From an uncultured Methanobrevibacter sp. (GTDB lineage: Archaea; Methanobacteriota; Methanobacteria; Methanobacteriales; Methanobacteriaceae): a DNA stretch of 64,000 nt. Location: positions 1 through 64,000 of the forward strand of contig NZ_CADAJR010000013.1 of NCBI RefSeq assembly GCF_902788255.1, given 5' to 3'. Each line of letters begins with the position of its first letter. The first letter of the stretch is position 1. Under the pieces are notes generated by a model, which saw only the letters and a program-made list of their open reading frames with translations, made no database searches and was not told the origin of the DNA. Of the stretch, positions 1 to 64,000 are shown in pieces. Made by a program: the position numbers and the translations under genes.

Positions 1-1
1 T

Positions 2-962
2 GCTGTAATTTGGACTGGTTCTAATGGTATTGTTGATGATTGTAGGTTTGTTGATAATGAAGCTGCTAAACGTGGTGGAGCTATCTTTTTACAGGGAACA
101 TCTAAAGAAAACTGTACCAATACAGTATTTAAAAATTCTTACTTTAGAAATAACACTGCAGGTACCAATGGTGGTGCTATTGATTGGAGTGAAGGTGCTA
201 ATGATGGTTTGGTTGATAATGTAACCTTCATTAATAACACTGCTAAAAGATCCGGTGGTGCAATCTTCTGGAACGGTCACGATGGTACAATAACTTACGC
301 TAGATTCTATGGAAATAGGGCACTTGGTATAGCTAATGCTACCGATGTTTATGGTAATGTTACATATGGTGGTGATGGTGGTGCTGTAATGTGGTCCGGT
401 GGATTAGGTAAGGTATATTACTCTAATTTTGTAAACAACACAGCCGCTAAGCGTGGTGGTGCAGTATTCCTGCAAGGTAGTGCGACAGAGCCTTGTGATG
501 ATACTATATTTAAAGACGATTACTTTGCTAACAACGTTGCAGGTACCAACGGTGGTGCTATTGATTGGAGTGAAGGTGCTAATGATGGTTTGGTTGATAG
601 TGTAACTTTCATCAATAACACTGCTAGAAGGTCTGGTGGTGCTATTTACTGGTATGGTGAAAGAGGTAGAATCATAGACTCAAACTTTGATGACAACAGG
701 GCATTAGGTCTTGTAAACGCATCAAGTTCATACGGATACAACACAACCGGTGGTGACGGTGGTGCTGTAATATGGACAGGATCAAATGGTATCGTTGACA
801 ACTGTAATTTCACAGACAACTACGCTGCAGTCCGTGGTGGAGCTGTATTCCTGCAAGGAAGCCTTGAAGGATACTGTATGAACGTGACATTCAGCAATTC
901 CTTCTTTGAAAATAACGTTGCTGAAACCAACGGTGGTGCTGTAAACTTCTACGTAGGAGCAC
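2..962 (+). repeat. 381-bp in-frame tandem repeat in adhesin gene
   Basis: The units beginning near 2, 383 and 764 share the same layout (GGAV-W-G...AAxRGGAVFLQG...AxTNGGA). The stretch starting at 161 reappears almost unchanged at 542, a spacing of 381 bases (127 codons). The third unit diverges after about 960. More copies may lie upstream of the window. Confidence 0.85.
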
Positions 963-3900
963 GTGAAGGTAGGATATTAAATTCAACCTTCAAAAACAAC
1001 AACGCTAAAACCGGTATTGGTGGTGCAGTTGTATGGAAAGGATACAACGGTACAATCCAAGATTCATCATTTACCGAAAACTATGCGAAAAATGATGGTG
1101 GTTCCGTATATTTCGAGGGTGATTATGGTAGAGTTTACAACACTTCATATGACGGCAACACTGCTGGAGATGACGGTGGAGCTCTCTGTTGGGCCGGTAA
1201 TTACGGTAAAATATATAATTTAACTGCCAACAACAACAGAGGAATAAGTGAGGGTACTTCCCACTCCAAAGGAGGAACCTTAATTGTAACAGGTTCAAAC
1301 ATGACAATTGACGTAATGGAAATTAGCAACAGTTATGCTGAAGTTGAAGGTGGGGGTCTGTTCCTCACAGGTAACAATGTAAACATTTCTAATGTTAAAT
1401 TCTATTTATGTAGTGTAAATGATGATTCCGCTGAGAATGTCGGTGGAGCATTGGACATTGTCGGAAACAATACTCGCCTCATAAATGCAACTATTCAGGG
1501 TTCAAACGCCAGATATGGTGGAGCAATTTATGTTCTTGGTAATCATACAAGAATTATCAGTTCTTCATTTGATAATTCTTCTGCTAATTTAGGTGGTTCT
1601 ATTTACATTAGTGGAGATAATGCCACAATCATTGGTTCTAATTTCACAAACAGCTATGCATATGAAGATGGTGGTGCAATATATATCACAGGTTTCTTAA
1701 CTGAAATCTATAATTCAACATTCATTAACGGTACTGCTGCAGATGATGGTGGTGCTGTATACTGGCAAGGTAATAATGGTACTCTTGATGGTTGTGTCTT
1801 TGTAAATAACAAGGGTATCAGTTCATATGAAGTTGGTAGCACTACAAAGAAACATACTTCTAAAGGAGGTACAATTTCAATAATTGGTAACTATACAAAG
1901 ATATCTAATTCTAACTTCACAGACAGTTTCACTGAAAATAATAATGGTGAAAATTTCGGTGGTACTATTTTCATCACAGGGCATGATGTGGATCTTGTTG
2001 GTTGTAACTTTAATAATTCAGAAGCTAGAAGCTCTGATGGTGGAACAATATACATAATAGGTCATGACGTTAGAGTTATAAATTCCACTATCGATAATTC
2101 ATCTGCAAGAAAAGGTGGAGCAATATATATTGATGGTGTAAATGCATCAGTTATAAACTCAACTTTAAACAATACTTTTGCAAAAACTGGAAATAGTTAT
2201 ACCGCTAATAATTTAGGTGGTGCAGTATACATAAAAGGTAACAATGCTAATATTATCGGTTCTGAGATTGAAAATGCAAGCGCTTACCAAGGTGGTGGAC
2301 TCTACTTAGAAGGAGATTACTGTAATGTTACCAATTCTTCCGTGAAAGAAGGATATGCTTATGTTGATGGTGGTGCATTATATTCCACAGGTTCATATTC
2401 AAATGTATACTTCTCCAACTTCACAAGCAATGAGGCTAGAGGTGACGGTGGAGCAATGTACTGGCACGGTGGTAAAAATTCCAGAAATAATACTATTGTT
2501 GGCTGTATATTCTTGGAAAATGTTGCTTATGCAAATTCAGGTTCAAACACTAAAGGTGGTGGAGCTATCTATTGGTCTGAAGGTGGATATTATGGTACAA
2601 TTAAAGATTCCCAGTTCATCAATAACTCTGTTCAGTCAACTGTTAAGGCTGATGGTGGAGCTATCCTTTGGGATAAATGTCACTTTGCAGTAATCGATAA
2701 CTGTATTTTTGATGGAGATTATATTGAAACAACCAATACTGGTGATGTATGGATTCAAGGAGGAGCTATCTATTTAAGAGTAGATGATCCGTACACTATC
2801 AGCAATTCCAAATTCATAAACTGTTATTCTGAAAAAGAAGCAGGTGCACTATATGTCCAAAGTAATACTAATGGACGTAAAATTTTAATTGTCAATACCA
2901 CATTCATAAACAATGTCGCTCAATCTATTGGTCAAAATTCCAATGGTGGTGGAGCAATTCAAGTCAAACAAGCAGACATTGTAATATTACAAAATGTAAC
3001 ATTTATCAATAACACTGCAAATCAAGGTGGTGCTGTTACTGTTTATGATACCAGAACAAATATCACATTCATTGATTGTACTTTTGATCACAATACTGCT
3101 AATAATGGTAATGGTGGTAGTATATGGGCTGAAAAAAAATTCTTCATATATAATACTACAATTGCTAACAGTACTGCATCAGGGTATGGTGGTGGATTAT
3201 ATACTACAGCAGACCTCAGTTATGATAACTTGACTTTCATAAATAACACTGCAACATCCGGTGGAGGTTTATACTGGAATAAAGCAGGCATTAAAATCCA
3301 GAATATGGAATTTATAAATAATACTGCGCTTGAAAGGGGTGGTGGTATTTATGTTACTGCAGGTACTGCTACAATCCAGAATGTCAACATGACAGGCAAC
3401 AAGGCATTTACAGGTTCAGCCATTTGGGCAGATAAAGACATCACATTAGTTGATGTTTATTTAATGGAAAATCAGGCTAATTCAAGTTCACTTGACATCA
3501 GTTTCGATGAATCTACTGGAAAAATTGTCGTATTGTTCAAAGGTAAGGATAAATACTTAAATGCAATTTATCTCAATGGAGGGACCAAGTTATACTGTAC
3601 CAATGTAACCTATTGGGATAAAAGTGGTGAAACCAACTCTGGAGCAAGTAAAATTACATGGCCAACCACAACTGCTCAAGATACTCCGGAAGGCGGTCAA
3701 AACCTAACTGTTAGAGTATATGGCGGTGATGGAAAGTTAGTTGAGCAAAATATTTTAACAGACAATGACGGTAAAGTTTACTTAAATCTGGCTGACATTA
3801 TCAGTGATACTAATTATCACGAAATGTATGTTGAATCAGAACTCAATGATGATACATATTATACTATAATAAAAGCCACTACAAGATCTGCTTCACAGGT

Positions 3901-6900
3901 CAATGCATCTGCAAACAAAACTACATACCACTCAAATTCAACCCTAAATGTAAATGTGACTCAGGGAGCTACCGGTAACGTATCTGTATATATTGGAGAT
4001 ACATTCATTGCAAATATTACTTTAGATAATTCCAAAGGTTCCATTAATATGTCCACATTGGTTGAAGGAGTTTACTTGCCTGTGGGCAATCACACTTTAT
4101 CCTTTGTTTATAACGGTAATGTGAAATATGATAAATCAAATACAACCGCAATATTGGAAATAACCAAAATAACTCCAGTAATGCTACTTAACGTAACCGG
4201 TATAGGATACAACTTGCTGGTAAATGTGACTGTAATGGATGGTGAGTATAACATTACAGATGTAACCGGAAATGTGACAATTCAAGTTGAAGACAGAACA
4301 GCAACAATATATCTCGGTAACGGTCAAGGAATGACCATTATTTACGGTTTACCAATTGGAAACTACACTGTCAATGCAACATATCATGGAGATAACAATT
4401 ATTATAATATTACAAATTCAACTGAGGCAAATGTAACTGAAAAAACACAAACTGTTTTAGTGCTTGACGTTGACTCTGAAAAATTATACTACATTAACGA
4501 AACAGTTCCAATTAAGGTAACCATATTGCCTAAAGGTGAAGGGAATATAACTCTTTACATTAATGGTATACCTCATGAGTTAACCCTGCAGACTGTAGAC
4601 AATTCAACTTTCGTCGAATTTAATGCTACAGAGCTAAAAGATGGAATAAATTATGTGTTTGCTACATATGAGGGTACTGAAATATATGCACCTTCATGGG
4701 CACAAGACAGATTCAATGTAACTAAATACAACTCAACCATTGGAATAGAAACAGCTAATATCACATTCAAAGGCACTGAAATCATCAACATCACTCTTCT
4801 GGAGGATGCTGAAGGAATTATAAAAGTATTGATTAATGACACTCCATACCTTGTAGAACTGGTTGGAGGATCTGCACAAGTAAATGTCTCTGATTTAGCT
4901 GTTGGAACTTACAACGTAACTGTAATATTCAATGGAGATAAGAAATATTACAATTCAACAAATTCAACATTATTCAATGTAACTAAAATCAAGCCAGCTA
5001 TTGAAATTGACGTTGACAATGTAACTTATGGAAATGAAACTGTAATTACTGTAATTTTACCTGACGGCGTTACTGGAAATGTAACAATTAAAGTAAATGA
5101 CACAATCCTTGTATATGAAGAGCAGGAAATTGTTGATGGCAAAGTAACTCTTCCGGGCACAATATTGCCTGCTGGCAACTACACTGTTGAAGCAACATAT
5201 AATGGTGATGGAAACTACTCAGTATGCACCGCTCAAACTAACTTCACAGTATATAGGCAAGCACCTGTACTTACCGTCACAGTTGAAGATATCAACTATG
5301 GTGAAAGCGCTAACATTACAGTAACTGTTCCTGATGGGGTAACAGGAACTATAATTATAAAAGTTAATGGAACTGAAAGCGAGCCATTAACAATAACTGA
5401 AGGCAAAGTCAACTTAACTGTTGCAGGATTAGCTGTCGGAAATTATCCTGTTGAAGTTATCTACTCAGGCAACGATAACTATTCTGATGATACAGTCACT
5501 ACTGACTTTGAGGTATTCCAAATCGGCACTGAATTGGATGTTGATGTACATGACATCACCGTTTGGGATACAGAATACATAAATATTACAATTAAAGACG
5601 CTGCTGGTGAAATTATTACAAACGCAACCGGCAACGTGACAATCAATATTGACGGTGTAAACCACACTGCAGAAATTAAAGATGGAATTGCAAGATTCAA
5701 CACTTCTGATTTAACAGTCGGACACAAAGTCATTTGGGTATTCTATGATGGAGACAGAAACCTGACTGCAAACAGATCAATGGCAGAATTCGATGTAGGT
5801 CAAAGAGCTCCAATGGTTAACGTAACCGCTCAAAACATTACTGTTGGCGAAGACGGTAACATCACAGTTAAAGTGCCAGCGAATGCAACCGGCTATGTGA
5901 TAATTGAAATCATTGGCGGAGACACCTACTTCAAGAATGTAACAAATGGTCAAGCTGTTGTATATCCTCAAAACCTAAAAGTAGGAAACTACACTGTAAG
6001 AGCAACCTACTATGGTATATCCACTGACAACTACACTGTAAACACTGCTGAAGCAAACTTCACAGTCAAACCGATTGAAGACTACAATATCACAGTGATT
6101 GCAAACAACATTACTTACGGTGAAAACGCAACTGTAATTGTCACATTGCCAAGCGATGCAACCGGAAACGTGACAATCTACATTGGCGGTGTTAACAAGG
6201 GAACAGTTAATATTACAAATGGAATTGCAACATTAACTGATATTGCAGGATTAAAAGCTGGCCAACATGAAGTTAACGTAACTTATAACGGTAATGAAAG
6301 ATATGCTTCAAAAGACAAGAACGGAACAATATTCCATGTCCTGCCGACTGATGACTGGACACTTGACATTGATGTTGAAGCACATAAATACGGTGAAGAT
6401 ACAATAATCACTGTGACATTACCTGAAAATGCAAAAGAAAATGTGACTTTAGAAATCGATGGAGTAAACTACACTGTTAAACTAACCGATGGTGTTGGAG
6501 AATTAAGATTAAACAACCTTTCCGCTGGACTGCATGAAGTAAATGCATACTACCCTGGTGATGAAAACTACACCAACAAGTCATCCAGTGACAAGTTCAT
6601 AATCGATCAGGCAACTCCTGCTATTGCAATAAACACAACCACTGCAAAAGTCGGTGAAAATGCTACAGTCAACATTACAGTATCCGGAAACGCAACCGGA
6701 AACGTAACAATATACGTTGACGGACAAATGTTTGAAAGAACAATCGTTAACCATACTGTTTCATTAAATGTAACCGGTTTGGCTAGTGGAAACCATAATG
6801 TTGTTGTGTTCTACAAAGGTGATCAAAACTACACTTCAAACATCAACTCAACTTCATTGCTCATTGTTAAAAATAGTTCAGACTTGATTATTGTTGCAAC

Positions 6901-9900
6901 ACCTGAAAGTGTTGTGGTGGGCAAGAATACAACAATCACAGTAACATCAGTTAATGTGACTTCCGGAAATGTGATTATTGAAGTGAACGGAATCAACTAC
7001 ACTGTTGCTCTCAGCAATGGCGTTGCTAAATTGAACGTTACCTTGCCTGTTGGTGATTACACTGCTAAAGCATACTTCCTTGGTGATGATAAATATAATG
7101 CTTCAACCAACACAAGCAATGCTTTCCATGTAATCAACAAGACTGCCGCTTGGGTAAATATTACTGCAGATAAGGTTGTTGAAATTGATAATAACTTGAC
7201 ATTTACTGTGACTACCAACAGTAATTCCACTTTGGTCGTGAAAGTTAATGGTGTTGTTGTAACTCCTGTTGATGGAGTATATAAATTCAATGGCACTGTT
7301 GCTGGTAACTACACAATCACTGCTGAGGTTGCAGAAAATGATTACTACACTCAGGCTTCAAATTCAACAGTATTCACTGTAGTCAAACATAACTCTACTG
7401 TAAGCATTGATGTTGGTAAAGTTTATGAGGTTGAATCTGACTTCAATATTGTAATTACTAACAATACTGCTGTAGTCGTAACCATTAACGGTAAAGAGTA
7501 CTCAGTTGCAGACGGTAAAGTCGTTATCAACACCACTGCATTGACTGTCGGTCACTACATTGTAACTGTTACTATTGCTGAGAATGACAAGTATTATGCT
7601 AACAGCACAACCAAAGAGTTTGACATCATTAAACACAATGCTACAATCGCAAGCATTACTGTTCCAGATGTCAATGTCGGTGTTGGCAAAGCTGCTACAA
7701 TTACTGTGACTATGGGTAACGTAACTGCTGGATCACTCATTATTGAGGTTGATGGACACAACTACACTGTTCCTATTGTTAACAAAGTCGCTCAATTGAA
7801 TGTGACCCTGCCTATTGGTGATTACACTGCTAAGGCATACTACCTAGGAGACGACAAGTACAACCCAGTAAATGCTACAAGTGATGAATTCTCAGTTAAA
7901 GACAAAGAAATTCCTATAATCATCATTGATGCTCCTAAAGTTGTTGAAGTTGACAATAATATCGTGTTCACAGTCACCAATTCAACTCCTGTAAATGTGA
8001 CTGTAAACGGTGTGACTGTTGAGCTTAAAGACGGCAAGTACACCTACAATGTAACTGTTGCAGGAACTGCTACAATCATTGTCAGGTCTGCTGAAACCGA
8101 TGAATACTATGAAGGATTCAACTCAACCACTGTAACTGTGATTAAGCATAACTCTACTGTAAGCATTGATGAGATTCCAAACCACTTTGTTGGTGACGAA
8201 TTCGATATAACTATTAATAATAATACGTCTGTTGTTGTAACAATCAACGGTAAAGAATATCCAGTTGTCGACGGTAAAGTTGTAGTGAACACTACCAAAT
8301 TGCCTGCTGGAGAGTACACTGTTACAGCTACAGTCTATGAAAATGACAAATATTATGGAAACAGCTCAACTGTTTCATTCAATATTACAAAACGTGCCTC
8401 AAGCGTAAATATAACTGTAAACCCAGAATATTATGTTGGTGAAGCATTCAACATAACTATTCAAAATAATACTGCTGTTAATGTAACAATTAATGGTAAA
8501 GAATATTCAATTGTAAACGGTAATATTTCAATTCCTGCTGATGAATTGCCTGCTGGACACTACGTCATTACAGCAACAATCAAGGAATCAGACAAATACC
8601 TTGCAAACAGCACAACCAAGGAATTCGATGTTATCAAGAACAATTCAAATGTGAATGTAACTGCAGATCCAATAAAAGTTGGACAAACTGCAATAATCGA
8701 AATTGCCGGTCCAAATGATTATGGCGGCATGGCTGTTGTCACTGTTTATGGAAAAGACTACATGGTCAAATTAACCAGTGGCGCTGGTCAGCTTGAAATT
8801 GCCGGACTCGGTAATGGTACATATGATATTAACGTAACTTACCTTGAAAACGATAAATATCTCCAAAGCATTAACGATACAGTTAAATTAATCGTATCCA
8901 AAGTGGATGATGCTGAAATCACTTCAAGTGTTGAAAACATTACTGTTGGAGATCCTGCAGTAATCAAGGTTACAGTTCCAGAGGATGCTACAGGCAATGT
9001 GACAGTAACTATTGGAAATATCACAAGAACAGTTCCAATCAATGGTGGTGAAAATGAAATACTTGTTCCTGGCGTTCCTGTCGGAGACCATGAAGTGAAA
9101 GTGACCTATAACGGTGATAACAAATACTTGCCTGCTAACACAACTACCTCATTAACAGTCAAACCTGCTGAAACCGACCCTTCAGATATCAAAGTGGTTG
9201 ATGAAGGTAACGGTACAGTTGTGGTTGTTGTTCCTAAGGATGCAACCGGAAATGTAACCATTACAATCAATGGTACTGACTACACTTCCACAGTCATTAA
9301 CGGAACCGCAACTTTCGACCTGACTGATGAGAATCCTGGAACATATAACGTAACTGCAACCTACTCAGGTGATAAGAACTACACTCCTGCAACAACAAAT
9401 GCTAATGTGACAATTCCTAAACATGCAACACCAATGAGCATTGAAGTCAAAGATGCTAAGGTTGGTGAAACCGTTAAAGTGACTGTAAATGTTCCTGAAG
9501 ACCTTAAAGGCAATGTGACTGTTGAAATCAACGGTAAAACCTACTCTGCAAAACCTTCAAACGGAAAAGCAGAATTCGAAATAACCGGATTGCTTTCAGG
9601 CAACAAGACAGTTATTGCAGAATATGATGGAGACGACTGGTACATGGCTAATTCAACCACTGTAAACTTCACAGTATCCAAAAACCCTGCTCCAATATCT
9701 GTTGAAGTGGACAACTCCACTAATGGTCAAGCTACAATAACAGTAACCCTGCCAGAGGATGCAAAAGGATATGTGATCGTAAATGTTGATGGAGTTGACT
9801 ACGGAATCAACTTGACTGCCGGTGACAAGTCAGTTACCGTTCCAATCACACACACTGGAGACTACGTTGCTAAGGTTAACTATCTTGGAGATGACAAATA

Positions 9901-10996
9901 CCTTGGAAACTCCACTTCCAAAGACTTCCATGCTTCAAGCAGCAAAGCACATCCAAATATTGCAGCTGAAGTGGAAAATGTTCCTGTTGGAGAAGATGTG
10001 ACAGTTAAAGTGACAGTTCCTGAAGGCGCTGACGGTAATGTGACCGTGACTATTGACAATGTCACCGTAACAGCTCCTGTAAAAAGTGGGGAAAACATTA
10101 TTAAAGTGCCTGGTGTAAGTGAAGGAAACCATGATGTGAACATCTCATACAGCGGTAATGATCGTTATGAACCTGAAAAAATCACTAAATCAGTTTCAGT
10201 CTTCAGGTCAATTATTGCTAACGACATGACCAGAGGATGGGGCAGTCCGTATGACTACAAAGCGGAATTCCTGGATGAAACCGGACATGTGATTGCAGAC
10301 ACTGAAGTCAAGTTCGTTGTAAACGGCAAGACCTACACTGCAAAAACCAACAATCAGGGTATTGCTTATCTGGACACATCCAAATTGCCTGTAGGTAAAT
10401 ATAATATAACATGTATCAATCCGGTAACTGGTGAACAAGTCACTGCTAAGACAACTATTGTAAAACGTCTGATTGAAAACAAGGACATTACAATGGACTT
10501 CCTTGATGGAACCTGGTATAAAGTAAGGGCTATCGGTGATGATGGTAAACCTGTAGGTGAGGGTGAATTTGTCCAAATCAGTGTACATACCGTAAGTTAC
10601 TCCTGTAAGACAGATAAGAACGGTTATGCTAAACTCAAAATTAACTTGAACCCTGGCAAGTACACAATTACTGCAGAATACAAGAACACAACAGTGAAAA
10701 ACAAGCTTGTGGTAAAACAAACCTTTAAATTAGTCAAAAAGACAGTTTCAGTCAAAAAAGGCAAAAAACTCGTCCTTCAGGCTAAACTCAAATGGTCCAA
10801 TGGTAAAGCCATCAAAGGTAAAGTCATTAAAATCAAATTTAAAGGCAAAACCTATAAGGCTAAAACCAACAGTAAGGGTATTGCAAAGGTTACTATAAAA
10901 ACTAAAATTACCAAAAAGCTCAAGAAAGGTAAAAAGTACGCTTACTCAGCTACTTACCAGTACAATACTGTTAAAGGCAAAGTGTATGTTAAATAA
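2..10996 (+). CDS. Giant adhesin-like surface protein (5' end outside window)
   Basis: The frame is open from base 2, so the start and signal peptide lie upstream; 3,664 residues are visible. Residues 1 to about 1,170 are parallel beta-helix repeats with recurring GGA(I/V), NNT and SxF elements, like Pmp-type beta-helix proteins. The first part is built from 127-residue tandem units. Residues about 1,230 to 3,400 are roughly 24 Ig-like domains of about 85-95 residues, each with a GNVTI-type strand and a Y-x-G-D-x-x-Y-type end. The last 90 or so residues are very lysine-rich. NxS/T sequons are extremely frequent. Such adhesin-like proteins are abundant in Methanobrevibacter and are thought to mediate contact with partner cells or host. 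Attachment to pseudomurein by the basic tail is inference. Family assignment is firm; ligand unknown. Confidence 0.9.
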   Translation, partial: AVIWTGSNGIVDDCRFVDNEAAKRGGAIFLQGTSKENCTNTVFKNSYFRNNTAGTNGGAIDWSEGANDGLVDNVTFINNTAKRSGGAIFWNGHDGTITYARFYGNRALGIANATDVYGNVTYGGDGGAVMWSGGLGKVYYSNFVNNTAAKRGGAVFLQGSATEPCDDTIFKDDYFANNVAGTNGGAIDWSEGANDGLVDSVTFINNTARRSGGAIYWYGERGRIIDSNFDDNRALGLVNASSSYGYNTTGGDGGAVIWTGSNGIVDNCNFTDNYAAVRGGAVFLQGSLEGYCMNVTFSNSFFENNVAETNGGAVNFYVGAREGRILNSTFKNNNAKTGIGGAVVWKGYNGTIQDSSFTENYAKNDGGSVYFEGDYGRVYNTSYDGNTAGDDGGALCWAGNYGKIYNLTANNNRGISEGTSHSKGGTLIVTGSNMTIDVMEISNSYAEVEGGGLFLTGNNVNISNVKFYLCSVNDDSAENVGGALDIVGNNTRLINATIQGSNARYGGAIYVLGNHTRIISSSFDNSSANLGGSIYISGDNATIIGSNFTNSYAYEDGGAIYITGFLTEIYNSTFINGTAADDGGAVYWQGNNGTLDGCVFVNNKGISSYEVGSTTKKHTSKGGTISIIGNYTKISNSNFTDSFTENNNGENFGGTIFITGHDVDLVGCNFNNSEARSSDGGTIYIIGHDVRVINSTIDNSSARKGGAIYIDGVNASVINSTLNNTFAKTGNSYTANNLGGAVYIKGNNANIIGSEIENASAYQGGGLYLEGDYCNVTNSSVKEGYAYVDGGALYSTGSYSNVYFSNFTSNEARGDGGAMYWHGGKNSRNNTIVGCIFLENVAYANSGSNTKGGGAIYWSEGGYYGTIKDSQFINNSVQSTVKADGGAILWDKCHFAVIDNCIFDGDYIETTNTGDVWIQGGAIYLRVDDPYTISNSKFINCYSEKEAGALYVQSNTNGRKILIVNTTFINNVAQSIGQNSNGGGAIQVKQADIVILQNVTFINNTANQGGAVTVYDTRTNITFIDCTFDHNTANNGNGGSIWAEKKFFIYNTTIANSTASGYGGGLYTTADLSYDNLTFINNTATSGGGLYWNKAGIKIQNMEFINNTALERGGGIYVTAGTATIQNVNMTGNKAFTGSAIWADKDITLVDVYLMENQANSSSLDISFDESTGKIVVLFKGKDKYLNAIYLNGGTKLYCTNVTYWDKSGETNSGASKITWPTTTAQDTPEGGQNLTVRVYGGDGKLVEQNILTDNDGKVYLNLADIISDTNYHEMYVESELNDDTYYTIIKATTRSASQVNASANKTTYHSNSTLNVNVTQGATGNVSVYIGDTFIANITLDNSKGSINMSTLVEGVYLPVGNHTLSFVYNGNVKYDKSNTTAILEITKITPVMLLNVTGIGYNLLVNVTVMDGEYNITDVTGNVTIQVEDRTATIYLGNGQGMTIIYGLPIGNYTVNATYHGDNNYYNITNSTEANVTEKTQTVLVLDVDSEKLYYINETVPIKVTILPKGEGNITLYINGIPHELTLQTVDNSTFVEFNATELKDGINYVFATYEGTEIYAPSWAQDRFNVTKYNSTIGIETANITFKGTEIINITLLEDAEGIIKVLINDTPYLVELVGGSAQVNVSDLAVGTYNVTVIFNGDKKYYNSTNSTLFNVTKIKPAIEIDVDNVTYGNETVITVILPDGVTGNVTIKVNDTILVYEEQEIVDGKVTLPGTILPAGNYTVEATYNGDGNYSVCTAQTNFTVYRQAPVLTVTVEDINYGESANITVTVPDGVTGTIIIKVNGTESEPLTITEGKVNLTVAGLAVGNYPVEVIYSGNDNYSDDTVTTDFEVFQIGTELDVDVHDITVWDTEYINITIKDAAGEIITNATGNVTINIDGVNHTAEIKDGIARFNTSDLTVGHKVIWVFYDGDRNLTANRSMAEFDVGQRAPMVNVTAQNITVGEDGNITVKVPANATGYVIIEIIGGDTYFKNVTNGQAVVYPQNLKVGNYTVRATYYGISTDNYTVNTAEANFTVKPIEDYNITVIANNITYGENATVIVTLPSDATGNVTIYIGGVNKGTVNITNGIATLTDIAGLKAGQHEVNVTYNGNERYASKDKNGTIFHVLPTDDWTLDIDVEAHKYGEDTIITVTLPENAKENVTLEIDGVNYTVKLTDGVGELRLNNLSAGLHEVNAYYPGDENYTNKSSSDKFIIDQATPAIAINTTTAKVGENATVNITVSGNATGNVTIYVDGQMFERTIVNHTVSLNVTGLASGNHNVVVFYKGDQNYTSNINSTSLLIVKNSSDLIIVATPESVVVGKNTTITVTSVNVTSGNVIIEVNGINYTVALSNGVAKLNVTLPVGDYTAKAYFLGDDKYNASTNTSNAFHVINKTAAWVNITADKVVEIDNNLTFTVTTNSNSTLVVKVNGVVVTPVDGVYKFNGTVAGNYTITAEVAENDYYTQASNSTVFTVVKHNSTVSIDVGKVYEVESDFNIVITNNTAVVVTINGKEYSVADGKVVINTTALTVGHYIVTVTIAENDKYYANSTTKEFDIIKHNATIASITVPDVNVGVGKAATITVTMGNVTAGSLIIEVDGHNYTVPIVNKVAQLNVTLPIGDYTAKAYYLGDDKYNPVNATSDEFSVKDKEIPIIIIDAPKVVEVDNNIVFTVTNSTPVNVTVNGVTVELKDGKYTYNVTVAGTATIIVRSAETDEYYEGFNSTTVTVIKHNSTVSIDEIPNHFVGDEFDITINNNTSVVVTINGKEYPVVDGKVVVNTTKLPAGEYTVTATVYENDKYYGNSSTVSFNITKRASSVNITVNPEYYVGEAFNITIQNNTAVNVTINGKEYSIVNGNISIPADELPAGHYVITATIKESDKYLANSTTKEFDVIKNNSNVNVTADPIKVGQTAIIEIAGPNDYGGMAVVTVYGKDYMVKLTSGAGQLEIAGLGNGTYDINVTYLENDKYLQSINDTVKLIVSKVDDAEITSSVENITVGDPAVIKVTVPEDATGNVTVTIGNITRTVPINGGENEILVPGVPVGDHEVKVTYNGDNKYLPANTTTSLTVKPAETDPSDIKVVDEGNGTVVVVVPKDATGNVTITINGTDYTSTVINGTATFDLTDENPGTYNVTATYSGDKNYTPATTNANVTIPKHATPMSIEVKDAKVGETVKVTVNVPEDLKGNVTVEINGKTYSAKPSNGKAEFEITGLLSGNKTVIAEYDGDDWYMANSTTVNFTVSKNPAPISVEVDNSTNGQATITVTLPEDAKGYVIVNVDGVDYGINLTAGDKSVTVPITHTGDYVAKVNYLGDDKYLGNSTSKDFHASSSKAHPNIAAEVENVPVGEDVTVKVTVPEGADGNVTVTIDNVTVTAPVKSGENIIKVPGVSEGNHDVNISYSGNDRYEPEKITKSVSVFRSIIANDMTRGWGSPYDYKAEFLDETGHVIADTEVKFVVNGKTYTAKTNNQGIAYLDTSKLPVGKYNITCINPVTGEQVTAKTTIVKRLIENKDITMDFLDGTWYKVRAIGDDGKPVGEGEFVQISVHTVSYSCKTDKNGYAKLKINLNPGKYTITAEYKNTTVKNKLVVKQTFKLVKKTVSVKKGKKLVLQAKLKWSNGKAIKGKVIKIKFKGKTYKAKTNSKGIAKVTIKTKITKKLKKGKKYAYSATYQYNTVKGKVYVK
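7385..8395 (+). repeat. Duplicated Ig-like module inside adhesin
   Basis: The module beginning near 7,385 (KHNSTVSID followed by VVVTINGKEY) recurs near 8,145 with the same order of motifs, and a weaker third copy starts near 8,395. The protein similarity is closer than between other Ig-like domains in this gene, suggesting a recent internal duplication. Confidence 0.65.
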
Positions 10997-10997
10997 A

Positions 10998-11033
10998 TAG
11001 GAAGTTGATCTTCCTACTTTTTCTTCTTTTTTT
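10998..11033 (+). terminator. Hairpin plus T-run terminator after adhesin
   Basis: A 7-bp inverted repeat (TAGGAAG / CTTCCTA, 5-base loop) starts one base after the adhesin stop codon and is followed by T-rich runs to 11,033. Confidence 0.75.
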
Positions 11034-11270
11034 GTAAATCTATCATTTGATGTAGATTACTCAGTTTAGATTTATTGATTTTATATCTTATATCTATTTT
11101 AATTAGTTTAAGGTTTAATTATTATTGTTGTTATACCAATAACTATCAATATTATTAGGCGTTATTTCCAGTATATTGATTTTCAAAACACTGCCAAAAT
11201 CTTCATTGATATTGGATTGTAAATTTCATCTGTTTGTAATGGTTTTGGTCAGAATTATCTTAAAATATAA
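11034..11270. other. AT-rich intergenic spacer, nothing recognised
   Basis: Together with the flanking terminator and promoter this forms the roughly 320-base gap between the adhesin and the DUF92 gene. I see no reading frame with a ribosome-binding site, no tRNA and no strong hairpin here. Confidence 0.5.
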
Positions 11271-11280
11271 ATTTATATAT
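11271..11280 (+). promoter_or_regulatory. TATA box of DUF92 gene
   Basis: ATTTATATAT sits about 37 bases before the start codon at 11,316, the spacing expected for an archaeal promoter with a short leader. Confidence 0.6.
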
Positions 11281-11315
11281 CATCTTCAACAAACATTAAT
11301 TAAAAGTAGTGTGAT

Positions 11316-12014
11316 ATGATGGAAGAGATAATGATTAATTGGGCTTATGTAATCCTTTTATTTATTTTGGGTTTCATTACATATCAAAGGAAATCCCTGG
11401 ATTTGTTCGGCTCAGTGGTAATGATTGTGATGGGAGTCGTGATAATATTTTCCGCTGGAGTCAACTGGCTGCTTTTAATTGTTCTCTTTTTGATAATGAG
11501 CCTCGCTGCAACCAAGTATTCAAAAAAGTACAAAAGGTCTTTGGGACAGTTTGAAGGGAGGAGAACTTCCAAAAACGTAATCTCAAACGGTGTTGTCGCA
11601 TGTTTCATGGCTGCATTCGGAGGGTATTATTTGCCGTTCGTTGGAGGTTTCATCGGTGCAATCGCAACAGCAACCGCCGACACTCTTGCATCTGAAATAG
11701 GGGTGCTTGACCCTCATCCAAGATTGATTACAACTCTTCAGAAGGTTGATCCAGGTACCAACGGTGCGGTTTCACCTCTGGGAACAGCTGTAGCAATAGT
11801 GGGTGCTGCAATAATTGGAATTGCCGCATTCTTTTTAGGCATCGTTTCAAATCCGTTATCAGTGATAGTTGTTTCTGTTATTTCAGGTACTGTGGGATGC
11901 TTTATGGACAGTATTCTTGGAGCACTCTTTGAAAACAGGGGTTATATTACAAACGAGCATGTGAATCTTCTTGCAACGATTGTCGGGGCTATTGTTGGAA
12001 TCATACTTATATAA
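11316..12014 (+). CDS. DUF92 integral membrane protein
   Basis: This 232-residue protein is almost entirely hydrophobic, with about six membrane segments and a polar loop near residues 65-85. The middle segment has FxGAIATATADTLASEIG followed by a PGTNGAVSPLGT loop, which is characteristic of the DUF92/TIGR00297 family. Plant members (VTE6) act on phytyl phosphate, so a lipid-phosphate or CTP-dependent kinase-type role is possible, but no archaeal function is known to me. The start is one of two adjacent ATGs behind a GTGAT ribosome-binding site. It precedes apgM by 48 bases and may be co-transcribed with it. Confidence 0.85.
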   Translation: MMEEIMINWAYVILLFILGFITYQRKSLDLFGSVVMIVMGVVIIFSAGVNWLLLIVLFLIMSLAATKYSKKYKRSLGQFEGRRTSKNVISNGVVACFMAAFGGYYLPFVGGFIGAIATATADTLASEIGVLDPHPRLITTLQKVDPGTNGAVSPLGTAVAIVGAAIIGIAAFFLGIVSNPLSVIVVSVISGTVGCFMDSILGALFENRGYITNEHVNLLATIVGAIVGIILI

Positions 12015-12062
12015 ACTTATTTTAACTATTAACTATAAAGATTATATTATTGGTGATATTTT

Positions 12063-13301
12063 ATGAAAGGACTTATTTTGATTATGGATGGTATGGGCGA
12101 CCGTCCGATTAAAGAACTGGGAGGTAAAACTCCCCTTGAAGCTGCAAACACTCCAAATATGGATAAAATGGCGGCTGAAGGAATAACTGGAATAATGGAT
12201 TCAATCGCTCCGGGAATAATTCCTGGAAGTGACACAGCACACTTATCAATTCTTGGTTATAACCCTTATGAAGTTTATACTGGTCGTGGACCATTTGAGG
12301 CAAACGGTGTAGGTGTGGAAGTTTTACCTGGAGACATTGCATTCAGATGCAACTTCTCAACCGCCGATGAGGACCTGGTTGTAACTGACAGACGTGCCGG
12401 AAGGATTAAGGAGGGCACCGATGAGATTGTGGCTGTATTGAACACTATGGTTCTTGAGGACTATCCTGATGTTAAAATCATCTTTAAGGAATCAACCGGT
12501 CACAGGGCAGTTCTTGTCTTAAGGGGAGAAGGGCTTTCAGATAAGGTTTCAGACGCTGATCCAAAAGTTGAAGGAAACAAACCTAAGGAAGTAAAAGCTT
12601 TGGACGACACTCCTGAAGCTGCAAAAACCGCTGACATTTTAAATAAACTGGTTGTCAAAACCTATGAAATGGTTAAGGACCATCCTGTTAACTTGAAAAG
12701 AATTGAGGAAGGCCTGCCACCTGCAAATATTGTAATCCCGAGGGGTGCGGGTGAAGTGCCTGTAGTCGAGTCACTCAATGAAAAGTATGAGGTGAACTCA
12801 GCATGTATTGCAGAAACAGGTCTCATCATGGGTATCGGAAGGTTTGCCGGAATGGACATCATTGAAATGGAAGATGTAACCGGTGGAATCGATACCAATT
12901 TGGACAATATTCGTGATACAATTGTCGACCAGGTTAAAAACTCAGACCATGACTTCTTTTTGATAAACATCGACGGTGCAGATGAGGCTGGCCACGACGG
13001 ACAGACCAAGGAGAAAAAGGAATTCATTGAAAAGGTCGATGAAGTTGTCATGAGTGAGCTAATTAAATTAGAGGATGTTTACATTTATTTAACTGCTGAC
13101 CATTCAACTCCAATTTCTGTAATGAACCACTCAGGAGACCCTGTGCCGGTTTTAATCAGGGGTCCTGAAGTCAGAACCGATGACGTTACAGAATTCTCAG
13201 AACGTGCTTGTGCAAAAGGCGGATTGAACCGTATCCGTGGATCAGATGTCATGAACATCATGATGGATTTAATGAATTATGCACACAAGTTCGGAGCATA
13301 G
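12063..13301 (+). CDS. apgM: 2,3-bisphosphoglycerate-independent phosphoglycerate mutase, archaeal type
   Basis: The enzyme interconverts 3- and 2-phosphoglycerate in glycolysis and gluconeogenesis. It is 412 residues, the usual archaeal length. The N-terminus has the metal-binding MDGMGDRP motif and a GSDTAHLSILGYNPYEVYTGRG block carrying the catalytic region; the C-terminus has NIDGADEAGHDG and TADHSTP metal ligands, as in the alkaline phosphatase superfamily. A GGTGAT ribosome-binding site precedes the ATG. The stop is 8 bases before glmM, so the two genes are probably one transcription unit. Confidence 0.95.
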   Translation: MKGLILIMDGMGDRPIKELGGKTPLEAANTPNMDKMAAEGITGIMDSIAPGIIPGSDTAHLSILGYNPYEVYTGRGPFEANGVGVEVLPGDIAFRCNFSTADEDLVVTDRRAGRIKEGTDEIVAVLNTMVLEDYPDVKIIFKESTGHRAVLVLRGEGLSDKVSDADPKVEGNKPKEVKALDDTPEAAKTADILNKLVVKTYEMVKDHPVNLKRIEEGLPPANIVIPRGAGEVPVVESLNEKYEVNSACIAETGLIMGIGRFAGMDIIEMEDVTGGIDTNLDNIRDTIVDQVKNSDHDFFLINIDGADEAGHDGQTKEKKEFIEKVDEVVMSELIKLEDVYIYLTADHSTPISVMNHSGDPVPVLIRGPEVRTDDVTEFSERACAKGGLNRIRGSDVMNIMMDLMNYAHKFGA

Positions 13302-13309
13302 GTGATAGC

Positions 13310-14644
13310 ATGGCTGGAAAACTCTTTGGAACCTCTGGAATACGTGGAAAGATAGGTTCTGAGGTAACCTGTGAGTTGGCGTTGAATGTCGGAAAGGCAC
13401 TGGCCTATTATCTGGGCAATTCCGGAACAGTTGTATTGGGTTATGATACACGTACCACCAACAAGATGCTTGATGAGGCAATAACCGCTGGACTTCTTGA
13501 AAGCGGAGTTGATGTAGTCAAGATTGGTATGGTTCCAACACCTCTGGTCGGATATGCAACAGAAAAGCTTGACGCCGATGCAGGAGTAATGCTTACCGCA
13601 TCACACAATCCTTCCCCGTACAATGGAATAAAGCTATGGAACAAGAACGGGATGGCATACACCTCAGCTCAGGAAAGTGAAATCGAAAAGATTTACTTTG
13701 AAAAATCTTACATTTCCGTAAGTTGGGACAAAGTCGGAAAATTGAGCTACAATGAGGAAATCAAAGGTCAGTACGTTGACGATTTGGTGGCTATGGTAGA
13801 CATTAAAGAGGGTTTGAAGGTTGTCATTGACTGTGCATCCGGAGCCGGAAGCGAAATATCACCACTAGTATTCAGAAAGGCGGGATGCGAGGTCACTACA
13901 TTAAACTCCCAGCCTGACGGATTTTTCCCTGGCCGCAATCCGGAACCGAACGCCGATAATTTAGGAACCCTGATGAAGACAGTCGTTGCAATCGGAGCCG
14001 ACCTTGGTATAGCACACGACGGGGATGCCGACCGTATGATAACCGTAGATGAGGAAGGTAACATCTCACCATTCGATTCCTTACTTGCATTAATCTCTAA
14101 GGAATTTGACGGGGATATCGTAACAACAGTCGATGCGGGACTGTGTATGGATGAATCAGTTAAAGGTGAGGTTTTAAGAACTCCTGTGGGAGATGTGAAT
14201 GTTGCAGAGGTAATCATAGAGAAAAATGCGGCATTCGGAGGGGAGCCTTCAGGAACCTGGCTGCACCCTGACTTCTGCATGTGTCCTGATGGAATTTTAT
14301 CCGGTTTAAGGATGGCAGAAATTGTCTCACGTGACGGTAAACTGTCTAAACTTCTGGCAAAAATTCCTTCCTATCCGAACATCCGTGAAAAGATAACCTG
14401 CTCAAAAGAGGAAAAAATAAAGGTCATGGAGAACATGGAGGATCTGCTTAAAGCATCCTTTGACGATATAGTTGACGTGAATTCCCTTGATGGTGTAAGG
14501 CTGACCTTTGCCGATGACAGTTGGGTACTGGTAAGGCCTTCAGGAACAGAAGACTATATCAGAATCACTTTGGAGTCCCGTGATGGCGAACGCGCAGAGC
14601 AAATCAGGGAAAAATGTGTAAAAATCATTAATGAAAATCTATAG
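13310..14644 (+). CDS. glmM: Phosphoglucosamine mutase / phosphohexomutase, copy 1
   Basis: The 444-residue protein is an alpha-D-phosphohexomutase. GTSGIRG opens the protein, the phosphoserine loop TASHN is at residues 96-100 (Ser98), the Mg loop DGDADR and the sugar loop GGEPSG follow, and RPSGTE closes the phosphate-binding domain. An upstream in-frame start at 13,208 is rejected because it overlaps apgM and adds 34 unrelated residues; the ATG at 13,310 has GGTGAT just before it. The likely product is glucosamine-1-phosphate for UDP-GlcNAc. Phosphomannomutase activity cannot be excluded, because a second paralogue lies at 19,977. Confidence 0.88.
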   Translation: MAGKLFGTSGIRGKIGSEVTCELALNVGKALAYYLGNSGTVVLGYDTRTTNKMLDEAITAGLLESGVDVVKIGMVPTPLVGYATEKLDADAGVMLTASHNPSPYNGIKLWNKNGMAYTSAQESEIEKIYFEKSYISVSWDKVGKLSYNEEIKGQYVDDLVAMVDIKEGLKVVIDCASGAGSEISPLVFRKAGCEVTTLNSQPDGFFPGRNPEPNADNLGTLMKTVVAIGADLGIAHDGDADRMITVDEEGNISPFDSLLALISKEFDGDIVTTVDAGLCMDESVKGEVLRTPVGDVNVAEVIIEKNAAFGGEPSGTWLHPDFCMCPDGILSGLRMAEIVSRDGKLSKLLAKIPSYPNIREKITCSKEEKIKVMENMEDLLKASFDDIVDVNSLDGVRLTFADDSWVLVRPSGTEDYIRITLESRDGERAEQIREKCVKIINENL

Positions 14645-14678
14645 ATGAAAATCATTTTCATCTTAACTATTTTTTTTA
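14643..14678 (+). terminator. Terminator after glmM
   Basis: A perfect 9-bp stem (AGATGAAAA / TTTTCATCT, 3-base loop) overlaps the stop codon and is followed by an 8-T run. Confidence 0.75.
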
Positions 14679-14729
14679 AATCAATATAATTTTTAAAATA
14701 AGCTTGTTTTAAAGGAGAATTCTTTTTTT

Positions 14730-14777
14730 AAAAAATAAAAAAATCTGAAGAAGATTGATTTATTTATTCTTCTTCAG
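14730..14777 (-). terminator. Terminator of the rubredoxin gene
   Basis: On the minus strand the last codons form one arm of a 9-bp inverted repeat (CTGAAGAAG / CTTCTTCAG at 14,745-14,777), followed by a long T-rich run, which is the A-rich stretch 14,730-14,743 on the plus strand. Confidence 0.6.
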
Positions 14778-14931
14778 CGATGAATGCGTCAACACCTAAA
14801 GCTGCACATTCTGGGCAAACCCAGTCATCAGGCATGTCTGCAGGAGTTTTTCCAGCAGGAATGTTGTATGCAGGGTCACCTTTTTCAGTATCGAATCTAT
14901 ATTCGCAGTGTAAACAAACATATACAGTCAT
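14764..14931 (-). CDS. Rubredoxin
   Basis: This short gene encodes 55 residues. The product starts MTVYVCLHCEYRFD and has the two iron-binding pairs CxxC, at Cys6/Cys9 and in WVCPECAA, with the usual GDP...GxxPxxxPDDW core between them. It therefore binds a single Fe(SCys)4 centre and carries electrons in the cytoplasm, probably to oxygen- or peroxide-detoxifying enzymes such as rubrerythrin or F420H2 oxidase systems, which are not in this window. The start has a strong AAAGGAGA ribosome-binding site 8 bases upstream. It is a single gene lying convergent to glmM and divergent from the GlmU-like gene. Confidence 0.93.
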   Translation of the reverse strand: MTVYVCLHCEYRFDTEKGDPAYNIPAGKTPADMPDDWVCPECAALGVDAFIAEEE

Positions 14932-15094
14932 TTATAATATCTCCTTTAAATTTTTGCTATTAGCATAGCTAATATAATCTTATTATATTTTACCTATTAT
15001 TTAATAATTTTCATTTGAGCAATCAAAATTATTTTATAAGTAAAAGACAAATACATATAATATTATAAGATAATTTTTATAGGGGATAATAAAA

Positions 15095-16378
15095 GTGAAA
15101 GCAATTATTTTAAGTGCCGGTGAAGGTTCAAGGATGAGGCCTTTAACACTTACAAAGCCTAAGACCATGTTGCCGGTTGCTGGAAAGCCAATCATTCAAT
15201 ATAATATTGAATCATTAAGAGATAATGGAATAACTGATATTTTGCTGATAGTAAGATACAAGGAAGAGATGGTTCGGGATTACTTTGGTGATGGCAGTGA
15301 ATTTGGAGTTAATATTTCCTATGAAACTCAGGAAGACTTTTTGGGTACTGCAAATGCAATAGAATACGGTAAGGACTTCATTGATGACAGTTTAATTGTT
15401 TTAAACGGAGATATTATTTTGGATGATGAAATCATCAATGAAATTATCAAGAAATACAATTATCTCAAACCGGATACACTCATGCTTTTGACAGAAGTTG
15501 AAGACCCTTCAGCATTTGGTGTTGTTGAAATTGAAAACGGAAACATAAAAAGCATTGTTGAAAAGCCTAAAAAGGAAGATGCTCCAAGCAATCTTGTTAA
15601 TGGTGGTATCTACATATTCAATGAAGATATCTTTGATAAAATAGAAAAGACTGAAATTTCCGAACGTGGAGAATATGAAATAACAGATTCAGTCACTCTC
15701 CAGATTGAAGACGGAAAAAAGGTTATCGGACACAAGACAAGCAAGGATTGGATTGATGTCGGAAGGCCATGGGAACTCATTGAGGTCAATGAGGAACTGA
15801 TCGGACAGTTAAAAACAGAAATCAAGGGAACAATCGAAGAGGGAGCGCATATCCACGGTGAAGTCTTTTTGGATGAGGACAGTATAATCAGGGCAGGAGT
15901 ATACATTGAAGGTAACGTATACATAGGAAAACATTGTGATATAGGCCCTAACTCATACATCCGTGGAAATTCCTACTTTGGTGACCATGTCCACGTTGGA
16001 AATGCCGTTGAGATTAAAAACTCAATCATCATGGAAAACACCAACGTAAGTCACTTGAGTTATGTCGGTGACTCCGTCATCGGTTCCAACTGTAACATTG
16101 CGGCCGGAACAAACATCGCTAACCTTCGTTTCGACAACCGGTCTGTAAAAACCAAAATCAAAAACCAGATGATTGACAGTGGAAGAAGAAAGCTCGGATC
16201 AATCATAGGTGATGCCGTAAAGACCGGTATCAACTCAAGCTTTTCACCGGGAGTGAAAGTTGGATACAACTCCACAATCGGTTCAGGGGTTTTGTTGTAT
16301 GATGATGTACCCTCCGATACTCTTGTATTGGTAAAACAAAATCATATCATTCAAGACAAAAAGAAAAAACATAAATAA
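15095..16378 (+). CDS. glmU: Bifunctional sugar-1-phosphate nucleotidylyltransferase / acetyltransferase (GlmU-like)
   Basis: The 427-residue protein has an N-terminal nucleotidyltransferase domain (LSAGEGSRMRPLTLTKPKTMLPVAGKP, residues 5-31, containing the NTP-binding signature) and a C-terminal left-handed beta-helix of hexapeptide repeats from about residue 245. This is the architecture of archaeal ST0452-type enzymes, which acetylate GlcN-1-P and form UDP-GlcNAc. It therefore follows GlmM in the amino-sugar pathway that feeds pseudomurein and glycans. The start is GTG, with AGGGGAT upstream. The next gene begins 9 bases after the stop. Confidence 0.9.
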   Translation: MKAIILSAGEGSRMRPLTLTKPKTMLPVAGKPIIQYNIESLRDNGITDILLIVRYKEEMVRDYFGDGSEFGVNISYETQEDFLGTANAIEYGKDFIDDSLIVLNGDIILDDEIINEIIKKYNYLKPDTLMLLTEVEDPSAFGVVEIENGNIKSIVEKPKKEDAPSNLVNGGIYIFNEDIFDKIEKTEISERGEYEITDSVTLQIEDGKKVIGHKTSKDWIDVGRPWELIEVNEELIGQLKTEIKGTIEEGAHIHGEVFLDEDSIIRAGVYIEGNVYIGKHCDIGPNSYIRGNSYFGDHVHVGNAVEIKNSIIMENTNVSHLSYVGDSVIGSNCNIAAGTNIANLRFDNRSVKTKIKNQMIDSGRRKLGSIIGDAVKTGINSSFSPGVKVGYNSTIGSGVLLYDDVPSDTLVLVKQNHIIQDKKKKHK

Positions 16379-16387
16379 GGCGATATT

Positions 16388-16870
16388 ATGGAAAATAATA
16401 AAGACTCTATTGTAATATGCCCAGGCGCACAAGTAATTGGAAAAGTTGAATTAGGCGAAGACGTATCAATCTGGCATGGTGCCGTTTTAAGAGGAGATAC
16501 CGATTCAATAAGCATTGGAAACAGGTCCAATGTCCAAGACAATTGTGTAGTGCACTGTACCGAAGGTTATCCTGTGGAGATAGGGGAAAATGTTTCTGTA
16601 GGTCATGGTGCAGTGGTTCACGGATGTAAACTTGAAGACAACGTTTTGATTGGAATGAATGCCACCGTATTGAACGGTGCCCACATAGGCAAAAACTCAA
16701 TTGTCGGAGCAGGTGCCGTTGTAAGTGAAGGAAAGGAATTTCCAGAAAACAGTCTGATTTTAGGCGTTCCCGCAAAACGTGTAAAGGAGCTTAATCCGGA
16801 ACAGATTCAAATGATTCAAAATAATGCGGATAATTATGTAAAACTTTCCAAGCGGTACAAGGAAGACTAA
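16388..16870 (+). CDS. Gamma-class carbonic anhydrase family protein
   Basis: The 160-residue protein consists of hexapeptide repeats forming a left-handed beta-helix, followed by a C-terminal helix. Three histidines lie in the right places for the trimer-interface zinc/iron site (VVHC, VGHG and VVHGC, about residues 57-80). It belongs to the YrdA/PaaY/Cam-like group. Carbonic anhydrase activity is plausible in a CO2-using methanogen, but many members have no proven activity. It sits 9 bases after the GlmU-like gene and 2 bases before hisC. Confidence 0.88.
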
Positions 16871-16872
16871 TC

Positions 16873-17973
16873 ATGAAGGCAAGACAAATCGTAGAAGAGA
16901 TGGACTCTTATGTTCCAGGAAGATCACAGGATGAAATCGCACAGGATTTCGGACTCAAAAAGGAAGATATAATTAAATTAGGTTCAAACGAAAACCCTTG
17001 GGGTCCTTCTCCAAAGGCACTGAAGGCAATTGAGGAGGAGATGTCTGCAATCAACAGATATCCTGAATCACAGTTGCATGAACTTGTTGAGGAAATCGCA
17101 AAATACTCAGATGTTGACACTTCACAGGTCATTGTCGGTGGAGACGGTGCCGATGAAATCATAGATGTTCTTGCAAAGACATTCATCGATAACGGGGACG
17201 AATTCATCGTTCCCCTGCCGTCATACATGTATTATGAGTATCTCTTAAAGCAATACGGTGCGAAACCTGTCTATGCAAGATGGGATTTGGATGAAAACAG
17301 GCTTGATGTGGATTCAATATATGAAAAGATTTCTCCCAAAACAAAAATGATTTTCCTATGTTCTCCGAATAACCCTACCGGAACACTGATTGAAAAGGAA
17401 ACATTAAGGGAAATCGCATCAAAAAATCCTGAAATACTCATTGTCATTGATGAGGCCTACTTTGAATACTCAGAGGTTACAAACAAGGACCTGATAGATG
17501 AATTCGACAACATTTTTATCATACGTACCATGTCAAAGGTGCTGGGCCTTGCTGGAATGAGGATCGGATACGGTCTTGCATGCAGTCAGATAATAGAGTA
17601 CATGCACAGGATTAAACCGGTATTTTCCCTTACAAGACTTTCATTTGTGGCTGCCCTCAACACATTCAGGGACAGCGAATATATCGAAAGCTCAATCAAA
17701 AGGGGAATCGAGTCAAGACAGTACCTGTATGATGAGGTATCAAAGATTGATGGATTATACGTATTTCCTTCAAAATCAAATTTCATGCTTATACGTGTCA
17801 AGGACACAGGATTTACAGCAAGCGAGCTGGCCCATGAGCTCATGAAGAGAGGGGTCATAGTTCGTGACTGCACATCATTCAAGGGTCTTGATGAATACTG
17901 GATTAGGATAAGCATCTGCACCCTTGAGGAAGATGAAAGATTTATTGAAATATTGAAAGAGGTCTTAAGCTAA
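16873..17973 (+). CDS. hisC: Histidinol-phosphate aminotransferase
   Basis: This 366-residue PLP enzyme converts imidazole-acetol phosphate to histidinol phosphate using glutamate. It has the fold-type-I signature: [11 protein letters not shown] near the N-terminus, [17 protein letters not shown], and the PLP lysine in [16 protein letters not shown]. The start ATG is 2 bases after the carbonic anhydrase stop, and the stop overlaps the start of the next gene (TAATG), so it is within an operon. The other his genes are not here, so its operon partners are mixed in function. Confidence 0.92.
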
Positions 17974-18677
17974 TGTATGTGGGCGGTAGCGTAATATCCT
18001 CTGTTGAGTTCCATGGCAACATGAGCCTGGTGATTTTCATGTCAAAATGTCCTTTGGCATGCAGATACTGCCACAATGTGGAACTTTTGGAGGACAGCAC
18101 TGAAAAATCATTGGATGAAATAAAGCAGGAAATAGATTCATCAGCAGATTTTTTAGATGCTATTGTCATTTCAGGTGGAGAACCGTTAGTACAGCCGGAT
18201 GCAGTAATTGACATATTTACCTATGTAAAGGAGATAGGTCTTAAAACAAAACTGGATACAAGTGGAATCTATCCGGAAAACCTTAAAAAGATTATAGATC
18301 TGGGTTTGGTGGATTACATTTCACTTGATGTAAAAACAACATTTTCAAAATACCGCAAAATCACAGGAGCAAACGTCGGTTTTCAGGTCAAAAAATCAAT
18401 GGACCTGATTAACCAGGCAGGAATTCATCTTGAAATCCGAACAACATATGTTCCGACATTGCATACTAAAAAGGATATCATGAATCTTGTCGATGAAATC
18501 GAAGCTGAAATCTATACCATTCAGCAGTTCAGAAACAAGAACGTGCTTGATCCTGCTTTGGAAAAAGTTGAAGTTCCAAACCCTCATGATTTGGTAGACC
18601 TTGCACGCGAAATCAAGCCGTACTTTGATGGCGTCGTCAAGGTCAAGTCAGGGGAGTTCGGTGAACAGGTAATTTAG
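17973..18677 (+). CDS. nrdG: Anaerobic ribonucleotide reductase activating protein (radical SAM)
   Basis: The 234-residue radical SAM protein has the cluster motif CPLACRYC near residues 27-34 and an SGGEP SAM-binding motif near residue 67. The length and sequence fit the NrdG2-type activating enzymes (TIGR02495), which generate the glycyl radical on class III ribonucleotide reductase. The reductase itself is not in the window, so the substrate is inferred. The start overlaps the hisC stop by one base, indicating translational coupling. Confidence 0.82.
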   Translation: MYVGGSVISSVEFHGNMSLVIFMSKCPLACRYCHNVELLEDSTEKSLDEIKQEIDSSADFLDAIVISGGEPLVQPDAVIDIFTYVKEIGLKTKLDTSGIYPENLKKIIDLGLVDYISLDVKTTFSKYRKITGANVGFQVKKSMDLINQAGIHLEIRTTYVPTLHTKKDIMNLVDEIEAEIYTIQQFRNKNVLDPALEKVEVPNPHDLVDLAREIKPYFDGVVKVKSGEFGEQVI

Positions 18678-18688
18678 GGAAGTGTTAT

Positions 18689-19825
18689 ATGCCAATTTTA
18701 TCCTTTTCAAGTAATGATATTGAAGTTATCACTGGTAAGAAAACCAGAACCATCAGAAAAGCATGGAAAACACCACTTAAGGTAGGTGACAGATTATATT
18801 GTTACTGGAATCTTGTTTCCAAGGAAAAGATGAAGATTTTTGAAGCTTTTGTTACCGGAATCGAAAGCATTCCATTTTCCGAAATCAAGGACAATGACGA
18901 GCTTGCAAGAGAGGAAGGATTTGAGGACTCAAAGGACATGCTCAGGGAATTCAAGAAGATGTATGGTGGAAGAATCGACCCTGATGAGGAGTTCCAGATA
19001 ATATACTTCGAAAAGATTGACATTGATGACTGGAGAGGAGACAAGATTGATGAAAAGGCAATGATTACCAAAAGGGCTGATATTCTTTTTGACAGCGGTA
19101 AGTTTGACAAGTCAACAATGTGTTATGAGGCTGCACTGAGACTTGACCCTCATGACGTATACCTTTTAAACAAGCAGGGGGATAACCTTTCAAGGCTTGG
19201 AAAGTTCATTGAGGCCATCGAATGTTACGACAAGGCTCTTGAATACGAGCCGGATAACATTTACATTTTAAACAACAAGGCAATCGCACTTCTGAACTCA
19301 GGCAACATCAATGAGGCTCTTAAGGTCAGCAATATCGCATACAACTATCGTCCGAGCAGCCCTATAGTTCTCTATTGGAGAGGATTCATTCTGGAAATGC
19401 TTGGAAGATATGATGATGCGCTGAGGGTATATGACAAGCTTATAGTCATTGACAGTGAAAATCCAGAGGTTTGGAATTCACGCGGAAACCTCTTAAGTGA
19501 CATGGGACTTTTGGAGGAGGCAATCGAGTCCTTCGACAAGGCTGTTGAGGTATGTCTTGACGATTCTGAGGTAGATGCCGCCGCAATCAATCGTATGGGC
19601 AATGCATATATTGATTTGGGTAAGTTCGATGAGGCACTGGAATGCTTTAACCGAGCCATATCTCTTGAAAAAAACAACATCGACTTTCTGCTCAATAAGG
19701 GTGTTGTTTTGATGGAGCTTGGAAAGTTCGAAGAGGCCGTCGAGAGTTTCAATATGGTGCTTTTGAGAAGCCCTGACAATGAGGATGCGTTCTTCCTGAA
19801 AGAGGAATGTCTCGAATATTTCTAG
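18689..19825 (+). CDS. ASCH-like domain fused to tetratricopeptide repeats
   Basis: The 378-residue protein has two parts. Residues 1-110 resemble an ASCH/PUA-like domain (GKKTRTIRKAWKTPLKVGDRLYCYW, then a region around EIKDNDELAREEGF), a fold that often binds RNA or nucleotides. Residues about 128-375 hold about seven TPR units with the usual W/Y-G-Y-A-F-P pattern (for example FIEAIECYDKALEYEPDN), which bind protein partners. It is 11 bases downstream of nrdG with a GAAGTG ribosome-binding site. Function unknown; an RNA-linked scaffold is a guess from the domains. Confidence 0.75.
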   Translation: MPILSFSSNDIEVITGKKTRTIRKAWKTPLKVGDRLYCYWNLVSKEKMKIFEAFVTGIESIPFSEIKDNDELAREEGFEDSKDMLREFKKMYGGRIDPDEEFQIIYFEKIDIDDWRGDKIDEKAMITKRADILFDSGKFDKSTMCYEAALRLDPHDVYLLNKQGDNLSRLGKFIEAIECYDKALEYEPDNIYILNNKAIALLNSGNINEALKVSNIAYNYRPSSPIVLYWRGFILEMLGRYDDALRVYDKLIVIDSENPEVWNSRGNLLSDMGLLEEAIESFDKAVEVCLDDSEVDAAAINRMGNAYIDLGKFDEALECFNRAISLEKNNIDFLLNKGVVLMELGKFEEAVESFNMVLLRSPDNEDAFFLKEECLEYF

Positions 19826-19976
19826 TGACATGTAGATTGTCACGCAAAAACATTTAGTTTTCAATAATCGAAGTTATTATATTAAAAATAGCTTTCATTA
19901 AATTAACTTTTTTTAGAAAAATTAGTATTTGCTTTATCGCAAATCTTATTAAAATAAAAGAAAAAATGGAGTAGAA

Positions 19977-21341
19977 TTATTTTTTGTATTTTTTTATTAA
20001 ACCCATACCCCAATCTGTCATTTCATCAGCTTTTTCCTGTGAGTCGGACTCTGAAAAGCATCTGAAAATCGGTTCTGTTCCTGATGGTCTGATGATTACC
20101 CAACCGTCATCCTTAAGGATTTTGACACCGTCTGTAAGGTCAAGTTCGAAATCGGTTGTGGTTTTAATCTCATCTGCAATGCTTTTCATTACAAATTCCT
20201 TTTCATCGTCCGGACATTCGATTTTCATCTTGCTTGCGTAATAGACAGGAAGTTCTGCTACAAGTTCTGATACCGGCTTTTTGGATTTTGCAACAATCTC
20301 AAGGATTTTGGCAACGGTCATGACTGCATCCCTTCCGTAAACGAAATCAGGGAAAATTAGTCCTCCGTTTTCTTCTCCACCAAACAGGCCGTCAGTGTCT
20401 TTCAGCTTACGTGCAACAAGAAGGTCTCCAACAGCGGTGGCTATTACCTCTCCGTTGTACTCCTCTGCAATGTCATAGATTGCCTGTGAGGTTGCAACTG
20501 TGGTCACAATGGTTCCTCCATTGTTTTCCTTAAGCATTTCGCGTTCGACAAGTGTGAATGTCTTGTCGCCCAAAACGAAGTTGCCTTTCTCGTCAATACA
20601 GATGGTTCTGTCTGCGTCCCCGTCGTGTGCAAGACCGATGTCTGCGCCCAATTCCTTAACGACGCTGATTAGCTCCTGGAGATTTTCCTCGATAGGTTCA
20701 GGGTTACGTCCAGGGAAGAAACCGTCTGCCTGTGAATTCAGGGTTGTCACTTCACAGCCCAATTTGCGTATGAGATAAGGGGCGGTAAAGCATCCTGCAC
20801 CTGATCCGCAGTCAACAACAACCTTCAGCTTTGCCTCACGGATTGCGTCTGTGTCGACCTTTGAGACTGCCTCGTCTACATATTCGTCAATAATCTTGTC
20901 GTTGTGATAGATTTCTCCGATTTCTGAAAACGGTACTCTGTCAGGTTCTTCGTCAAAGTACAGTCTTTCGATTTCAAGTTCCATATCGTCAGGTATTCCG
21001 ATACCGTCTTCATCTAAAAATTTAATTCCGTTATATTTTGGAGGATTGTGTGAAGCTGTAATCATTACTCCTCCATCATAATACTTGCGAACAGCATATT
21101 GCACGCCCGGTGTTGGCAGGATTCCTAAATCTACAACATCACAGCCGCTTGATAATAATCCTGCGATAACGGCATGCATCAGCATTGGGGAGGTTGTACG
21201 TGTATCTCCTCCAACAGCTACGGTTCCCTTGATTTGTGTACCGTAACATGCAGCAAGTCTTGATGCAAATTCTGGAGTTAAAACATCATTGGCGGTTCTT
21301 CTAACACCAAATGTTCCGAATAATCTTTTCTTATCAGACAT
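19977..21341 (-). CDS. glmM: Phosphoglucosamine mutase, copy 2
   Basis: The 454-residue protein belongs to the same phosphohexomutase family as the gene at 13,310, but opens with LFGTFGVRR, as in archaeal GlmM/PMM enzymes. Its phosphoserine loop TASHN has Ser97, the Mg loop is DGDADR, the sugar loop GGEENGG, and the end has RPSGTEP. GGEENGG against GGEPSG in the other copy suggests different substrate preference. Which of the two is the true GlmM is not decidable by eye. It is convergent with the ASCH-TPR gene. Confidence 0.88.
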   Translation of the reverse strand: MSDKKRLFGTFGVRRTANDVLTPEFASRLAACYGTQIKGTVAVGGDTRTTSPMLMHAVIAGLLSSGCDVVDLGILPTPGVQYAVRKYYDGGVMITASHNPPKYNGIKFLDEDGIGIPDDMELEIERLYFDEEPDRVPFSEIGEIYHNDKIIDEYVDEAVSKVDTDAIREAKLKVVVDCGSGAGCFTAPYLIRKLGCEVTTLNSQADGFFPGRNPEPIEENLQELISVVKELGADIGLAHDGDADRTICIDEKGNFVLGDKTFTLVEREMLKENNGGTIVTTVATSQAIYDIAEEYNGEVIATAVGDLLVARKLKDTDGLFGGEENGGLIFPDFVYGRDAVMTVAKILEIVAKSKKPVSELVAELPVYYASKMKIECPDDEKEFVMKSIADEIKTTTDFELDLTDGVKILKDDGWVIIRPSGTEPIFRCFSESDSQEKADEMTDWGMGLIKKYKK

Positions 21342-21404
21342 ATTAATAATTCCTTTAAGTTTATTATATTATACTTTTTGTTTTCCATAAATAAAAATAT
21401 AATG

Positions 21405-21803
21405 CTAACTGACTATTCTCAAACTGTCTCCCCTTGATAATATAAGCTCCATTTCGGAGTTGTACTGTGTGACGGTTCCGACTACCTGGACCTTGTGGTT
21501 TTTAAAGCTGTCAATGTCAAGGTTTTTAGATTCAATCTCGGCCACCTGACTTTCAAAGATGATTAATTGGATTTGCGCTTCACCGTCATTAACCGTTAAA
21601 AAGTAGCTGGTCTTGGAGCTTGACTGCGCCACATCGGTTATTACTCCCTTGATGGATACTTCCTCGTCTATCATTCCACGGTTTATGTCCTTTATATCAA
21701 CTTCCTTGACTTCAATTGTTGGAGTGAATGCTATAAGCCCGATCAGTCCAATGAGTGAAGTCACCAGTGCTATTTTAAGTAGTTTGTCGTCTGTAATTTC
21801 CAT
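21405..21803 (-). CDS. Membrane-anchored OB-fold protein
   Basis: The 132-residue protein has a single N-terminal hydrophobic segment (residues about 10-27) followed by a small beta-rich domain. The latter has the pattern of an OB fold (VSIKGVITDVAQSSSKTSYFLTVNDGEAQIQLIIFE...KVQVVGTVTQYNSEMELILSRGDSLRI), like tRNA_anti-type nucleic-acid binding domains. The membrane anchor suggests an extracytoplasmic or membrane-facing role, which is unusual for a nucleic acid binder. Function unknown. Stands alone between glmM copy 2 and DNA ligase. Confidence 0.7.
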   Translation of the reverse strand: MEITDDKLLKIALVTSLIGLIGLIAFTPTIEVKEVDIKDINRGMIDEEVSIKGVITDVAQSSSKTSYFLTVNDGEAQIQLIIFESQVAEIESKNLDIDSFKNHKVQVVGTVTQYNSEMELILSRGDSLRIVS

Positions 21804-22030
21804 GCTTTAAGGATTAATTTTTGATTTATAAATATGTTGAAGTTTTTTTGACTGCAATATTGATTTAGAGTTGTTATTTAATTGTAATATGCAAAAACTT
21901 AAAAAATCGGGAATGTCCGGTCATGGTGAATCCGTCAGCGACTTCAGAATATATGTAAGTTGTGATGGTTAGGATTGTGGGGTTTTTTAAAAGAAAAAAT
22001 AATGATGATTAATTTCTTAATCTCATTAAA

Positions 22031-23689
22031 TCAGTTTCCTGTATTGTACATTGAAATAAGTCTTTCAACAGTATCCGCATCCATCGGACTTTTGTCCTTA
22101 CGAATGTTTTTAACGACCGGGAACCTTAATGAGTATCCTGTCTCATATTCTGGGGATTCTACAATTTCGGAAAATGCAATCTCCAGAACTATTTTTGGCT
22201 CAACCTTGATTTCACGGCCTTTGGTTGAAATCTCAAGCTCCTTCATTCTGCCGGTCAGATACTCCAGTGTTGCATCGTCAAGACCTGTTCCGACAAGTGC
22301 AATGCTTTTGAAATCATCGTTTTCATCTCTTAATGCCACCAGGTATGATCCGACAAAGTCTCCCCTTTTTCCGATACCGTAGGTACCTCCAATAACAACC
22401 ATGTCCAGTGTTTCAGGTTCGGCCTTGTACTTGAGCATCTTCTTGCCTCTGAGTCCCGGGATATAAGGTGCTGTGCAGTCCTTGATCATGATTCCCTCAT
22501 GGCCCTCATTGATTGACCATTCGAAGAGTTCCTCGATTTCATTTATGTTGTCCTTGCTGGCCATCTTCATTGTACTCAGGTTCATCTCATCAACTGAGGT
22601 GTCGACGAAGCTTTCCAATGTTTCACGTCTCACTTTTAAAGGTTCATCTATCATTGGAACCTTATAATACATCACATCAAAAAGATAGACTTTTAAAGGC
22701 ACATTCTCCATTGCCTCTTCCACGTTATGTTTTCTTCTGACCCTGTGAAGGACATTCTGGAAAGGCAGAGGCTTGCCGTCACGTGTGGCTATCACTTCAC
22801 CTTCCACAATATAGTCTTCATGTGGGAGGTGTTCATTGAACAGTTCAACGATTTCAGGCAGTGCATGGGTGATGTTTTCCAGTCTGCGGGTGAAAATCTT
22901 GATTTCATCACCGTTTCTGTGAACCTGCAGTCTGATACCGTCATATTTTGTATCACATACTGCACATCCCATCTCCGGTATGATTTCATCCAGAGGCGGT
23001 GCCAGCTGTGCAAGCATAGGCTTTACAGGGGTTCCAGGTGTCAGGTTTAGTTTGGAAAGACCCTCTTCACCTTCCTCCTTGGCGGTTCTTGCAACAACTG
23101 AAAAGTCGTTTGTGAGCATCTGTGCCCTTTCGACGATTGCCTTGTCGATATTGAACGCCTGAGCTATTGCATCACGGACAACACCGTCACCTACACCGAT
23201 TCTCAACTCTTCAGTGATTGTACGTGTCAGGTATTTGGCTTCTGTTGCGCTTGCCTGGCTTAACAGTTCCAGGATAACTGCAATCTTACGGTTTGTTGAC
23301 CTTGAACCTGAAATCTGTGACAATTTTCGAAGGCTGTTGAATACAAAGTCGATTGTCAGAGGCTGTGAGAAGAATGTCATCTGGGACTTTTTGGCATACA
23401 GCTTGATGCATGCAAGACCGATGTCTCCCTCGTCACGGACTGCATCCTCAACGGCATCCTGTGTTGTTCCGACAGCTTCTGCAACTGCCCTTTCAACCAG
23501 TTTTCCTCCGATACCGATTTCCTCTGAGCTCCATGCCGGAAAGACAGTACCTAAAATCAGGAGGCCCACCTTTTCGATGGTGTCTGAATCAAGAGTCTTT
23601 AGGTAGTTTGAGATGATTTCGGTCTTTTCAAGCCTTTTTGTGGTTGCCTCAAGAGCAGAGTAGACATCCACAAGTTCCTGATATTTCAT
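22031..23689 (-). CDS. lig: ATP-dependent DNA ligase
   Basis: This is the replicative archaeal DNA ligase, which seals nicks through an enzyme-AMP intermediate. The catalytic lysine is Lys248 in CDTKYDGIRLQ. An N-terminal DNA-binding domain (residues 1-215) and a C-terminal OB domain with IVLEIAF (motif V region) complete the 552-residue protein, typical of archaea. The start at 23,689 overlaps the thiC stop (TAATG), so I prefer it over an in-frame ATG 18 codons upstream that lies inside thiC. Translational coupling to thiC is implied; the metabolic link is not obvious. Confidence 0.94.
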   Translation of the reverse strand: MKYQELVDVYSALEATTKRLEKTEIISNYLKTLDSDTIEKVGLLILGTVFPAWSSEEIGIGGKLVERAVAEAVGTTQDAVEDAVRDEGDIGLACIKLYAKKSQMTFFSQPLTIDFVFNSLRKLSQISGSRSTNRKIAVILELLSQASATEAKYLTRTITEELRIGVGDGVVRDAIAQAFNIDKAIVERAQMLTNDFSVVARTAKEEGEEGLSKLNLTPGTPVKPMLAQLAPPLDEIIPEMGCAVCDTKYDGIRLQVHRNGDEIKIFTRRLENITHALPEIVELFNEHLPHEDYIVEGEVIATRDGKPLPFQNVLHRVRRKHNVEEAMENVPLKVYLFDVMYYKVPMIDEPLKVRRETLESFVDTSVDEMNLSTMKMASKDNINEIEELFEWSINEGHEGIMIKDCTAPYIPGLRGKKMLKYKAEPETLDMVVIGGTYGIGKRGDFVGSYLVALRDENDDFKSIALVGTGLDDATLEYLTGRMKELEISTKGREIKVEPKIVLEIAFSEIVESPEYETGYSLRFPVVKNIRKDKSPMDADTVERLISMYNTGN

Positions 23690-24963
23690 TAGAAGTCTCC
23701 TTTGGCTATTTTTACTGCGCAGTATTCTCCGCACATTGCACACATTTCGTCATCATCAAGTTCGCATTTGTCACGGTATTTTCTTGGTTTGGATTTGTCC
23801 AGTGCCAGGTTGAACTGTTCCTCCCAGTCAAAGTTCTTTCTTGCACGGGCCATTGCGCGCTCCCTTTCCCATGCCTGAGGAAGACCTTTTGCAACGTCTG
23901 CGGCTTCGGCTGCAATCTTTGATGCAACAACTCCTTCCTTCACGTCTTCCAAGCTAGGAAGTGATAGGTGTTCTGCAGGGGTTACATAACACAGGAAGCT
24001 TGCGCCTGCAGTTGCGGCTATTGCCCCTCCTATCGCTCCGGTAATGTGGTCATAACCCGGCGCAAGGTCGGTCACGAGAGGTCCGAGTACATAGAATGGT
24101 GCTCCGTGACATATTGTCTTTTGTATTTCCATATTTGCCTTGATCTGGTTTAATGGCATGTGTCCCGGACCTTCAACCATTACCTGGACGTTGGCATCCT
24201 GTGCCCTTTTTACAAGACCTCCGAGATTTACCAGTTCCTGTATTTGAGGGATATCGCTTGCATCTGCCAGGCAACCCGGTCTGAGGCCGTCACCCAGTGA
24301 TAGTGTAATGTCGTATTCATAGGACAGTTCAAGTAGATAATCGTAGTTTTCATACAATGGGTTTTCCATTCCGTTGTGGTTGATCCATGAAGCCATGAAT
24401 GTTCCTCCACGGCTCACGATTCCCATCATACGATTCTGTGATTTTAGTTTTTCAACAATGTCCCTGGTTATTCCGCAGTGGAGTGTCATGAAATCCACAC
24501 CTTCCTTTGCCTGGTTTTCGATTGCCTTGAAGATGTCGTCAGGGTCCATGTCTATGATTTCCTTGTCTTTTGCTAGAGTTACAACGCCGGCTTCATATAT
24601 AGGCACTGTACCGATACACAAATCAACTGCATCCATAATCTTTTTTCTGAAGAGTTTCAGGTCTGAACCGGTTGACAAATCCATCAGTGCGTCTGCACCG
24701 TATTCCTGTGCAAGACGTGCCTTGTCGACTTCCAAATCCAAGTCATCAATCTTTGATGATGATCCTATGTTGGCGTTGACCTTGGTTGTAAGGCCCTCTC
24801 CTATACCGCAAGGTTTTGAGTGTCCGTTAACGTTTTTAGGAATTACGACTTTTCCACTATCAATAAGTTTAACAAGTTTATTTACATCAATGTTTTCTTT
24901 TTCGGCAACATATTCCATTTCTGGAGTGATGTTGCCCTTTTGTGCTTCACTTTTTTGAGTCAA
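23689..24963 (-). CDS. thiC: Phosphomethylpyrimidine synthase
   Basis: ThiC is a radical SAM enzyme turning aminoimidazole ribotide into HMP-phosphate for thiamine. The 424-residue sequence has VEGPGHMPLNQIKANM, YVLGPLVTDLAPGYDHITGAIGGA and the C-terminal [4Fe-4S] motif CAMCGEYC. The reading frame begins with TTG (MTQKSEA...), with GAGGGAT 7 bases upstream. No in-frame ATG gives a better match, and Methanothermobacter ThiC starts in the same way as far as I recall. I see no THI-box (TPP riboswitch) upstream. The next gene, DNA ligase, overlaps its stop. Confidence 0.93.
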   Translation of the reverse strand: MTQKSEAQKGNITPEMEYVAEKENIDVNKLVKLIDSGKVVIPKNVNGHSKPCGIGEGLTTKVNANIGSSSKIDDLDLEVDKARLAQEYGADALMDLSTGSDLKLFRKKIMDAVDLCIGTVPIYEAGVVTLAKDKEIIDMDPDDIFKAIENQAKEGVDFMTLHCGITRDIVEKLKSQNRMMGIVSRGGTFMASWINHNGMENPLYENYDYLLELSYEYDITLSLGDGLRPGCLADASDIPQIQELVNLGGLVKRAQDANVQVMVEGPGHMPLNQIKANMEIQKTICHGAPFYVLGPLVTDLAPGYDHITGAIGGAIAATAGASFLCYVTPAEHLSLPSLEDVKEGVVASKIAAEAADVAKGLPQAWERERAMARARKNFDWEEQFNLALDKSKPRKYRDKCELDDDEMCAMCGEYCAVKIAKGDF

Positions 24964-24984
24964 ATTTATCCCTCATGTTGACTA

Positions 24985-25017
24985 ATCATTAATAAATCTG
25001 TTCCTCTTAATATATAG
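24985..25017 (-). promoter_or_regulatory. thiC promoter (TATA box)
   Basis: On the minus strand CTATATATT (25,009-25,017) lies about 50 bases before the TTG start, giving a leader of about 20 bases that includes the GAGGG ribosome-binding site. Confidence 0.55.
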
Positions 25018-25316
25018 AAGTTTTTCTTGTATATTATCTGTTGAAAAATCGGCTATTTTTTTAGTTTCAATTGTAAATACTTTTTATTTTTTATTTTACT
25101 TTATTTTAAATCTAAAAAAATTAATTTAATTATAAAATTGCTTTTGGTTTATAAAATTGATGTTATTTAAAACTTAATAATTTAAATAGGGCTAAAATTT
25201 AATATTATTTCACTCAATCACCATTTTTTGGAAAATTTTCAAAACTTTTTTTTTGCAATGATGGGTGATGAAGATATTGGCGAATTTTCTTCATCTTGAA
25301 ATTGAGGTGATGATTA
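25018..25316. other. AT-rich spacer with possible promoter and attenuator-like hairpin
   Basis: This stretch upstream of the micropeptide has no long frame. On the plus strand it holds a TATA-like AATAATTTAAATA near 25,175-25,188, a short palindrome TTGGAAAATTTTCAA near 25,228-25,242 followed by nine Ts (terminator-like), and an 8-bp stem GATGAAGA / TCTTCATC near 25,267-25,296 just before the GAGGTGAT ribosome-binding site. The arrangement could be a leader with an attenuator; this is inference. Confidence 0.35.
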
Positions 25317-25394
25317 ATGGACAAAATAAAAGTGATTTTAATAATCCTTGAGATTATCAAATTCATTTTGTCCGTTGTCTGTATCTTTAGATAG
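25317..25394 (+). CDS. Candidate hydrophobic micropeptide (25 aa)
   Basis: A short frame beginning MDKIKVILIILEI encodes 25 residues: a charged start, one stretch of about 19 mostly hydrophobic residues, and an arginine at the end. It is preceded by a good GAGGTGAT ribosome-binding site (25,303-25,310), 6 bases before the ATG. The size and layout resemble type I toxin peptides (Fst/Ldr-like) or other single-pass micropeptides, but no sequence family is recognised. It is isolated, and followed by a series of hairpins. A chance frame with a chance ribosome-binding site is the main alternative. Confidence 0.4.
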   Translation: MDKIKVILIILEIIKFILSVVCIFR

Positions 25395-25421
25395 ATTATC
25401 TATAGATTAAATTGTTGAATT

Positions 25422-25759
25422 AAAGAGGAGTTTTTGACGGTTATAAGGTTTTGCAGCTGGAAGTTTTCCTATAATTCCCCTTCTCTTTGTATATTGTTTT
25501 AAATGGTACACTTAATCATAAATTATAAATATGTTTAATGAAATACCTAAAAATAGCAAAGATTTAATCTTCGCTATAAACTGTTGAATGAAAAATCATT
25601 TCTCAGTTTCAAACCGTTATTGCAAATGGTCTAAAAAATTCGCATGGTTTATGGGCGGCAGTTCATAAACTATTTTTAGACTTACTATTTTTGACAAATC
25701 TTTTTTTATCTAATGATGCAAGAATACCATGACCTCTTCAAGGTCGTGGATGAATTGCA
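25422..25759. ncRNA. Hairpin-rich segment, candidate structured RNA
   Basis: Five inverted repeats lie one after another: 25,422-25,488 (AAAGAG / CTCTTT outer, TTATAAGG / CCTATAA inner), 25,553-25,577 (ATAGCAAAGA / TCTTCGCTAT, one mismatch), 25,578-25,609 (AAACTG / CAGTTT around ATGA / TCAT), 25,629-25,681 (GTCTAAAAA / TTTTTAGAC around GTTTATG / CATAAAC) and 25,717-25,759 (TGCAA / TTGCA around CCATGACCT / AGGTCGTGG). I see no long reading frame. The strand cannot be decided. The intron at 25,775 lies right beside the last hairpin. It may be an RNA gene or decayed DNA. Confidence 0.4.
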
Positions 25760-25815
25760 TTAAATGAGGGGGGAGTTAGATAGGATTGGATGATTACTCA
25801 TCCGCACCCTCTTGA

Positions 25816-25849
25816 GAACCGTACGTGTCTCTTTCAAGACATACGGCTC
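25816..25849 (-). ncRNA. Group II intron domain V
   Basis: This 34-nt hairpin is the catalytic core of the intron: it has the AGC triad, a GAAA tetraloop and the two-base bulge before the 3' arm. All conserved positions that I can check are intact, so the ribozyme may still be active if helped by a maturase in trans. Confidence 0.88.
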
Positions 25850-26007
25850 AAATAGACATTTATCTGAAAATCTTCGCTTTCAGCACGAAATATCCTAAAT
25901 CTTTGCTTATTTACATACTTATAAGTCTTCTTCCAGTCGGTATCAGACCATATAGTATCGTATGATGTTGTGGACTCTAAAACAGTACTGTTTTGAGCAT
26001 AACTCAT
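25834..26007 (-). pseudogene. Remnant of group II intron reverse transcriptase/maturase
   Basis: A 57-codon frame begins at an ATG preceded by GGTGAT inside intron domain IV. Its residues 20-45 (WSDTDWKKTYKYVNKQRF, RIFRAESE) look like the N-terminal RT-0 region of group II intron reverse transcriptases, with the W...V...RI..A pattern. The similarity ends at residue 45, and the frame runs straight into domain V. The fingers/palm with YADD, the maturase X domain and any endonuclease are all missing, so a deletion removed over 90% of a normal protein. The product cannot be a reverse transcriptase. Confidence 0.7.
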
Positions 26008-26706
26008 CTTTTATCACCATCCTTTTAACAAACAAACATTAATAGTTTTATTTACATGTTGTCTACTCTTTGAAAGTCAGCCATGTTTCCATGCCTGCCA
26101 CAGAGGGGCAGGTATCCGTTCACAGTTAATAATTTCCCTGTTTTCCTGCTATCTTTCGATTATAACGGCTTTTGCTTTCTTCAAAATCCTCTACCATCTG
26201 AAGAATTCCACTTCGTTCGCAGTCCGCTTACCTAGAATAGACATTTTTCTAGGACTTCAAATGGCTTACCGGGTTAATCTCCCATCAGATACGAATAAGG
26301 TAAGGTCCAAACTTTACACCGGCAATTCTGCGGGTTGTGCATTATAAGTATTAGTATAGTACTTATTTCCTAATTGCAATCGATAGTAGCACTCATTATA
26401 GTGCTTTGTATCCTACCTATCGGCATTTGTCACGATGCTTGCATTCGTTCACTTTAATTAACCATTCTTATTCTTCCTCTAGCCCTGATGACACTGGATA
26501 CTAGTGTTTCATTAGACATTTTGCTCATGCAACTTCCTAGACTCGTTACCAAGCCAGGAATTTCACAGGAGGAAATCCCAACACAACAGGGATTAAAACA
26601 ACTTCATGTAAGAAGTGTTTCACTGATACAAAGTAGGGAAAAAGGAGACCCTATCCCGTCGCACATACTTTTCAAATGCTCTCTCTTTAAATTTAAATAG
26701 TATTGT

Positions 26707-26844
26707 AATTAAATTATATTATAACAATCATAAATGGTTGTTAAACCGATGGTTCCGCGGGGAAATAAAACTCTAGGAATCCTCACCTTCTATAAGGTGA
26801 GGTTGTTCAATATAATCTTCTTAAATTATCATGATGGTGGTTAT
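26707..26844 (+). promoter_or_regulatory. Promoter and structured leader of marker 8 gene
   Basis: TTATATTATAA near 26,714-26,723 is a TATA box about 120 bases before the start codon, so the transcript should have a leader of roughly 100 bases. In it lie a GC-rich block near 26,750-26,765 (GGTTCC...GGAATC pairing) and a perfect 9-bp hairpin CCTCACCTT-CTAT-AAGGTGAGG at 26,781-26,802. No known riboswitch is recognised. Confidence 0.45.
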
Positions 26845-27699
26845 ATGGTAGAAGATAAACATGTCATTGAAACATTAGGAAAAGTTAGAGTGGTAATTGA
26901 AAACGGACAGATAACCGAAGTCGGCTCCTCCGAGATGAAATACTGTCCAATGTTTCACGCAATGCATAAGGTCGATGAGCTGAACGAGGAATTCATCCGC
27001 AAAAACATACAGTTCAGGATAGATGACTTCGGAATGTGCACTCCTCAAAGGGTAATCGAAATGGATGACCTGGTGACCGTCGGAATATCCGAAATCCTGA
27101 AAACCAATATGGAAAAGGGAAACATTGACTGTGTTGTGGGAGCATGTGACGGTGCCGGAACACTGATAATGACCAATCCTCGTGTGGTTCAGGGGGTAGG
27201 TGGAAGAGTTTCAGGTCTTGTAAGCACCACTCCAATACCAGAAGTCATAAAAGGGCTTGAGGAAAAGGACTGCATAATATTGGATCCGGAAACTGCAGAG
27301 CTGAACCAGCTTGAAGGATTAAAGATAGCGCTTGATAGGGGATACAAGAATATTGCGATAACAATCCTTCCATGTGAAATGATTGAGGAAATCAGGAATT
27401 ATCCGGTCGATGACGATGTCAATGTCTACATATTCGTGGCACACACAACCGGTGCAACAGCCGAAGAGGTTGAAATGATGTTTGAAAATGCGGATATTGT
27501 TACCGCATGCGCTTCAAAGGCCATTGACGAATATGCGGATGAACACAAGCCATACTACTATGGAGTGAAGGTTCCGATTTTCTGTGCAAGCGATGACGGA
27601 AGAAGAATGCTTGATGTGCGTCTTGAAAAAATAGGCAAGCCGTTGACTACCAATGAATATCCAAGAAACAAGGATGATGCACCGCATAAACTGCTGTGA
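26845..27699 (+). CDS. Methanogenesis marker protein 8
   Basis: The 284-residue protein matches the DUF2099/TIGR03275 family, which is found almost only in methanogens. It has conserved blocks such as YCPMFHAMH, RIDDFGMCTPQR, CDGAGTLIMTNPRVVQGVGGRVSGL and TTPIPEVI. Several conserved cysteines (CP, MCT, ACDGAG, LPCEM) suggest metal or cluster binding. A role in methanogenesis or methyl-CoM reductase maturation is inferred from phyletic pattern only. I start at 26,845 rather than an in-frame ATG 37 codons upstream, since the extra residues fall in the structured leader and do not fit the family. Confidence 0.87.
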   Translation: MVEDKHVIETLGKVRVVIENGQITEVGSSEMKYCPMFHAMHKVDELNEEFIRKNIQFRIDDFGMCTPQRVIEMDDLVTVGISEILKTNMEKGNIDCVVGACDGAGTLIMTNPRVVQGVGGRVSGLVSTTPIPEVIKGLEEKDCIILDPETAELNQLEGLKIALDRGYKNIAITILPCEMIEEIRNYPVDDDVNVYIFVAHTTGATAEEVEMMFENADIVTACASKAIDEYADEHKPYYYGVKVPIFCASDDGRRMLDVRLEKIGKPLTTNEYPRNKDDAPHKLL

Positions 27700-27706
27700 T
27701 GATAAA

Positions 27707-28360
27707 ATGAAGGTTATATATTTTGATACTGAAACTACCGGTCTGGACTGCCGTGACTGCCAGATAATCGAATTGGCCATGATTACAGTCATCGAGGGTA
27801 AGATCGTTGATGAGTATGACAGGTTCATAAAGGTTGACGGAAAGCTTCCTCCAAGAATAACCGAAATCACTGGCATAACTGACCAGATGCTTGATGATGA
27901 CGGCTTTGATGAGGCAAAAATTGCTGAGGATTTAAGGCAAAGGTTGACTCCAAACACTTTGATGATTGCTCATAATGCACAGTTTGACCTTTCATTTGTC
28001 TACAGTCTTTTGCAAAGGTATTATCCAGATGCTGATGAGATTCTTTCTAAAATGGATTGGCTTGATACACTTACTGTATTGAAGGACAGAAAGAAATATC
28101 CTCACAAACTGATTGACGGTGTTAAACATTATGGCATTCAAGAAGTCAATTTCCACAGGGCAATCGATGATACCAGGGCGTTGATGGATGTCACAAGGGC
28201 CATGATAAATGAACGTCCTGACTTGGAGGAATACATTAACATTTTTGGTTTCAATCCAAAATTTGGTGTAAGTGGTCCTATATTCCCATTCATTGAATAT
28301 AAAAAACAGTATTATAATAATTTCATGGTTTCTTCAGGCAATATTTTACCTAAAAAATGA
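27707..28360 (+). CDS. DnaQ-like 3'-5' exonuclease (DEDDh family)
   Basis: The 217-residue protein has the three exonuclease motifs of the DEDDh family: FDTETTG (residues 5-11), HNAQFDLSF (about 86-94), and HRAIDDTRA (about 147-155), with His and Asp as catalytic residues. It resembles the PolC epsilon-type domain and may act in DNA repair or RNA processing. The ATG at 27,707 is 7 bases after the marker 8 stop, with GTGAT overlapping that stop, so co-transcription is likely. The C-terminal 40 residues are not part of the nuclease domain. Confidence 0.87.
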   Translation: MKVIYFDTETTGLDCRDCQIIELAMITVIEGKIVDEYDRFIKVDGKLPPRITEITGITDQMLDDDGFDEAKIAEDLRQRLTPNTLMIAHNAQFDLSFVYSLLQRYYPDADEILSKMDWLDTLTVLKDRKKYPHKLIDGVKHYGIQEVNFHRAIDDTRALMDVTRAMINERPDLEEYINIFGFNPKFGVSGPIFPFIEYKKQYYNNFMVSSGNILPKK

Positions 28361-28414
28361 GTTCAAGTCAATATTGCTTTTGGTTTGAAATGGGGATTTA
28401 AAAAAAATAATTTT

Positions 28415-28804
28415 CTATTGCAATGCGTTTTGGATTTGAGAAGCTAAATCCAATGCCTTTTGAGCATCTTTTGAGGTGATGATGGTTACTATGTTGTAAT
28501 CAGCATCCACTCTTAATTCAATGAATTCTGCGTATTTTTTGCTTATTGTCTTTTCGTTTAATTTGTTTAATGCTATACAGATTGCTGTGTGGTATCCAAT
28601 ATCATTTTTTGAATAATTTTTGATGTCATTGTAGTGACCATTGTTGATTATCCAATCATGGGTGTGGAGGTATGTTGAAAGATATGCCCTATTGATAATT
28701 GTTCGATCAATGCATTGCAAATCATAGGTATTGTCCGAAAAATTTTTTGAGTTTAGATATTCGGCTAAATCTATAAGATGTTGAGGTATGAATGCATGTG
28801 TCAT
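28415..28804 (-). CDS. Uncharacterised protein, HEPN-like
   Basis: This 129-residue, mostly helical protein is not in a family I recognise securely. Residues 33-49 (DRTIINRAYLSTYLHTH) resemble the HEPN pattern of an arginine followed by tyrosines and a histidine (typical RAYYAxFH), but the Arg-His spacing is one residue longer than usual. It is 8 bases downstream of the gene at 28,813, in the same direction. Two small linked genes, one HEPN-like, suggest a toxin-antitoxin pair. This is an inference from layout and weak motif; an unrelated helical protein is possible. Confidence 0.45.
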   Translation of the reverse strand: MTHAFIPQHLIDLAEYLNSKNFSDNTYDLQCIDRTIINRAYLSTYLHTHDWIINNGHYNDIKNYSKNDIGYHTAICIALNKLNEKTISKKYAEFIELRVDADYNIVTIITSKDAQKALDLASQIQNALQ

Positions 28805-28812
28805 GTTCTGCC

Positions 28813-29139
28813 TCAGTATCTGTCGGAGACTGCAACATTGCAGATTTCCATCAAATTGTCATGCCCTTCTTTGGCTGCAAATTCATCAACTTCATCAGAG
28901 ATTAAATCCCATACATCAAAGATTTCCTGGTTGGACCAGGTTTTTGGTGCTCTGATATAGAATGAAGCAAATGAGTCATTATTTAAAGGATTCTTTTCTC
29001 TAAATAATATTTCCCCTAATCCATATTTAGAACTTAATTTGATGAGTTTTTGTTCTAATTTGGATAGGAATTCATCGTTTTGAACGACTTTACTTTCTGA
29101 TGAGGGCATGATTGGACCGTTTTGTAAATGTTCAAGCAT
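28813..29139 (-). CDS. Uncharacterised protein, partner of HEPN-like gene
   Basis: The 108-residue protein is predicted alpha/beta, with a strand-rich middle (EILFREKNPLNNDSFASFYIRAP), a helix (SNQEIFDVWDLISDEVDEFAAKEG) and a final strand (NLMEICNVAVS). It has no GSxxxGxxxxD motif, so it is not a standard MNT nucleotidyltransferase. It precedes the HEPN-like gene in the same operon and would be the antitoxin if the pair is a toxin-antitoxin system. A palindrome ATTTTTTCA-GTCA-TGAAAAAAT (29,172-29,193) lies in its leader, which would suit self-repression. Confidence 0.45.
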   Translation of the reverse strand: MLEHLQNGPIMPSSESKVVQNDEFLSKLEQKLIKLSSKYGLGEILFREKNPLNNDSFASFYIRAPKTWSNQEIFDVWDLISDEVDEFAAKEGHDNLMEICNVAVSDRY

Positions 29140-29171
29140 TTTTTCACCATTTTAATTTGTAAATAATCTTA

Positions 29172-29245
29172 ATTTTTTCAGTCATGAAAAAATCCTATTT
29201 GCCTGCCACTATAATCCTATTAGTTTTTCAAGTATATAAAGATTA
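29172..29245 (-). promoter_or_regulatory. Promoter and palindrome of HEPN-like pair
   Basis: On the minus strand a TATA box CTTTATATACTT lies near 29,232-29,243. About 40 bases downstream is a perfect 9-bp inverted repeat (ATTTTTTCA / TGAAAAAAT, 4-base loop), a possible operator or leader hairpin. Confidence 0.4.
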
Positions 29246-29358
29246 TTCCTATCTTTAATTTGTCAAATTACCATTTGGTATCAATATTTAGTTCAAAAGA
29301 CAAATTTACAAGCTTAAATCAATATTGGATCATTATAAAAAAAGTTAAAAGAGGTTGT

Positions 29359-29443
29359 GGGAAGATTCCATATCTTCCCAGACGGTAGAGAATTTTATCT
29401 ATAAATTTAAATGGAGGTTGGGAAAGATTTCCGTATCTTTCCC
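29359..29443. repeat. Two similar hairpins downstream of cdc48
   Basis: GGGAAGAT...ATCTTCCC (29,359-29,379) and GGGAAAGAT...ATCTTTCCC (29,420-29,443) are near-copies of one another, 40 bases apart. They lie downstream of cdc48 on its strand. The rest of the 350-base gap 29,140-29,492 holds only the promoter of the HEPN-like pair. Confidence 0.6.
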
Positions 29444-29475
29444 GGGGTTAAATATGGTTAGATATCAGTTTGATT

Positions 29476-29492
29476 ATGTAGGGAGTGTTTCC

Positions 29493-29498
<6 letters not shown>
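29476..29498 (-). terminator. Hairpin at the end of cdc48
   Basis: A perfect 9-bp stem (ATGTAGGGA / TCCCTACAT, 5-base loop) includes the cdc48 stop codon. No long T-run follows, so classical termination is doubtful; 3'-end protection is an alternative. Confidence 0.45.
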
Positions 29499-31697
<2,199 letters not shown>

Positions 31698-31798
31698 TTT
31701 ATCATCTCCATTTTGGCTGTAATGTAAATGTAATTGTAATGTCAAAATCTTTTTGTTACTTTTTGTAACTTTATTGACAAACTAATCTGTGTATGTTT

Positions 31799-31820
31799 TA
31801 GTATATAAAGGTTTCGGTTC
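31799..31820 (-). promoter_or_regulatory. cdc48 promoter (BRE + TATA)
   Basis: On the minus strand CCGAAACCTTTATATACTA is a textbook archaeal BRE plus TATA box. It implies a start site near 31,780 and an 80-base leader. Confidence 0.65.
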
Positions 31821-32007
31821 AGCCGATTTTTTAAAATGGATTGTAATGGCTTTAATTAATAAATAGAAATTTTATTGTTATTTTGGTACTCTAAAAATAT
31901 CTTAAAAATATTTTTGATAAAAAATATAAAAAAATAGTTGATTATATTAAATTCTAAAATTTAATTACTTTTAGACACTTTAATCATTGTTCGTATCATG
32001 TAAAACA

Positions 32008-33318
32008 TTATCTGATTGTTCCGCCAAAACCGATGAACAGGTTCTCAACATTTTTGACGGCATCTTTTTCAAGGGCAATGATTTCAAATGTCAGACTTAT
32101 TGAATCATCAGCGATTTGCGAACCGCTATATGCATCAATCAGCTTGATATTTATTATATTGTCTATTTTCATCACTGTGTTCTGGATGGTTTCAACATTA
32201 ACATTTTTTGAAAATACGCAACTTATTGATCTGGTGATTTTTGCTGAATTTTCAACTTTCCACTGGTGAAGCTCATCTGGAAGCATGATTCTGATGTTTG
32301 CTATACGGAGTTTCTTGACTTTATTGCCTCTTTTCAAAACTGCAGTCTTGTTGTCAAGCTCTTCAAGAACTCCAATATGGACCTTTCCGGAATAGATGTG
32401 CCTCAAACCAATTTCCTGACCTATGCATTCGTTCAGATAGCTGTATTCGTAGTTCAATGCGCCTATGGCCTTGTCACTTCTACCCAATGCATTTGTGATA
32501 TCGCCCATATGCTTTGTAGCATTGATTGCAATTTCAACGAATTTCTCCTCATCTTTAGCATTGATGACATCCCTCAATTCGGTAACGGCTTCGGCAAATG
32601 TATTTCTGATGTGCGGGCCGTTGCTGTTCATGGATTGGATGTTGTATGTCAGATAAGGGTTTTGAGAAACGATACGTGCAATCATATCAATCATCAGATT
32701 GTATATCGGACTTTCATAGTCTTCGCTTTCTGTCAGGTCAACTTTCAGCTTTTCAATGGCTGAAGCGGTTGAGATGAATGAGAAGTGAGTCAAAACCTGC
32801 ACAATACTCATCATGAAGTCATGCTTTTCAGCGGTGGTTTCGATGATTCTCATGTTCTTGGATGCGAGATAGTCATAAACCCTCTTATACCACTTGCCTT
32901 TTTTGTCTGCGGTCAATACAATGACCTGATTGTCAAGTCTGGTGGTGCGGGGGCCGAAAACCGGGTGTGTTGGAATGTATTCGACATTGTCGGGCAGAAC
33001 CTCCGCCATTGTCTTTGAAGGCTCCTCCTTGATGGATGTAACGTCAATCATTACCGAACCGCTTTTCATGAATGGGGCAACTTCGCGAATCACGGAGGAT
33101 GTGTGCTGAATCGGAACGGAAACAATCACCATGTCACAGATGTTTGCAATTCCTGCATTGGACTCAATATAACTGACGTCAAGCTCTTCAGCAACCTTTC
33201 TGCCCTTTTTGTGATTGGTACCGGTAATGTATACCTCAAATTCGTCTCTAAAATAATAAACAAGTGTCTTTCCTAAACCGTCTGTTCCACCAATAATTCC
33301 AACATTCATTTTAATCAT
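32008..33318 (-). CDS. tyrA: Prephenate dehydrogenase with C-terminal ACT-like extension
   Basis: The enzyme makes 4-hydroxyphenylpyruvate for tyrosine. The protein is 436 residues, or 433 if the ATG three codons later (MNVGIIGG) is used. The N-terminus has the dinucleotide-binding GIIGGTDGLGKT, followed by VSVPI, THPVFGP and a helical dimer domain. From about residue 290 an extra region ends in an ACT-like fold (IIALEKDAVKNVENLF), as in methanogen TyrA proteins, which probably senses an aromatic amino acid. It is divergent from pelota across a 46-64-base promoter region. Confidence 0.88.
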   Translation of the reverse strand: MIKMNVGIIGGTDGLGKTLVYYFRDEFEVYITGTNHKKGRKVAEELDVSYIESNAGIANICDMVIVSVPIQHTSSVIREVAPFMKSGSVMIDVTSIKEEPSKTMAEVLPDNVEYIPTHPVFGPRTTRLDNQVIVLTADKKGKWYKRVYDYLASKNMRIIETTAEKHDFMMSIVQVLTHFSFISTASAIEKLKVDLTESEDYESPIYNLMIDMIARIVSQNPYLTYNIQSMNSNGPHIRNTFAEAVTELRDVINAKDEEKFVEIAINATKHMGDITNALGRSDKAIGALNYEYSYLNECIGQEIGLRHIYSGKVHIGVLEELDNKTAVLKRGNKVKKLRIANIRIMLPDELHQWKVENSAKITRSISCVFSKNVNVETIQNTVMKIDNIINIKLIDAYSGSQIADDSISLTFEIIALEKDAVKNVENLFIGFGGTIR

Positions 33319-33373
33319 TAAATATTTTAATTTATAGGTATATATTATTATCTAGAAAATTAATGTGACAATT

Positions 33374-34435
33374 ATGAAAATCGTAAAGGAAGATGAAAAG
33401 GAAGGAATGGTTGAGGTTGTCCCTGAAACCCTGGATGATTTGTGGCACCTGTCCCACATAATTGAAGTTGGAGACAATGCGTCCTCAAAAACCACCCGTA
33501 GGATACAGGACAATACGGGAGATAAGCTGAGAAGTGATAGGGGAGTTAAGAAAACATTCACTTTGGGTCTTGATATTGAAAACATTTCATTTCACCTGTT
33601 CACAGGAAAATTAAGGTTGACCGGAGTCATAACAAGGGGGCCTGAGGATTTGATTCCACTGGGATCACACCACACCCTTGAGGTCAAGCTCAACACCCCA
33701 TTGAAAATCAGAAAGCCGAGATGGCCAAAATGGGCAATCAAAAGGGTTAACCAGGCTATCGAGGCATCCAAAAAACTGGCGGCAATAATAGTGGTTCTTG
33801 AAGACGATACCGCAACATTGGGTTTGATGAGGCAATTCGGCATTGAATATTACGGTCCGATTAAGGGACATGTCTCAGGAAAGCGCATTGTAGACAAAAA
33901 CAGGCAAAAGAACATTGTTGAGTTCTATGAAAAGGTAATCGAGTCAGTAACAAAGTTCGATGCAATCCAGAACATTGTAATTGCCGGACCGGGATTTGTC
34001 AAAAACGATTTTCATGATTATCTGAAAGACAAACACCCCGACCTTTCAAAGATTTCAATCGTCGAGCCTACAGGTTCCGGTGGAAGGAACGGAATAAGCG
34101 AGGTTTTAAAGAAGGGCACAGTCGAAAAGCTGACTTCCGAAAATCGTGTTGCCCTGGAGATGGGAGCCATCAACAACCTGCTCACTGAAATCGGTAAGAA
34201 TTCCTCTAAAATTGCATATGGTGTTGGCGAAACCCAGAATGCAATCAACCTTGGAGCGGTTGAACAGCTGCTGATTCTTGACACCAAGGTGGCCAGCGAG
34301 AATATGGGCGATGCAATGGACATGGTCGAGAACATGAAGGGTGATGTCATGGTCATCAGCAGTGAACATGAGGGCGGAAAGCAACTGGAAAGCCTCGGAG
34401 GTATGGCGGCCATTTTAAGATACCCTATTAATTAA
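33374..34435 (+). CDS. pelA: Protein pelota (mRNA surveillance factor)
   Basis: Pelota (Dom34) frees ribosomes stalled on mRNA and partners with aEF1alpha/ABCE1. The 353-residue protein shows the three eRF1-like domains: an Sm-like N-domain (MKIVKEDEKEGMVEVVPETLDDLWHL), a central domain without GGQ, and a C-terminal domain. A GTG three codons upstream (33,365) could also start translation, but MKIV is the family's normal start. It shares direction with the MraY-like gene 43 bases downstream. Confidence 0.93.
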   Translation: MKIVKEDEKEGMVEVVPETLDDLWHLSHIIEVGDNASSKTTRRIQDNTGDKLRSDRGVKKTFTLGLDIENISFHLFTGKLRLTGVITRGPEDLIPLGSHHTLEVKLNTPLKIRKPRWPKWAIKRVNQAIEASKKLAAIIVVLEDDTATLGLMRQFGIEYYGPIKGHVSGKRIVDKNRQKNIVEFYEKVIESVTKFDAIQNIVIAGPGFVKNDFHDYLKDKHPDLSKISIVEPTGSGGRNGISEVLKKGTVEKLTSENRVALEMGAINNLLTEIGKNSSKIAYGVGETQNAINLGAVEQLLILDTKVASENMGDAMDMVENMKGDVMVISSEHEGGKQLESLGGMAAILRYPIN

Positions 34436-34478
34436 TATTTATATATTAAAAAGAATTAAAATTAATATGTGATTTAAA

Positions 34479-35444
34479 ATGATGTATTCATCGATACTTT
34501 TTGCATTAATATTTGTTTTTATTGTATCTGCAGTCGGTACGGCTGTAATAGATATTATATTCAGATTTTTGGGAAAAAGGGGATATATGGGAAATCTCTT
34601 TCCTAATGTACGGGGAGGTATTCCACGTGCAGTGGGAATTGTGCCGTTCATAATCCTTTCATTTTATATGCTTCCAAAATTCAACAATCTGATTTTGATA
34701 ATAGGTATTTTTGCATTAATCGATGATATTCTTGGACGCAGAAAATCCTACCGTTTTAATATTGAATATGGACAGTTGTCAAGGGGAATTGGAATAATTC
34801 TTGTCATGATTGTCGGTTTGGCTGAAGGATTGGGACTGTCAGCTATATTTATCGCGCTGATGGTTCAGCCAATGAACATTTCAGACATGCAGCCTGGATC
34901 AACCTGTATCGTGACAATCATAATGTCAGTTTTGACAATTCTTGTAATGCTTCTTATCGGTTCACCGGACTATGCGGAACTGCCTGCAATGTACACTCCG
35001 CTTCTGATACTTGTGGTTTGTCTTGCATACTCTCCACTTGACTTTTCAGGAAAAATCATGCTTGGCGAAGTTGGAAACCACACTTTCGGTGTAGCGCTTG
35101 GAACAGCATTCTATGTTATGGGAGGATTGGTTGGAGTGATTGTCTTCGGAATAATCACAACAGCACTGATTGCTTTTGTCAGAAGGAATAACCTAACCGT
35201 ATTCTTCCGTCAGAAATTGAGATTGCTTGACCCTACATTCGGGGACTTTTTCATGGATGTGTTGACCGGAGGGGGATTGGGAGATCTTGTCAGAAAATGG
35301 GTGCTTAAAGACAAGCAATATGATGTCAGATCCCCATTGTTGATTCTTTTAGGATTTAGAAGATTGTTATATAATCCTCATGCAAGTCATGCAAAAAGCT
35401 ATATTCCGGATAATTATGTTCCAAGGCTTGAAAGAAGGGAATGA
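34479..35444 (+). CDS. MraY-like glycosyl-1-phosphate transferase
   Basis: The 321-residue membrane protein has about nine or ten hydrophobic segments. It has features of the MraY/WecA family: an acidic cluster ALIDDILGRRKSYRF, and a second loop with AYSPLDFSGKIMLGEVGNHTFGVALG, where the MraY-like asparagine/glycine motif lies. The family transfers sugar-1-phosphate from a UDP-sugar to a polyprenyl phosphate. Methanobacteriales carry MraY-like proteins linked to pseudomurein synthesis, and the next two genes are MurG-like, so the lipid-linked step of pseudomurein synthesis is the likely role. The stop overlaps an upstream start candidate of the next gene. Confidence 0.82.
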   Translation: MMYSSILFALIFVFIVSAVGTAVIDIIFRFLGKRGYMGNLFPNVRGGIPRAVGIVPFIILSFYMLPKFNNLILIIGIFALIDDILGRRKSYRFNIEYGQLSRGIGIILVMIVGLAEGLGLSAIFIALMVQPMNISDMQPGSTCIVTIIMSVLTILVMLLIGSPDYAELPAMYTPLLILVVCLAYSPLDFSGKIMLGEVGNHTFGVALGTAFYVMGGLVGVIVFGIITTALIAFVRRNNLTVFFRQKLRLLDPTFGDFFMDVLTGGGLGDLVRKWVLKDKQYDVRSPLLILLGFRRLLYNPHASHAKSYIPDNYVPRLERRE

Positions 35445-35449
35445 TTTAT

Positions 35450-36496
35450 ATGAAATGTTTATTTATCGTTACTGGTAGAGGATTGGGTGGAGATGCAATG
35501 ACCGCACTCAATGCAATGAAGGCACTTGAGAAAAAGGGAGTTCAATGCGAAATTGCACTGGATGCCTCCGCTCATGGTACACTATTTGAAAAGAACGGAT
35601 ACAAATGGCATAAGATTTCTGTTCCTCATGCCGGAGGCCATTCCGCTACCAAACTCTCAGCGATAAAAGGTGGTGTCAAGCTATTCGCCGCAACATTCAA
35701 GGCCAGAAGCCTTATCAAAAAACTGAAGGTTGACTTTGTCGTAGGTGTTCTGGGCGGAGGGGCAATTGTCGCCTCACTTGGAGGTAAGGTTGCAAGAAAA
35801 CCTACATTCTCACTGATATCAACACCTCTTGATTCAAAGGTCTGTCCCAAATTCAACCAGTGCTATATATTGCCTGAACTGAACATGTTCAGATGGGAAA
35901 CACTGCCGAAAAATACTGCAAAGGCATTTTATCCTCTCTCAGATAATATGGGTGATGGTGATGAGGCAATAGCACTTTCAAAGCTAAAGGAATATCCAAA
36001 CTTCGATGAAAACAAAAAAACAATCGTATTTTCATCAGGTTCATCAATATTCAAGGGCATGATTGATGGGATAAACATTGTTGCAGACAAGACCGATGAA
36101 TACAATCTTGTGCTGGTCGGAATTCCTTTAAAAGAGGAATACGGTGAGCTGATTGATGAAAACAAAATAATTTATGCCGGTTACATTGACTGGATCAATC
36201 ATCTTTTCAAGTTTGCAGACTTGACAGTTCTCACAGATGACGGTGTGTCCCTGGAAGAGGCATTCACCAATGGAAAGCCTATTGTGGCTCTTGCACGTGT
36301 CAAATGGGGAAGATATCAGAACATGGCTGGTGTGTTCAAGGGTGCAATGATAGAATCTGAAGTTGAAAATGTCTGTGAAAGCATAGATGAGGCATTCAGA
36401 AACTATGATGCCATGCAGGAAAAGGCCCTTGTTTATGGTCAGCAATGTTTGGATGCTGCCGATGATTTGGCAACAGATATCTTAAGTAGAATATAA
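35450..36496 (+). CDS. MurG-like glycosyltransferase, copy 1
   Basis: The 348-residue protein has two Rossmann domains of GT-B type. The N-domain opens MKCLFIVTGRGLGGDAM, and GVLGGGAIVASLGGKVARKP matches the MurG glycine loops. The C-domain has the donor-site region TVLTDDGVSLEEAFTNGKPIV. MurG adds GlcNAc to lipid I in bacteria; here it would complete the pseudomurein disaccharide on a lipid carrier, next to the MraY-like gene. The ATG at 35,441 overlaps the previous stop (ATGA), but I prefer 35,450, which matches the paralogue's MKALFIV start. Confidence 0.8.
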   Translation: MKCLFIVTGRGLGGDAMTALNAMKALEKKGVQCEIALDASAHGTLFEKNGYKWHKISVPHAGGHSATKLSAIKGGVKLFAATFKARSLIKKLKVDFVVGVLGGGAIVASLGGKVARKPTFSLISTPLDSKVCPKFNQCYILPELNMFRWETLPKNTAKAFYPLSDNMGDGDEAIALSKLKEYPNFDENKKTIVFSSGSSIFKGMIDGINIVADKTDEYNLVLVGIPLKEEYGELIDENKIIYAGYIDWINHLFKFADLTVLTDDGVSLEEAFTNGKPIVALARVKWGRYQNMAGVFKGAMIESEVENVCESIDEAFRNYDAMQEKALVYGQQCLDAADDLATDILSRI

Positions 36497-36588
36497 CTAC
36501 TTCCTTTCTACAACAAATATAAAGATTTAAATATAAAATGCGAGTTATTAAATATAAATCTATTTTATGATTTTTAATTTTTATCAAT

Positions 36589-36627
36589 TTAAGATGAATA
36601 TTCATGACTTTTTCATATTCATCTTAA
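36589..36627 (+). promoter_or_regulatory. 13-bp leader hairpin before MurG-like copy 2
   Basis: A perfect inverted repeat TTAAGATGAATAT / ATATTCATCTTAA (13-base loop) ends one base before the CAGGGG ribosome-binding site of the next gene. It could hide the site, end transcription of copy 1, or bind a regulator. Confidence 0.5.
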
Positions 36628-36640
36628 CAGGGGAAAATCT

Positions 36641-37693
36641 ATGAAAGCTTTGTTTATCGTTACAGGCAGGGGTTTGGGTGGAGACTCAATGATTGCCTTA
36701 AATACCATGAGGGCATTTGAAAAAAGGGGAATTCAGTGTGAAGTTGCCCTTGATTCGTCTGCAGTCGGGACATTGTTTGAAAAAAACGGATACGATTGGC
36801 ATAGAATATCAGTTCCCCATGCCGGAGGTATGTCTGCAACAAAATCATCTACATTTTCTGCAGCATCAAAATCATTGAAGGCAATGTTTGTTGCAAGAGA
36901 CCTTATCAAAAAACTGGGTGTCGATTTTGTGGTAGGTGTACTGGGTGGAGGAGCGGTTATTGCTTCTCTTGCAGGTAAAGTTTCTCGAAAGCCAACGTTT
37001 TCGATTTGCCTAACTCCGCTTGATACCCGAATATGTCCAAAACTGAATCAGTGTTATATTCTCCCCGAATCTGAAAAGTTCAAGTGGGATGTTTTGCCGA
37101 AAAACGTCAAAAAAACACATTATCCTCTATCTGACAATATTGTTGAGGGCAATTCTGATATCGCTCTGGACAAGTTAAGAGATTATCCGAATTTCGATGA
37201 AAACAAAAAGACAATCGTCTTTTCTTCAGGATCATCAATATTCAAGGGTACAATTGATGCGATGAACATTGTCTCAAGTAAGAGTGATGAATACAATCTG
37301 GTTTTGGTCGGTCTGCCGTTGCATGAGGAATATTCCGATTTGATTGATGAGGATAGAATCATCTATCTGGGATATATTAATTGGATTAACCATTTGTTTG
37401 AGTACAGCGATTTGATGGTTTTGACTGATGACGGAATCTCGATTGCAGAGGCCATAACTTGCAAAAAACCTATTGTCATACTTGCCCGTGTCAAATGGGG
37501 AAGATATCAGAACATCGCAGGAGTATTTAAGGGGGCAATCATAGAATCTGAAGTTAAGGATGTATATGAAAACGTTCAGTTGGCTTTTAAGGATTATGAT
37601 GATCTTCAGGAAAAATCAATATTCTATGCGAAGGAATGTCTTAAAGCCAGTGACACTCTGGTTGATGACGTCTTAAAAAAAGTAAATGAATAG
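36641..37693 (+). CDS. MurG-like glycosyltransferase, copy 2
   Basis: The 350-residue protein is a close paralogue of the gene just upstream: MKALFIVTGRGLGGDSM, GVLGGGAVIASLAGKVSRKP, FSSGSSIFKG, MVLTDDGISIAEAITCKKPIV and LARVKWGRYQNIAGVFKGA repeat in the same order. The tandem arrangement points to local duplication with possible specialisation, for example different acceptor or donor sugars in pseudomurein (GlcNAc/GalNAc or talosaminuronic acid). The start has an AGGGGAA ribosome-binding site. Between the copies is a 144-base gap with its own AT-rich promoter-like sequence and a hairpin. Confidence 0.8.
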   Translation: MKALFIVTGRGLGGDSMIALNTMRAFEKRGIQCEVALDSSAVGTLFEKNGYDWHRISVPHAGGMSATKSSTFSAASKSLKAMFVARDLIKKLGVDFVVGVLGGGAVIASLAGKVSRKPTFSICLTPLDTRICPKLNQCYILPESEKFKWDVLPKNVKKTHYPLSDNIVEGNSDIALDKLRDYPNFDENKKTIVFSSGSSIFKGTIDAMNIVSSKSDEYNLVLVGLPLHEEYSDLIDEDRIIYLGYINWINHLFEYSDLMVLTDDGISIAEAITCKKPIVILARVKWGRYQNIAGVFKGAIIESEVKDVYENVQLAFKDYDDLQEKSIFYAKECLKASDTLVDDVLKKVNE

Positions 37694-37698
37694 TGGCA

Positions 37699-39000
37699 TT
37701 ACAGCCACAGATTTTTAATTATTTTATAATTGGTATCGGTTGATGGGTGTACCTCTAAAAATTCACCGTAATCATCCAAATCATAGTCCATTCTCATCAG
37801 ATAGGAAAGGTATGCAATATCGCTTGTTGAAGATGGGGATATTGAGTTGATTTTAGCTATTTTATTGTTTTTCCCATCAAAGTCTATTTCTGTATAGCCG
37901 GTGTTTCCCTCAAGTATTTTCCAGAATGCACCGGGACCTGCAATTCCAGGTATTGCAATTGTTGATTTTTCATCATCATCAAGGTCCAGTTTTTCATTTT
38001 TTACAAAACTCACTTCAGTGTTCAAACTTAATGTTTGAGGAATGCAGTCGTAGCTTATTTTATTTGCATACTTTGCCATATTCCTTGCTGCTGTGATGCC
38101 CTCTTTTCTAGCTACTGGAGTCAGTTGATATCCTCCGGTAACATCGCCTGCTGCATATACATTATCAACATTAGTTTGCATCATTTCATTTACTTTGATG
38201 GTTTTATCAGGGTTGAGCTCTACGAATCCTTCAGCTATTTCACTGTTAGGGGTTCTTCCGGTTGCAAAAAATGGAATCCCCTCCAGTTCCTGGTTGTCGG
38301 TAGTTAGGACCTTGTCTTTAAAGACTTCACTAACATTTGTGTTTTCCATTATGTTGACGTCAGGCATGAGCTTTTCTAAAACGTATCTTTTTGTTTCAGG
38401 TGCCAATTCCTTCAGAAATGTGCTTCTTGCAAGTACATTGACTTCACTTCCCAGGGTTGAATAGATGTTGGCAATCTCGCATGCGATTATTCCTCCCCCA
38501 ATGATATTTAACTTTTCAGGCACGTCATCGAGTTTTAGAATGTCCTTGTTGGTAAGTCCAAACTCTTTTCCCTTGACATCCGGAATGAATGGCCTTGCAC
38601 CGGTGGCAATCATCAGATTGTCCCATTCAAAGCTTTCATTGTTGACTATTACCTCTCCGTCTTCAATTTTGGCCTCACCATAAATGACATTGTTTCCAAC
38701 ACTTTCGTTTTCCATTTGATTTAGTTTTCTAAGCATTTGCTGTGTTTCTGTAATTTTTTCAACAATTTTCTCATATGAAATTTCAATTTGGCTTTTGAGA
38801 AATCCGTGTTTGTTGAAACGGTTGTTTTCATCGATAAATTTTGTAATGTCTGTAAGTGCGCAGACAACCATGCATCCTTCATTCAGACAGGTTCCTGCTA
38901 TATGATTTTTTTCAATTAAAGTAACGTCTTCTCCTAACTTTCCAAGTTCAAGTGACCCTAATCTTCCTGCGGGACCGGATCCGATAACAATATTTTTCAT
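37699..39000 (-). CDS. FAD-dependent disulfide oxidoreductase (dihydrolipoamide dehydrogenase-like)
   Basis: The 433-residue flavoprotein has an FAD-binding VIGSGPAG start, a redox-active pair Cys38/Cys43 in GTCLNEGC, a second Rossmann motif (IIGGGIIACEIANIYSTLGSEV) and FATGRTPNSE and YAAGDVTGG motifs. A C-terminal HPS near residue 421 gives the active-site base. The residues after the second Cys are MVVC instead of the usual IPSK, adding a third cysteine (Cys47). It may reduce a thiol or lipoamide-like compound; the substrate is unknown, and no 2-oxoacid dehydrogenase genes are near. It is convergent with MurG-like copy 2 (5-base gap). Confidence 0.82.
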   Translation of the reverse strand: MKNIVIGSGPAGRLGSLELGKLGEDVTLIEKNHIAGTCLNEGCMVVCALTDITKFIDENNRFNKHGFLKSQIEISYEKIVEKITETQQMLRKLNQMENESVGNNVIYGEAKIEDGEVIVNNESFEWDNLMIATGARPFIPDVKGKEFGLTNKDILKLDDVPEKLNIIGGGIIACEIANIYSTLGSEVNVLARSTFLKELAPETKRYVLEKLMPDVNIMENTNVSEVFKDKVLTTDNQELEGIPFFATGRTPNSEIAEGFVELNPDKTIKVNEMMQTNVDNVYAAGDVTGGYQLTPVARKEGITAARNMAKYANKISYDCIPQTLSLNTEVSFVKNEKLDLDDDEKSTIAIPGIAGPGAFWKILEGNTGYTEIDFDGKNNKIAKINSISPSSTSDIAYLSYLMRMDYDLDDYGEFLEVHPSTDTNYKIIKNLWL

Positions 39001-39080
39001 TTAAATTTCACCTGTTTAGATAGTTTTATATAATACAAACTTTTATATTAATAATATATAAATTTTGGAGATGGATAATT

Positions 39081-39362
39081 ATGTGTATTGCAGCACCTGC
39101 TCACGTTGTTGAGATTAACAGGGAAGATAAAATTTTAGTTGCTGACTTTGGTGGGGCAAGACAACAGGCTAAAATCGACCTTTTACCTGAAGTCGAGCTT
39201 GGCGATTATGTTTTAATCCATGCCGGTTATGCAATTGAAAAATTAAGTGAAGAAGCTGCTAAAGAATCTTTAGAAGCTTGGGAAGAACTTTTGGAAACTC
39301 TTGAAGAAGAAGATAAAGAAATGGAACAAGCAAGACAAGAGTTCTACGACTCAATAAATTGA
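39081..39362 (+). CDS. hypC: HypC-family hydrogenase maturation chaperone
   Basis: The 93-residue protein starts MCIAAPAHV, with the N-terminal Cys2 that HypC uses to hold the Fe(CN)2CO unit for [NiFe]-hydrogenase. It keeps the [22 protein letters not shown] core and an acidic C-terminal helix. Methanogens need it for F420-reducing, Mvh, Ech and similar hydrogenases. No other hyp genes are in the window. Its last 12 bases overlap the end of the convergent ACT-domain gene. Confidence 0.93.
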
Positions 39363-39887
39363 GACTCTTGTTACTCCTTTTATTTTTAAGAATTCATTAA
39401 TCAAGTCGCCTTTAACGGGCTCTTCGGTTATTATTGTTAGTATTGGATTTTTTTGAAGTTCTGTGTCTTCGGCATAGGCTTGTCTAATACTTATACCTTT
39501 TTTTGATATCAGATTTGTGGTGTTTGCAAGAATTCCTTCGCTTTCGCTGCCCACTTCAATTTCGATTACTCCCAAATCAAGGTTTTTGGCGATGTTTTTT
39601 AGAAGTGATCCTGCTGGTATGATGTTGTTGAACAGGTTATACAAATCTTCATCTTCTCTGATAACCTCAATTGTTGATTTTATTGCACGTCTGTCAACTT
39701 CTGCTGCTGTTGCAAGTGCCTTGTCGCTGATTTTCAAGTTTCCACAGTATATTTTCCCGTCTTCATTCAGTGACAGTCCAAGTTCAATCATCTTTTCTGC
39801 AACGCGCAGTCTTGCCGGATATTTTTTAAATTTTTCATTTACTTTTTCCCACATTTTAATCATCATTCCAACTTTTTGTACATTCAA
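39351..39887 (-). CDS. ACT-domain amino-acid regulator (COG2150-like)
   Basis: The protein is up to 178 residues; an internal ATG (MWEK, 39,854) would give 167. The N-terminal half is a helix-turn-helix-like region ([21 protein letters not shown]...[24 protein letters not shown]), and the C-terminal half an ACT domain ([38 protein letters not shown]...KGVTRVSI) that would bind an amino acid. It matches the archaeal group called regulator of amino-acid metabolism. Targets unknown. The tail overlaps hypC by 12 bases. Confidence 0.78.
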
Positions 39888-39981
39888 GTTATAATTTGTT
39901 GAATATGATATTTAATAGTTTGTAAAAAAAAGTCGATAAAATTGTTATGTAATTGAAAAATTCCCAAAAAAATAGTTTTAG

Positions 39982-40056
39982 TAGGCTAGATGGGATTCGA
40001 ACCCATGACCTCCCGGTTATCAGCCGAGCGCGCTAACCAAGCTGTGCCACTAGCCT
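39982..40056 (-). tRNA. tRNA-Ile (GAT)
   Basis: A 75-nt cloverleaf is complete: acceptor AGGCTAG / CTAGCCT plus discriminator A, anticodon loop CTGATAA with anticodon GAT, and T-loop TTCGAAT. CCA is not encoded. On the same strand a BRE/TATA (CCGAAACAGTTATATAG, near 40,108-40,124) lies about 55 bases upstream. Confidence 0.95.
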
Positions 40057-40157
40057 ATGTGATTTGTGTGACAGTTAACTGTCAACACTAATACATATGT
40101 AAATTACCCTATATAACTGTTTCGGTTAAAAGGTAATTTTTTAAAAAAATTTAAAAA

Positions 40158-40442
40158 TTATCTATTAATCATTTCGTTAATGGACTCTGCCATGGCATGT
40201 CCTTCAACAGTAATAATAGCTTTTTCAATTCCTTCAACGTTTTCTGCTCTGATTTTAGTATCAGCAGCGATACGAGTAATACTCATACAACCTGGGTTGG
40301 TTGGTTTAAGAGTAATTTTAGCTTGATCACCATCAACGGTAATGTTTTGTACAATTCCCATTTCTACGATACTGATTCCCATGTGAGGGTCGTTAATTGG
40401 AGTAATTGCGTCTTTAATATCATTTACTAAATCTTCTGACAT
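40158..40442 (-). CDS. MIP18/DUF59-family metal-sulfur cluster assembly factor
   Basis: The 94-residue protein has the DUF59 fold: an N-terminal helix, a DPHMGISIVEMGIVQNI strand-turn, and PTNPGCMSITRIAADTKIR, with the conserved cysteine. Relatives (SufT, MIP18/CIA2) take part in Fe-S cluster assembly or delivery. The final strand is VEGIEKAIITVEGH. It stands alone, with a GGAG ribosome-binding site, between tRNA-Ile and the ArcS-like operon. Confidence 0.87.
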   Translation of the reverse strand: MSEDLVNDIKDAITPINDPHMGISIVEMGIVQNITVDGDQAKITLKPTNPGCMSITRIAADTKIRAENVEGIEKAIITVEGHAMAESINEMINR

Positions 40443-40501
40443 AATATGTCTCCTCTAATTTTTGTATTTATAACTATTAATAATGTTATTTATAAATATT
40501 G

Positions 40502-41413
40502 TTATTTTTTCAAACGGTGCTTCAGTTTAACACCGATACCATTCCTGCACTCTTCCATCTCACGGCCTGTCATGACAGCTCTTCCCACTCCAACAACGGT
40601 GTCGTCACGTACAACCGCCACTTCGTCATTTGGAAGAATCTTGTGGTCTGCCTTTTCGATTCCTGGTGCGAAAACAGTATTGGTCTGCAAGTCAAAATCG
40701 ATGTTGACAATATGGATTCCCAAATCCTTGAGGATTTCTCCACCGGCAAGATTTAATCTGAACAGTCCGTAATCCTTATTCAGCAATGCCAATTGTGTGC
40801 CGTTTGATAAAATCCTTTTGTGATACATTCCCTTGGTTTTGACATTGTCAGGTATGAATTTGTCTCCATTTTCACCAAACTGGTATTTTGCAATTGAGCG
40901 AAGTTCATGCAATGTTTTTTCTCTTCTGTTGACTCTTTCGTGATTTTTAAGTTCCATCCTTAAATTATAAAGAGAATCAGGGGAAGTCGGACGGTCGTCC
41001 TCACAGACATTGACAAAATCGTCAACAAACGCTTCAAGGGATTCCAGATATCCTCCGGCAAGGTTTGCTACAATTTTTTTGCCTTCACAGTATTTGGCTA
41101 TCAGCTTGCCGCTTTCTTCAACCTCATCGCTTGACCAGGAGCCTGTGGTACTTACATCATATGACTGAATTGGAAATGTGTTTTCAAGTTCCCTTGGACA
41201 TATTCCGAAAGGTGATGTAACGATAAGTTCCTGAAATGATCTTGTAAGCTTTCTAAACTTCTGATGAGATTTGGAATTGGAGTAAGGCTTTTTCATACTG
41301 CACGGGAGCAGAACGACAGTGTCGCCCAATGGTTTCATAATCTCCATTCTCTGTCTCCACCTTACCGCTTCCGGACGATAAAGGGACTCTTCACTAGAAC
41401 AAATTACCTTCAT
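40502..41413 (-). CDS. ArcS-like archaeosine synthase core with PUA domain
   Basis: The 303-residue protein carries the ArcS signature PC-X3-KPY-X2-S-X2-H (PCSMKKPYSNSKSH) near residue 40, and a C-terminal PUA domain (residues about 225-295). ArcS converts preQ0 at tRNA position 15 to archaeosine with glutamine or lysine as donor. Full-length ArcS also has an N-terminal TGT-like domain, which is missing here; this version may work with a separate TGT protein. The start is the ATG one base after the HD gene stop; a TTG four codons earlier is less likely since GAGG lies between. Confidence 0.75.
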   Translation of the reverse strand: MKVICSSEESLYRPEAVRWRQRMEIMKPLGDTVVLLPCSMKKPYSNSKSHQKFRKLTRSFQELIVTSPFGICPRELENTFPIQSYDVSTTGSWSSDEVEESGKLIAKYCEGKKIVANLAGGYLESLEAFVDDFVNVCEDDRPTSPDSLYNLRMELKNHERVNRREKTLHELRSIAKYQFGENGDKFIPDNVKTKGMYHKRILSNGTQLALLNKDYGLFRLNLAGGEILKDLGIHIVNIDFDLQTNTVFAPGIEKADHKILPNDEVAVVRDDTVVGVGRAVMTGREMEECRNGIGVKLKHRLKK

Positions 41414-41414
41414 G

Positions 41415-41906
41415 TTATTCCTCAAAAGATTTAATCAATTCATTATCAAGTTCAATCAGTCTTTCAATATTGTCATCGCTGTCTTCAATGGTCCTTTTCC
41501 ATTTGCTTATTACAAAATCAATGTCAACTTCCTCGGTTCCGCTGATTAGATTGTCTGCATGTGCAACTATCTTTTCCTCAAGTGTTTGCGGAACGTAGGA
41601 TTTCTCTGGAAGTCCAAGCTTTTTGGCTTCCTCAGGGGTAATTCCCGCACCGATATGCCTTTCAATTATGTTCAGCACGTCCTCGGAGTATCCATATCCT
41701 CTGGCAATCTCAACACCTTCTATTGCATGGGTGATGCCGTGGGTTCTGGACCTTCCAATATCGTGCAGAAGGGCACCTTTTCTGATGAGTTCGGTGTCTG
41801 CATTATCAAAATTAGAGGCTATCTTCATAGCCTTTTTATAAACTGCCTTGCAGTGGTCGATGACATTACTTGGAGTATTTTCTTTTTTAAGTAATTCAAT
41901 TTCCAT
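41415..41906 (-). CDS. HD-domain phosphohydrolase
   Basis: The 163-residue protein has the metal-binding HD motifs: VIDHC (His), GALLHDIGRSRTHGITHA (HD pair and later His), and AHADNLI (Asp). Family members cleave phosphate esters of nucleotides or RNA; it fits the HDIG/TIGR00295-type archaeal group. The ATG at 41,906 lies one base after the TFE stop, and its own stop lies one base before the ArcS-like start, so TFE-HD-ArcS form a tight operon. A longer in-frame start overlapping TFE is rejected. tRNA or RNA metabolism is suggested by the neighbours. Confidence 0.85.
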   Translation of the reverse strand: MEIELLKKENTPSNVIDHCKAVYKKAMKIASNFDNADTELIRKGALLHDIGRSRTHGITHAIEGVEIARGYGYSEDVLNIIERHIGAGITPEEAKKLGLPEKSYVPQTLEEKIVAHADNLISGTEEVDIDFVISKWKRTIEDSDDNIERLIELDNELIKSFEE

Positions 41907-41907
41907 T

Positions 41908-42426
41908 TTATCTATTTTTGTCACTGAAGGATTTGAAATTACTTTCAACCATTTCGATGTCTTCCTTAAGCTGCTTGATGGTTTGTTCATTGTCGTGGAA
42001 TTCTAATTCCTCTCCACATGCAGGACAAAGGAACTCATAATCGGAAGCATCATCAAAAACAAGTCTAACGTGTCCTTGTGGACAGATGAAGAACATGTTG
42101 TTTTCTTCACGTTCAAGTTCATCATTAAGCATTTTTAAATAATCTTCAGAATCTTTTATGATATGGTTGATAACTTCTTCTTTTTCAAATTTCCAAGTAT
42201 ATGTGAACCATTGTGTTTCAGGGTCTTTGCTTCTTTTATAACTTGCCAATCCTAAATCGTAAAGTTTATAAAGAATTTTTCTAACGATATTCAGTTTGAT
42301 TCCAGTTTTGTTTGCAATTTCTTCATCGGTGTCCACACCTTCATTCAGGGCTTCAACAATCGGAAAATTGCTTTCATCTTCTACAACATTGGTTAATAAA
42401 GTCTTTACTAATGGATCGTTTAACAT
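41908..42426 (-). CDS. tfe: Transcription factor TFE (alpha subunit)
   Basis: The 172-residue protein has the extended winged helix (residues 1-85, ...EALNEGVDTDEEIANKTGIKLNIVRKILYKLYDLGL), a helical linker, and a zinc ribbon with CPQGH and CPACG near residues 115-142. TFE assists RNA polymerase in promoter opening in archaea. It is the first gene of the TFE-HD-ArcS operon. Confidence 0.95.
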   Translation of the reverse strand: MLNDPLVKTLLTNVVEDESNFPIVEALNEGVDTDEEIANKTGIKLNIVRKILYKLYDLGLASYKRSKDPETQWFTYTWKFEKEEVINHIIKDSEDYLKMLNDELEREENNMFFICPQGHVRLVFDDASDYEFLCPACGEELEFHDNEQTIKQLKEDIEMVESNFKSFSDKNR

Positions 42427-42506
42427 TTAATTTCCCCTAAAACATTATATGTGAATCATAAAATTGATATTAGATATATTTTTTTTCTTATAAAAACATT
42501 GCTGAT

Positions 42507-43709
42507 TTAATAATTATCAAGAATTTCCAACAAGTTTGAGGCAATATAATCTACTTCCTCATCGCTTAAGGTAGTGTAGATTGGAAGGCTTATTTCATTT
42601 TCAAATAATCCGTAAGCGTTAGGATAATCTTTAATGTCAAATCCTAAATTCTTGTAGGCAGTCAATAATGGGAGCGGTTTGTAGTGAACGTTTGTGCTGA
42701 TTCCGCACTCTTCCATTTTAACAATGATTTCATTTCGCTCAGCCAGGCCCACACCTTCAAGTCTTGCAAGGTAGAGATGTCCTGAAGAAGCATGGTTGTC
42801 ACCGGTATGTTTTGGAACAGTGACTCTTGTATCTTTGAATGCATCTTCATATCTTTTTATGATTTCATGTCTTCTTTTGAGCATATCGTCATATCTTTTC
42901 AATTGCACAAGACCGATTGCAGCCTGAATATCAGTCATATTACATTTGTATGCCGGAATTAGGATATCATATTCCCATGAACCCTTTTGGGTTTTCTCAA
43001 GGGCATCCTTTGTCTGGCCGTGAAGTGAATAGATTTGATACTCCTTATAAAGCTTTTCGCTGTCAATTCCCTCATGTGACTTCCAGGTCACGGCTCCCCC
43101 TTCGGCTGTTGTCAGGTTTTTAACAGCATGGAATGAAAAGGTTGTAAAATCCGCAAGGGTTCCGGATCTTTTGCCGTTTTGCATGGCACCAAAACCATGT
43201 GCTGAATCCGCCACGACAATTATTCTGTTGAATGCCTTTTGAATTTCGTTTGCCGGACTGAACAAATCCTTTTTGCTTTCAATAACTTCAAAGATTTTAT
43301 CATAATCACATAGGATACCTGCGATGTCAACAGGAATGATGGCTTTTGTTTTGTCTGTTATTGCATCGGCCATTTTTTCATAGTCCATTTCTTCCCTGTC
43401 CGGTTGGCTGTCAACCATAACTGGGGTTGCTCCAACATGGCAGATTACACTGCATGATGCTGTATATGTATATGCGGGTACAATAACCTCGTCACCTTTA
43501 CCAATGCCCAATACGCGTAAGGTCATCTCCAGGGCAGTTGTCGCCGCACTTAGACAAACGGTTTTTTCGCTTCCGCAATATTCGGTTATCTGCCTTTCAA
43601 ATTCCTTTGTCTTAGGTCCGGTTGTAATCCATCCGGATTTCAATGCTGCAATAACTTCATCAATTTCTTCTTCTGTAATGTCCGGGGGTGAAAATTGAAT
43701 ATTCATCAT
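42507..43709 (-). CDS. DegT/DnrJ/EryC1/StrS sugar aminotransferase
   Basis: The 400-residue PLP enzyme of fold type I aminates nucleotide-linked keto-sugars. It has GWITTGPKTKEFE, SAATTALEMTL, VPAYTYTAS, DSAHGFGA and the PLP lysine in FSFHAVKNLTTAEGG. It starts 3 bases after the 4,6-dehydratase stop, whose last codons provide the GGAG ribosome-binding site. Together they would turn UDP-GlcNAc into a UDP-4-amino-4,6-dideoxy sugar, as in bacillosamine or pseudaminic acid pathways. The exact sugar is unknown. Confidence 0.87.
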   Translation of the reverse strand: MMNIQFSPPDITEEEIDEVIAALKSGWITTGPKTKEFERQITEYCGSEKTVCLSAATTALEMTLRVLGIGKGDEVIVPAYTYTASCSVICHVGATPVMVDSQPDREEMDYEKMADAITDKTKAIIPVDIAGILCDYDKIFEVIESKKDLFSPANEIQKAFNRIIVVADSAHGFGAMQNGKRSGTLADFTTFSFHAVKNLTTAEGGAVTWKSHEGIDSEKLYKEYQIYSLHGQTKDALEKTQKGSWEYDILIPAYKCNMTDIQAAIGLVQLKRYDDMLKRRHEIIKRYEDAFKDTRVTVPKHTGDNHASSGHLYLARLEGVGLAERNEIIVKMEECGISTNVHYKPLPLLTAYKNLGFDIKDYPNAYGLFENEISLPIYTTLSDEEVDYIASNLLEILDNY

Positions 43710-43712
43710 GAT

Positions 43713-45608
43713 TTATTCTCCGTTAACTTCTTCAGGTTCCTTATATGTTGGAACACATTTTTTCATGGTTTCTTTTATCTCCTCTTTTGAGGTATTCTCA
43801 TCTTTTATGATGTCTCTGAACATGTCCAATTTCTCTTCAATATCGTCCATTGTAAAGTCCATGGATTCTGTTATGAATATCTTGTCATGTTTTGTTGATT
43901 CGAGGTTTTCCTCATTCATCAACAGCTCTTCGTAAAGCTTTTCACCAGGTCTCATGCCTGTAATTTCGATTTCCATATCCTCTCCAAGGGTATATCCTGA
44001 CAGTTCAATTAGGCTTTTTGCCAAATCGTAAATCTTGACGGGTTCTCCCATATCAAGTACAAATATCTCTCCACCTTCAGCATATGTAATTGCCTGAAGT
44101 ACCAGTGCAACCGCTTCAGGTATTGTCATGAAGAATCTTGTAATTTCCTTATGGGTAACGGTTACAGGTCCGCCATGGGCGATTTGTCTTTTGAATAAAG
44201 GTACAACAGATCCGTTACTTCCCAAAACATTACCGAAACGAACTGCGACAAATTCTGTGGAGCTTTCCTTGTCCTTTGCCTGTATGATCATTTCGCATAA
44301 CCTTTTGGAGGCGCCCATGATGTTTGTCGGATTGACCGCCTTGTCTGTTGAAATTAGAATGAATCGTTTGATGTTGTATTTGTCTGAACAGTTGACCAGG
44401 TTGTATGTTCCGAATACATTGTTCTTGATTGCTTCTGTCGGGTTGTTTTCCATCAGCGGAACATGCTTGTGGGCAGCCGCATGAAATACTATTTCCGGTG
44501 AATACTGCTCGAATATTGCATCCAGCCTGTCTTTTTCACGGATGTTTGCGACAACTGCCTTTATGTCATTGTTTGGATGTGTGGATTTAAGTTCCACTTC
44601 GATATCATACAGTCCGTTTTCGTAATTGTCCAGCAATACCAACTGCTTTGGATTGTGAAGCATTATCTGTCTGCAGAGTTCTGAACCTATGGAACCTCCC
44701 GCACCGGTTACCAGAACGACATGCTTGTTGATCAGGTTCTTGATGTTGTGGTTGTCAAGTTCGACAGGGTCCCTTCCAAGCAAATCCTCAATGCTTACGT
44801 CCCTTAGGCTGCTGTAGAGATTCTCCTCTGTGATGATTTCCCTCAAACTAGGAAGGACCTTTACCTTTGCGGAGGTTTTGTTACATATTTCAAGGATTTC
44901 CTTTTTGTTTTTGTTGTCGATGTTTACTATTGTAAAGAATATCTCGTCGATGTTTTCCCTTTCACAGATTTTTGCTATGTCGTTTCTGTTTCCGATAATC
45001 CTTACTCCGGCGACGGAATATCCTCTGCGCTTGTTGTTGTCATCGATGATACCGATTATTTCATATTTTCCTTTTAGTGAGGAATTTAAGGTTTTGATTA
45101 TGTCGTTTGCAGAGTATCCTCCTCCAATTATTAAAAGATTCTTCTTGTGTCCTTCAGGGGTTTTCATATCCTTGTGGGCATTGTTTAAAAGATAATATTT
45201 TATAATCAAACGGTATGTGATGAGGATAATTCCAATGATTGATCCAATAATTAAATTTTGCAGGATGGACGGATTTTTCATTTTTAAAATTACTTCTTCG
45301 ATAATTGAGACAATCAATGCGGAAACTATTGAAAGAATAAAATACACGATGTAATCCTGGTTATTTTCATAACGGATAATGTTCGAATATCTTTTTGTTA
45401 ACCTGAAAACAATCTGATAAACGATTATTGATAAAACAATTCCTGTTAGAATTTCCATCTTTGTAACATCACTTGTAGGATTCATTAAAAATGAGTCTGT
45501 AATGAGTACTGATATGAAATAATAACCTAAGATGATTGATAAACAATCGGCTAAAGGCAATAAATAGTTTCTAAATTTGGCAATATTGTCCACATTCACA
45601 AAAATCAA
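43713..45608 (-). CDS. Membrane-bound nucleotide-sugar 4,6-dehydratase (WbpM/CapD-like)
   Basis: The 631-residue protein has four hydrophobic segments (residues 1-125), a CoA-binding-like Rossmann domain (LLIIGGGYSANDIIKTL) and a C-terminal SDR domain with VTGAGGSIGSELCRQI near 295. The catalytic region STDKAVNPTNIMGASKR has Met in place of the usual Tyr, matching the Ser-Met-Lys triad known for WbpM. WbpM-type enzymes act on UDP-GlcNAc, giving UDP-4-keto-6-deoxy-GlcNAc. It is directly upstream of the aminotransferase and probably serves surface-glycan or protein N-glycan synthesis. Confidence 0.9.
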   Translation of the reverse strand: MIFVNVDNIAKFRNYLLPLADCLSIILGYYFISVLITDSFLMNPTSDVTKMEILTGIVLSIIVYQIVFRLTKRYSNIIRYENNQDYIVYFILSIVSALIVSIIEEVILKMKNPSILQNLIIGSIIGIILITYRLIIKYYLLNNAHKDMKTPEGHKKNLLIIGGGYSANDIIKTLNSSLKGKYEIIGIIDDNNKRRGYSVAGVRIIGNRNDIAKICERENIDEIFFTIVNIDNKNKKEILEICNKTSAKVKVLPSLREIITEENLYSSLRDVSIEDLLGRDPVELDNHNIKNLINKHVVLVTGAGGSIGSELCRQIMLHNPKQLVLLDNYENGLYDIEVELKSTHPNNDIKAVVANIREKDRLDAIFEQYSPEIVFHAAAHKHVPLMENNPTEAIKNNVFGTYNLVNCSDKYNIKRFILISTDKAVNPTNIMGASKRLCEMIIQAKDKESSTEFVAVRFGNVLGSNGSVVPLFKRQIAHGGPVTVTHKEITRFFMTIPEAVALVLQAITYAEGGEIFVLDMGEPVKIYDLAKSLIELSGYTLGEDMEIEITGMRPGEKLYEELLMNEENLESTKHDKIFITESMDFTMDDIEEKLDMFRDIIKDENTSKEEIKETMKKCVPTYKEPEEVNGE

Positions 45609-45755
45609 TCCATATATAATTTATATTAATTATATATTTTTGGCAAATCATAAATATAAAACTTTCTTTTTCTTAATTTTTAGGGATTCTGCATCTTTTT
45701 TTCCAATCAGTCGGTTATGATATTGGATTGAATGTTATTTAAATGGTGGTAGCAT

Positions 45756-46616
45756 CTAAATTTTTCTTATGATGACTGCAGGCGTATGGGTAATTGAATC
45801 CAAATCTTCAATGGTGACTTCATCAATTTCAGAACCCAAAACTGCCTTGACACTATGGATTGTCTTCATTTCAGTTGAAAGTGATTTCTGGTAGTCCTCT
45901 GCAATGTTTGCAATTTTAAGGGCTTTTTCAACACCGATCTCTTCGCTGCATCCTAAAGGGGTGGATCCCATATTCTCTGAGAGCTGTCCCTTGACGTATC
46001 CGAAAAATCCGTTGTTCGCATCAATTCCGTCAATTGCTATCGGAAGGCCTGTAAAGTACTTGCCGTTTTTCATGTATGTGGCGTCGGTATCGATAATCAT
46101 CACGCAAACCTCTTTTCCGATTTCCCTTTTCAAGTCCTTCGCTACCTTTTCGGGATTGTCCGGAAGCAGTGAAACGTATGTTCCTGGGGCATTGCTTAAA
46201 TCAATTCCTGCCTCTGAAGCGGGTTTGAGCGCATGCTTGAGACCATACAACTGAAGTACAACTTCCTTATGTGCTTCGGTTTCCTTTGGAAGCTTTCTCA
46301 AATTCTTGATGGTTCTCTTTTTAATCTTGAGTAATGGTCCTAAAACATATCCCCACAGGTACTTGCTCCACACCACTGTCAGGAATTTCGCAGTCAATGA
46401 GGGAGTGTATTTTGATTCATCGACCAGACGGTTCTGGCTGACTGAGATGGGAGTTTCCGCAATGACCAGATAATCTCCATCTTTCATGATTTCTCTTGCC
46501 GGATTGATTATACAATCAAGATTGTCATTTGGCTTGATGTAACCGGTTTCAATTGGAATTACAACATAATCTCCATTGACTACATGTTTAATATTTTCAA
46601 GTTCACGCACTGTCAT
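45756..46616 (-). CDS. CofE-like F420-0:gamma-glutamyl ligase family protein
   Basis: The 286-residue protein resembles CofE: GDYLVIAETPISVSQNR, ASEAGIDLSNAPGTYVSLLPDNPEKVAKDLKREIGK, VMIIDTDATYMKNGKYFTGLPIAIDGIDA and TPLGCSEEIGVEKALKIANIAED follow the family order. It is longer than typical CofE and has an unusual KYLWGYVLGPLLKIKKRTIKNLRK segment (residues about 84-107) with little equivalent. It may add glutamate to F420 or another acceptor such as a tetrahydrofolate-like cofactor. True CofE identity is uncertain. Single gene, divergent from the PK-like gene. Confidence 0.72.
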   Translation of the reverse strand: MTVRELENIKHVVNGDYVVIPIETGYIKPNDNLDCIINPAREIMKDGDYLVIAETPISVSQNRLVDESKYTPSLTAKFLTVVWSKYLWGYVLGPLLKIKKRTIKNLRKLPKETEAHKEVVLQLYGLKHALKPASEAGIDLSNAPGTYVSLLPDNPEKVAKDLKREIGKEVCVMIIDTDATYMKNGKYFTGLPIAIDGIDANNGFFGYVKGQLSENMGSTPLGCSEEIGVEKALKIANIAEDYQKSLSTEMKTIHSVKAVLGSEIDEVTIEDLDSITHTPAVIIRKI

Positions 46617-46694
46617 AAAAATCTTTATTAAAAATCGATATTATAATATAAATTAACTAACTATTTAATGATTATCTTGTTAGGGGCAATTGAC

Positions 46695-47270
46695 ATGGAA
46701 AGAAAATTTATCACATATTTCGAAAAACAGGGTGAAAACTACACAGACGACTTGATTAAATCCGTTAAAGACAAATTCGACGCTTCATGTGATGTAAAAA
46801 GGGTGCTGATAGCTTCATCAACAGGCGAATCCGCATTGAAATTGCATGCCGCATTGGACGACTTTGATGTTGAAATCATAAACGTTACCCATCACATGGG
46901 ATTCAGTGCCGAAAACGAGGCTGACATCACAGATGAAATGATTGAAAAGTTGGAAAAAGTCGGAATAAAGACATATATTGGTGCTCATGCCTTCAGTGGA
47001 GCTGCAAGAGGAGTGACCAATAAATATGGAGGTTTCTCTCCTTTGGATATTGTGGCAGATACATTGAGAATGTTCTCCCATGGTGTAAAGGTTTCAGCTG
47101 AAATTTCAATCATGGCGGCGGATGCCGGTCTGATTCCTGTTGGCGAAAAGATCATGGCAATCGGTGGAAGGGGCCACGGTGTTGATACTGCAGTCATTTT
47201 GACACCTGTAAACGCCAAGGACCTGTTCAACCTGAAGTTTCATGAGATAGTTGCAATGCCAAAAGAATGA
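46695..47270 (+). CDS. Stand-alone pyruvate-kinase C-terminal-domain-like protein
   Basis: The 191-residue protein resembles the alpha/beta C-terminal (allosteric) domain of pyruvate kinase: VKRVLIASSTGESALKLHAAL, DVEIINVTHHMGF, FSHGVKVSAEISIMAADAGLIPVGEKIMAIGGRGHGVDTAVILTPVNA. There is no catalytic barrel. Full-length pyruvate kinase is encoded separately at 62,980, so this is not a fragment of it. Such proteins are found in methanogens with unknown role; sugar-phosphate or nucleotide sensing is a guess. The start at 46,695 has TTAGGGGC upstream; an in-frame ATG nine codons earlier lacks this. Confidence 0.75.
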   Translation: MERKFITYFEKQGENYTDDLIKSVKDKFDASCDVKRVLIASSTGESALKLHAALDDFDVEIINVTHHMGFSAENEADITDEMIEKLEKVGIKTYIGAHAFSGAARGVTNKYGGFSPLDIVADTLRMFSHGVKVSAEISIMAADAGLIPVGEKIMAIGGRGHGVDTAVILTPVNAKDLFNLKFHEIVAMPKE

Positions 47271-47305
47271 TGAAATTATTTTTAATTTCGTCGAAATTTT
47301 TTCAT

Positions 47306-47317
47306 ATTTATATATAA
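47306..47317 (+). promoter_or_regulatory. ftsZ promoter
   Basis: TTTATATATAAT, preceded by a CGAAA BRE-like sequence at 47,292, lies about 80 bases before the GTG start of ftsZ. Confidence 0.5.
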
Positions 47318-47393
47318 TTAGTTGCATTTAAATATTAGTTATCATAGAAATATATAACAATATTTTTAAATAGCAGATATGTGGGGTTAATTT

Positions 47394-48530
47394 GTGAAAT
47401 TTATAGATGATGCAATCAAAGAATCCGAAGAAAGAATGGAAGAAAAAGCACCTGATAAACTCACATCTGACATTGATGATGAGCTTATAGGTATTATGAA
47501 AGGTGTTAAGACTAATATTTTTGTTGTTGGTGCTGGAGGAGCAGGTAACAATACCATCTCAAGATTAAATGAAATGGGTATCGAAGGTGCAACAACAATT
47601 GCAGTAAATACTGATGCTCAAGATTTATTTTACAGTCAATCCGGTACAAAAATCCTTTTAGGTAGACAAACCTCCAAAGGTTTAGGTGCAGGAGGAGAAC
47701 CATCAGTAGGTGAAGAATGCGCTGAAGAAAGTGAAGATGAAATCAGAGAAGAATTAGAAGGCGCAGACATGGTTTTCGTCACCTGTGGTCTTGGTGGAGG
47801 AACCGGAACCGGTTCAGCACCAATCATCGCTAAAATCGCTAAAAAATTAGGTGCATTGACTGTTGCTGTAGCTACCTTACCATTTTCTGCTGAAGGAATT
47901 AGAAGAAGAGAAAATGCAGATCAGGGTTTGGAAAAACTTTACGAAGCTGCAGACACTGTAATTATTATTCCTAATGATAAACTATTAGAAGTCGCACCAA
48001 ACTTGCCTTTAAATAAGGCATTCATGGTTTCCGATGAAATCCTAGGAAGAGCTGTTAAAGGAATTACTGAACTGATTACCAAGAAAGGTCTGGTCAGTCT
48101 TGACTTTGCTGATATCAGAAGTATCATGAGTGGCTCTGGAATGGCTATGATTGGTATGGGAGAATCAGATTCTGGCGACAGAGCATTAGAATCTGTACAT
48201 GAAGCATTAAGCAGCCCATTATTAGATATCGACATTTCAAATGCTACCGGGGCTCTGGTTAACATTTCAGGTAGTTCTGACTTAACTTTACATGAAGCTG
48301 AAAAAATCGTCCAAGTTGTTGCTGACAAACTTGATCCTGAAGCAAACATCATTTGGGGTACTCAAATTGATGAAAGTCTTCAAAATACTGTTAGGACCAC
48401 TGTTGTTGTTTCAGGTATTACTGACAACTATAAAGCAGATGACACTCAAGATATTGATTATATCGATGAGAGTGAAGAATCTGAAACCACCAGTGATGAA
48501 TTAGATGATTTTATTGATGGAATTTTCTAA
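47394..48530 (+). CDS. ftsZ: Cell division protein FtsZ
   Basis: FtsZ is the tubulin-like GTPase of the division ring. The 378-residue protein has [15 protein letters not shown], the tubulin signature [12 protein letters not shown] near residue 130, and the T7 region with [23 protein letters not shown] 35-residue N-terminal arm and an acidic C-terminal tail ([16 protein letters not shown]...DDFIDGIF) flank the core; the tail end probably binds partners such as SepF. Start is GTG, preceded by GGGGTT. It heads a segment with secE and the ribosomal operon, typical of Methanobacteriales. Confidence 0.96.
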
Positions 48531-48641
48531 TTCTATCTTTTTTATTTTTTGTAATAATGCAAAGATTTATTAATGTTTAAGTTATAAATTATCTTATTAC
48601 AATTATTTTATTATTATCAATTTTTTAATTTAGGTATTCAA

Positions 48642-48821
48642 ATGAATGTACAAGAAGATTTTGACAAATTTATAAAAGATGCAAAAAGAGTATTAAAAGT
48701 ATCAAGAAAACCTGATGCTAATGAATATGTCGATTTAGCCAAAATTTCTGCTTTAGGAGTAGTTGTTGTTGGTGGTATCGGTTATATCATAGTTTGTTTA
48801 GGTTCCTTAATTGGTATCTAA
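48642..48821 (+). CDS. secE: Protein translocase subunit SecE (Sec61 gamma)
   Basis: A short 59-residue frame encodes an amphipathic N-terminal half (QEDFDKFIKDAKRVLKVSRKPDANEYVDLAKIS) followed by one membrane span (residues about 36-57). This is the exact layout of archaeal SecE/Sec61-gamma, which stabilises the SecY channel. Position between ftsZ and spt5 is the usual archaeal context, supporting the call. A TATA-like AGTTATAAATTATC lies near 48,583; the AGGTAT upstream of the ATG is a modest ribosome-binding site. Confidence 0.9.
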   Translation: MNVQEDFDKFIKDAKRVLKVSRKPDANEYVDLAKISALGVVVVGGIGYIIVCLGSLIGI

Positions 48822-48904
48822 AACCAATTTCTTATTTTTTTGATCCAATTTTAATTTTTTTTGTTGCATTATTTTTTTCTCAAAAAATATATTTTTTTTG
48901 AAAA

Positions 48905-48996
48905 CTTTTATATAGTATGATTAATCATAAATATTAATATTATAGAAATCTTATTTTTCAGAATTTTCTATCTGGAAATAATGGCTTTTATAATAT
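48905..48996 (+). promoter_or_regulatory. Promoter region of spt5-rpl11
   Basis: Two TATA-like boxes, TTTTATATAG (48,907-48,916) and CTTTTATAATATT (48,985-48,997), lie in the 235-base gap before spt5. The second gives a leader of about 40 bases. Confidence 0.45.
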
Positions 48997-49056
48997 TTTT
49001 AACTTAATGTATGATTTTATTAACTAGAAAAAACTTTAAAAATAGGTGAATTTTTA

Positions 49057-49527
49057 ATGGAAGATACTAACAGTTCCATATATGCTCTTAAGACCTCTGC
49101 AGGTCAAGAAAGAAATGTTGCCAGACTTCTAGCACGTAAAGCTAGAACCATTGATGGCATAGGCATTTCATCAATTCTTGTTCCAGAATCTTTAAAAGGA
49201 TATATCTTAGTTGAATCTTCAACCAAAATAGATCTCAGAAACCCTGACTTAAAGGTACAACATTTAAGAGGGGTTGTTGAAGGTAGTGTTGGAATTACCT
49301 TCGAAGAAGTAAAAAGATTCTTAAAGCCAGAACCTATTATTTCCTCAATCCAAAAAGGAAGTATTGTTGAGCTTATTTCTGGTCCATTTAAAGGTGAAAG
49401 AGCAAAAGTGGTTCGTATTGATGAATCACGTGAAGAAGTCGTTCTTGAGTTAATAGAAGCGGCAGTACCTATTCCGGTTACTGTAAAAGCTGATCAAATT
49501 AGAATAATTCAAAAGGAGGCTGACTGA
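49057..49527 (+). CDS. spt5: Transcription elongation factor Spt5
   Basis: The 156-residue protein is the archaeal NusG/Spt5 homologue, with an N-terminal NGN domain ([22 protein letters not shown]...[16 protein letters not shown]) and a C-terminal KOW domain ([23 protein letters not shown]). It clamps DNA in RNA polymerase and increases processivity. Its TGA stop overlaps the L11 start (TGATG), so translation is coupled. SecE-Spt5-L11-L1-L10-L12 is the conserved archaeal gene order. Confidence 0.95.
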
Positions 49528-50009
49528 TGGCTAAAGATACAGTCGAAGTTCTTATCGAAGGTGGAACCGCTACTCCAGGACCACCATTAGGACCTGCTTT
49601 AGGACCTCTCGGTATTAACATGATGCAAGTTGTTGAAGAAATCAACAAAAAAAGTGCTGACTTTGCAGGAATGAAAGTACCTGTAATCATCAGTGTTGAC
49701 AGAGATACCAAAGAATTCGAAATTGAAATTGGTACTCCACCAACCACTGCACTCATCATGGAAGAATTAGGCATCGAAAAAGCTTCTCATGAACCAGGTT
49801 TAGACATCATCAATGATGTCCCTATCGAAACCGCTTTAAAAATCGCTAGAATGAAATTCGATTCATTACTCGCTAACGATTACAAAGCAGGCGTCAAAGA
49901 AGTTATGGGAACCTGTGTAAGTATGGGATTATCTGTTGATGGTAAAGACCCAAGAGAAGCACAAAAAGACGTAGATGCTGGAGTATACGACGATATTTTA
50001 TTAGAATAA
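49527..50009 (+). CDS. rpl11: 50S ribosomal protein L11
   Basis: The 160-residue L11 (uL11) has the N-terminal [43 protein letters not shown] and the C-terminal rRNA-binding domain ([35 protein letters not shown]). It forms the GTPase-centre base with the stalk proteins encoded downstream. The start overlaps the spt5 stop. A gap of about 180 bases with hairpins separates it from L1. Confidence 0.97.
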
Positions 50010-50045
50010 ATATTGTCCTTTAAAATTTAAATTAAGTTAATAAAT

Positions 50046-50182
50046 ACAGTGTATATGATGTTATAATTAAGTTTATAATTGATATACTGTTTTTAATTCA
50101 TGCAATCGTTTAAGAATTTTTTTCTTGTAATCGATACTCATGAAACCGAAAAAAATATCCAATGAACATACGTTCATGGGGG
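50046..50182 (+). promoter_or_regulatory. Structured leader of L1, candidate L1 autoregulatory site
   Basis: Between L11 and L1 lie a long AT-rich stem ACAGTGTATAT...ATATACTGT followed by five Ts (50,046-50,095), an A/T stem AAGAA-TTCTT flanked by ATCG / CGAT (about 50,104-50,133), and a 6-bp hairpin ATGAAC-ATAC-GTTCAT (50,162-50,177) just before GGGGGATGAAT. L1 represses its own mRNA in methanogens by binding an rRNA-like leader structure (established for Methanococcus). That this is the site is inference. Confidence 0.4.
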
Positions 50183-50188
50183 ATGAAT

Positions 50189-50827
50189 ATGACACAAGAT
50201 GTAGTTAACGCGGTGAAGGAGGCTAAAGAACAATCTAAGCCGAGAAACTTCACTGAGTCCGTAGATATTATTATTAATATCCGTGACTTAGATGTCAAAA
50301 AACCAGAAAATAGGTTTAATGAGGAAGTTACTCTTCCTAACGGCCGTGGCAAAGATGTTAAAATCGGAGTCATTGCTGATGGGGAACTCATTGTTCAAGC
50401 TAAAAATGCTGGTCTTGACGTTGTAATTAACAAACAGGATTTAGAAGAGTTCGGAAAAGACAGAAAAGCAGCTAAAAAAATGGCTAACTCTGTTGATTTC
50501 TTAGTAGCTCAAGCTGATATGATGCCACTCGTAGGTAGATTCCTCGGTCCAGTTTTAGGTCCACGTGGAAAAATGCCTAAACCAGTGCCAGCAAGTATCA
50601 AATTAGATCCTCTTTTAGAAAGATTACAAAGTACTGTCAAAGTAGGTGTAAAACAACAACCAAGTATTCAGATTGTTGTTGGAAGCCAAGACATGTCAGA
50701 CGAGGATATAGCTGAAAATGTGGAAACTGTTCTAACAGTCTTAGACCGCAATTTAGAAAAAGGAAGAAGTCAAATAAAGTCCATGTTTATTAAAACAACT
50801 ATGGGACCAGTAGTGAGGGTGATCTAA
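50189..50827 (+). CDS. rpl1: 50S ribosomal protein L1
   Basis: The 212-residue L1 (uL1) opens [15 protein letters not shown] and has [42 protein letters not shown], and [21 protein letters not shown], all typical of archaeal L1. It binds the 23S rRNA L1 stalk and usually represses its own operon. I choose 50,189 because it matches the Methanothermobacter L1 start; two in-frame ATGs at 50,162 and 50,183 lie in the leader hairpin. The stop overlaps the L10 start (TAATG). Confidence 0.96.
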
Positions 50828-51837
50828 TGGCTCATGTTGCTGAATGGAAAAAGGAAGAAGTTAAAGAGCTAATCGGTTTAATCGGTCAATACGATGTAAT
50901 CGGTATTGTTGACTTAATGAACATTCCTGCTAAACAGCTCCAAGAAATGAGAAAATCATTAAATGGTAAAGCTGTTATCAGAATGTCCAAGAAAAACCTT
51001 ATTGATTTAGCTTTTGAAGATTGCAATGCTGAAAAAACCAACATTGTTGATTTGTCTGAACATATGGATGGTCAAGTTGCACTTATCGCAACTGAAATGA
51101 ACCCTTTCAAATTATACAAAATATTAGAAGACAGCAAAACCTCAGCTCCTGCAAAACCAGGATCTATTGCAACTGATGATATTATTGTACCTGAAGGGGA
51201 CACCGGTTTTGAACCAGGTCCATTCTTAGGTGAATTACAACAAGTCGGAATTCCTGCAAAAATTGACAAAGGAAAAATATGCGTTCAAAAAGAAACTGTT
51301 GTAGTAGCAGCTGGTGAAGAAGTATCCAAACAAGTTGCAGCAACATTATCAAGAATGGATATTAATCCTATGGAAGTAGGAATTGATTTAAAAGCAGTAT
51401 ATGAAGAAGGATCTGTTTATACTTCTGATTTACTAGCAATCGATGAAGAACAAACATTAGCTGACGTACAAAATGCATTCAGAAATGCATTCAACTTATC
51501 TGTTAACGCAGCTATCCCTACTGATGAAACTATTTCCACTATCATTACTCTTGCATACACCAGAGCAATCAATGTCGGTGTAGAAGCAGCTATAATGACT
51601 TCCGAAACTTCAGAACCAATCATTGGTTTAGCACAAGCTAAGATGTTAGCATTAGCATCCGAAGTTGCAGATGCACCTGGTGCTATTGACGATGAATTAG
51701 CTGAAAAACTTTCCAATGTTGCTGTAGCAGCTGCTCCAGTAGTAGAAGAAGTTGTTGAAGAAGAAGAGGAAGAAGAGGAAGAAGAAGAAAGTAGTGAAGA
51801 AGAAGCAGCAGCTGGGTTAGGAGCTCTCTTCGGGTAA
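50827..51837 (+). CDS. rpl10: 50S ribosomal protein L10 (P0)
   Basis: The 336-residue P0 (uL10) has the rRNA-binding N-terminal domain ([38 protein letters not shown]), an insertion domain, the L12-dimer binding helices, and a highly acidic hinge ending in [12 protein letters not shown]. The tail matches that of L12 and recruits translation factors. It starts at the overlapping ATG of the L1 stop and is followed 61 bases later by L12. Confidence 0.97.
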
Positions 51838-51898
51838 ATTAATTTAAAATTTTTATTATTATAAAAAACTAACACTTTAAAAAATTAATGGTGATAAC

Positions 51899-52204
51899 AT
51901 GGAATACATATATGCGGCAATGATTTTGCACAGTGCAGAAAAAGATATTAACGAAGAAAATGTTAAAAGTATTATTGAAGCAGCAGGAATTGAAGCTGAT
52001 GATGCTAGAATCAAAGCTTTAATCGCAGCTTTAGAAGACGTTGACATCGACGAAGCTATGGAAACTACTGCAATGGCAGCAGCAGCACCTGCAGCTGCAC
52101 CTGCAGCAGCTGAAGCAGCTGAAGAAGAAGAGGAAGAAGAAGAGGAAGAAGAAGAAGCTTCTGAAGAAGAAGCAGCAGCTGGATTAGGTGCTCTCTTCGG
52201 ATAG
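51899..52204 (+). CDS. rpl12: 50S ribosomal protein L12 (P1)
   Basis: The 101-residue P1-type stalk protein begins [32 protein letters not shown] (dimerisation domain), followed by an alanine-rich hinge, a run of glutamates and [12 protein letters not shown], which is the conserved archaeal tail that binds aEF1A/aEF2. GGTGATAAC precedes the start. It ends the ribosomal operon, with a strong terminator right at its stop. Confidence 0.97.
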
Positions 52205-52238
52205 ATTTTTTAAATCTATCACCTTTCTTTTTTTTATT
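52200..52238 (+). terminator. Terminator of the ribosomal operon
   Basis: A perfect 9-bp stem (GATAGATTT / AAATCTATC, 3-base loop) overlapping the L12 stop codon is followed by C-rich then T-rich sequence with an 8-T run. Confidence 0.75.
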
Positions 52239-52385
52239 TTTCTTTTTGATCAACGAACTGACTATTTTTTTAAAAGCTTATTTTTTCAAATTTATAACAA
52301 AACCGTTTTTTTGCCGATTTTTCATTAATTATTTATTAGTCAAAAAACATATTTTATACTAATAAATTATTTAGAACTGATTTAT

Positions 52386-55076
52386 ATGGTAGAAATTTTT
52401 GACGAACTTGGTTATAAAAAACAAACTTGTAAAACTTGCGGACAGGAGTTTTACTCACAAGTCGACCGTGACACCTGTGGGGACGCTCCATGTGATGAGT
52501 ACGAGTTTATTGCAAATCCTGCAACCGACAAACCGTACAACTTATATGAAATCCAGAAAGTTTTTAGAGAATTTTTAGAAAGCGAAGGACACACTCATGT
52601 CCACAGATATCCCGTTCTTGCCAAAAGGTGGAGGGATGATGTATTTCTGGTTGGCGCATCCATTTTCTGTTTCCAGCCTTGGATTACCTCAGGTCTTGTT
52701 AAGCCGCCGGCTAACCCAATCGAAATGGCTCAGCCTTCAATCAGACTCAACGATGTTGATAATGTCGGACGTACAGGAAGACACATGACCTGCTTTACAA
52801 TGGGAACCCACACTGTAATCAACAAGGAAGATGACTTCATCTACTGGGAAGACAGAACCATTGAACTGTGCCACAAATTCTTTGAACATATAGGCATCAA
52901 CACCGAAGAGATAACATTCATCAAATCCTGGTGGAGTGGTGGAGGTAATGAAGGTCCATGTTATGAGGTATGCTGCCGTGGAGTGGAACTCGCTACCCTT
53001 GTATTCATCCAATATGAAACCCTTGAAGACGGATCCAAAAAGGAAATTCCTATCAAGGTTGTGGATACCGGTTACGGACTTGAACGTATCGCATGGATTT
53101 CACAGGGAACCCCAACAGCATACGATGCATGTTTCGCACCTGTGGTTGACAAGCTCAAGGAGTTGACAGGTGTTGAAATCAATGAGGACATTCAGGGAAG
53201 AAACGCCCAGATTGCAGGTATGATGGATATTGAGGATATCGGGGATTTAAAAGAGTTAAGACAACAGGTTGCTGACAGTCTTGATTTGACACTTGAGGAA
53301 TATCTGAAGGCCGCCGAACCTATGGAAGCGATCTATATCATAGCAGACCATACCAGATGTCTGGCATTCATGATTGCCGACGGTATCATTCCGTCAAACG
53401 TCAAGGAAGGTTACCTTGCAAGACTTGTTTTGAGAAGAACCATCCGTTTCATGAAGGAATTGGACATGAAGGAATCTCTTGCAGACGTAATGGCAATTCA
53501 ACTGGATTTCCTATCAAAATTCTACCCTGAAATTCGTGATTCAGAAGAACATATCATGAACATCATCACTTTAGAGGAAGAAAGATATGCATCAACAGTC
53601 AAAAAAGGTAAAAGCATCGTTAAAAGAGCAATCAAAAGGCTTAAAAAAGAAGGAAAATCAGAAATGCCTCTTGAAATGCTCATTGACTTGTATGATGCTC
53701 ACGGTATGCCTCCAGAAACTGTTGTTGAAATGGCAGGCGATGACTTTACCGTAAATGTTCCTGACAACTTCTTTACCCAGGTTGCAGGAGCACACGAAAA
53801 GGACACCTCCAACAAGAAGTCCACATTCAAAGTTGACTATCCTGAAACAGACTTACTGTTCTATAAAGATTTCTACCAAGAAGAATTTGAAGCTGAAGTT
53901 TTAGGACTGGTTGAAAAGGATGGGGACAAATGCCTAATCTTTGATAAAACAACATTCTATCCTGAAGGAGGAGGTCAACCTTCCGATATCGGTGAAGTTT
54001 CCATTGATGGAAATGCATTTAAAATAAAACATGCTGAAAAGATAGACAATGTTGTGCTGCATCATGTGGATGGAGACATAACTGATGATGTTGTCGGCAA
54101 GAATGCCACTGGTAAAATCGATTGGAACAGAAGAATAACCCTTGCACGCCACCACACAGGAACTCACCTTGTTATTGCGGCTGCAAGAAAAGTCCTCGGT
54201 CAGCACATTTGGCAGGCAGGTTCACAAAACGAGCTCACACGTGCACGTATTGACCTTTCACACTACAAACGTATCACTCAAGAGGAGCTAAACGAAATCG
54301 AGAAGCTTGCAAACGAATACGTGATGCAGAACATCGAACTCGACATCAAGTTCCACACCCGTGACGAGGCACAGGAACTATACGGATTCGTGCTCTACCA
54401 GGGTGGTATCGTACCGGGCAAAATGATTCGTGTCGTTAAAATCCCTGGCGTTGACGTGCAGGCATGTGCAGGAACACATGTGATGAGAACCGGTGTTGTT
54501 GGACCGATTAAAATCAACAAGACCGAAAGGGTGCAGGACGGTGTTGAAAGGATTGACTTTTCAGCAGGTCTTGCAGCAATCGATTCCATGCAGCACGATT
54601 CAGAGCTTTTACGTGAAAGTTCAGGAATATTCAAGGTTGAAAACGACCAGCTGCCTAAAACCTGTGACAGATTCTTCTCCGAATGGAAGGCACAGAAAAA
54701 TGAAATCGACCGTCTGAAATCCGAAATCGCATCATTGAAGATGAACTCTCTTGCAGATGAGTATGATGAAATCAACGGTTTGAAGGTTGTCCATCAATTG
54801 ATTGAGGCAGACTTCAAGGAACTTCAAAAGATGGCAACCGACTTTACAGACAACGGCAAGGCAGATGTTGTCATCATGGGAAACAATGATGGTAAAATCG
54901 TTGGTGCAGCTTCACAAAATGCCATTGACAGTGGAGTCAAGATCAATGAAATCATCAAGACTGCTGCAGGTGTTTTAGGTGGTGGCGGTGGAGGCCGTCT
55001 GACCTTGGCACAGGGTGCAGGTAAGAATGCAGACAAGATGGATGAAGCTATCCAGACTGCAGTTGATTTAATTTAA
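52386..55076 (+). CDS. alaS: Alanyl-tRNA synthetase (archaeal type)
   Basis: The 896-residue class II synthetase has an archaeal N-terminal zinc-like region (CKTCGQEFYSQVDRDTCGDAPC, residues 15-36), the catalytic core with HRYPVLAKRWRDDVFLVGASIFCFQPW, an editing domain with HHTGTHL near 590 and CAGTH near 695, and a C-terminal Ala/DHHA1 domain with GGGGGGRLTLAQGAG. It charges tRNA-Ala and clears mischarged Ser/Gly. A TATA box TTTTATACTAATA lies about 30 bases before the ATG, so transcription starts close to the start codon. Confidence 0.96.
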   Translation: MVEIFDELGYKKQTCKTCGQEFYSQVDRDTCGDAPCDEYEFIANPATDKPYNLYEIQKVFREFLESEGHTHVHRYPVLAKRWRDDVFLVGASIFCFQPWITSGLVKPPANPIEMAQPSIRLNDVDNVGRTGRHMTCFTMGTHTVINKEDDFIYWEDRTIELCHKFFEHIGINTEEITFIKSWWSGGGNEGPCYEVCCRGVELATLVFIQYETLEDGSKKEIPIKVVDTGYGLERIAWISQGTPTAYDACFAPVVDKLKELTGVEINEDIQGRNAQIAGMMDIEDIGDLKELRQQVADSLDLTLEEYLKAAEPMEAIYIIADHTRCLAFMIADGIIPSNVKEGYLARLVLRRTIRFMKELDMKESLADVMAIQLDFLSKFYPEIRDSEEHIMNIITLEEERYASTVKKGKSIVKRAIKRLKKEGKSEMPLEMLIDLYDAHGMPPETVVEMAGDDFTVNVPDNFFTQVAGAHEKDTSNKKSTFKVDYPETDLLFYKDFYQEEFEAEVLGLVEKDGDKCLIFDKTTFYPEGGGQPSDIGEVSIDGNAFKIKHAEKIDNVVLHHVDGDITDDVVGKNATGKIDWNRRITLARHHTGTHLVIAAARKVLGQHIWQAGSQNELTRARIDLSHYKRITQEELNEIEKLANEYVMQNIELDIKFHTRDEAQELYGFVLYQGGIVPGKMIRVVKIPGVDVQACAGTHVMRTGVVGPIKINKTERVQDGVERIDFSAGLAAIDSMQHDSELLRESSGIFKVENDQLPKTCDRFFSEWKAQKNEIDRLKSEIASLKMNSLADEYDEINGLKVVHQLIEADFKELQKMATDFTDNGKADVVIMGNNDGKIVGAASQNAIDSGVKINEIIKTAAGVLGGGGGGRLTLAQGAGKNADKMDEAIQTAVDLI

Positions 55077-55108
55077 AGGGATTATTATCCTTTATTTCTT
55101 TTTTTTTT
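55075..55108 (+). terminator. Terminator after alaS
   Basis: AAAGGGAT-TATT-ATCCTTT forms a 7-bp stem with a single bulged G over the stop codon and is followed by a T-rich run to 55,108. Confidence 0.6.
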
Positions 55109-55281
55109 AATTTTCGATTTTTTTTTAATTATAAATACTTTTTTGAAGTGTGATTTTGTGTTTTTTCGCACTTGGGCAATTTAGATATGTTTTGGAGTAT
55201 TAACTTATTTTGTGTATGGTTTTAATGAAAATTATTAATAGTTAATTTTTACATACATAACAAATTGAAAGTGATGATTTA

Positions 55282-55612
55282 ATGGCAGAATATAGCTTTT
55301 GTGAAGGAGATAAAATACTTCAAAATTTAATTAAATCTGAGGATAAAAATAAAATGTATATTTTAACTCCTCATTTAAAATCTAGGGCTAATTTAAGAAA
55401 AATTGACATTGATTATATTAAAAAGATGCTTTTAACGCAAGAACCGCTTGGTGTATTGTCCAGTAGGAAAAAATAGATTTAAAATTTTTTATCCAAGTGA
55501 AAATGACCCCTACTTTGATTTAATCATTGTCATTGCGATTGATGATGATCAAAAAATTATAGGGGTTACAACATATGAAGATATAATAAGTCATAGGGAG
55601 GGAATAAAATGA
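55282..55612 (+). pseudogene. DUF4258-like toxin gene, interrupted by a +1 frameshift
   Basis: The first frame (55,282-55,476) encodes 64 residues: LTPHLKSRANLRKIDIDYIKKMLL, then stops after SSRKK. The next frame continues without gap as NRFKIFYPSENDPYFDLIIVIAIDDD, then IIGVTTYEDIISHREGIK, ending at 55,612. Joined, the two halves make a 109-110-residue DUF4258-like protein (His...Arg...Arg, then DLIxVI and VTTY). The break is at a run of six As (55,468-55,473): one A less restores the frame. The end overlaps the next gene's ATG (ATGA), as in a coupled toxin-antitoxin operon. It may be a dead gene, phase-variable, or a sequencing error. Confidence 0.65.
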
Positions 55613-55974
55613 TTAGGAAAGAATTTAAAGTAACAACTGAATATGAGGAATCATTGGACATTTATACCATCACTGTAGATGAAGATTTTGAATTTGGTAA
55701 ATCATTAGAGGTAGAAGATGGCGTTATTTTGGATTTTGATAAAAATAATATTCCCATATCCATTGAAATTTTAGATATTTCTAAACGTTTAGATATTGAA
55801 AAAAAGGAAGTTGCTTCCTCAACTATTGACATGAAGATTGTTTGCACTGGTGAACTACTGGAAATATCAATTGTATTTGTCTATATGGTTCATGATGAGA
55901 AATTTGAAAAAACTATTGACTCAAAGCTAATTAACACATTTGAAGTTCCTCAAATTGAATTGGCTACCGCATAG
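55609..55974 (+). CDS. DUF2283-like antitoxin candidate
   Basis: The 121-residue protein has the DUF2283 pattern: a strand pair around YEESLDIYTITVDEDF, then SLEVEDGVILDFDKNNIPISIEILDISKRL. DUF2283 proteins are often encoded after DUF4258 toxins, as antitoxins. A second strand-rich half (STIDMKIVCTGELLEISIVFVYMVHDEKFEKTIDSKLINTF) is not typical and makes it longer than usual. The start overlaps the end of the shifted toxin frame, and GGGAGGGAAT is its ribosome-binding site. The antitoxin seems intact while the toxin is broken. Confidence 0.68.
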   Translation: MIRKEFKVTTEYEESLDIYTITVDEDFEFGKSLEVEDGVILDFDKNNIPISIEILDISKRLDIEKKEVASSTIDMKIVCTGELLEISIVFVYMVHDEKFEKTIDSKLINTFEVPQIELATA

Positions 55975-56215
55975 GTAGTTTCAAACATTATTATTTTTGA
56001 GTTAATTCATTCTTTTCAATAACAACACTTGAAGCAGTTTGGATACTGTAAGACAAATTTAAAAAATTATATTGATGTTATTCTGTGGATTTAATCCATT
56101 ACATTAATTTTATAAGTAAGTAAGCTTAAAAATTATACTTGCTGTTATATTTAAAAACTAGTATTGAAGGGATTGCTATTTTTTTCAGCGTGTACTAAAA
56201 TTAAGAGTTGTTTAA

Positions 56216-57370
56216 ATGAATTATGATTTAATAATTGCTAGATATGGTGAAATTGGATTGAAAAGTCCAAAGATAAGGTCACGTTTTGAAAGAAGGCTAG
56301 TTAAAAATATTAAAGCTACTTTTGAATGTGAAGTCGAAAGAAACCAGGGAAGAATTTATATTCTTCCTGAAGACTTTGAAGACGGGGTTGAAAAGTTGAA
56401 CCGCGTATTCGGTGTTGTCTCATATTCTCCGGCAACTTCAACAAAAACTACCTATGAGGACATTGATGAAACCTTAACCGGTTATGTTGAGGAATTGGTA
56501 AAGGAGAATCTAATCGATGAGAACACCAAATTTGCAATCAAATGCCGTCGTGTTGGAAAGCATGACTTTACCTCACAGGAGATGGCGGCACACTGCGGTG
56601 GTGTTGTAAGAAATGTCGTTTTGGCGCCGGTCGATTTGACAAATCCTGATTTGACAATATTTGTTGAAGTAAGGGATGGGGATACCTATATTTTCCATGA
56701 AAAAATCAGAGGGCCTGGAGGACTGCCTCTGGGAACACAGGGAAAGGTTGTGGTATTGCTTTCAAGCGGTATAGACTCTCCCGTTGCAGCCTATCTCATG
56801 ATGAAGAGAGGATGTGAGGTCGTGGCACTTCACTGCAACAACGATCCGTTTTCAGGTCCGAAGGTCACTGAAAACTTCAATCTACTTGTTGACCAGTTGA
56901 ATATTTATGCTAAAGGAACACCAATCAAGCGAAGGGTTGTTGACTATGGGGAATACCTGACAGCCGCCAAACAGAAGGCTCCGGAGAAAATGACCTGTGT
57001 ATTATGCAAATCCGGAATGTATCACATTGCAGAAAAACTGGCTCGTAAGATTGGGGCTGATGCCATTGTTGACGGAAGCAGTGTGGGACAGGTAGCCTCA
57101 CAGACACTATCAAACATTCTGGCCACAAGATACGGTGTTGAAATGCCTATATTGTCTCCTCTGATTGGACTTGACAAGGAGGAAATCACGGCTATAGCAA
57201 AGGACATAGGCACATTCGAAATATCAAAAATTGATGATGGCGGATGCAGTGCCGTTCCTAAATATCCTGAAACCCGTGCCGATTTGGAACGTGTAAAGCA
57301 GGCATGTGAGGATATGGATCAGGATGCGGAAATTGAAAAAGCATTTGAAAAAATAAGAAAACTTGATTAA
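56216..57370 (+). CDS. thiI: tRNA sulfurtransferase ThiI
   Basis: ThiI makes 4-thiouridine at tRNA position 8 and can serve thiamine thiazole formation. The 384-residue protein has an NFLD/THUMP region (residues 1-165, with IARYGEIGLKSPKIRSRFERRL) and the PP-loop LLSSGIDSPVAAYLMMKRG (about 182-200), followed by VLCKSGMYHIAEKLA. There is no C-terminal rhodanese domain, as in other archaea, so sulfur must come from a different donor. It is a single gene between the DUF2283 gene and tRNA-Gln, with a 240-base gap upstream that contains only AT-rich sequence. Confidence 0.92.
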   Translation: MNYDLIIARYGEIGLKSPKIRSRFERRLVKNIKATFECEVERNQGRIYILPEDFEDGVEKLNRVFGVVSYSPATSTKTTYEDIDETLTGYVEELVKENLIDENTKFAIKCRRVGKHDFTSQEMAAHCGGVVRNVVLAPVDLTNPDLTIFVEVRDGDTYIFHEKIRGPGGLPLGTQGKVVVLLSSGIDSPVAAYLMMKRGCEVVALHCNNDPFSGPKVTENFNLLVDQLNIYAKGTPIKRRVVDYGEYLTAAKQKAPEKMTCVLCKSGMYHIAEKLARKIGADAIVDGSSVGQVASQTLSNILATRYGVEMPILSPLIGLDKEEITAIAKDIGTFEISKIDDGGCSAVPKYPETRADLERVKQACEDMDQDAEIEKAFEKIRKLD

Positions 57371-57434
57371 GTTTTCTTTAAATTTTTTTTTTTGGTGTAA
57401 ATTTATATATTATGTTTGACAAAATTAATAGTAT

Positions 57435-57506
57435 AGTCCCGTGGGGTAGTGGCAATCCTTTTGGGCCCTGGACCCAAAGATAGCGGTTCGACTCCGCTCG
57501 GGACTA
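57435..57506 (+). tRNA. tRNA-Gln (CTG), with C33
   Basis: The cloverleaf is complete: acceptor AGTCCCG / CGGGACT plus A; anticodon stem TTGGG / CCCAA; T-arm AGCGG-TTCGACT-CCGCT. The seven-base anticodon loop reads CCCTGGA, giving anticodon CTG (Gln) but C rather than the near-universal T at position 33. CCA is not encoded. A TATA box TTTATATAT at 57,402-57,410 lies 25 bases upstream. Confidence 0.85.
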
Positions 57507-57674
57507 CTAAATTATCTTATTTTTTTTAAAACACCTGTTATACTATTTTTATCTCATGCATACTGACTATTAATGAGTATAATTATCTTGCATAGATGAC
57601 AATTATTAAATACTATACTTGTCAAAAATAAATAATGTATAGTAAATAATTACTTTACTAATCGAGGTATTAAA

Positions 57675-58772
57675 ATGAAAACTACAGTTAGTGTAATTAA
57701 AGCTGATATTGGAAGTGTGTCCGGACACTGTGTCGCACACCCAGAATTAATGGATATTTGTGATGAAGTTTTAAACGAAGCTTTAGAAGCAGGTATCTTA
57801 AAAGATTACTATATATCCCGTTGTGGGGACGACATTGACTTAATCATGACTCACGACAAAGGTGTAGAAAACGAAGAAGTGCACGAAACTGCATACAATG
57901 CATTCATGAAAGCTACTGAAAGAGCACGTGAATTAAAATTATACGGTGCAGGTCAAGACTTATTATCTGACACATTCTCTGGAAACATCAAAGGTATGGG
58001 TCCTGGTGTAGCAGAAATCGAATTTGAAGAAAGGCCATCTGACCCTGTTCTCATATTCTGCTGTGACAAAACCGAACCTGGTGCATTCAACTTGCCAGTA
58101 TTCAGAATCTTTGCAGACCCATTCAACACTGCAGGATTAGTTATTGACCCATCCTTACACGATGGATTCAAATTTGAAGTATTCGATGTAATCGAACACA
58201 GAAAAGTTATTCTCAACTGTCCTGAAGAAATGTACGACTTACTCGCATTAATCGGTTCCACCGGAAGATATGTTATCAAAAGAGTATGGAAGAAAAACGG
58301 TGAAATCGCAGCTGCAATAAGTACCGAAAGATTAAACTTAATGGCTGGAGAATACGTTGGTAAAGACGACCCAGTATGTATCGTAAGAGCACAATCTGGT
58401 TTCCCTGCAAACGGTGAATGTGTAGATCCATTTGCATTCCCACACATGGTAAGCGGATGGATGAGAGGATCCCACAACGGTCCAATGATGCCTGTATCCG
58501 AAGCAGAAGCAAACCCAATCAGATTCGACGGACCACCTAGAGTAGTCGGATTAGGTTTCCAAGTAGCTAACGGTGAATTGATCGGACCAGTCGACTTATT
58601 CGACGACCCAGCATTCGACCCAACCCGTGAACAAGCTGCTAAAATCGCAACTTACATCAGAAGACACGGTCCATTTGAACCTCACAGATTACCTGCTGAA
58701 GAAATGGAATACACTTCACTTCCTGGTGTAATGGAAAAATTAGAATCCAGATTTGAAGACATGGATGATTAG
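57675..58772 (+). CDS. fbp: Fructose-1,6-bisphosphate aldolase/phosphatase
   Basis: This bifunctional archaeal enzyme condenses triose phosphates and removes phosphate to give fructose 6-phosphate in gluconeogenesis. The 365-residue protein has the conserved MKTTVSVIKADIGSVSGHCVAHPEL start, a metal-binding GDDIDLIMTHDKG, and the FDDPAFDPTREQAAKIATYIRRHGPFEPHRLP end. It is single-copy type with high codon bias. A terminator follows. With ApgM and Pyk it covers much of the central carbon route in this window. Confidence 0.96.
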   Translation: MKTTVSVIKADIGSVSGHCVAHPELMDICDEVLNEALEAGILKDYYISRCGDDIDLIMTHDKGVENEEVHETAYNAFMKATERARELKLYGAGQDLLSDTFSGNIKGMGPGVAEIEFEERPSDPVLIFCCDKTEPGAFNLPVFRIFADPFNTAGLVIDPSLHDGFKFEVFDVIEHRKVILNCPEEMYDLLALIGSTGRYVIKRVWKKNGEIAAAISTERLNLMAGEYVGKDDPVCIVRAQSGFPANGECVDPFAFPHMVSGWMRGSHNGPMMPVSEAEANPIRFDGPPRVVGLGFQVANGELIGPVDLFDDPAFDPTREQAAKIATYIRRHGPFEPHRLPAEEMEYTSLPGVMEKLESRFEDMDD

Positions 58773-58777
58773 ATTTA

Positions 58778-58806
58778 AAGAGATTTCTAATCTCTTCTTT
58801 TTTTAC
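58778..58806 (+). terminator. Terminator after fbp
   Basis: A perfect 8-bp stem (AAGAGATT / AATCTCTT, 3-base loop) six bases after the stop codon is followed by a 7-T run. Confidence 0.75.
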
Positions 58807-58875
58807 TTTTTTTGATAATCAGTTAATAGTCAATTTGATTTAGATATTCGTCAATTTCTTTTTTCATTTTTACAT

Positions 58876-59091
58876 TCAAATAGATGTCTGCATCATGTAT
58901 GTTGGCTTGATTTTGATAATGTTCTCATTTTTTAATTCTTTAATTGCTTTTTTAATGTATTTGCAGGGAATTTTTGGTAATCGTTTACATACATTTTTGA
59001 TGGGAGTATGGCGCTTGTTGTAGTATCTGTTTTTGTGTAATGATTTGATTATGCTTTTCTTAACTTCTTCGATATCAAATTTTTTTGCCAT
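58876..59091 (-). CDS. Small winged-helix-like protein
   Basis: The 71-residue lysine-rich protein (MAKKFDIEEVKKSIIKSLHKNRYYNKRH) has a second half resembling a winged-helix fragment (VCKRLPKIPCKYIKKAIKELKNENIIKIKPTYM). It is strongly basic, so DNA or RNA binding is plausible. It is divergent from the regulator at 59,207 across 115 bases. No family recognised; it could be a small regulator. Confidence 0.5.
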   Translation of the reverse strand: MAKKFDIEEVKKSIIKSLHKNRYYNKRHTPIKNVCKRLPKIPCKYIKKAIKELKNENIIKIKPTYMMQTSI

Positions 59092-59145
59092 GACTATATG
59101 TTTGTATTACTTTTATTTAAATATTTATTACTAATTGTTTAGATA

Positions 59146-59185
59146 ATGTACAAATTAGAAATATTTATTAATCTCCAGTGTACAT
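59146..59185 (+). promoter_or_regulatory. Inverted repeat around the TATA box of the 59,207 gene
   Basis: A perfect 7-bp inverted repeat ATGTACA / TGTACAT with 26 bases between its arms flanks the TATA-like AATATTTATTAAT, 22 bases before the start codon. This is a plausible operator for autoregulation by the wHTH protein encoded downstream. Confidence 0.45.
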
Positions 59186-59206
59186 ATGTTATATTGGTGA
59201 GAATTG

Positions 59207-59728
59207 ATGTTTCAAGAAATATTTGGAAATTGTCCTCAGGCTAAAGTATTGCAATTTTTATTTTCCGCACCTGTTGATGAGTATACAAAACAGCAAATTG
59301 CCGTTGGTTCAGGCATTTCAAGAGTGACTTTGGATAAATTCATCAATACATTTATTGAAAATGAAGTTATCATATATCAAAATTCGAAGTATATCTTAAA
59401 CATGAAATCCGAGTTTATTAGAAAGCTGGACATTGCGCAGGAAGAATTTATTAAATTTGACTTCAATAAACAATTGGAAGAGGGAGAGGAAAAATCTGAT
59501 GAAGTGTCTGATGATGAATTGGATGAAATTTTAAGTAATATTCCTGATGAGTTGAATTTAAATGAATTGGAAAATGAAATAGAATCCGATGAGGAAATTC
59601 TTGTTAATAAAAAGGAATATGAAAATTTAAAAGATTATTTCATTACATTTTCAGATAAAGAAATAAAAATGACTGATTTTTCAGCTATTAATGATAAAAA
59701 ATGGTACATGATGGATGTGATTGAATGA
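59207..59728 (+). CDS. Winged-helix protein with acidic region
   Basis: The 173-residue protein has a wHTH in residues 1-75 (VLQFLFSAPVDEYTKQQIAVGSGISRVTLDKFINTFIENEVIIYQNSKYIL), typical of archaeal regulators, then a very acidic stretch (residues 90-135). The rest is unassigned. The next gene overlaps its stop (ATGA), and an inverted repeat surrounds its promoter. The two-gene layout with self-binding site is typical of a self-regulated pair. A TTG three bases upstream is a less likely start. Confidence 0.62.
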   Translation: MFQEIFGNCPQAKVLQFLFSAPVDEYTKQQIAVGSGISRVTLDKFINTFIENEVIIYQNSKYILNMKSEFIRKLDIAQEEFIKFDFNKQLEEGEEKSDEVSDDELDEILSNIPDELNLNELENEIESDEEILVNKKEYENLKDYFITFSDKEIKMTDFSAINDKKWYMMDVIE

Positions 59729-59976
59729 CCGATAAAAATGTAGATATCAAATCAAAGATTAACATTGATGAAAACTCAAAAGTTGTTTATGCATCTTCTT
59801 TTGGAGTTGGGGGCAACAATGAAGAACTTAGGTTAATTGTCATAAACAATAAATTGGTGAATGATGGTGATGATGTTGAACTAATCAATGAATCTGACTT
59901 GCAGATTGTCATGAACTACAATACCGCAATAAAGTTGAACAAACTTTTAAGCAAATACATTGCTCAAAACAAATAA
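59725..59976 (+). CDS. DUF3467-like small protein
   Basis: The 83-residue protein has the pattern of DUF3467 proteins: VVYASSFGVGGNNEELRLIVI, then a loop and DLQIVMNYNTAIKLNKLLSKYI, where the last helix follows a single strand. Function is unknown. It overlaps the wHTH gene by 4 bases (ATGA), so is translationally coupled. It could be a partner of the regulator or the second part of a small defence or stress operon. It ends right where the convergent DUF3781 gene ends (no gap). Confidence 0.5.
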   Translation: MTDKNVDIKSKINIDENSKVVYASSFGVGGNNEELRLIVINNKLVNDGDDVELINESDLQIVMNYNTAIKLNKLLSKYIAQNK

Positions 59977-60216
59977 TTAGATTTTATGTGCTGTAATGAT
60001 TGTAAAACTGCTTGAGTTGATTGTTATTCTACAGTTATCAACCTCAACATAGTAATTTTTTCCTTCTTTTGTGACTGCTGAGTCTTCCTTTTGCAGTTTG
60101 GAAATGCAATACTCTACAGGTTCGCAGTCAATTTCCAAATTCTTCTGTATTCTTCCAACACCCATTTCGGTTGTATGGATTTTATCGATGTTTTTAAGTA
60201 ATGTTTCCTTGTGCAT
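59977..60216 (-). CDS. DUF3781 family protein
   Basis: The 79-residue protein has the full DUF3781 pattern: NIDKIHTTEMGVGRIQKNL, VEYCISKLQKEDS, GKNYYVEVDNCRITINSSSFTIITAHK. The function of this family is unknown; it is common in Firmicutes as well as methanogens of the gut, which fits transfer. The start at 60,216 has GGTGATGAA upstream; an in-frame ATG seven codons earlier lacks one. It is convergent with the DUF3467-like gene and divergent from the FtsX-type permease. Confidence 0.75.
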   Translation of the reverse strand: MHKETLLKNIDKIHTTEMGVGRIQKNLEIDCEPVEYCISKLQKEDSAVTKEGKNYYVEVDNCRITINSSSFTIITAHKI

Positions 60217-60289
60217 TTCATCACCTTGTTTTTGCATTTTGATTGATTGTATAATTAGTTATTTATATATTACTTGCCTATTTAGTATT

Positions 60290-61399
60290 ATGTCATTTTT
60301 AAAATTCATTCTTAAAAATCCATTCAGGAGAAAAACCAGTGCGTTATTGTCCATTGTGGGTATTGCAATAGGCATTATCGTAATTGTTGCTCTTGGTGGA
60401 ATCACAGATGGTTTGGTCAACTCATTTGAGGATACAATCCATGCGGGGGGTGCTGATTTTCAGATTTCAGGAAAGGAAACTGGGGATTCAGCATATGGGA
60501 CCAACACCATTGATGCAAACTGGACAGATAAGATAGCAAATGTGGAGGGCGTTGACAAGGCCTTTCCGATATATGTTGTTCTCACATCGGTCGGTGATGA
60601 CTATATGAACACCCTGATAGGTATTGATCCTGCAGGCACTGAACTGGCTGACATCTCCATGAAGGAGGGCAGAATATTTGAAGACGGTGCAGATGAGGTC
60701 ATCCTGGGTGAGATATATGCCGATGACAATGACTATAAAGTGGGGGATACGATTGAAGTCAACCATGAGGACTTTGAGGTTGTGGGAATATACGAATCCG
60801 GAGACTCAAACATGGCGGGTGGAGTGTTCACATCAATATCCCGTGTCGGGGAGCTGATGGATGATGAGGATTCAATCTCAAACATCTACGTCAAGGTCGA
60901 TAAGGGTGTCGATGCCCAGGTCGTTGCCGACAGGATTGACGAGAAGTATGGCGATGACATTACCACAATCACATCAGTCATGGAAATGGAGCAGATGGCG
61001 GACATGCTCAACATGCTTCAGGCATCAACATGGGCAATTTCCCTTTTGGCCATTGTTGTCGGTGGACTTGGAATAATCAACACAATGCTAATGTCAGTCT
61101 TTGAAAGGACCCGTGAAATAGGGGTGCTCAAGGCTGTCGGATGGTCAAACCGCAAGATCTTGACAATGATTGTCGGAGAGTCACTGGTCATCACAATAGT
61201 GTCTGCAATTGTTGGGTCAATAATAGGTTTTTCAGCATGCACACTATTGGGTCCGCAGATGGGCATTGAACCGTTGTTCACTCCAAAGATTTTCGCACAG
61301 GCATTTGCAATTGCCATTGTGGTTGGAATAATCGGTGGAATCTATCCTGCCCTTAAGGCTGTAAGGCTTCCTCCAACAGAGGCATTGAGGTATGAGTGA
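60290..61399 (+). CDS. MacB/FtsX-type ABC transporter permease
   Basis: The 369-residue protein has one N-terminal membrane helix (residues about 18-38), a large extracytoplasmic domain (40-240), and three C-terminal helices (about 250-272, 300-325, 338-358), with the family motif ERTREIGVLKAVGWSNRKI. This is the MacB/LolE-FtsX layout, and it pairs with the ATPase at 61,409. Such pairs export peptides or lipoproteins, or act as mechanical signal transducers; the cargo is unknown. Start chosen at 60,290 where MSFLKFILKNPFRRKTS begins, a positive-inside N-terminus. Confidence 0.9.
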   Translation: MSFLKFILKNPFRRKTSALLSIVGIAIGIIVIVALGGITDGLVNSFEDTIHAGGADFQISGKETGDSAYGTNTIDANWTDKIANVEGVDKAFPIYVVLTSVGDDYMNTLIGIDPAGTELADISMKEGRIFEDGADEVILGEIYADDNDYKVGDTIEVNHEDFEVVGIYESGDSNMAGGVFTSISRVGELMDDEDSISNIYVKVDKGVDAQVVADRIDEKYGDDITTITSVMEMEQMADMLNMLQASTWAISLLAIVVGGLGIINTMLMSVFERTREIGVLKAVGWSNRKILTMIVGESLVITIVSAIVGSIIGFSACTLLGPQMGIEPLFTPKIFAQAFAIAIVVGIIGGIYPALKAVRLPPTEALRYE

Positions 61400-61408
61400 G
61401 GTGATAAG

Positions 61409-62107
61409 ATGAATGCTGTAGAGATTAGGGACTTATATAAAAGCTATGAAGGTGGAAAGATTAAGGCATTGAACGGAATAAACCTCACAATTGCCGATGG
61501 GGAGTTCGTATCAATCATCGGGCCGTCAGGTTCAGGAAAATCAACACTTCTCAATATGCTCGGAGCACTGGATGTGCCGGATTCCGGAAGCATCAGCGTT
61601 GCGGGTGAAGACCTGGCAAGCTCAAAAAAGCTGAATGAATTCAGGGGTGAAAAAATCGGTTTCATTTTCCAGCTGCACAATCTGATTCCAAACATTTCAG
61701 TTGTGGAGAATGTGGAAATTCCGATGTACACCCAAAAGATGTCCTCAAAGGAGATGAGGCAAAAGGCATTGAAACTTCTCGATGATGTTGGTCTTAAAGA
61801 TAAGGCTGACATCAAACCCAATAAGCTGTCCGGTGGTGAGCGTCAGAGGGTGGCAATTGCCCGTGCACTAGCAAATAATCCTTCAATAATATTGGCAGAT
61901 GAACCAACAGGATCACTAGATTCAAAGACAAGTACTAGAATACTTCGTCAACTAATTGATTTGCATGAAGATAAGAATGTTACACTGATAATTGTAACTC
62001 ATGATATGGATGTGGCCAAACTTGCAGACAGAGTTGTTGAGGTTTTGGACGGTGAGATAATATCTGCCGGTGATGAATCTTTGATTCACAGTAAAATTGA
62101 TGTCTAG
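61409..62107 (+). CDS. LolD/MacB-type ABC transporter ATP-binding protein
   Basis: The 232-residue ATPase has Walker A GPSGSGKS (residues 37-44), Q-loop FIFQLHNLIPNISVVEN, signature LSGGERQRVAIARAL, Walker B IILADEPTGSLD and the H-loop THD. It drives the permease encoded 10 bases upstream, forming a two-gene operon. LolD-type ATPases are recognised by the NLIP...VEN stretch. Substrate unknown. Confidence 0.92.
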   Translation: MNAVEIRDLYKSYEGGKIKALNGINLTIADGEFVSIIGPSGSGKSTLLNMLGALDVPDSGSISVAGEDLASSKKLNEFRGEKIGFIFQLHNLIPNISVVENVEIPMYTQKMSSKEMRQKALKLLDDVGLKDKADIKPNKLSGGERQRVAIARALANNPSIILADEPTGSLDSKTSTRILRQLIDLHEDKNVTLIIVTHDMDVAKLADRVVEVLDGEIISAGDESLIHSKIDV

Positions 62108-62186
62108 CATCAAATTTTACTTCTATTTTTTTTAGAATATGTTATTTTGAAATTTGATATGTGGTAATGATTAGTGATTTTATTAT

Positions 62187-62215
62187 TTTTCAGATAAATT
62201 TATATTATCTGAAAA
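62187..62215 (+). promoter_or_regulatory. Palindromic operator over the vapBC TATA box
   Basis: A perfect 11-bp inverted repeat TTTTCAGATAA / TTATCTGAAAA has the TATA sequence ATTTATA exactly as its 7-base centre, 41 bases before the antitoxin start. Binding by the AbrB-type antitoxin here would block promoter recognition. Confidence 0.65.
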
Positions 62216-62255
62216 TATAATATTAATTAAATAAAATTAAAGGGGTCTGAATATT

Positions 62256-62498
62256 ATGGATAATATAATTGCAACAACAACATTGTATAAAAATTATCAA
62301 TTGGCTATCCCTAAAGCTATACGTAATAAACTCACAGATTTAACTATAGAGGACACAATCATTGATTGGTCTATTAATGAAAATAATGAAATCATAATAA
62401 GGCCTAGAAAAAAAGTAAGTCTGGATGACGTATTGGGCATTATTGAAGATGATGATCCAAGAGATGCGGTTGAACTAAAAAGGAGTTTATACAAATGA
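62256..62498 (+). CDS. vapB: AbrB-type antitoxin (VapB-like)
   Basis: The 80-residue protein has an AbrB/MazE swapped-hairpin N-terminus (TTTLYKNYQLAIPKAIRNKLTDLTIEDTIIDWSINENNEIIIRPRKK) that binds DNA, and a C-terminal tail (SLDDVLGIIEDDDPRDAVELKRSLY) suited to block the toxin active site. AAAGGGG precedes the start. Its stop overlaps the toxin start (ATGA). Auto-repression through the upstream palindrome is likely. Confidence 0.85.
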   Translation: MDNIIATTTLYKNYQLAIPKAIRNKLTDLTIEDTIIDWSINENNEIIIRPRKKVSLDDVLGIIEDDDPRDAVELKRSLYK

Positions 62499-62911
62499 AA
62501 AAAATTTTATTGGATTCATCATTCATCATTGCAATATTTAGAAAAAATGACCCTCTACATCAAAGAGCAATAGAGAACAGAGAAGTTTTAGATAATGAGT
62601 GTTACATCTCAAATGGAATTATATCTGAAGTAATGACAATACTTGGCCAAAAAACAAAGGATGTTGCATTAGTTAGGTTGGCATATAACTATATGAAGGA
62701 TAATTTCACAATCATCAATGAATCAGATATTAACATGTACAATGATAATGTATTTTCAATATTTGAAAAATACAATAAAAACAAATTCAAATTAGGATTT
62801 ATAGACTGTTCCGAAGTCGTAATATATGAATATTATGACTTGGATTATGTTGCAAGCTTTGATGGAGAATTCAAACTATTTGATGAAATTAACTTGCTTG
62901 ACTTAAATTAA
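62495..62911 (+). CDS. vapC: PIN-domain toxin (VapC-like)
   Basis: The 138-residue PIN domain has the expected acidic residues: Asp7 in LLDSS, Glu45 in ISEVM, Asp104 in IDCSEV and Asp123 in SFDGEF. VapC toxins cut tRNA or rRNA. Start overlaps the antitoxin stop by four bases. All catalytic residues are present, so it should be active. It is typical accessory cargo, close to other small regulatory genes. Confidence 0.88.
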   Translation: MKKILLDSSFIIAIFRKNDPLHQRAIENREVLDNECYISNGIISEVMTILGQKTKDVALVRLAYNYMKDNFTIINESDINMYNDNVFSIFEKYNKNKFKLGFIDCSEVVIYEYYDLDYVASFDGEFKLFDEINLLDLN

Positions 62912-62979
62912 GAAAAAATTTAATTAATTGAAGTATTAATATAGCACTGATTTTTCTCTACAATTAGGATGGATAGATT

Positions 62980-64000
62980 ATGAAAAAAACAAAAGTAATA
63001 TGCAGTATAGGTCCGGCATCCAATTCCGTTGAGGTCATGGGCGAAATGGTCAATGGAGGTATGGATTGCGCACGTATCAATTTCAGCCATGCAACAAGGG
63101 AAGATATACTCAAAACAAGAGAGGTTGTTCGTGAAGTTAGAAAAATTTGCAACAAGCCTGTGGCCATTCTCTACGATACAAAGGGGCCGGAATTCAGAAC
63201 ACTTGAATTCAAAGATGACGGAGTGACCCTTGAAGAGGGTGAAACCATTCATATGAGCAAAAATTGTACTGTAGGCAATGAAAATGAATTTGGAGTCAAC
63301 CACAGCGAAGCCATTGACTTCATTAATGTGGGGGACAAGGTTCTTTTGGATAATGCATTGTATGAGCTTGAAGTCATCGGGAAGAGTGACGATGCAGTTG
63401 AGCTGAAGGCATTGGGCAAGGTCAAAATCCAGGATCACAAGACCGTTAATGTTCCGGGTGTTGACTTGAAACTGGAATTCCTTAGTGATGTGGATAAAAG
63501 TGACATTGCATTTGCCGCCAAGCATTCATGTGATTACCTGGCGCTGTCATTTGTCAACACAAAAGAGGATGTTCTCGCAGCCCGCCAAATCATTGAAGAT
63601 GCAGGCGGTGATGCATGCATCATTTCAAAGATTGAAAGCCGAATGGGTATTGAAAACATCGATGACATAATTGAAGCGTCCGATGGAATCATGGTTGCCC
63701 GTGGGGATTTGGGTGTTGAGGTTCCCCTTGAGGAGCTGCCGATGCTTCAAAAGGACATCATCAGAAAATGCCGTGAAAAGGGCAAGTTTGCAATTGTTGC
63801 AACAGAAATGCTTGCTTCAATGTATGAAAATCCAAGACCTTCAAGGGCGGAGGTTTCAGATGTTGCCAATGCCGTTCTGGATGGAACCGACTGTGTGATG
63901 CTTTCAGGTGAAACCACTGTCGGTAAGTATCCTGTGGCTGCCACTGAAATCATGAGCAGAATCTGTAAATATGTGGAGTCAACCATAGACTATACAAAGC
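62980..64000 (+). CDS. pyk: Pyruvate kinase (3' end outside window)
   Basis: The frame runs from the ATG at 62,980 to the window end (340 residues). It shows KKTKVICSIGPASNSVEVM, INFSHAT, ILYDTKGPEFRT (K/ADP binding), ALSFVNTKEDV, IISKIESRMGIENIDDII with the catalytic lysine, and MVARGDLGVEVPLEELP, MLSGETTVGKYPV, all typical of pyruvate kinase. It makes pyruvate and ATP from phosphoenolpyruvate. AGGAT lies upstream. The C-terminal allosteric domain is outside the window. Confidence 0.95.
   Translation, partial: MKKTKVICSIGPASNSVEVMGEMVNGGMDCARINFSHATREDILKTREVVREVRKICNKPVAILYDTKGPEFRTLEFKDDGVTLEEGETIHMSKNCTVGNENEFGVNHSEAIDFINVGDKVLLDNALYELEVIGKSDDAVELKALGKVKIQDHKTVNVPGVDLKLEFLSDVDKSDIAFAAKHSCDYLALSFVNTKEDVLAARQIIEDAGGDACIISKIESRMGIENIDDIIEASDGIMVARGDLGVEVPLEELPMLQKDIIRKCREKGKFAIVATEMLASMYENPRPSRAEVSDVANAVLDGTDCVMLSGETTVGKYPVAATEIMSRICKYVESTIDYTK

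Follow-up and report, generated by a model that had tools for sequence, protein, structure and literature searches.

The window, a 64,000-nt stretch of the genome of an uncultured Methanobrevibacter sp., carries between thiC and the downstream gene a group II intron that lies inside an IS200/IS605-derived MITE, antisense relative to the element's LE-to-RE direction. In relatives the interval between the two genes is short, with neither intron nor MITE. The approximately 650 bp of AT-rich intergenic DNA leading from thiC to the MITE (25040–25700) are absent in relatives too, and parts of this DNA resemble repeats of other genomes. The features of the locus, with the basis of each assignment in brackets, are:

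25706–25759, plus strand: MITE left end, TTATCTAATGATGCAAG...hairpin 25727–25749...GAATTGCA (own-genome repeats, intron-less L068 and L069)
25775–26664, minus strand: ORF-deleted group II intron, 890 nt (Rfam match, continuous alignment to ORF-less relatives, empty sites)
25775–25811, minus strand: domain VI, 3' end AC (consensus fold, coordinates)
25816–25849, minus strand: domain V, 34 nt, GAGCCGUAUGUCUUGAAAGAGACACGUACGGUUC (Rfam, consensus fold)
25834–26007, minus strand: RT/maturase remnant of 57 codons, its stop codon within domain V (frame, RT comparison)
25864–25877, minus strand: ORF-deletion junction, GCGAAG/ATTTTCAG (comparison with RT-bearing copies)
26346–26364, minus strand: EBS1 hairpin, loop 26351–26359 pairing with IBS1 AGTAT (sequence, permutation test)
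26423–26429, minus strand: EBS2 CAAATGC (7-bp complement of IBS2 GCATTTG in the 5' exon)
26658–26664, minus strand: 5' consensus GUGCGAC, in DNA GTGCGAC (sequence; invariant in 13 of 13 aligned introns)
26665–26685, minus strand: homing target in the 5' exon, GAGAGAGCATTTGAAAAGTAT, a recurrent promoter-associated motif (motif counts, coordinates)
26776–26810, plus strand: MITE right end, GGAATCCTCACC...GGTGAGGTTGTTCAA, with a hairpin adjoining TTCAA (same in intron-less L068 and L069)

The ribozyme and its exon-binding sites

Sequence comparison confirms that 25775–26664 on the minus strand is a real 890-nt group II intron of this gut methanogen. The Rfam model RF00029 (Intron_gpII) matches 25775–25851 of that strand over its full length (1–77), domain V included, scoring 54.7 bits where the gathering cut-off is 40 (E=1.1e-9 in a search of a 1.3-kb stretch); other low-scoring Rfam matches within the intron (sRNA162, CRISPR-DR17, ceN28 and others) are at chance level. 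The earlier note had read here a group II intron with an intact ribozyme, based on its 5' GTGCGAC (26664–26658), a 34-nt domain V with AGC triad and GAAA tetraloop, and a branch A in domain VI; Rfam match, structure and covariation all bear this out, and the intron ends agree to about 2 nt with the empty, intron-less elements of relatives. The termini, GUGCGAC...AAC, fit the 5' GUGYG and 3' AY rule for group II introns, and the candidate branch point is a bulged A at −7 (position 25781) that is unpaired in the consensus fold of domain VI. Joined, the exons AAAAGTAT and TCCCCCCTCATTTAATGC agree with the empty site AAAAGTATTCTCAATCCCATTTTATGC.

In an alignment of domains I–III of 13 introns, the window intron shows a single private deviation at otherwise invariant columns, with a G-U pair kept, while several RT-bearing copies deviate from these columns more often. 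The consensus fold of domains I–III comprises 136 pairs, 71 of them with two-sided changes (covariation), and that of domains V and VI 26 pairs, 16 with two-sided changes. The window ribozyme is intact, almost without decay.

The EBS1 loop, CTATACTAA, complements AGTAT, the five nucleotides with which the 5' exon ends, a pairing already recognised at first reading. Across 12 related introns EBS1 forms at least 6 bp with its own 5' exon in every case and matches it far better than it does the 5' exons of the other introns, giving a sum of 80 as compared to a mean of 35.7 and a maximum of 62 in 20,000 permutations; the 6 bp that the script counted for the window intron include the stem register, strict in-loop pairing being 5 bp. 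A compensating change relative to another Methanobrevibacter genome, G062 (EBS1 UUACUU and IBS1 AAGTAA in G062 versus EBS1 AUACU and IBS1 AGTAT in the window), is suggestive and not proof, since the ORF-less G062 copy C7 occupies an AGTAT site whose last base its EBS1 mismatches. As EBS1 and EBS2 are both in use, the intron is classed as IIB-like rather than IIC. A IIC subclass with terminator targeting was rejected: EBS2 is present, and the hairpin nearest to the insertion lies 3', on the wrong side.

Loss of the reverse transcriptase ORF

The window intron is an ORF-less derivative of an RT-bearing intron, with almost all of the enzyme gene lost. The protein frame, described earlier as 57 codons running into domain V, is indeed such a remnant: it shares 83% identity with the G062 RT over 48 aa, and it matches Pfam RVT_N residues 1–27 weakly, below the cut-off (E=2e-4). 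Compared with RT-bearing copies of 2,253 nt, some 1.36 kb are missing. The nature of the intron is settled by four G062 copies that are 92–93% identical to it, two with an intact RT and two ORF-less. The former (c1/c2), identical to each other and 93% identical to the window intron, each encode an intact 501-aa RT/maturase that scores over the NCBIfam group_II_RT_mat cut-off; in Pfam, this RT has RVT_N, RVT_1 and maturase domains and no HNH endonuclease. The latter, 895 and 903 nt long, sit at two other sites of the target motif, and positions 1–890 of the window intron align to them without interruption (93% for G062:C7, 92% for G062:C4).

Among 67 genomes, the window and the two ORF-less G062 copies are the only places with the deletion junction GAAAGYGAAKATTTTCAG, the same within 1 nt. 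That two species share such a junction, and that G062 has ORF-less copies nearly identical to each other at two sites of the motif, would fit an old trans-mobilised ORF-less lineage, common to both species, instead of two separate deletions; we give this reading slightly less than even odds. Outside the deletion, however, one substitution separates the ORF-less from the RT-bearing copies of G062, while the window intron is about 6% away from both. Since the G062 forms are far closer to each other than to the window intron, separate deletions at the same spot are favoured, absent gene conversion, and the same deletion may thus have arisen twice. The two near-identical ORF-less copies at two G062 sites do argue for movement in trans.

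The window's own genome (2.2 Mb in 69 contigs) holds six domain V matches: the window intron and those on C26, C39, C21, C45 and C18. The C45 and C18 introns sit at contig ends, and C35 has a further intron 3' end at its edge. The earlier note had proposed a search for full-length relatives. The RT on C26 is intact and distant (47% identity), the RT on C39 is broken, and that on C21 is a fragment (58%) cut by the contig end; this assembly contains no intact close cognate RT, the nearest ones being 47–64% identical. It is rather unlikely that the window intron is a recent fossil, that is, a dead insertion that lost its ORF and now neither splices nor moves. The lack of an intact close RT in the assembly fits such a fate, as does the decay of neighbouring copies (the broken frame of C39, the truncated inner copy of C21, and G036b, which has lost part of D1). 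Against it, a single private change at invariant columns leaves the window ribozyme no worse than RT-bearing copies, the EBS1 of the window intron matches its target, and the same ORF-less form is found at two other sites in G062.

Several further arrangements were seen among the relatives. On C21 (43385–45276; L015, 2649 and 1624), one intron lies within the domain V hairpin loop of another, forming a twintron whose internally deleted inner copy has a 7-bp EBS1 match to the domain V loop site. Introns nested in the RT ORFs of other introns, for instance after the YADD motif codons, are present at L071, L072, L076 and L077. At position 1906 of L071, an intron directly follows an IS605-type right end (TTCAA), and its EBS1 UUGAAC matches GTTCAA. 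The L007 intron (C26:36576–40238) has an intact RT, a 5' end that is scrambled or missing (no GTGCGAC), and a duplication of TATTCGAC at its 3' end. A search of genome and viral contigs with the pattern GAGCATTTGN{3,10}GTGCGAC proved too loose; among the matches listed, no group II intron was recognised beyond Methanobrevibacter.

The host element and the promoter motif

The left end of the MITE, on the plus strand also written TTATCTAATGATGCAAGAATACC-hairpin-GGATGAATTGCA (25706–25759), precedes, on C28, C40 and C20 of the own genome, a gene that by eye resembles an IS200 transposase, and introns of G004 lie just upstream of tnpB, that is, of genes with OrfB_IS605 and Cas12f1-like TNB domains (L073, L074); on these grounds we take the host element to be an IS200/IS605-type MITE. 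Intron-less versions of the same MITE, about 260 bp long, are found in G034 and G005 (L068, L069), and a related intron-less MITE lies on C31 of the own genome. The first reading was right about the intron and the loss of its ORF, and had missed EBS2, the MITE, the antisense orientation and the promoter motif as homing site.

This target motif, GAGAGCATTTGnnAAGTA (forms also written TAnTTnnCAAATGCTCTC and TACTTTTCAAATGCTCTC), recurs at promoters. With at most one mismatch, GAGCATTTGRNAAGTA occurs 18 times in the own genome, as compared to 0 for the reversed control, and GAGCATTTGNNAANTA is present in 64 of 66 Methanobrevibacter genomes, mostly in several copies, and hardly ever beyond the family. 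In the own genome (G000 loci L128–L145) the motif closely precedes the TATA region of opposite-strand genes. These genes encode MCM, Hjc, Hef, RPA, Mre11, Topo VI-B, a YoaA/XPD-like helicase, a DECH helicase with a divergent UvrD/PcrA-like gene, a helix-hairpin-helix MutS-like protein and, less certainly, a XerA-like recombinase and DUF763. In the complete genome G008 (L311–L326), the motif precedes the genes for RPA, Hef, Topo VI-B, RFC small subunit, two YoaA-like helicases, NrdD and a cytosine methylase, as well as HhH-MutS-like, XerA-like and DUF763-like proteins that were recognised only by resemblance to those of the own genome. Since in both genomes it also precedes genes without an evident link to replication or repair, a replication/repair regulon is to be regarded as hypothetical. 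The tnpB genes of IS605 elements (L073 4578–5831, L074 795–1937) carry the repair-gene promoter motif as well, and their expression may therefore be tied to the same regulator.

We read 14 intron insertions at the motif, which fall into three subfamilies by their 5' end. The GTGCGACGGG subfamily is inserted after AAAAGTA[A/T], the GTGCGACAAGC subfamily after AAAAGTA[A/T]T[C/T] (once ACTAATA), and the GTGCGACGAGATAGAA subfamily a few bases behind GCATTTG. For the subfamily of the window intron, pairing of EBS2 and EBS1 accounts for the site specificity. For all four G062 copies and several others, no MITE was recognised around the motif at which they sit, and where G062 has insertions at the hef and helicase promoters, the orthologous promoters in the own genome and in G008 are empty. 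We tentatively propose, at a little under one chance in two, that three subfamilies have converged on a family-wide replication/repair promoter motif, probably the operator of an undescribed regulon, and that an ORF-less lineage spreads among such operators with the help of a maturase in trans.

Six copies in the own genome (C13, C39, C45, C21, C35 and C18) end beside a MITE left end at different loci, as they would if MITE and intron transposed as one unit, a group II counterpart of the IStron, and spread mainly in this way. We consider this improbable, given that two subfamilies occupy sites 2 nt from each other in one type of MITE (AAAAGTAT^ versus AAAAGTATTC^), that the MITE around C18 is another version, of which an empty example exists on C31, and that in G062 the same introns are at the motif without any MITE. 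An IStron or composite transposon as the main route was rejected on account of the motif introns without IS and the two subfamilies 2 nt apart. IStrons combine a group I intron with IS605/IS607, and a survey found none in Archaea (PMC4227781). While the window locus shares with them a catalytic intron together with IS200/IS605 ends, its ribozyme is group II, internal and antisense to the element rather than group I at an IS605/IS607 end, and such introns also occur without IS.

Proposed history and known systems

The best explanation of the locus, with a probability of about 0.85, is a retrohomed IIB-like intron in a MITE that lost its ORF by internal deletion and is now non-autonomous and still foldable; the intron, its structure, the deletion, the target and the empty sites are read directly from the DNA. 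The intron would have entered the IS200/IS605-derived MITE by retrohoming, with EBS2 and EBS1 recognising the motif and insertion taking place at its outer edge, in an orientation that would leave the promoter-side motif and the TATA box untouched. An endonuclease-independent route seems plausible, because the RT of the close relative lacks HNH in Pfam. The internal deletion, later than entry into the MITE or before it, would have removed the RT/maturase ORF and kept the ribozyme. The remaining intron should fold; we infer that, if expressed, it would need a maturase/RT in trans to splice and perhaps to move, and dependence on such help is plausible. As the intron sits in an untranslated element, selection for splicing could be weak.

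Bacterial group IIC introns insert behind terminators or attC sites, and here too a recurrent intergenic motif serves as a harmless landing site, although EBS2 is present and, together with EBS1, pairs with a linear promoter-side motif rather than a stem-loop. In Thermosynechococcus, ORF-less copies are thought to borrow the RT of a sister copy. ORF-less group II introns of that organism are described in PMC2882425; by comparison, the cognate RT of the window intron is in G062 and not confirmed in the window genome, and our case is one of sequence comparison.

As a rule, ORF-less introns occur alongside related RT copies (PMC4424553), and Methanosarcina has both ORF-less and nested group II introns (Dai and Zimmerly 2003, as described in PMC4424553). 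The earlier note had called ORF-deleted forms rarer still in archaea; the kind itself is not new, and the window intron adds to these examples. Both sets are archaeal, with ORF-less beside RT-bearing introns and site-specific homing into related introns (here L071, L072, L076 and C21, among others); they differ in that Methanosarcina belongs to another archaeal order and in that a main target here is the promoter motif plus IS605 MITEs, not only intron ORFs. The literature searched yielded no relevant report of group II introns in Methanobrevibacter and none of a repair-regulon motif in Methanobacteriales or of introns targeting it; as far as found there, a shared promoter motif as intron homing site is new.

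Of the 296 genomes covered by a 2022 survey, 28 contained archaeal group II introns, with a concentration in Halobacterota (PMC8919778). While the earlier note had called such introns rare in archaea, this does not hold in the genus, where 23 of 67 Methanobrevibacter genomes have RF00029 matches: group II introns are common in Methanobrevibacter, outside the archaeal groups in which the survey found its concentration. G062, with RT-bearing and ORF-less copies one substitution apart outside the deletion, provides a natural system for testing whether archaeal introns move in trans. Finally, the landing sites of these introns hint at a possible shared regulator of replication and repair genes (MCM, RPA, RFC, Hef, Hjc, Mre11 and Topo VI-B).
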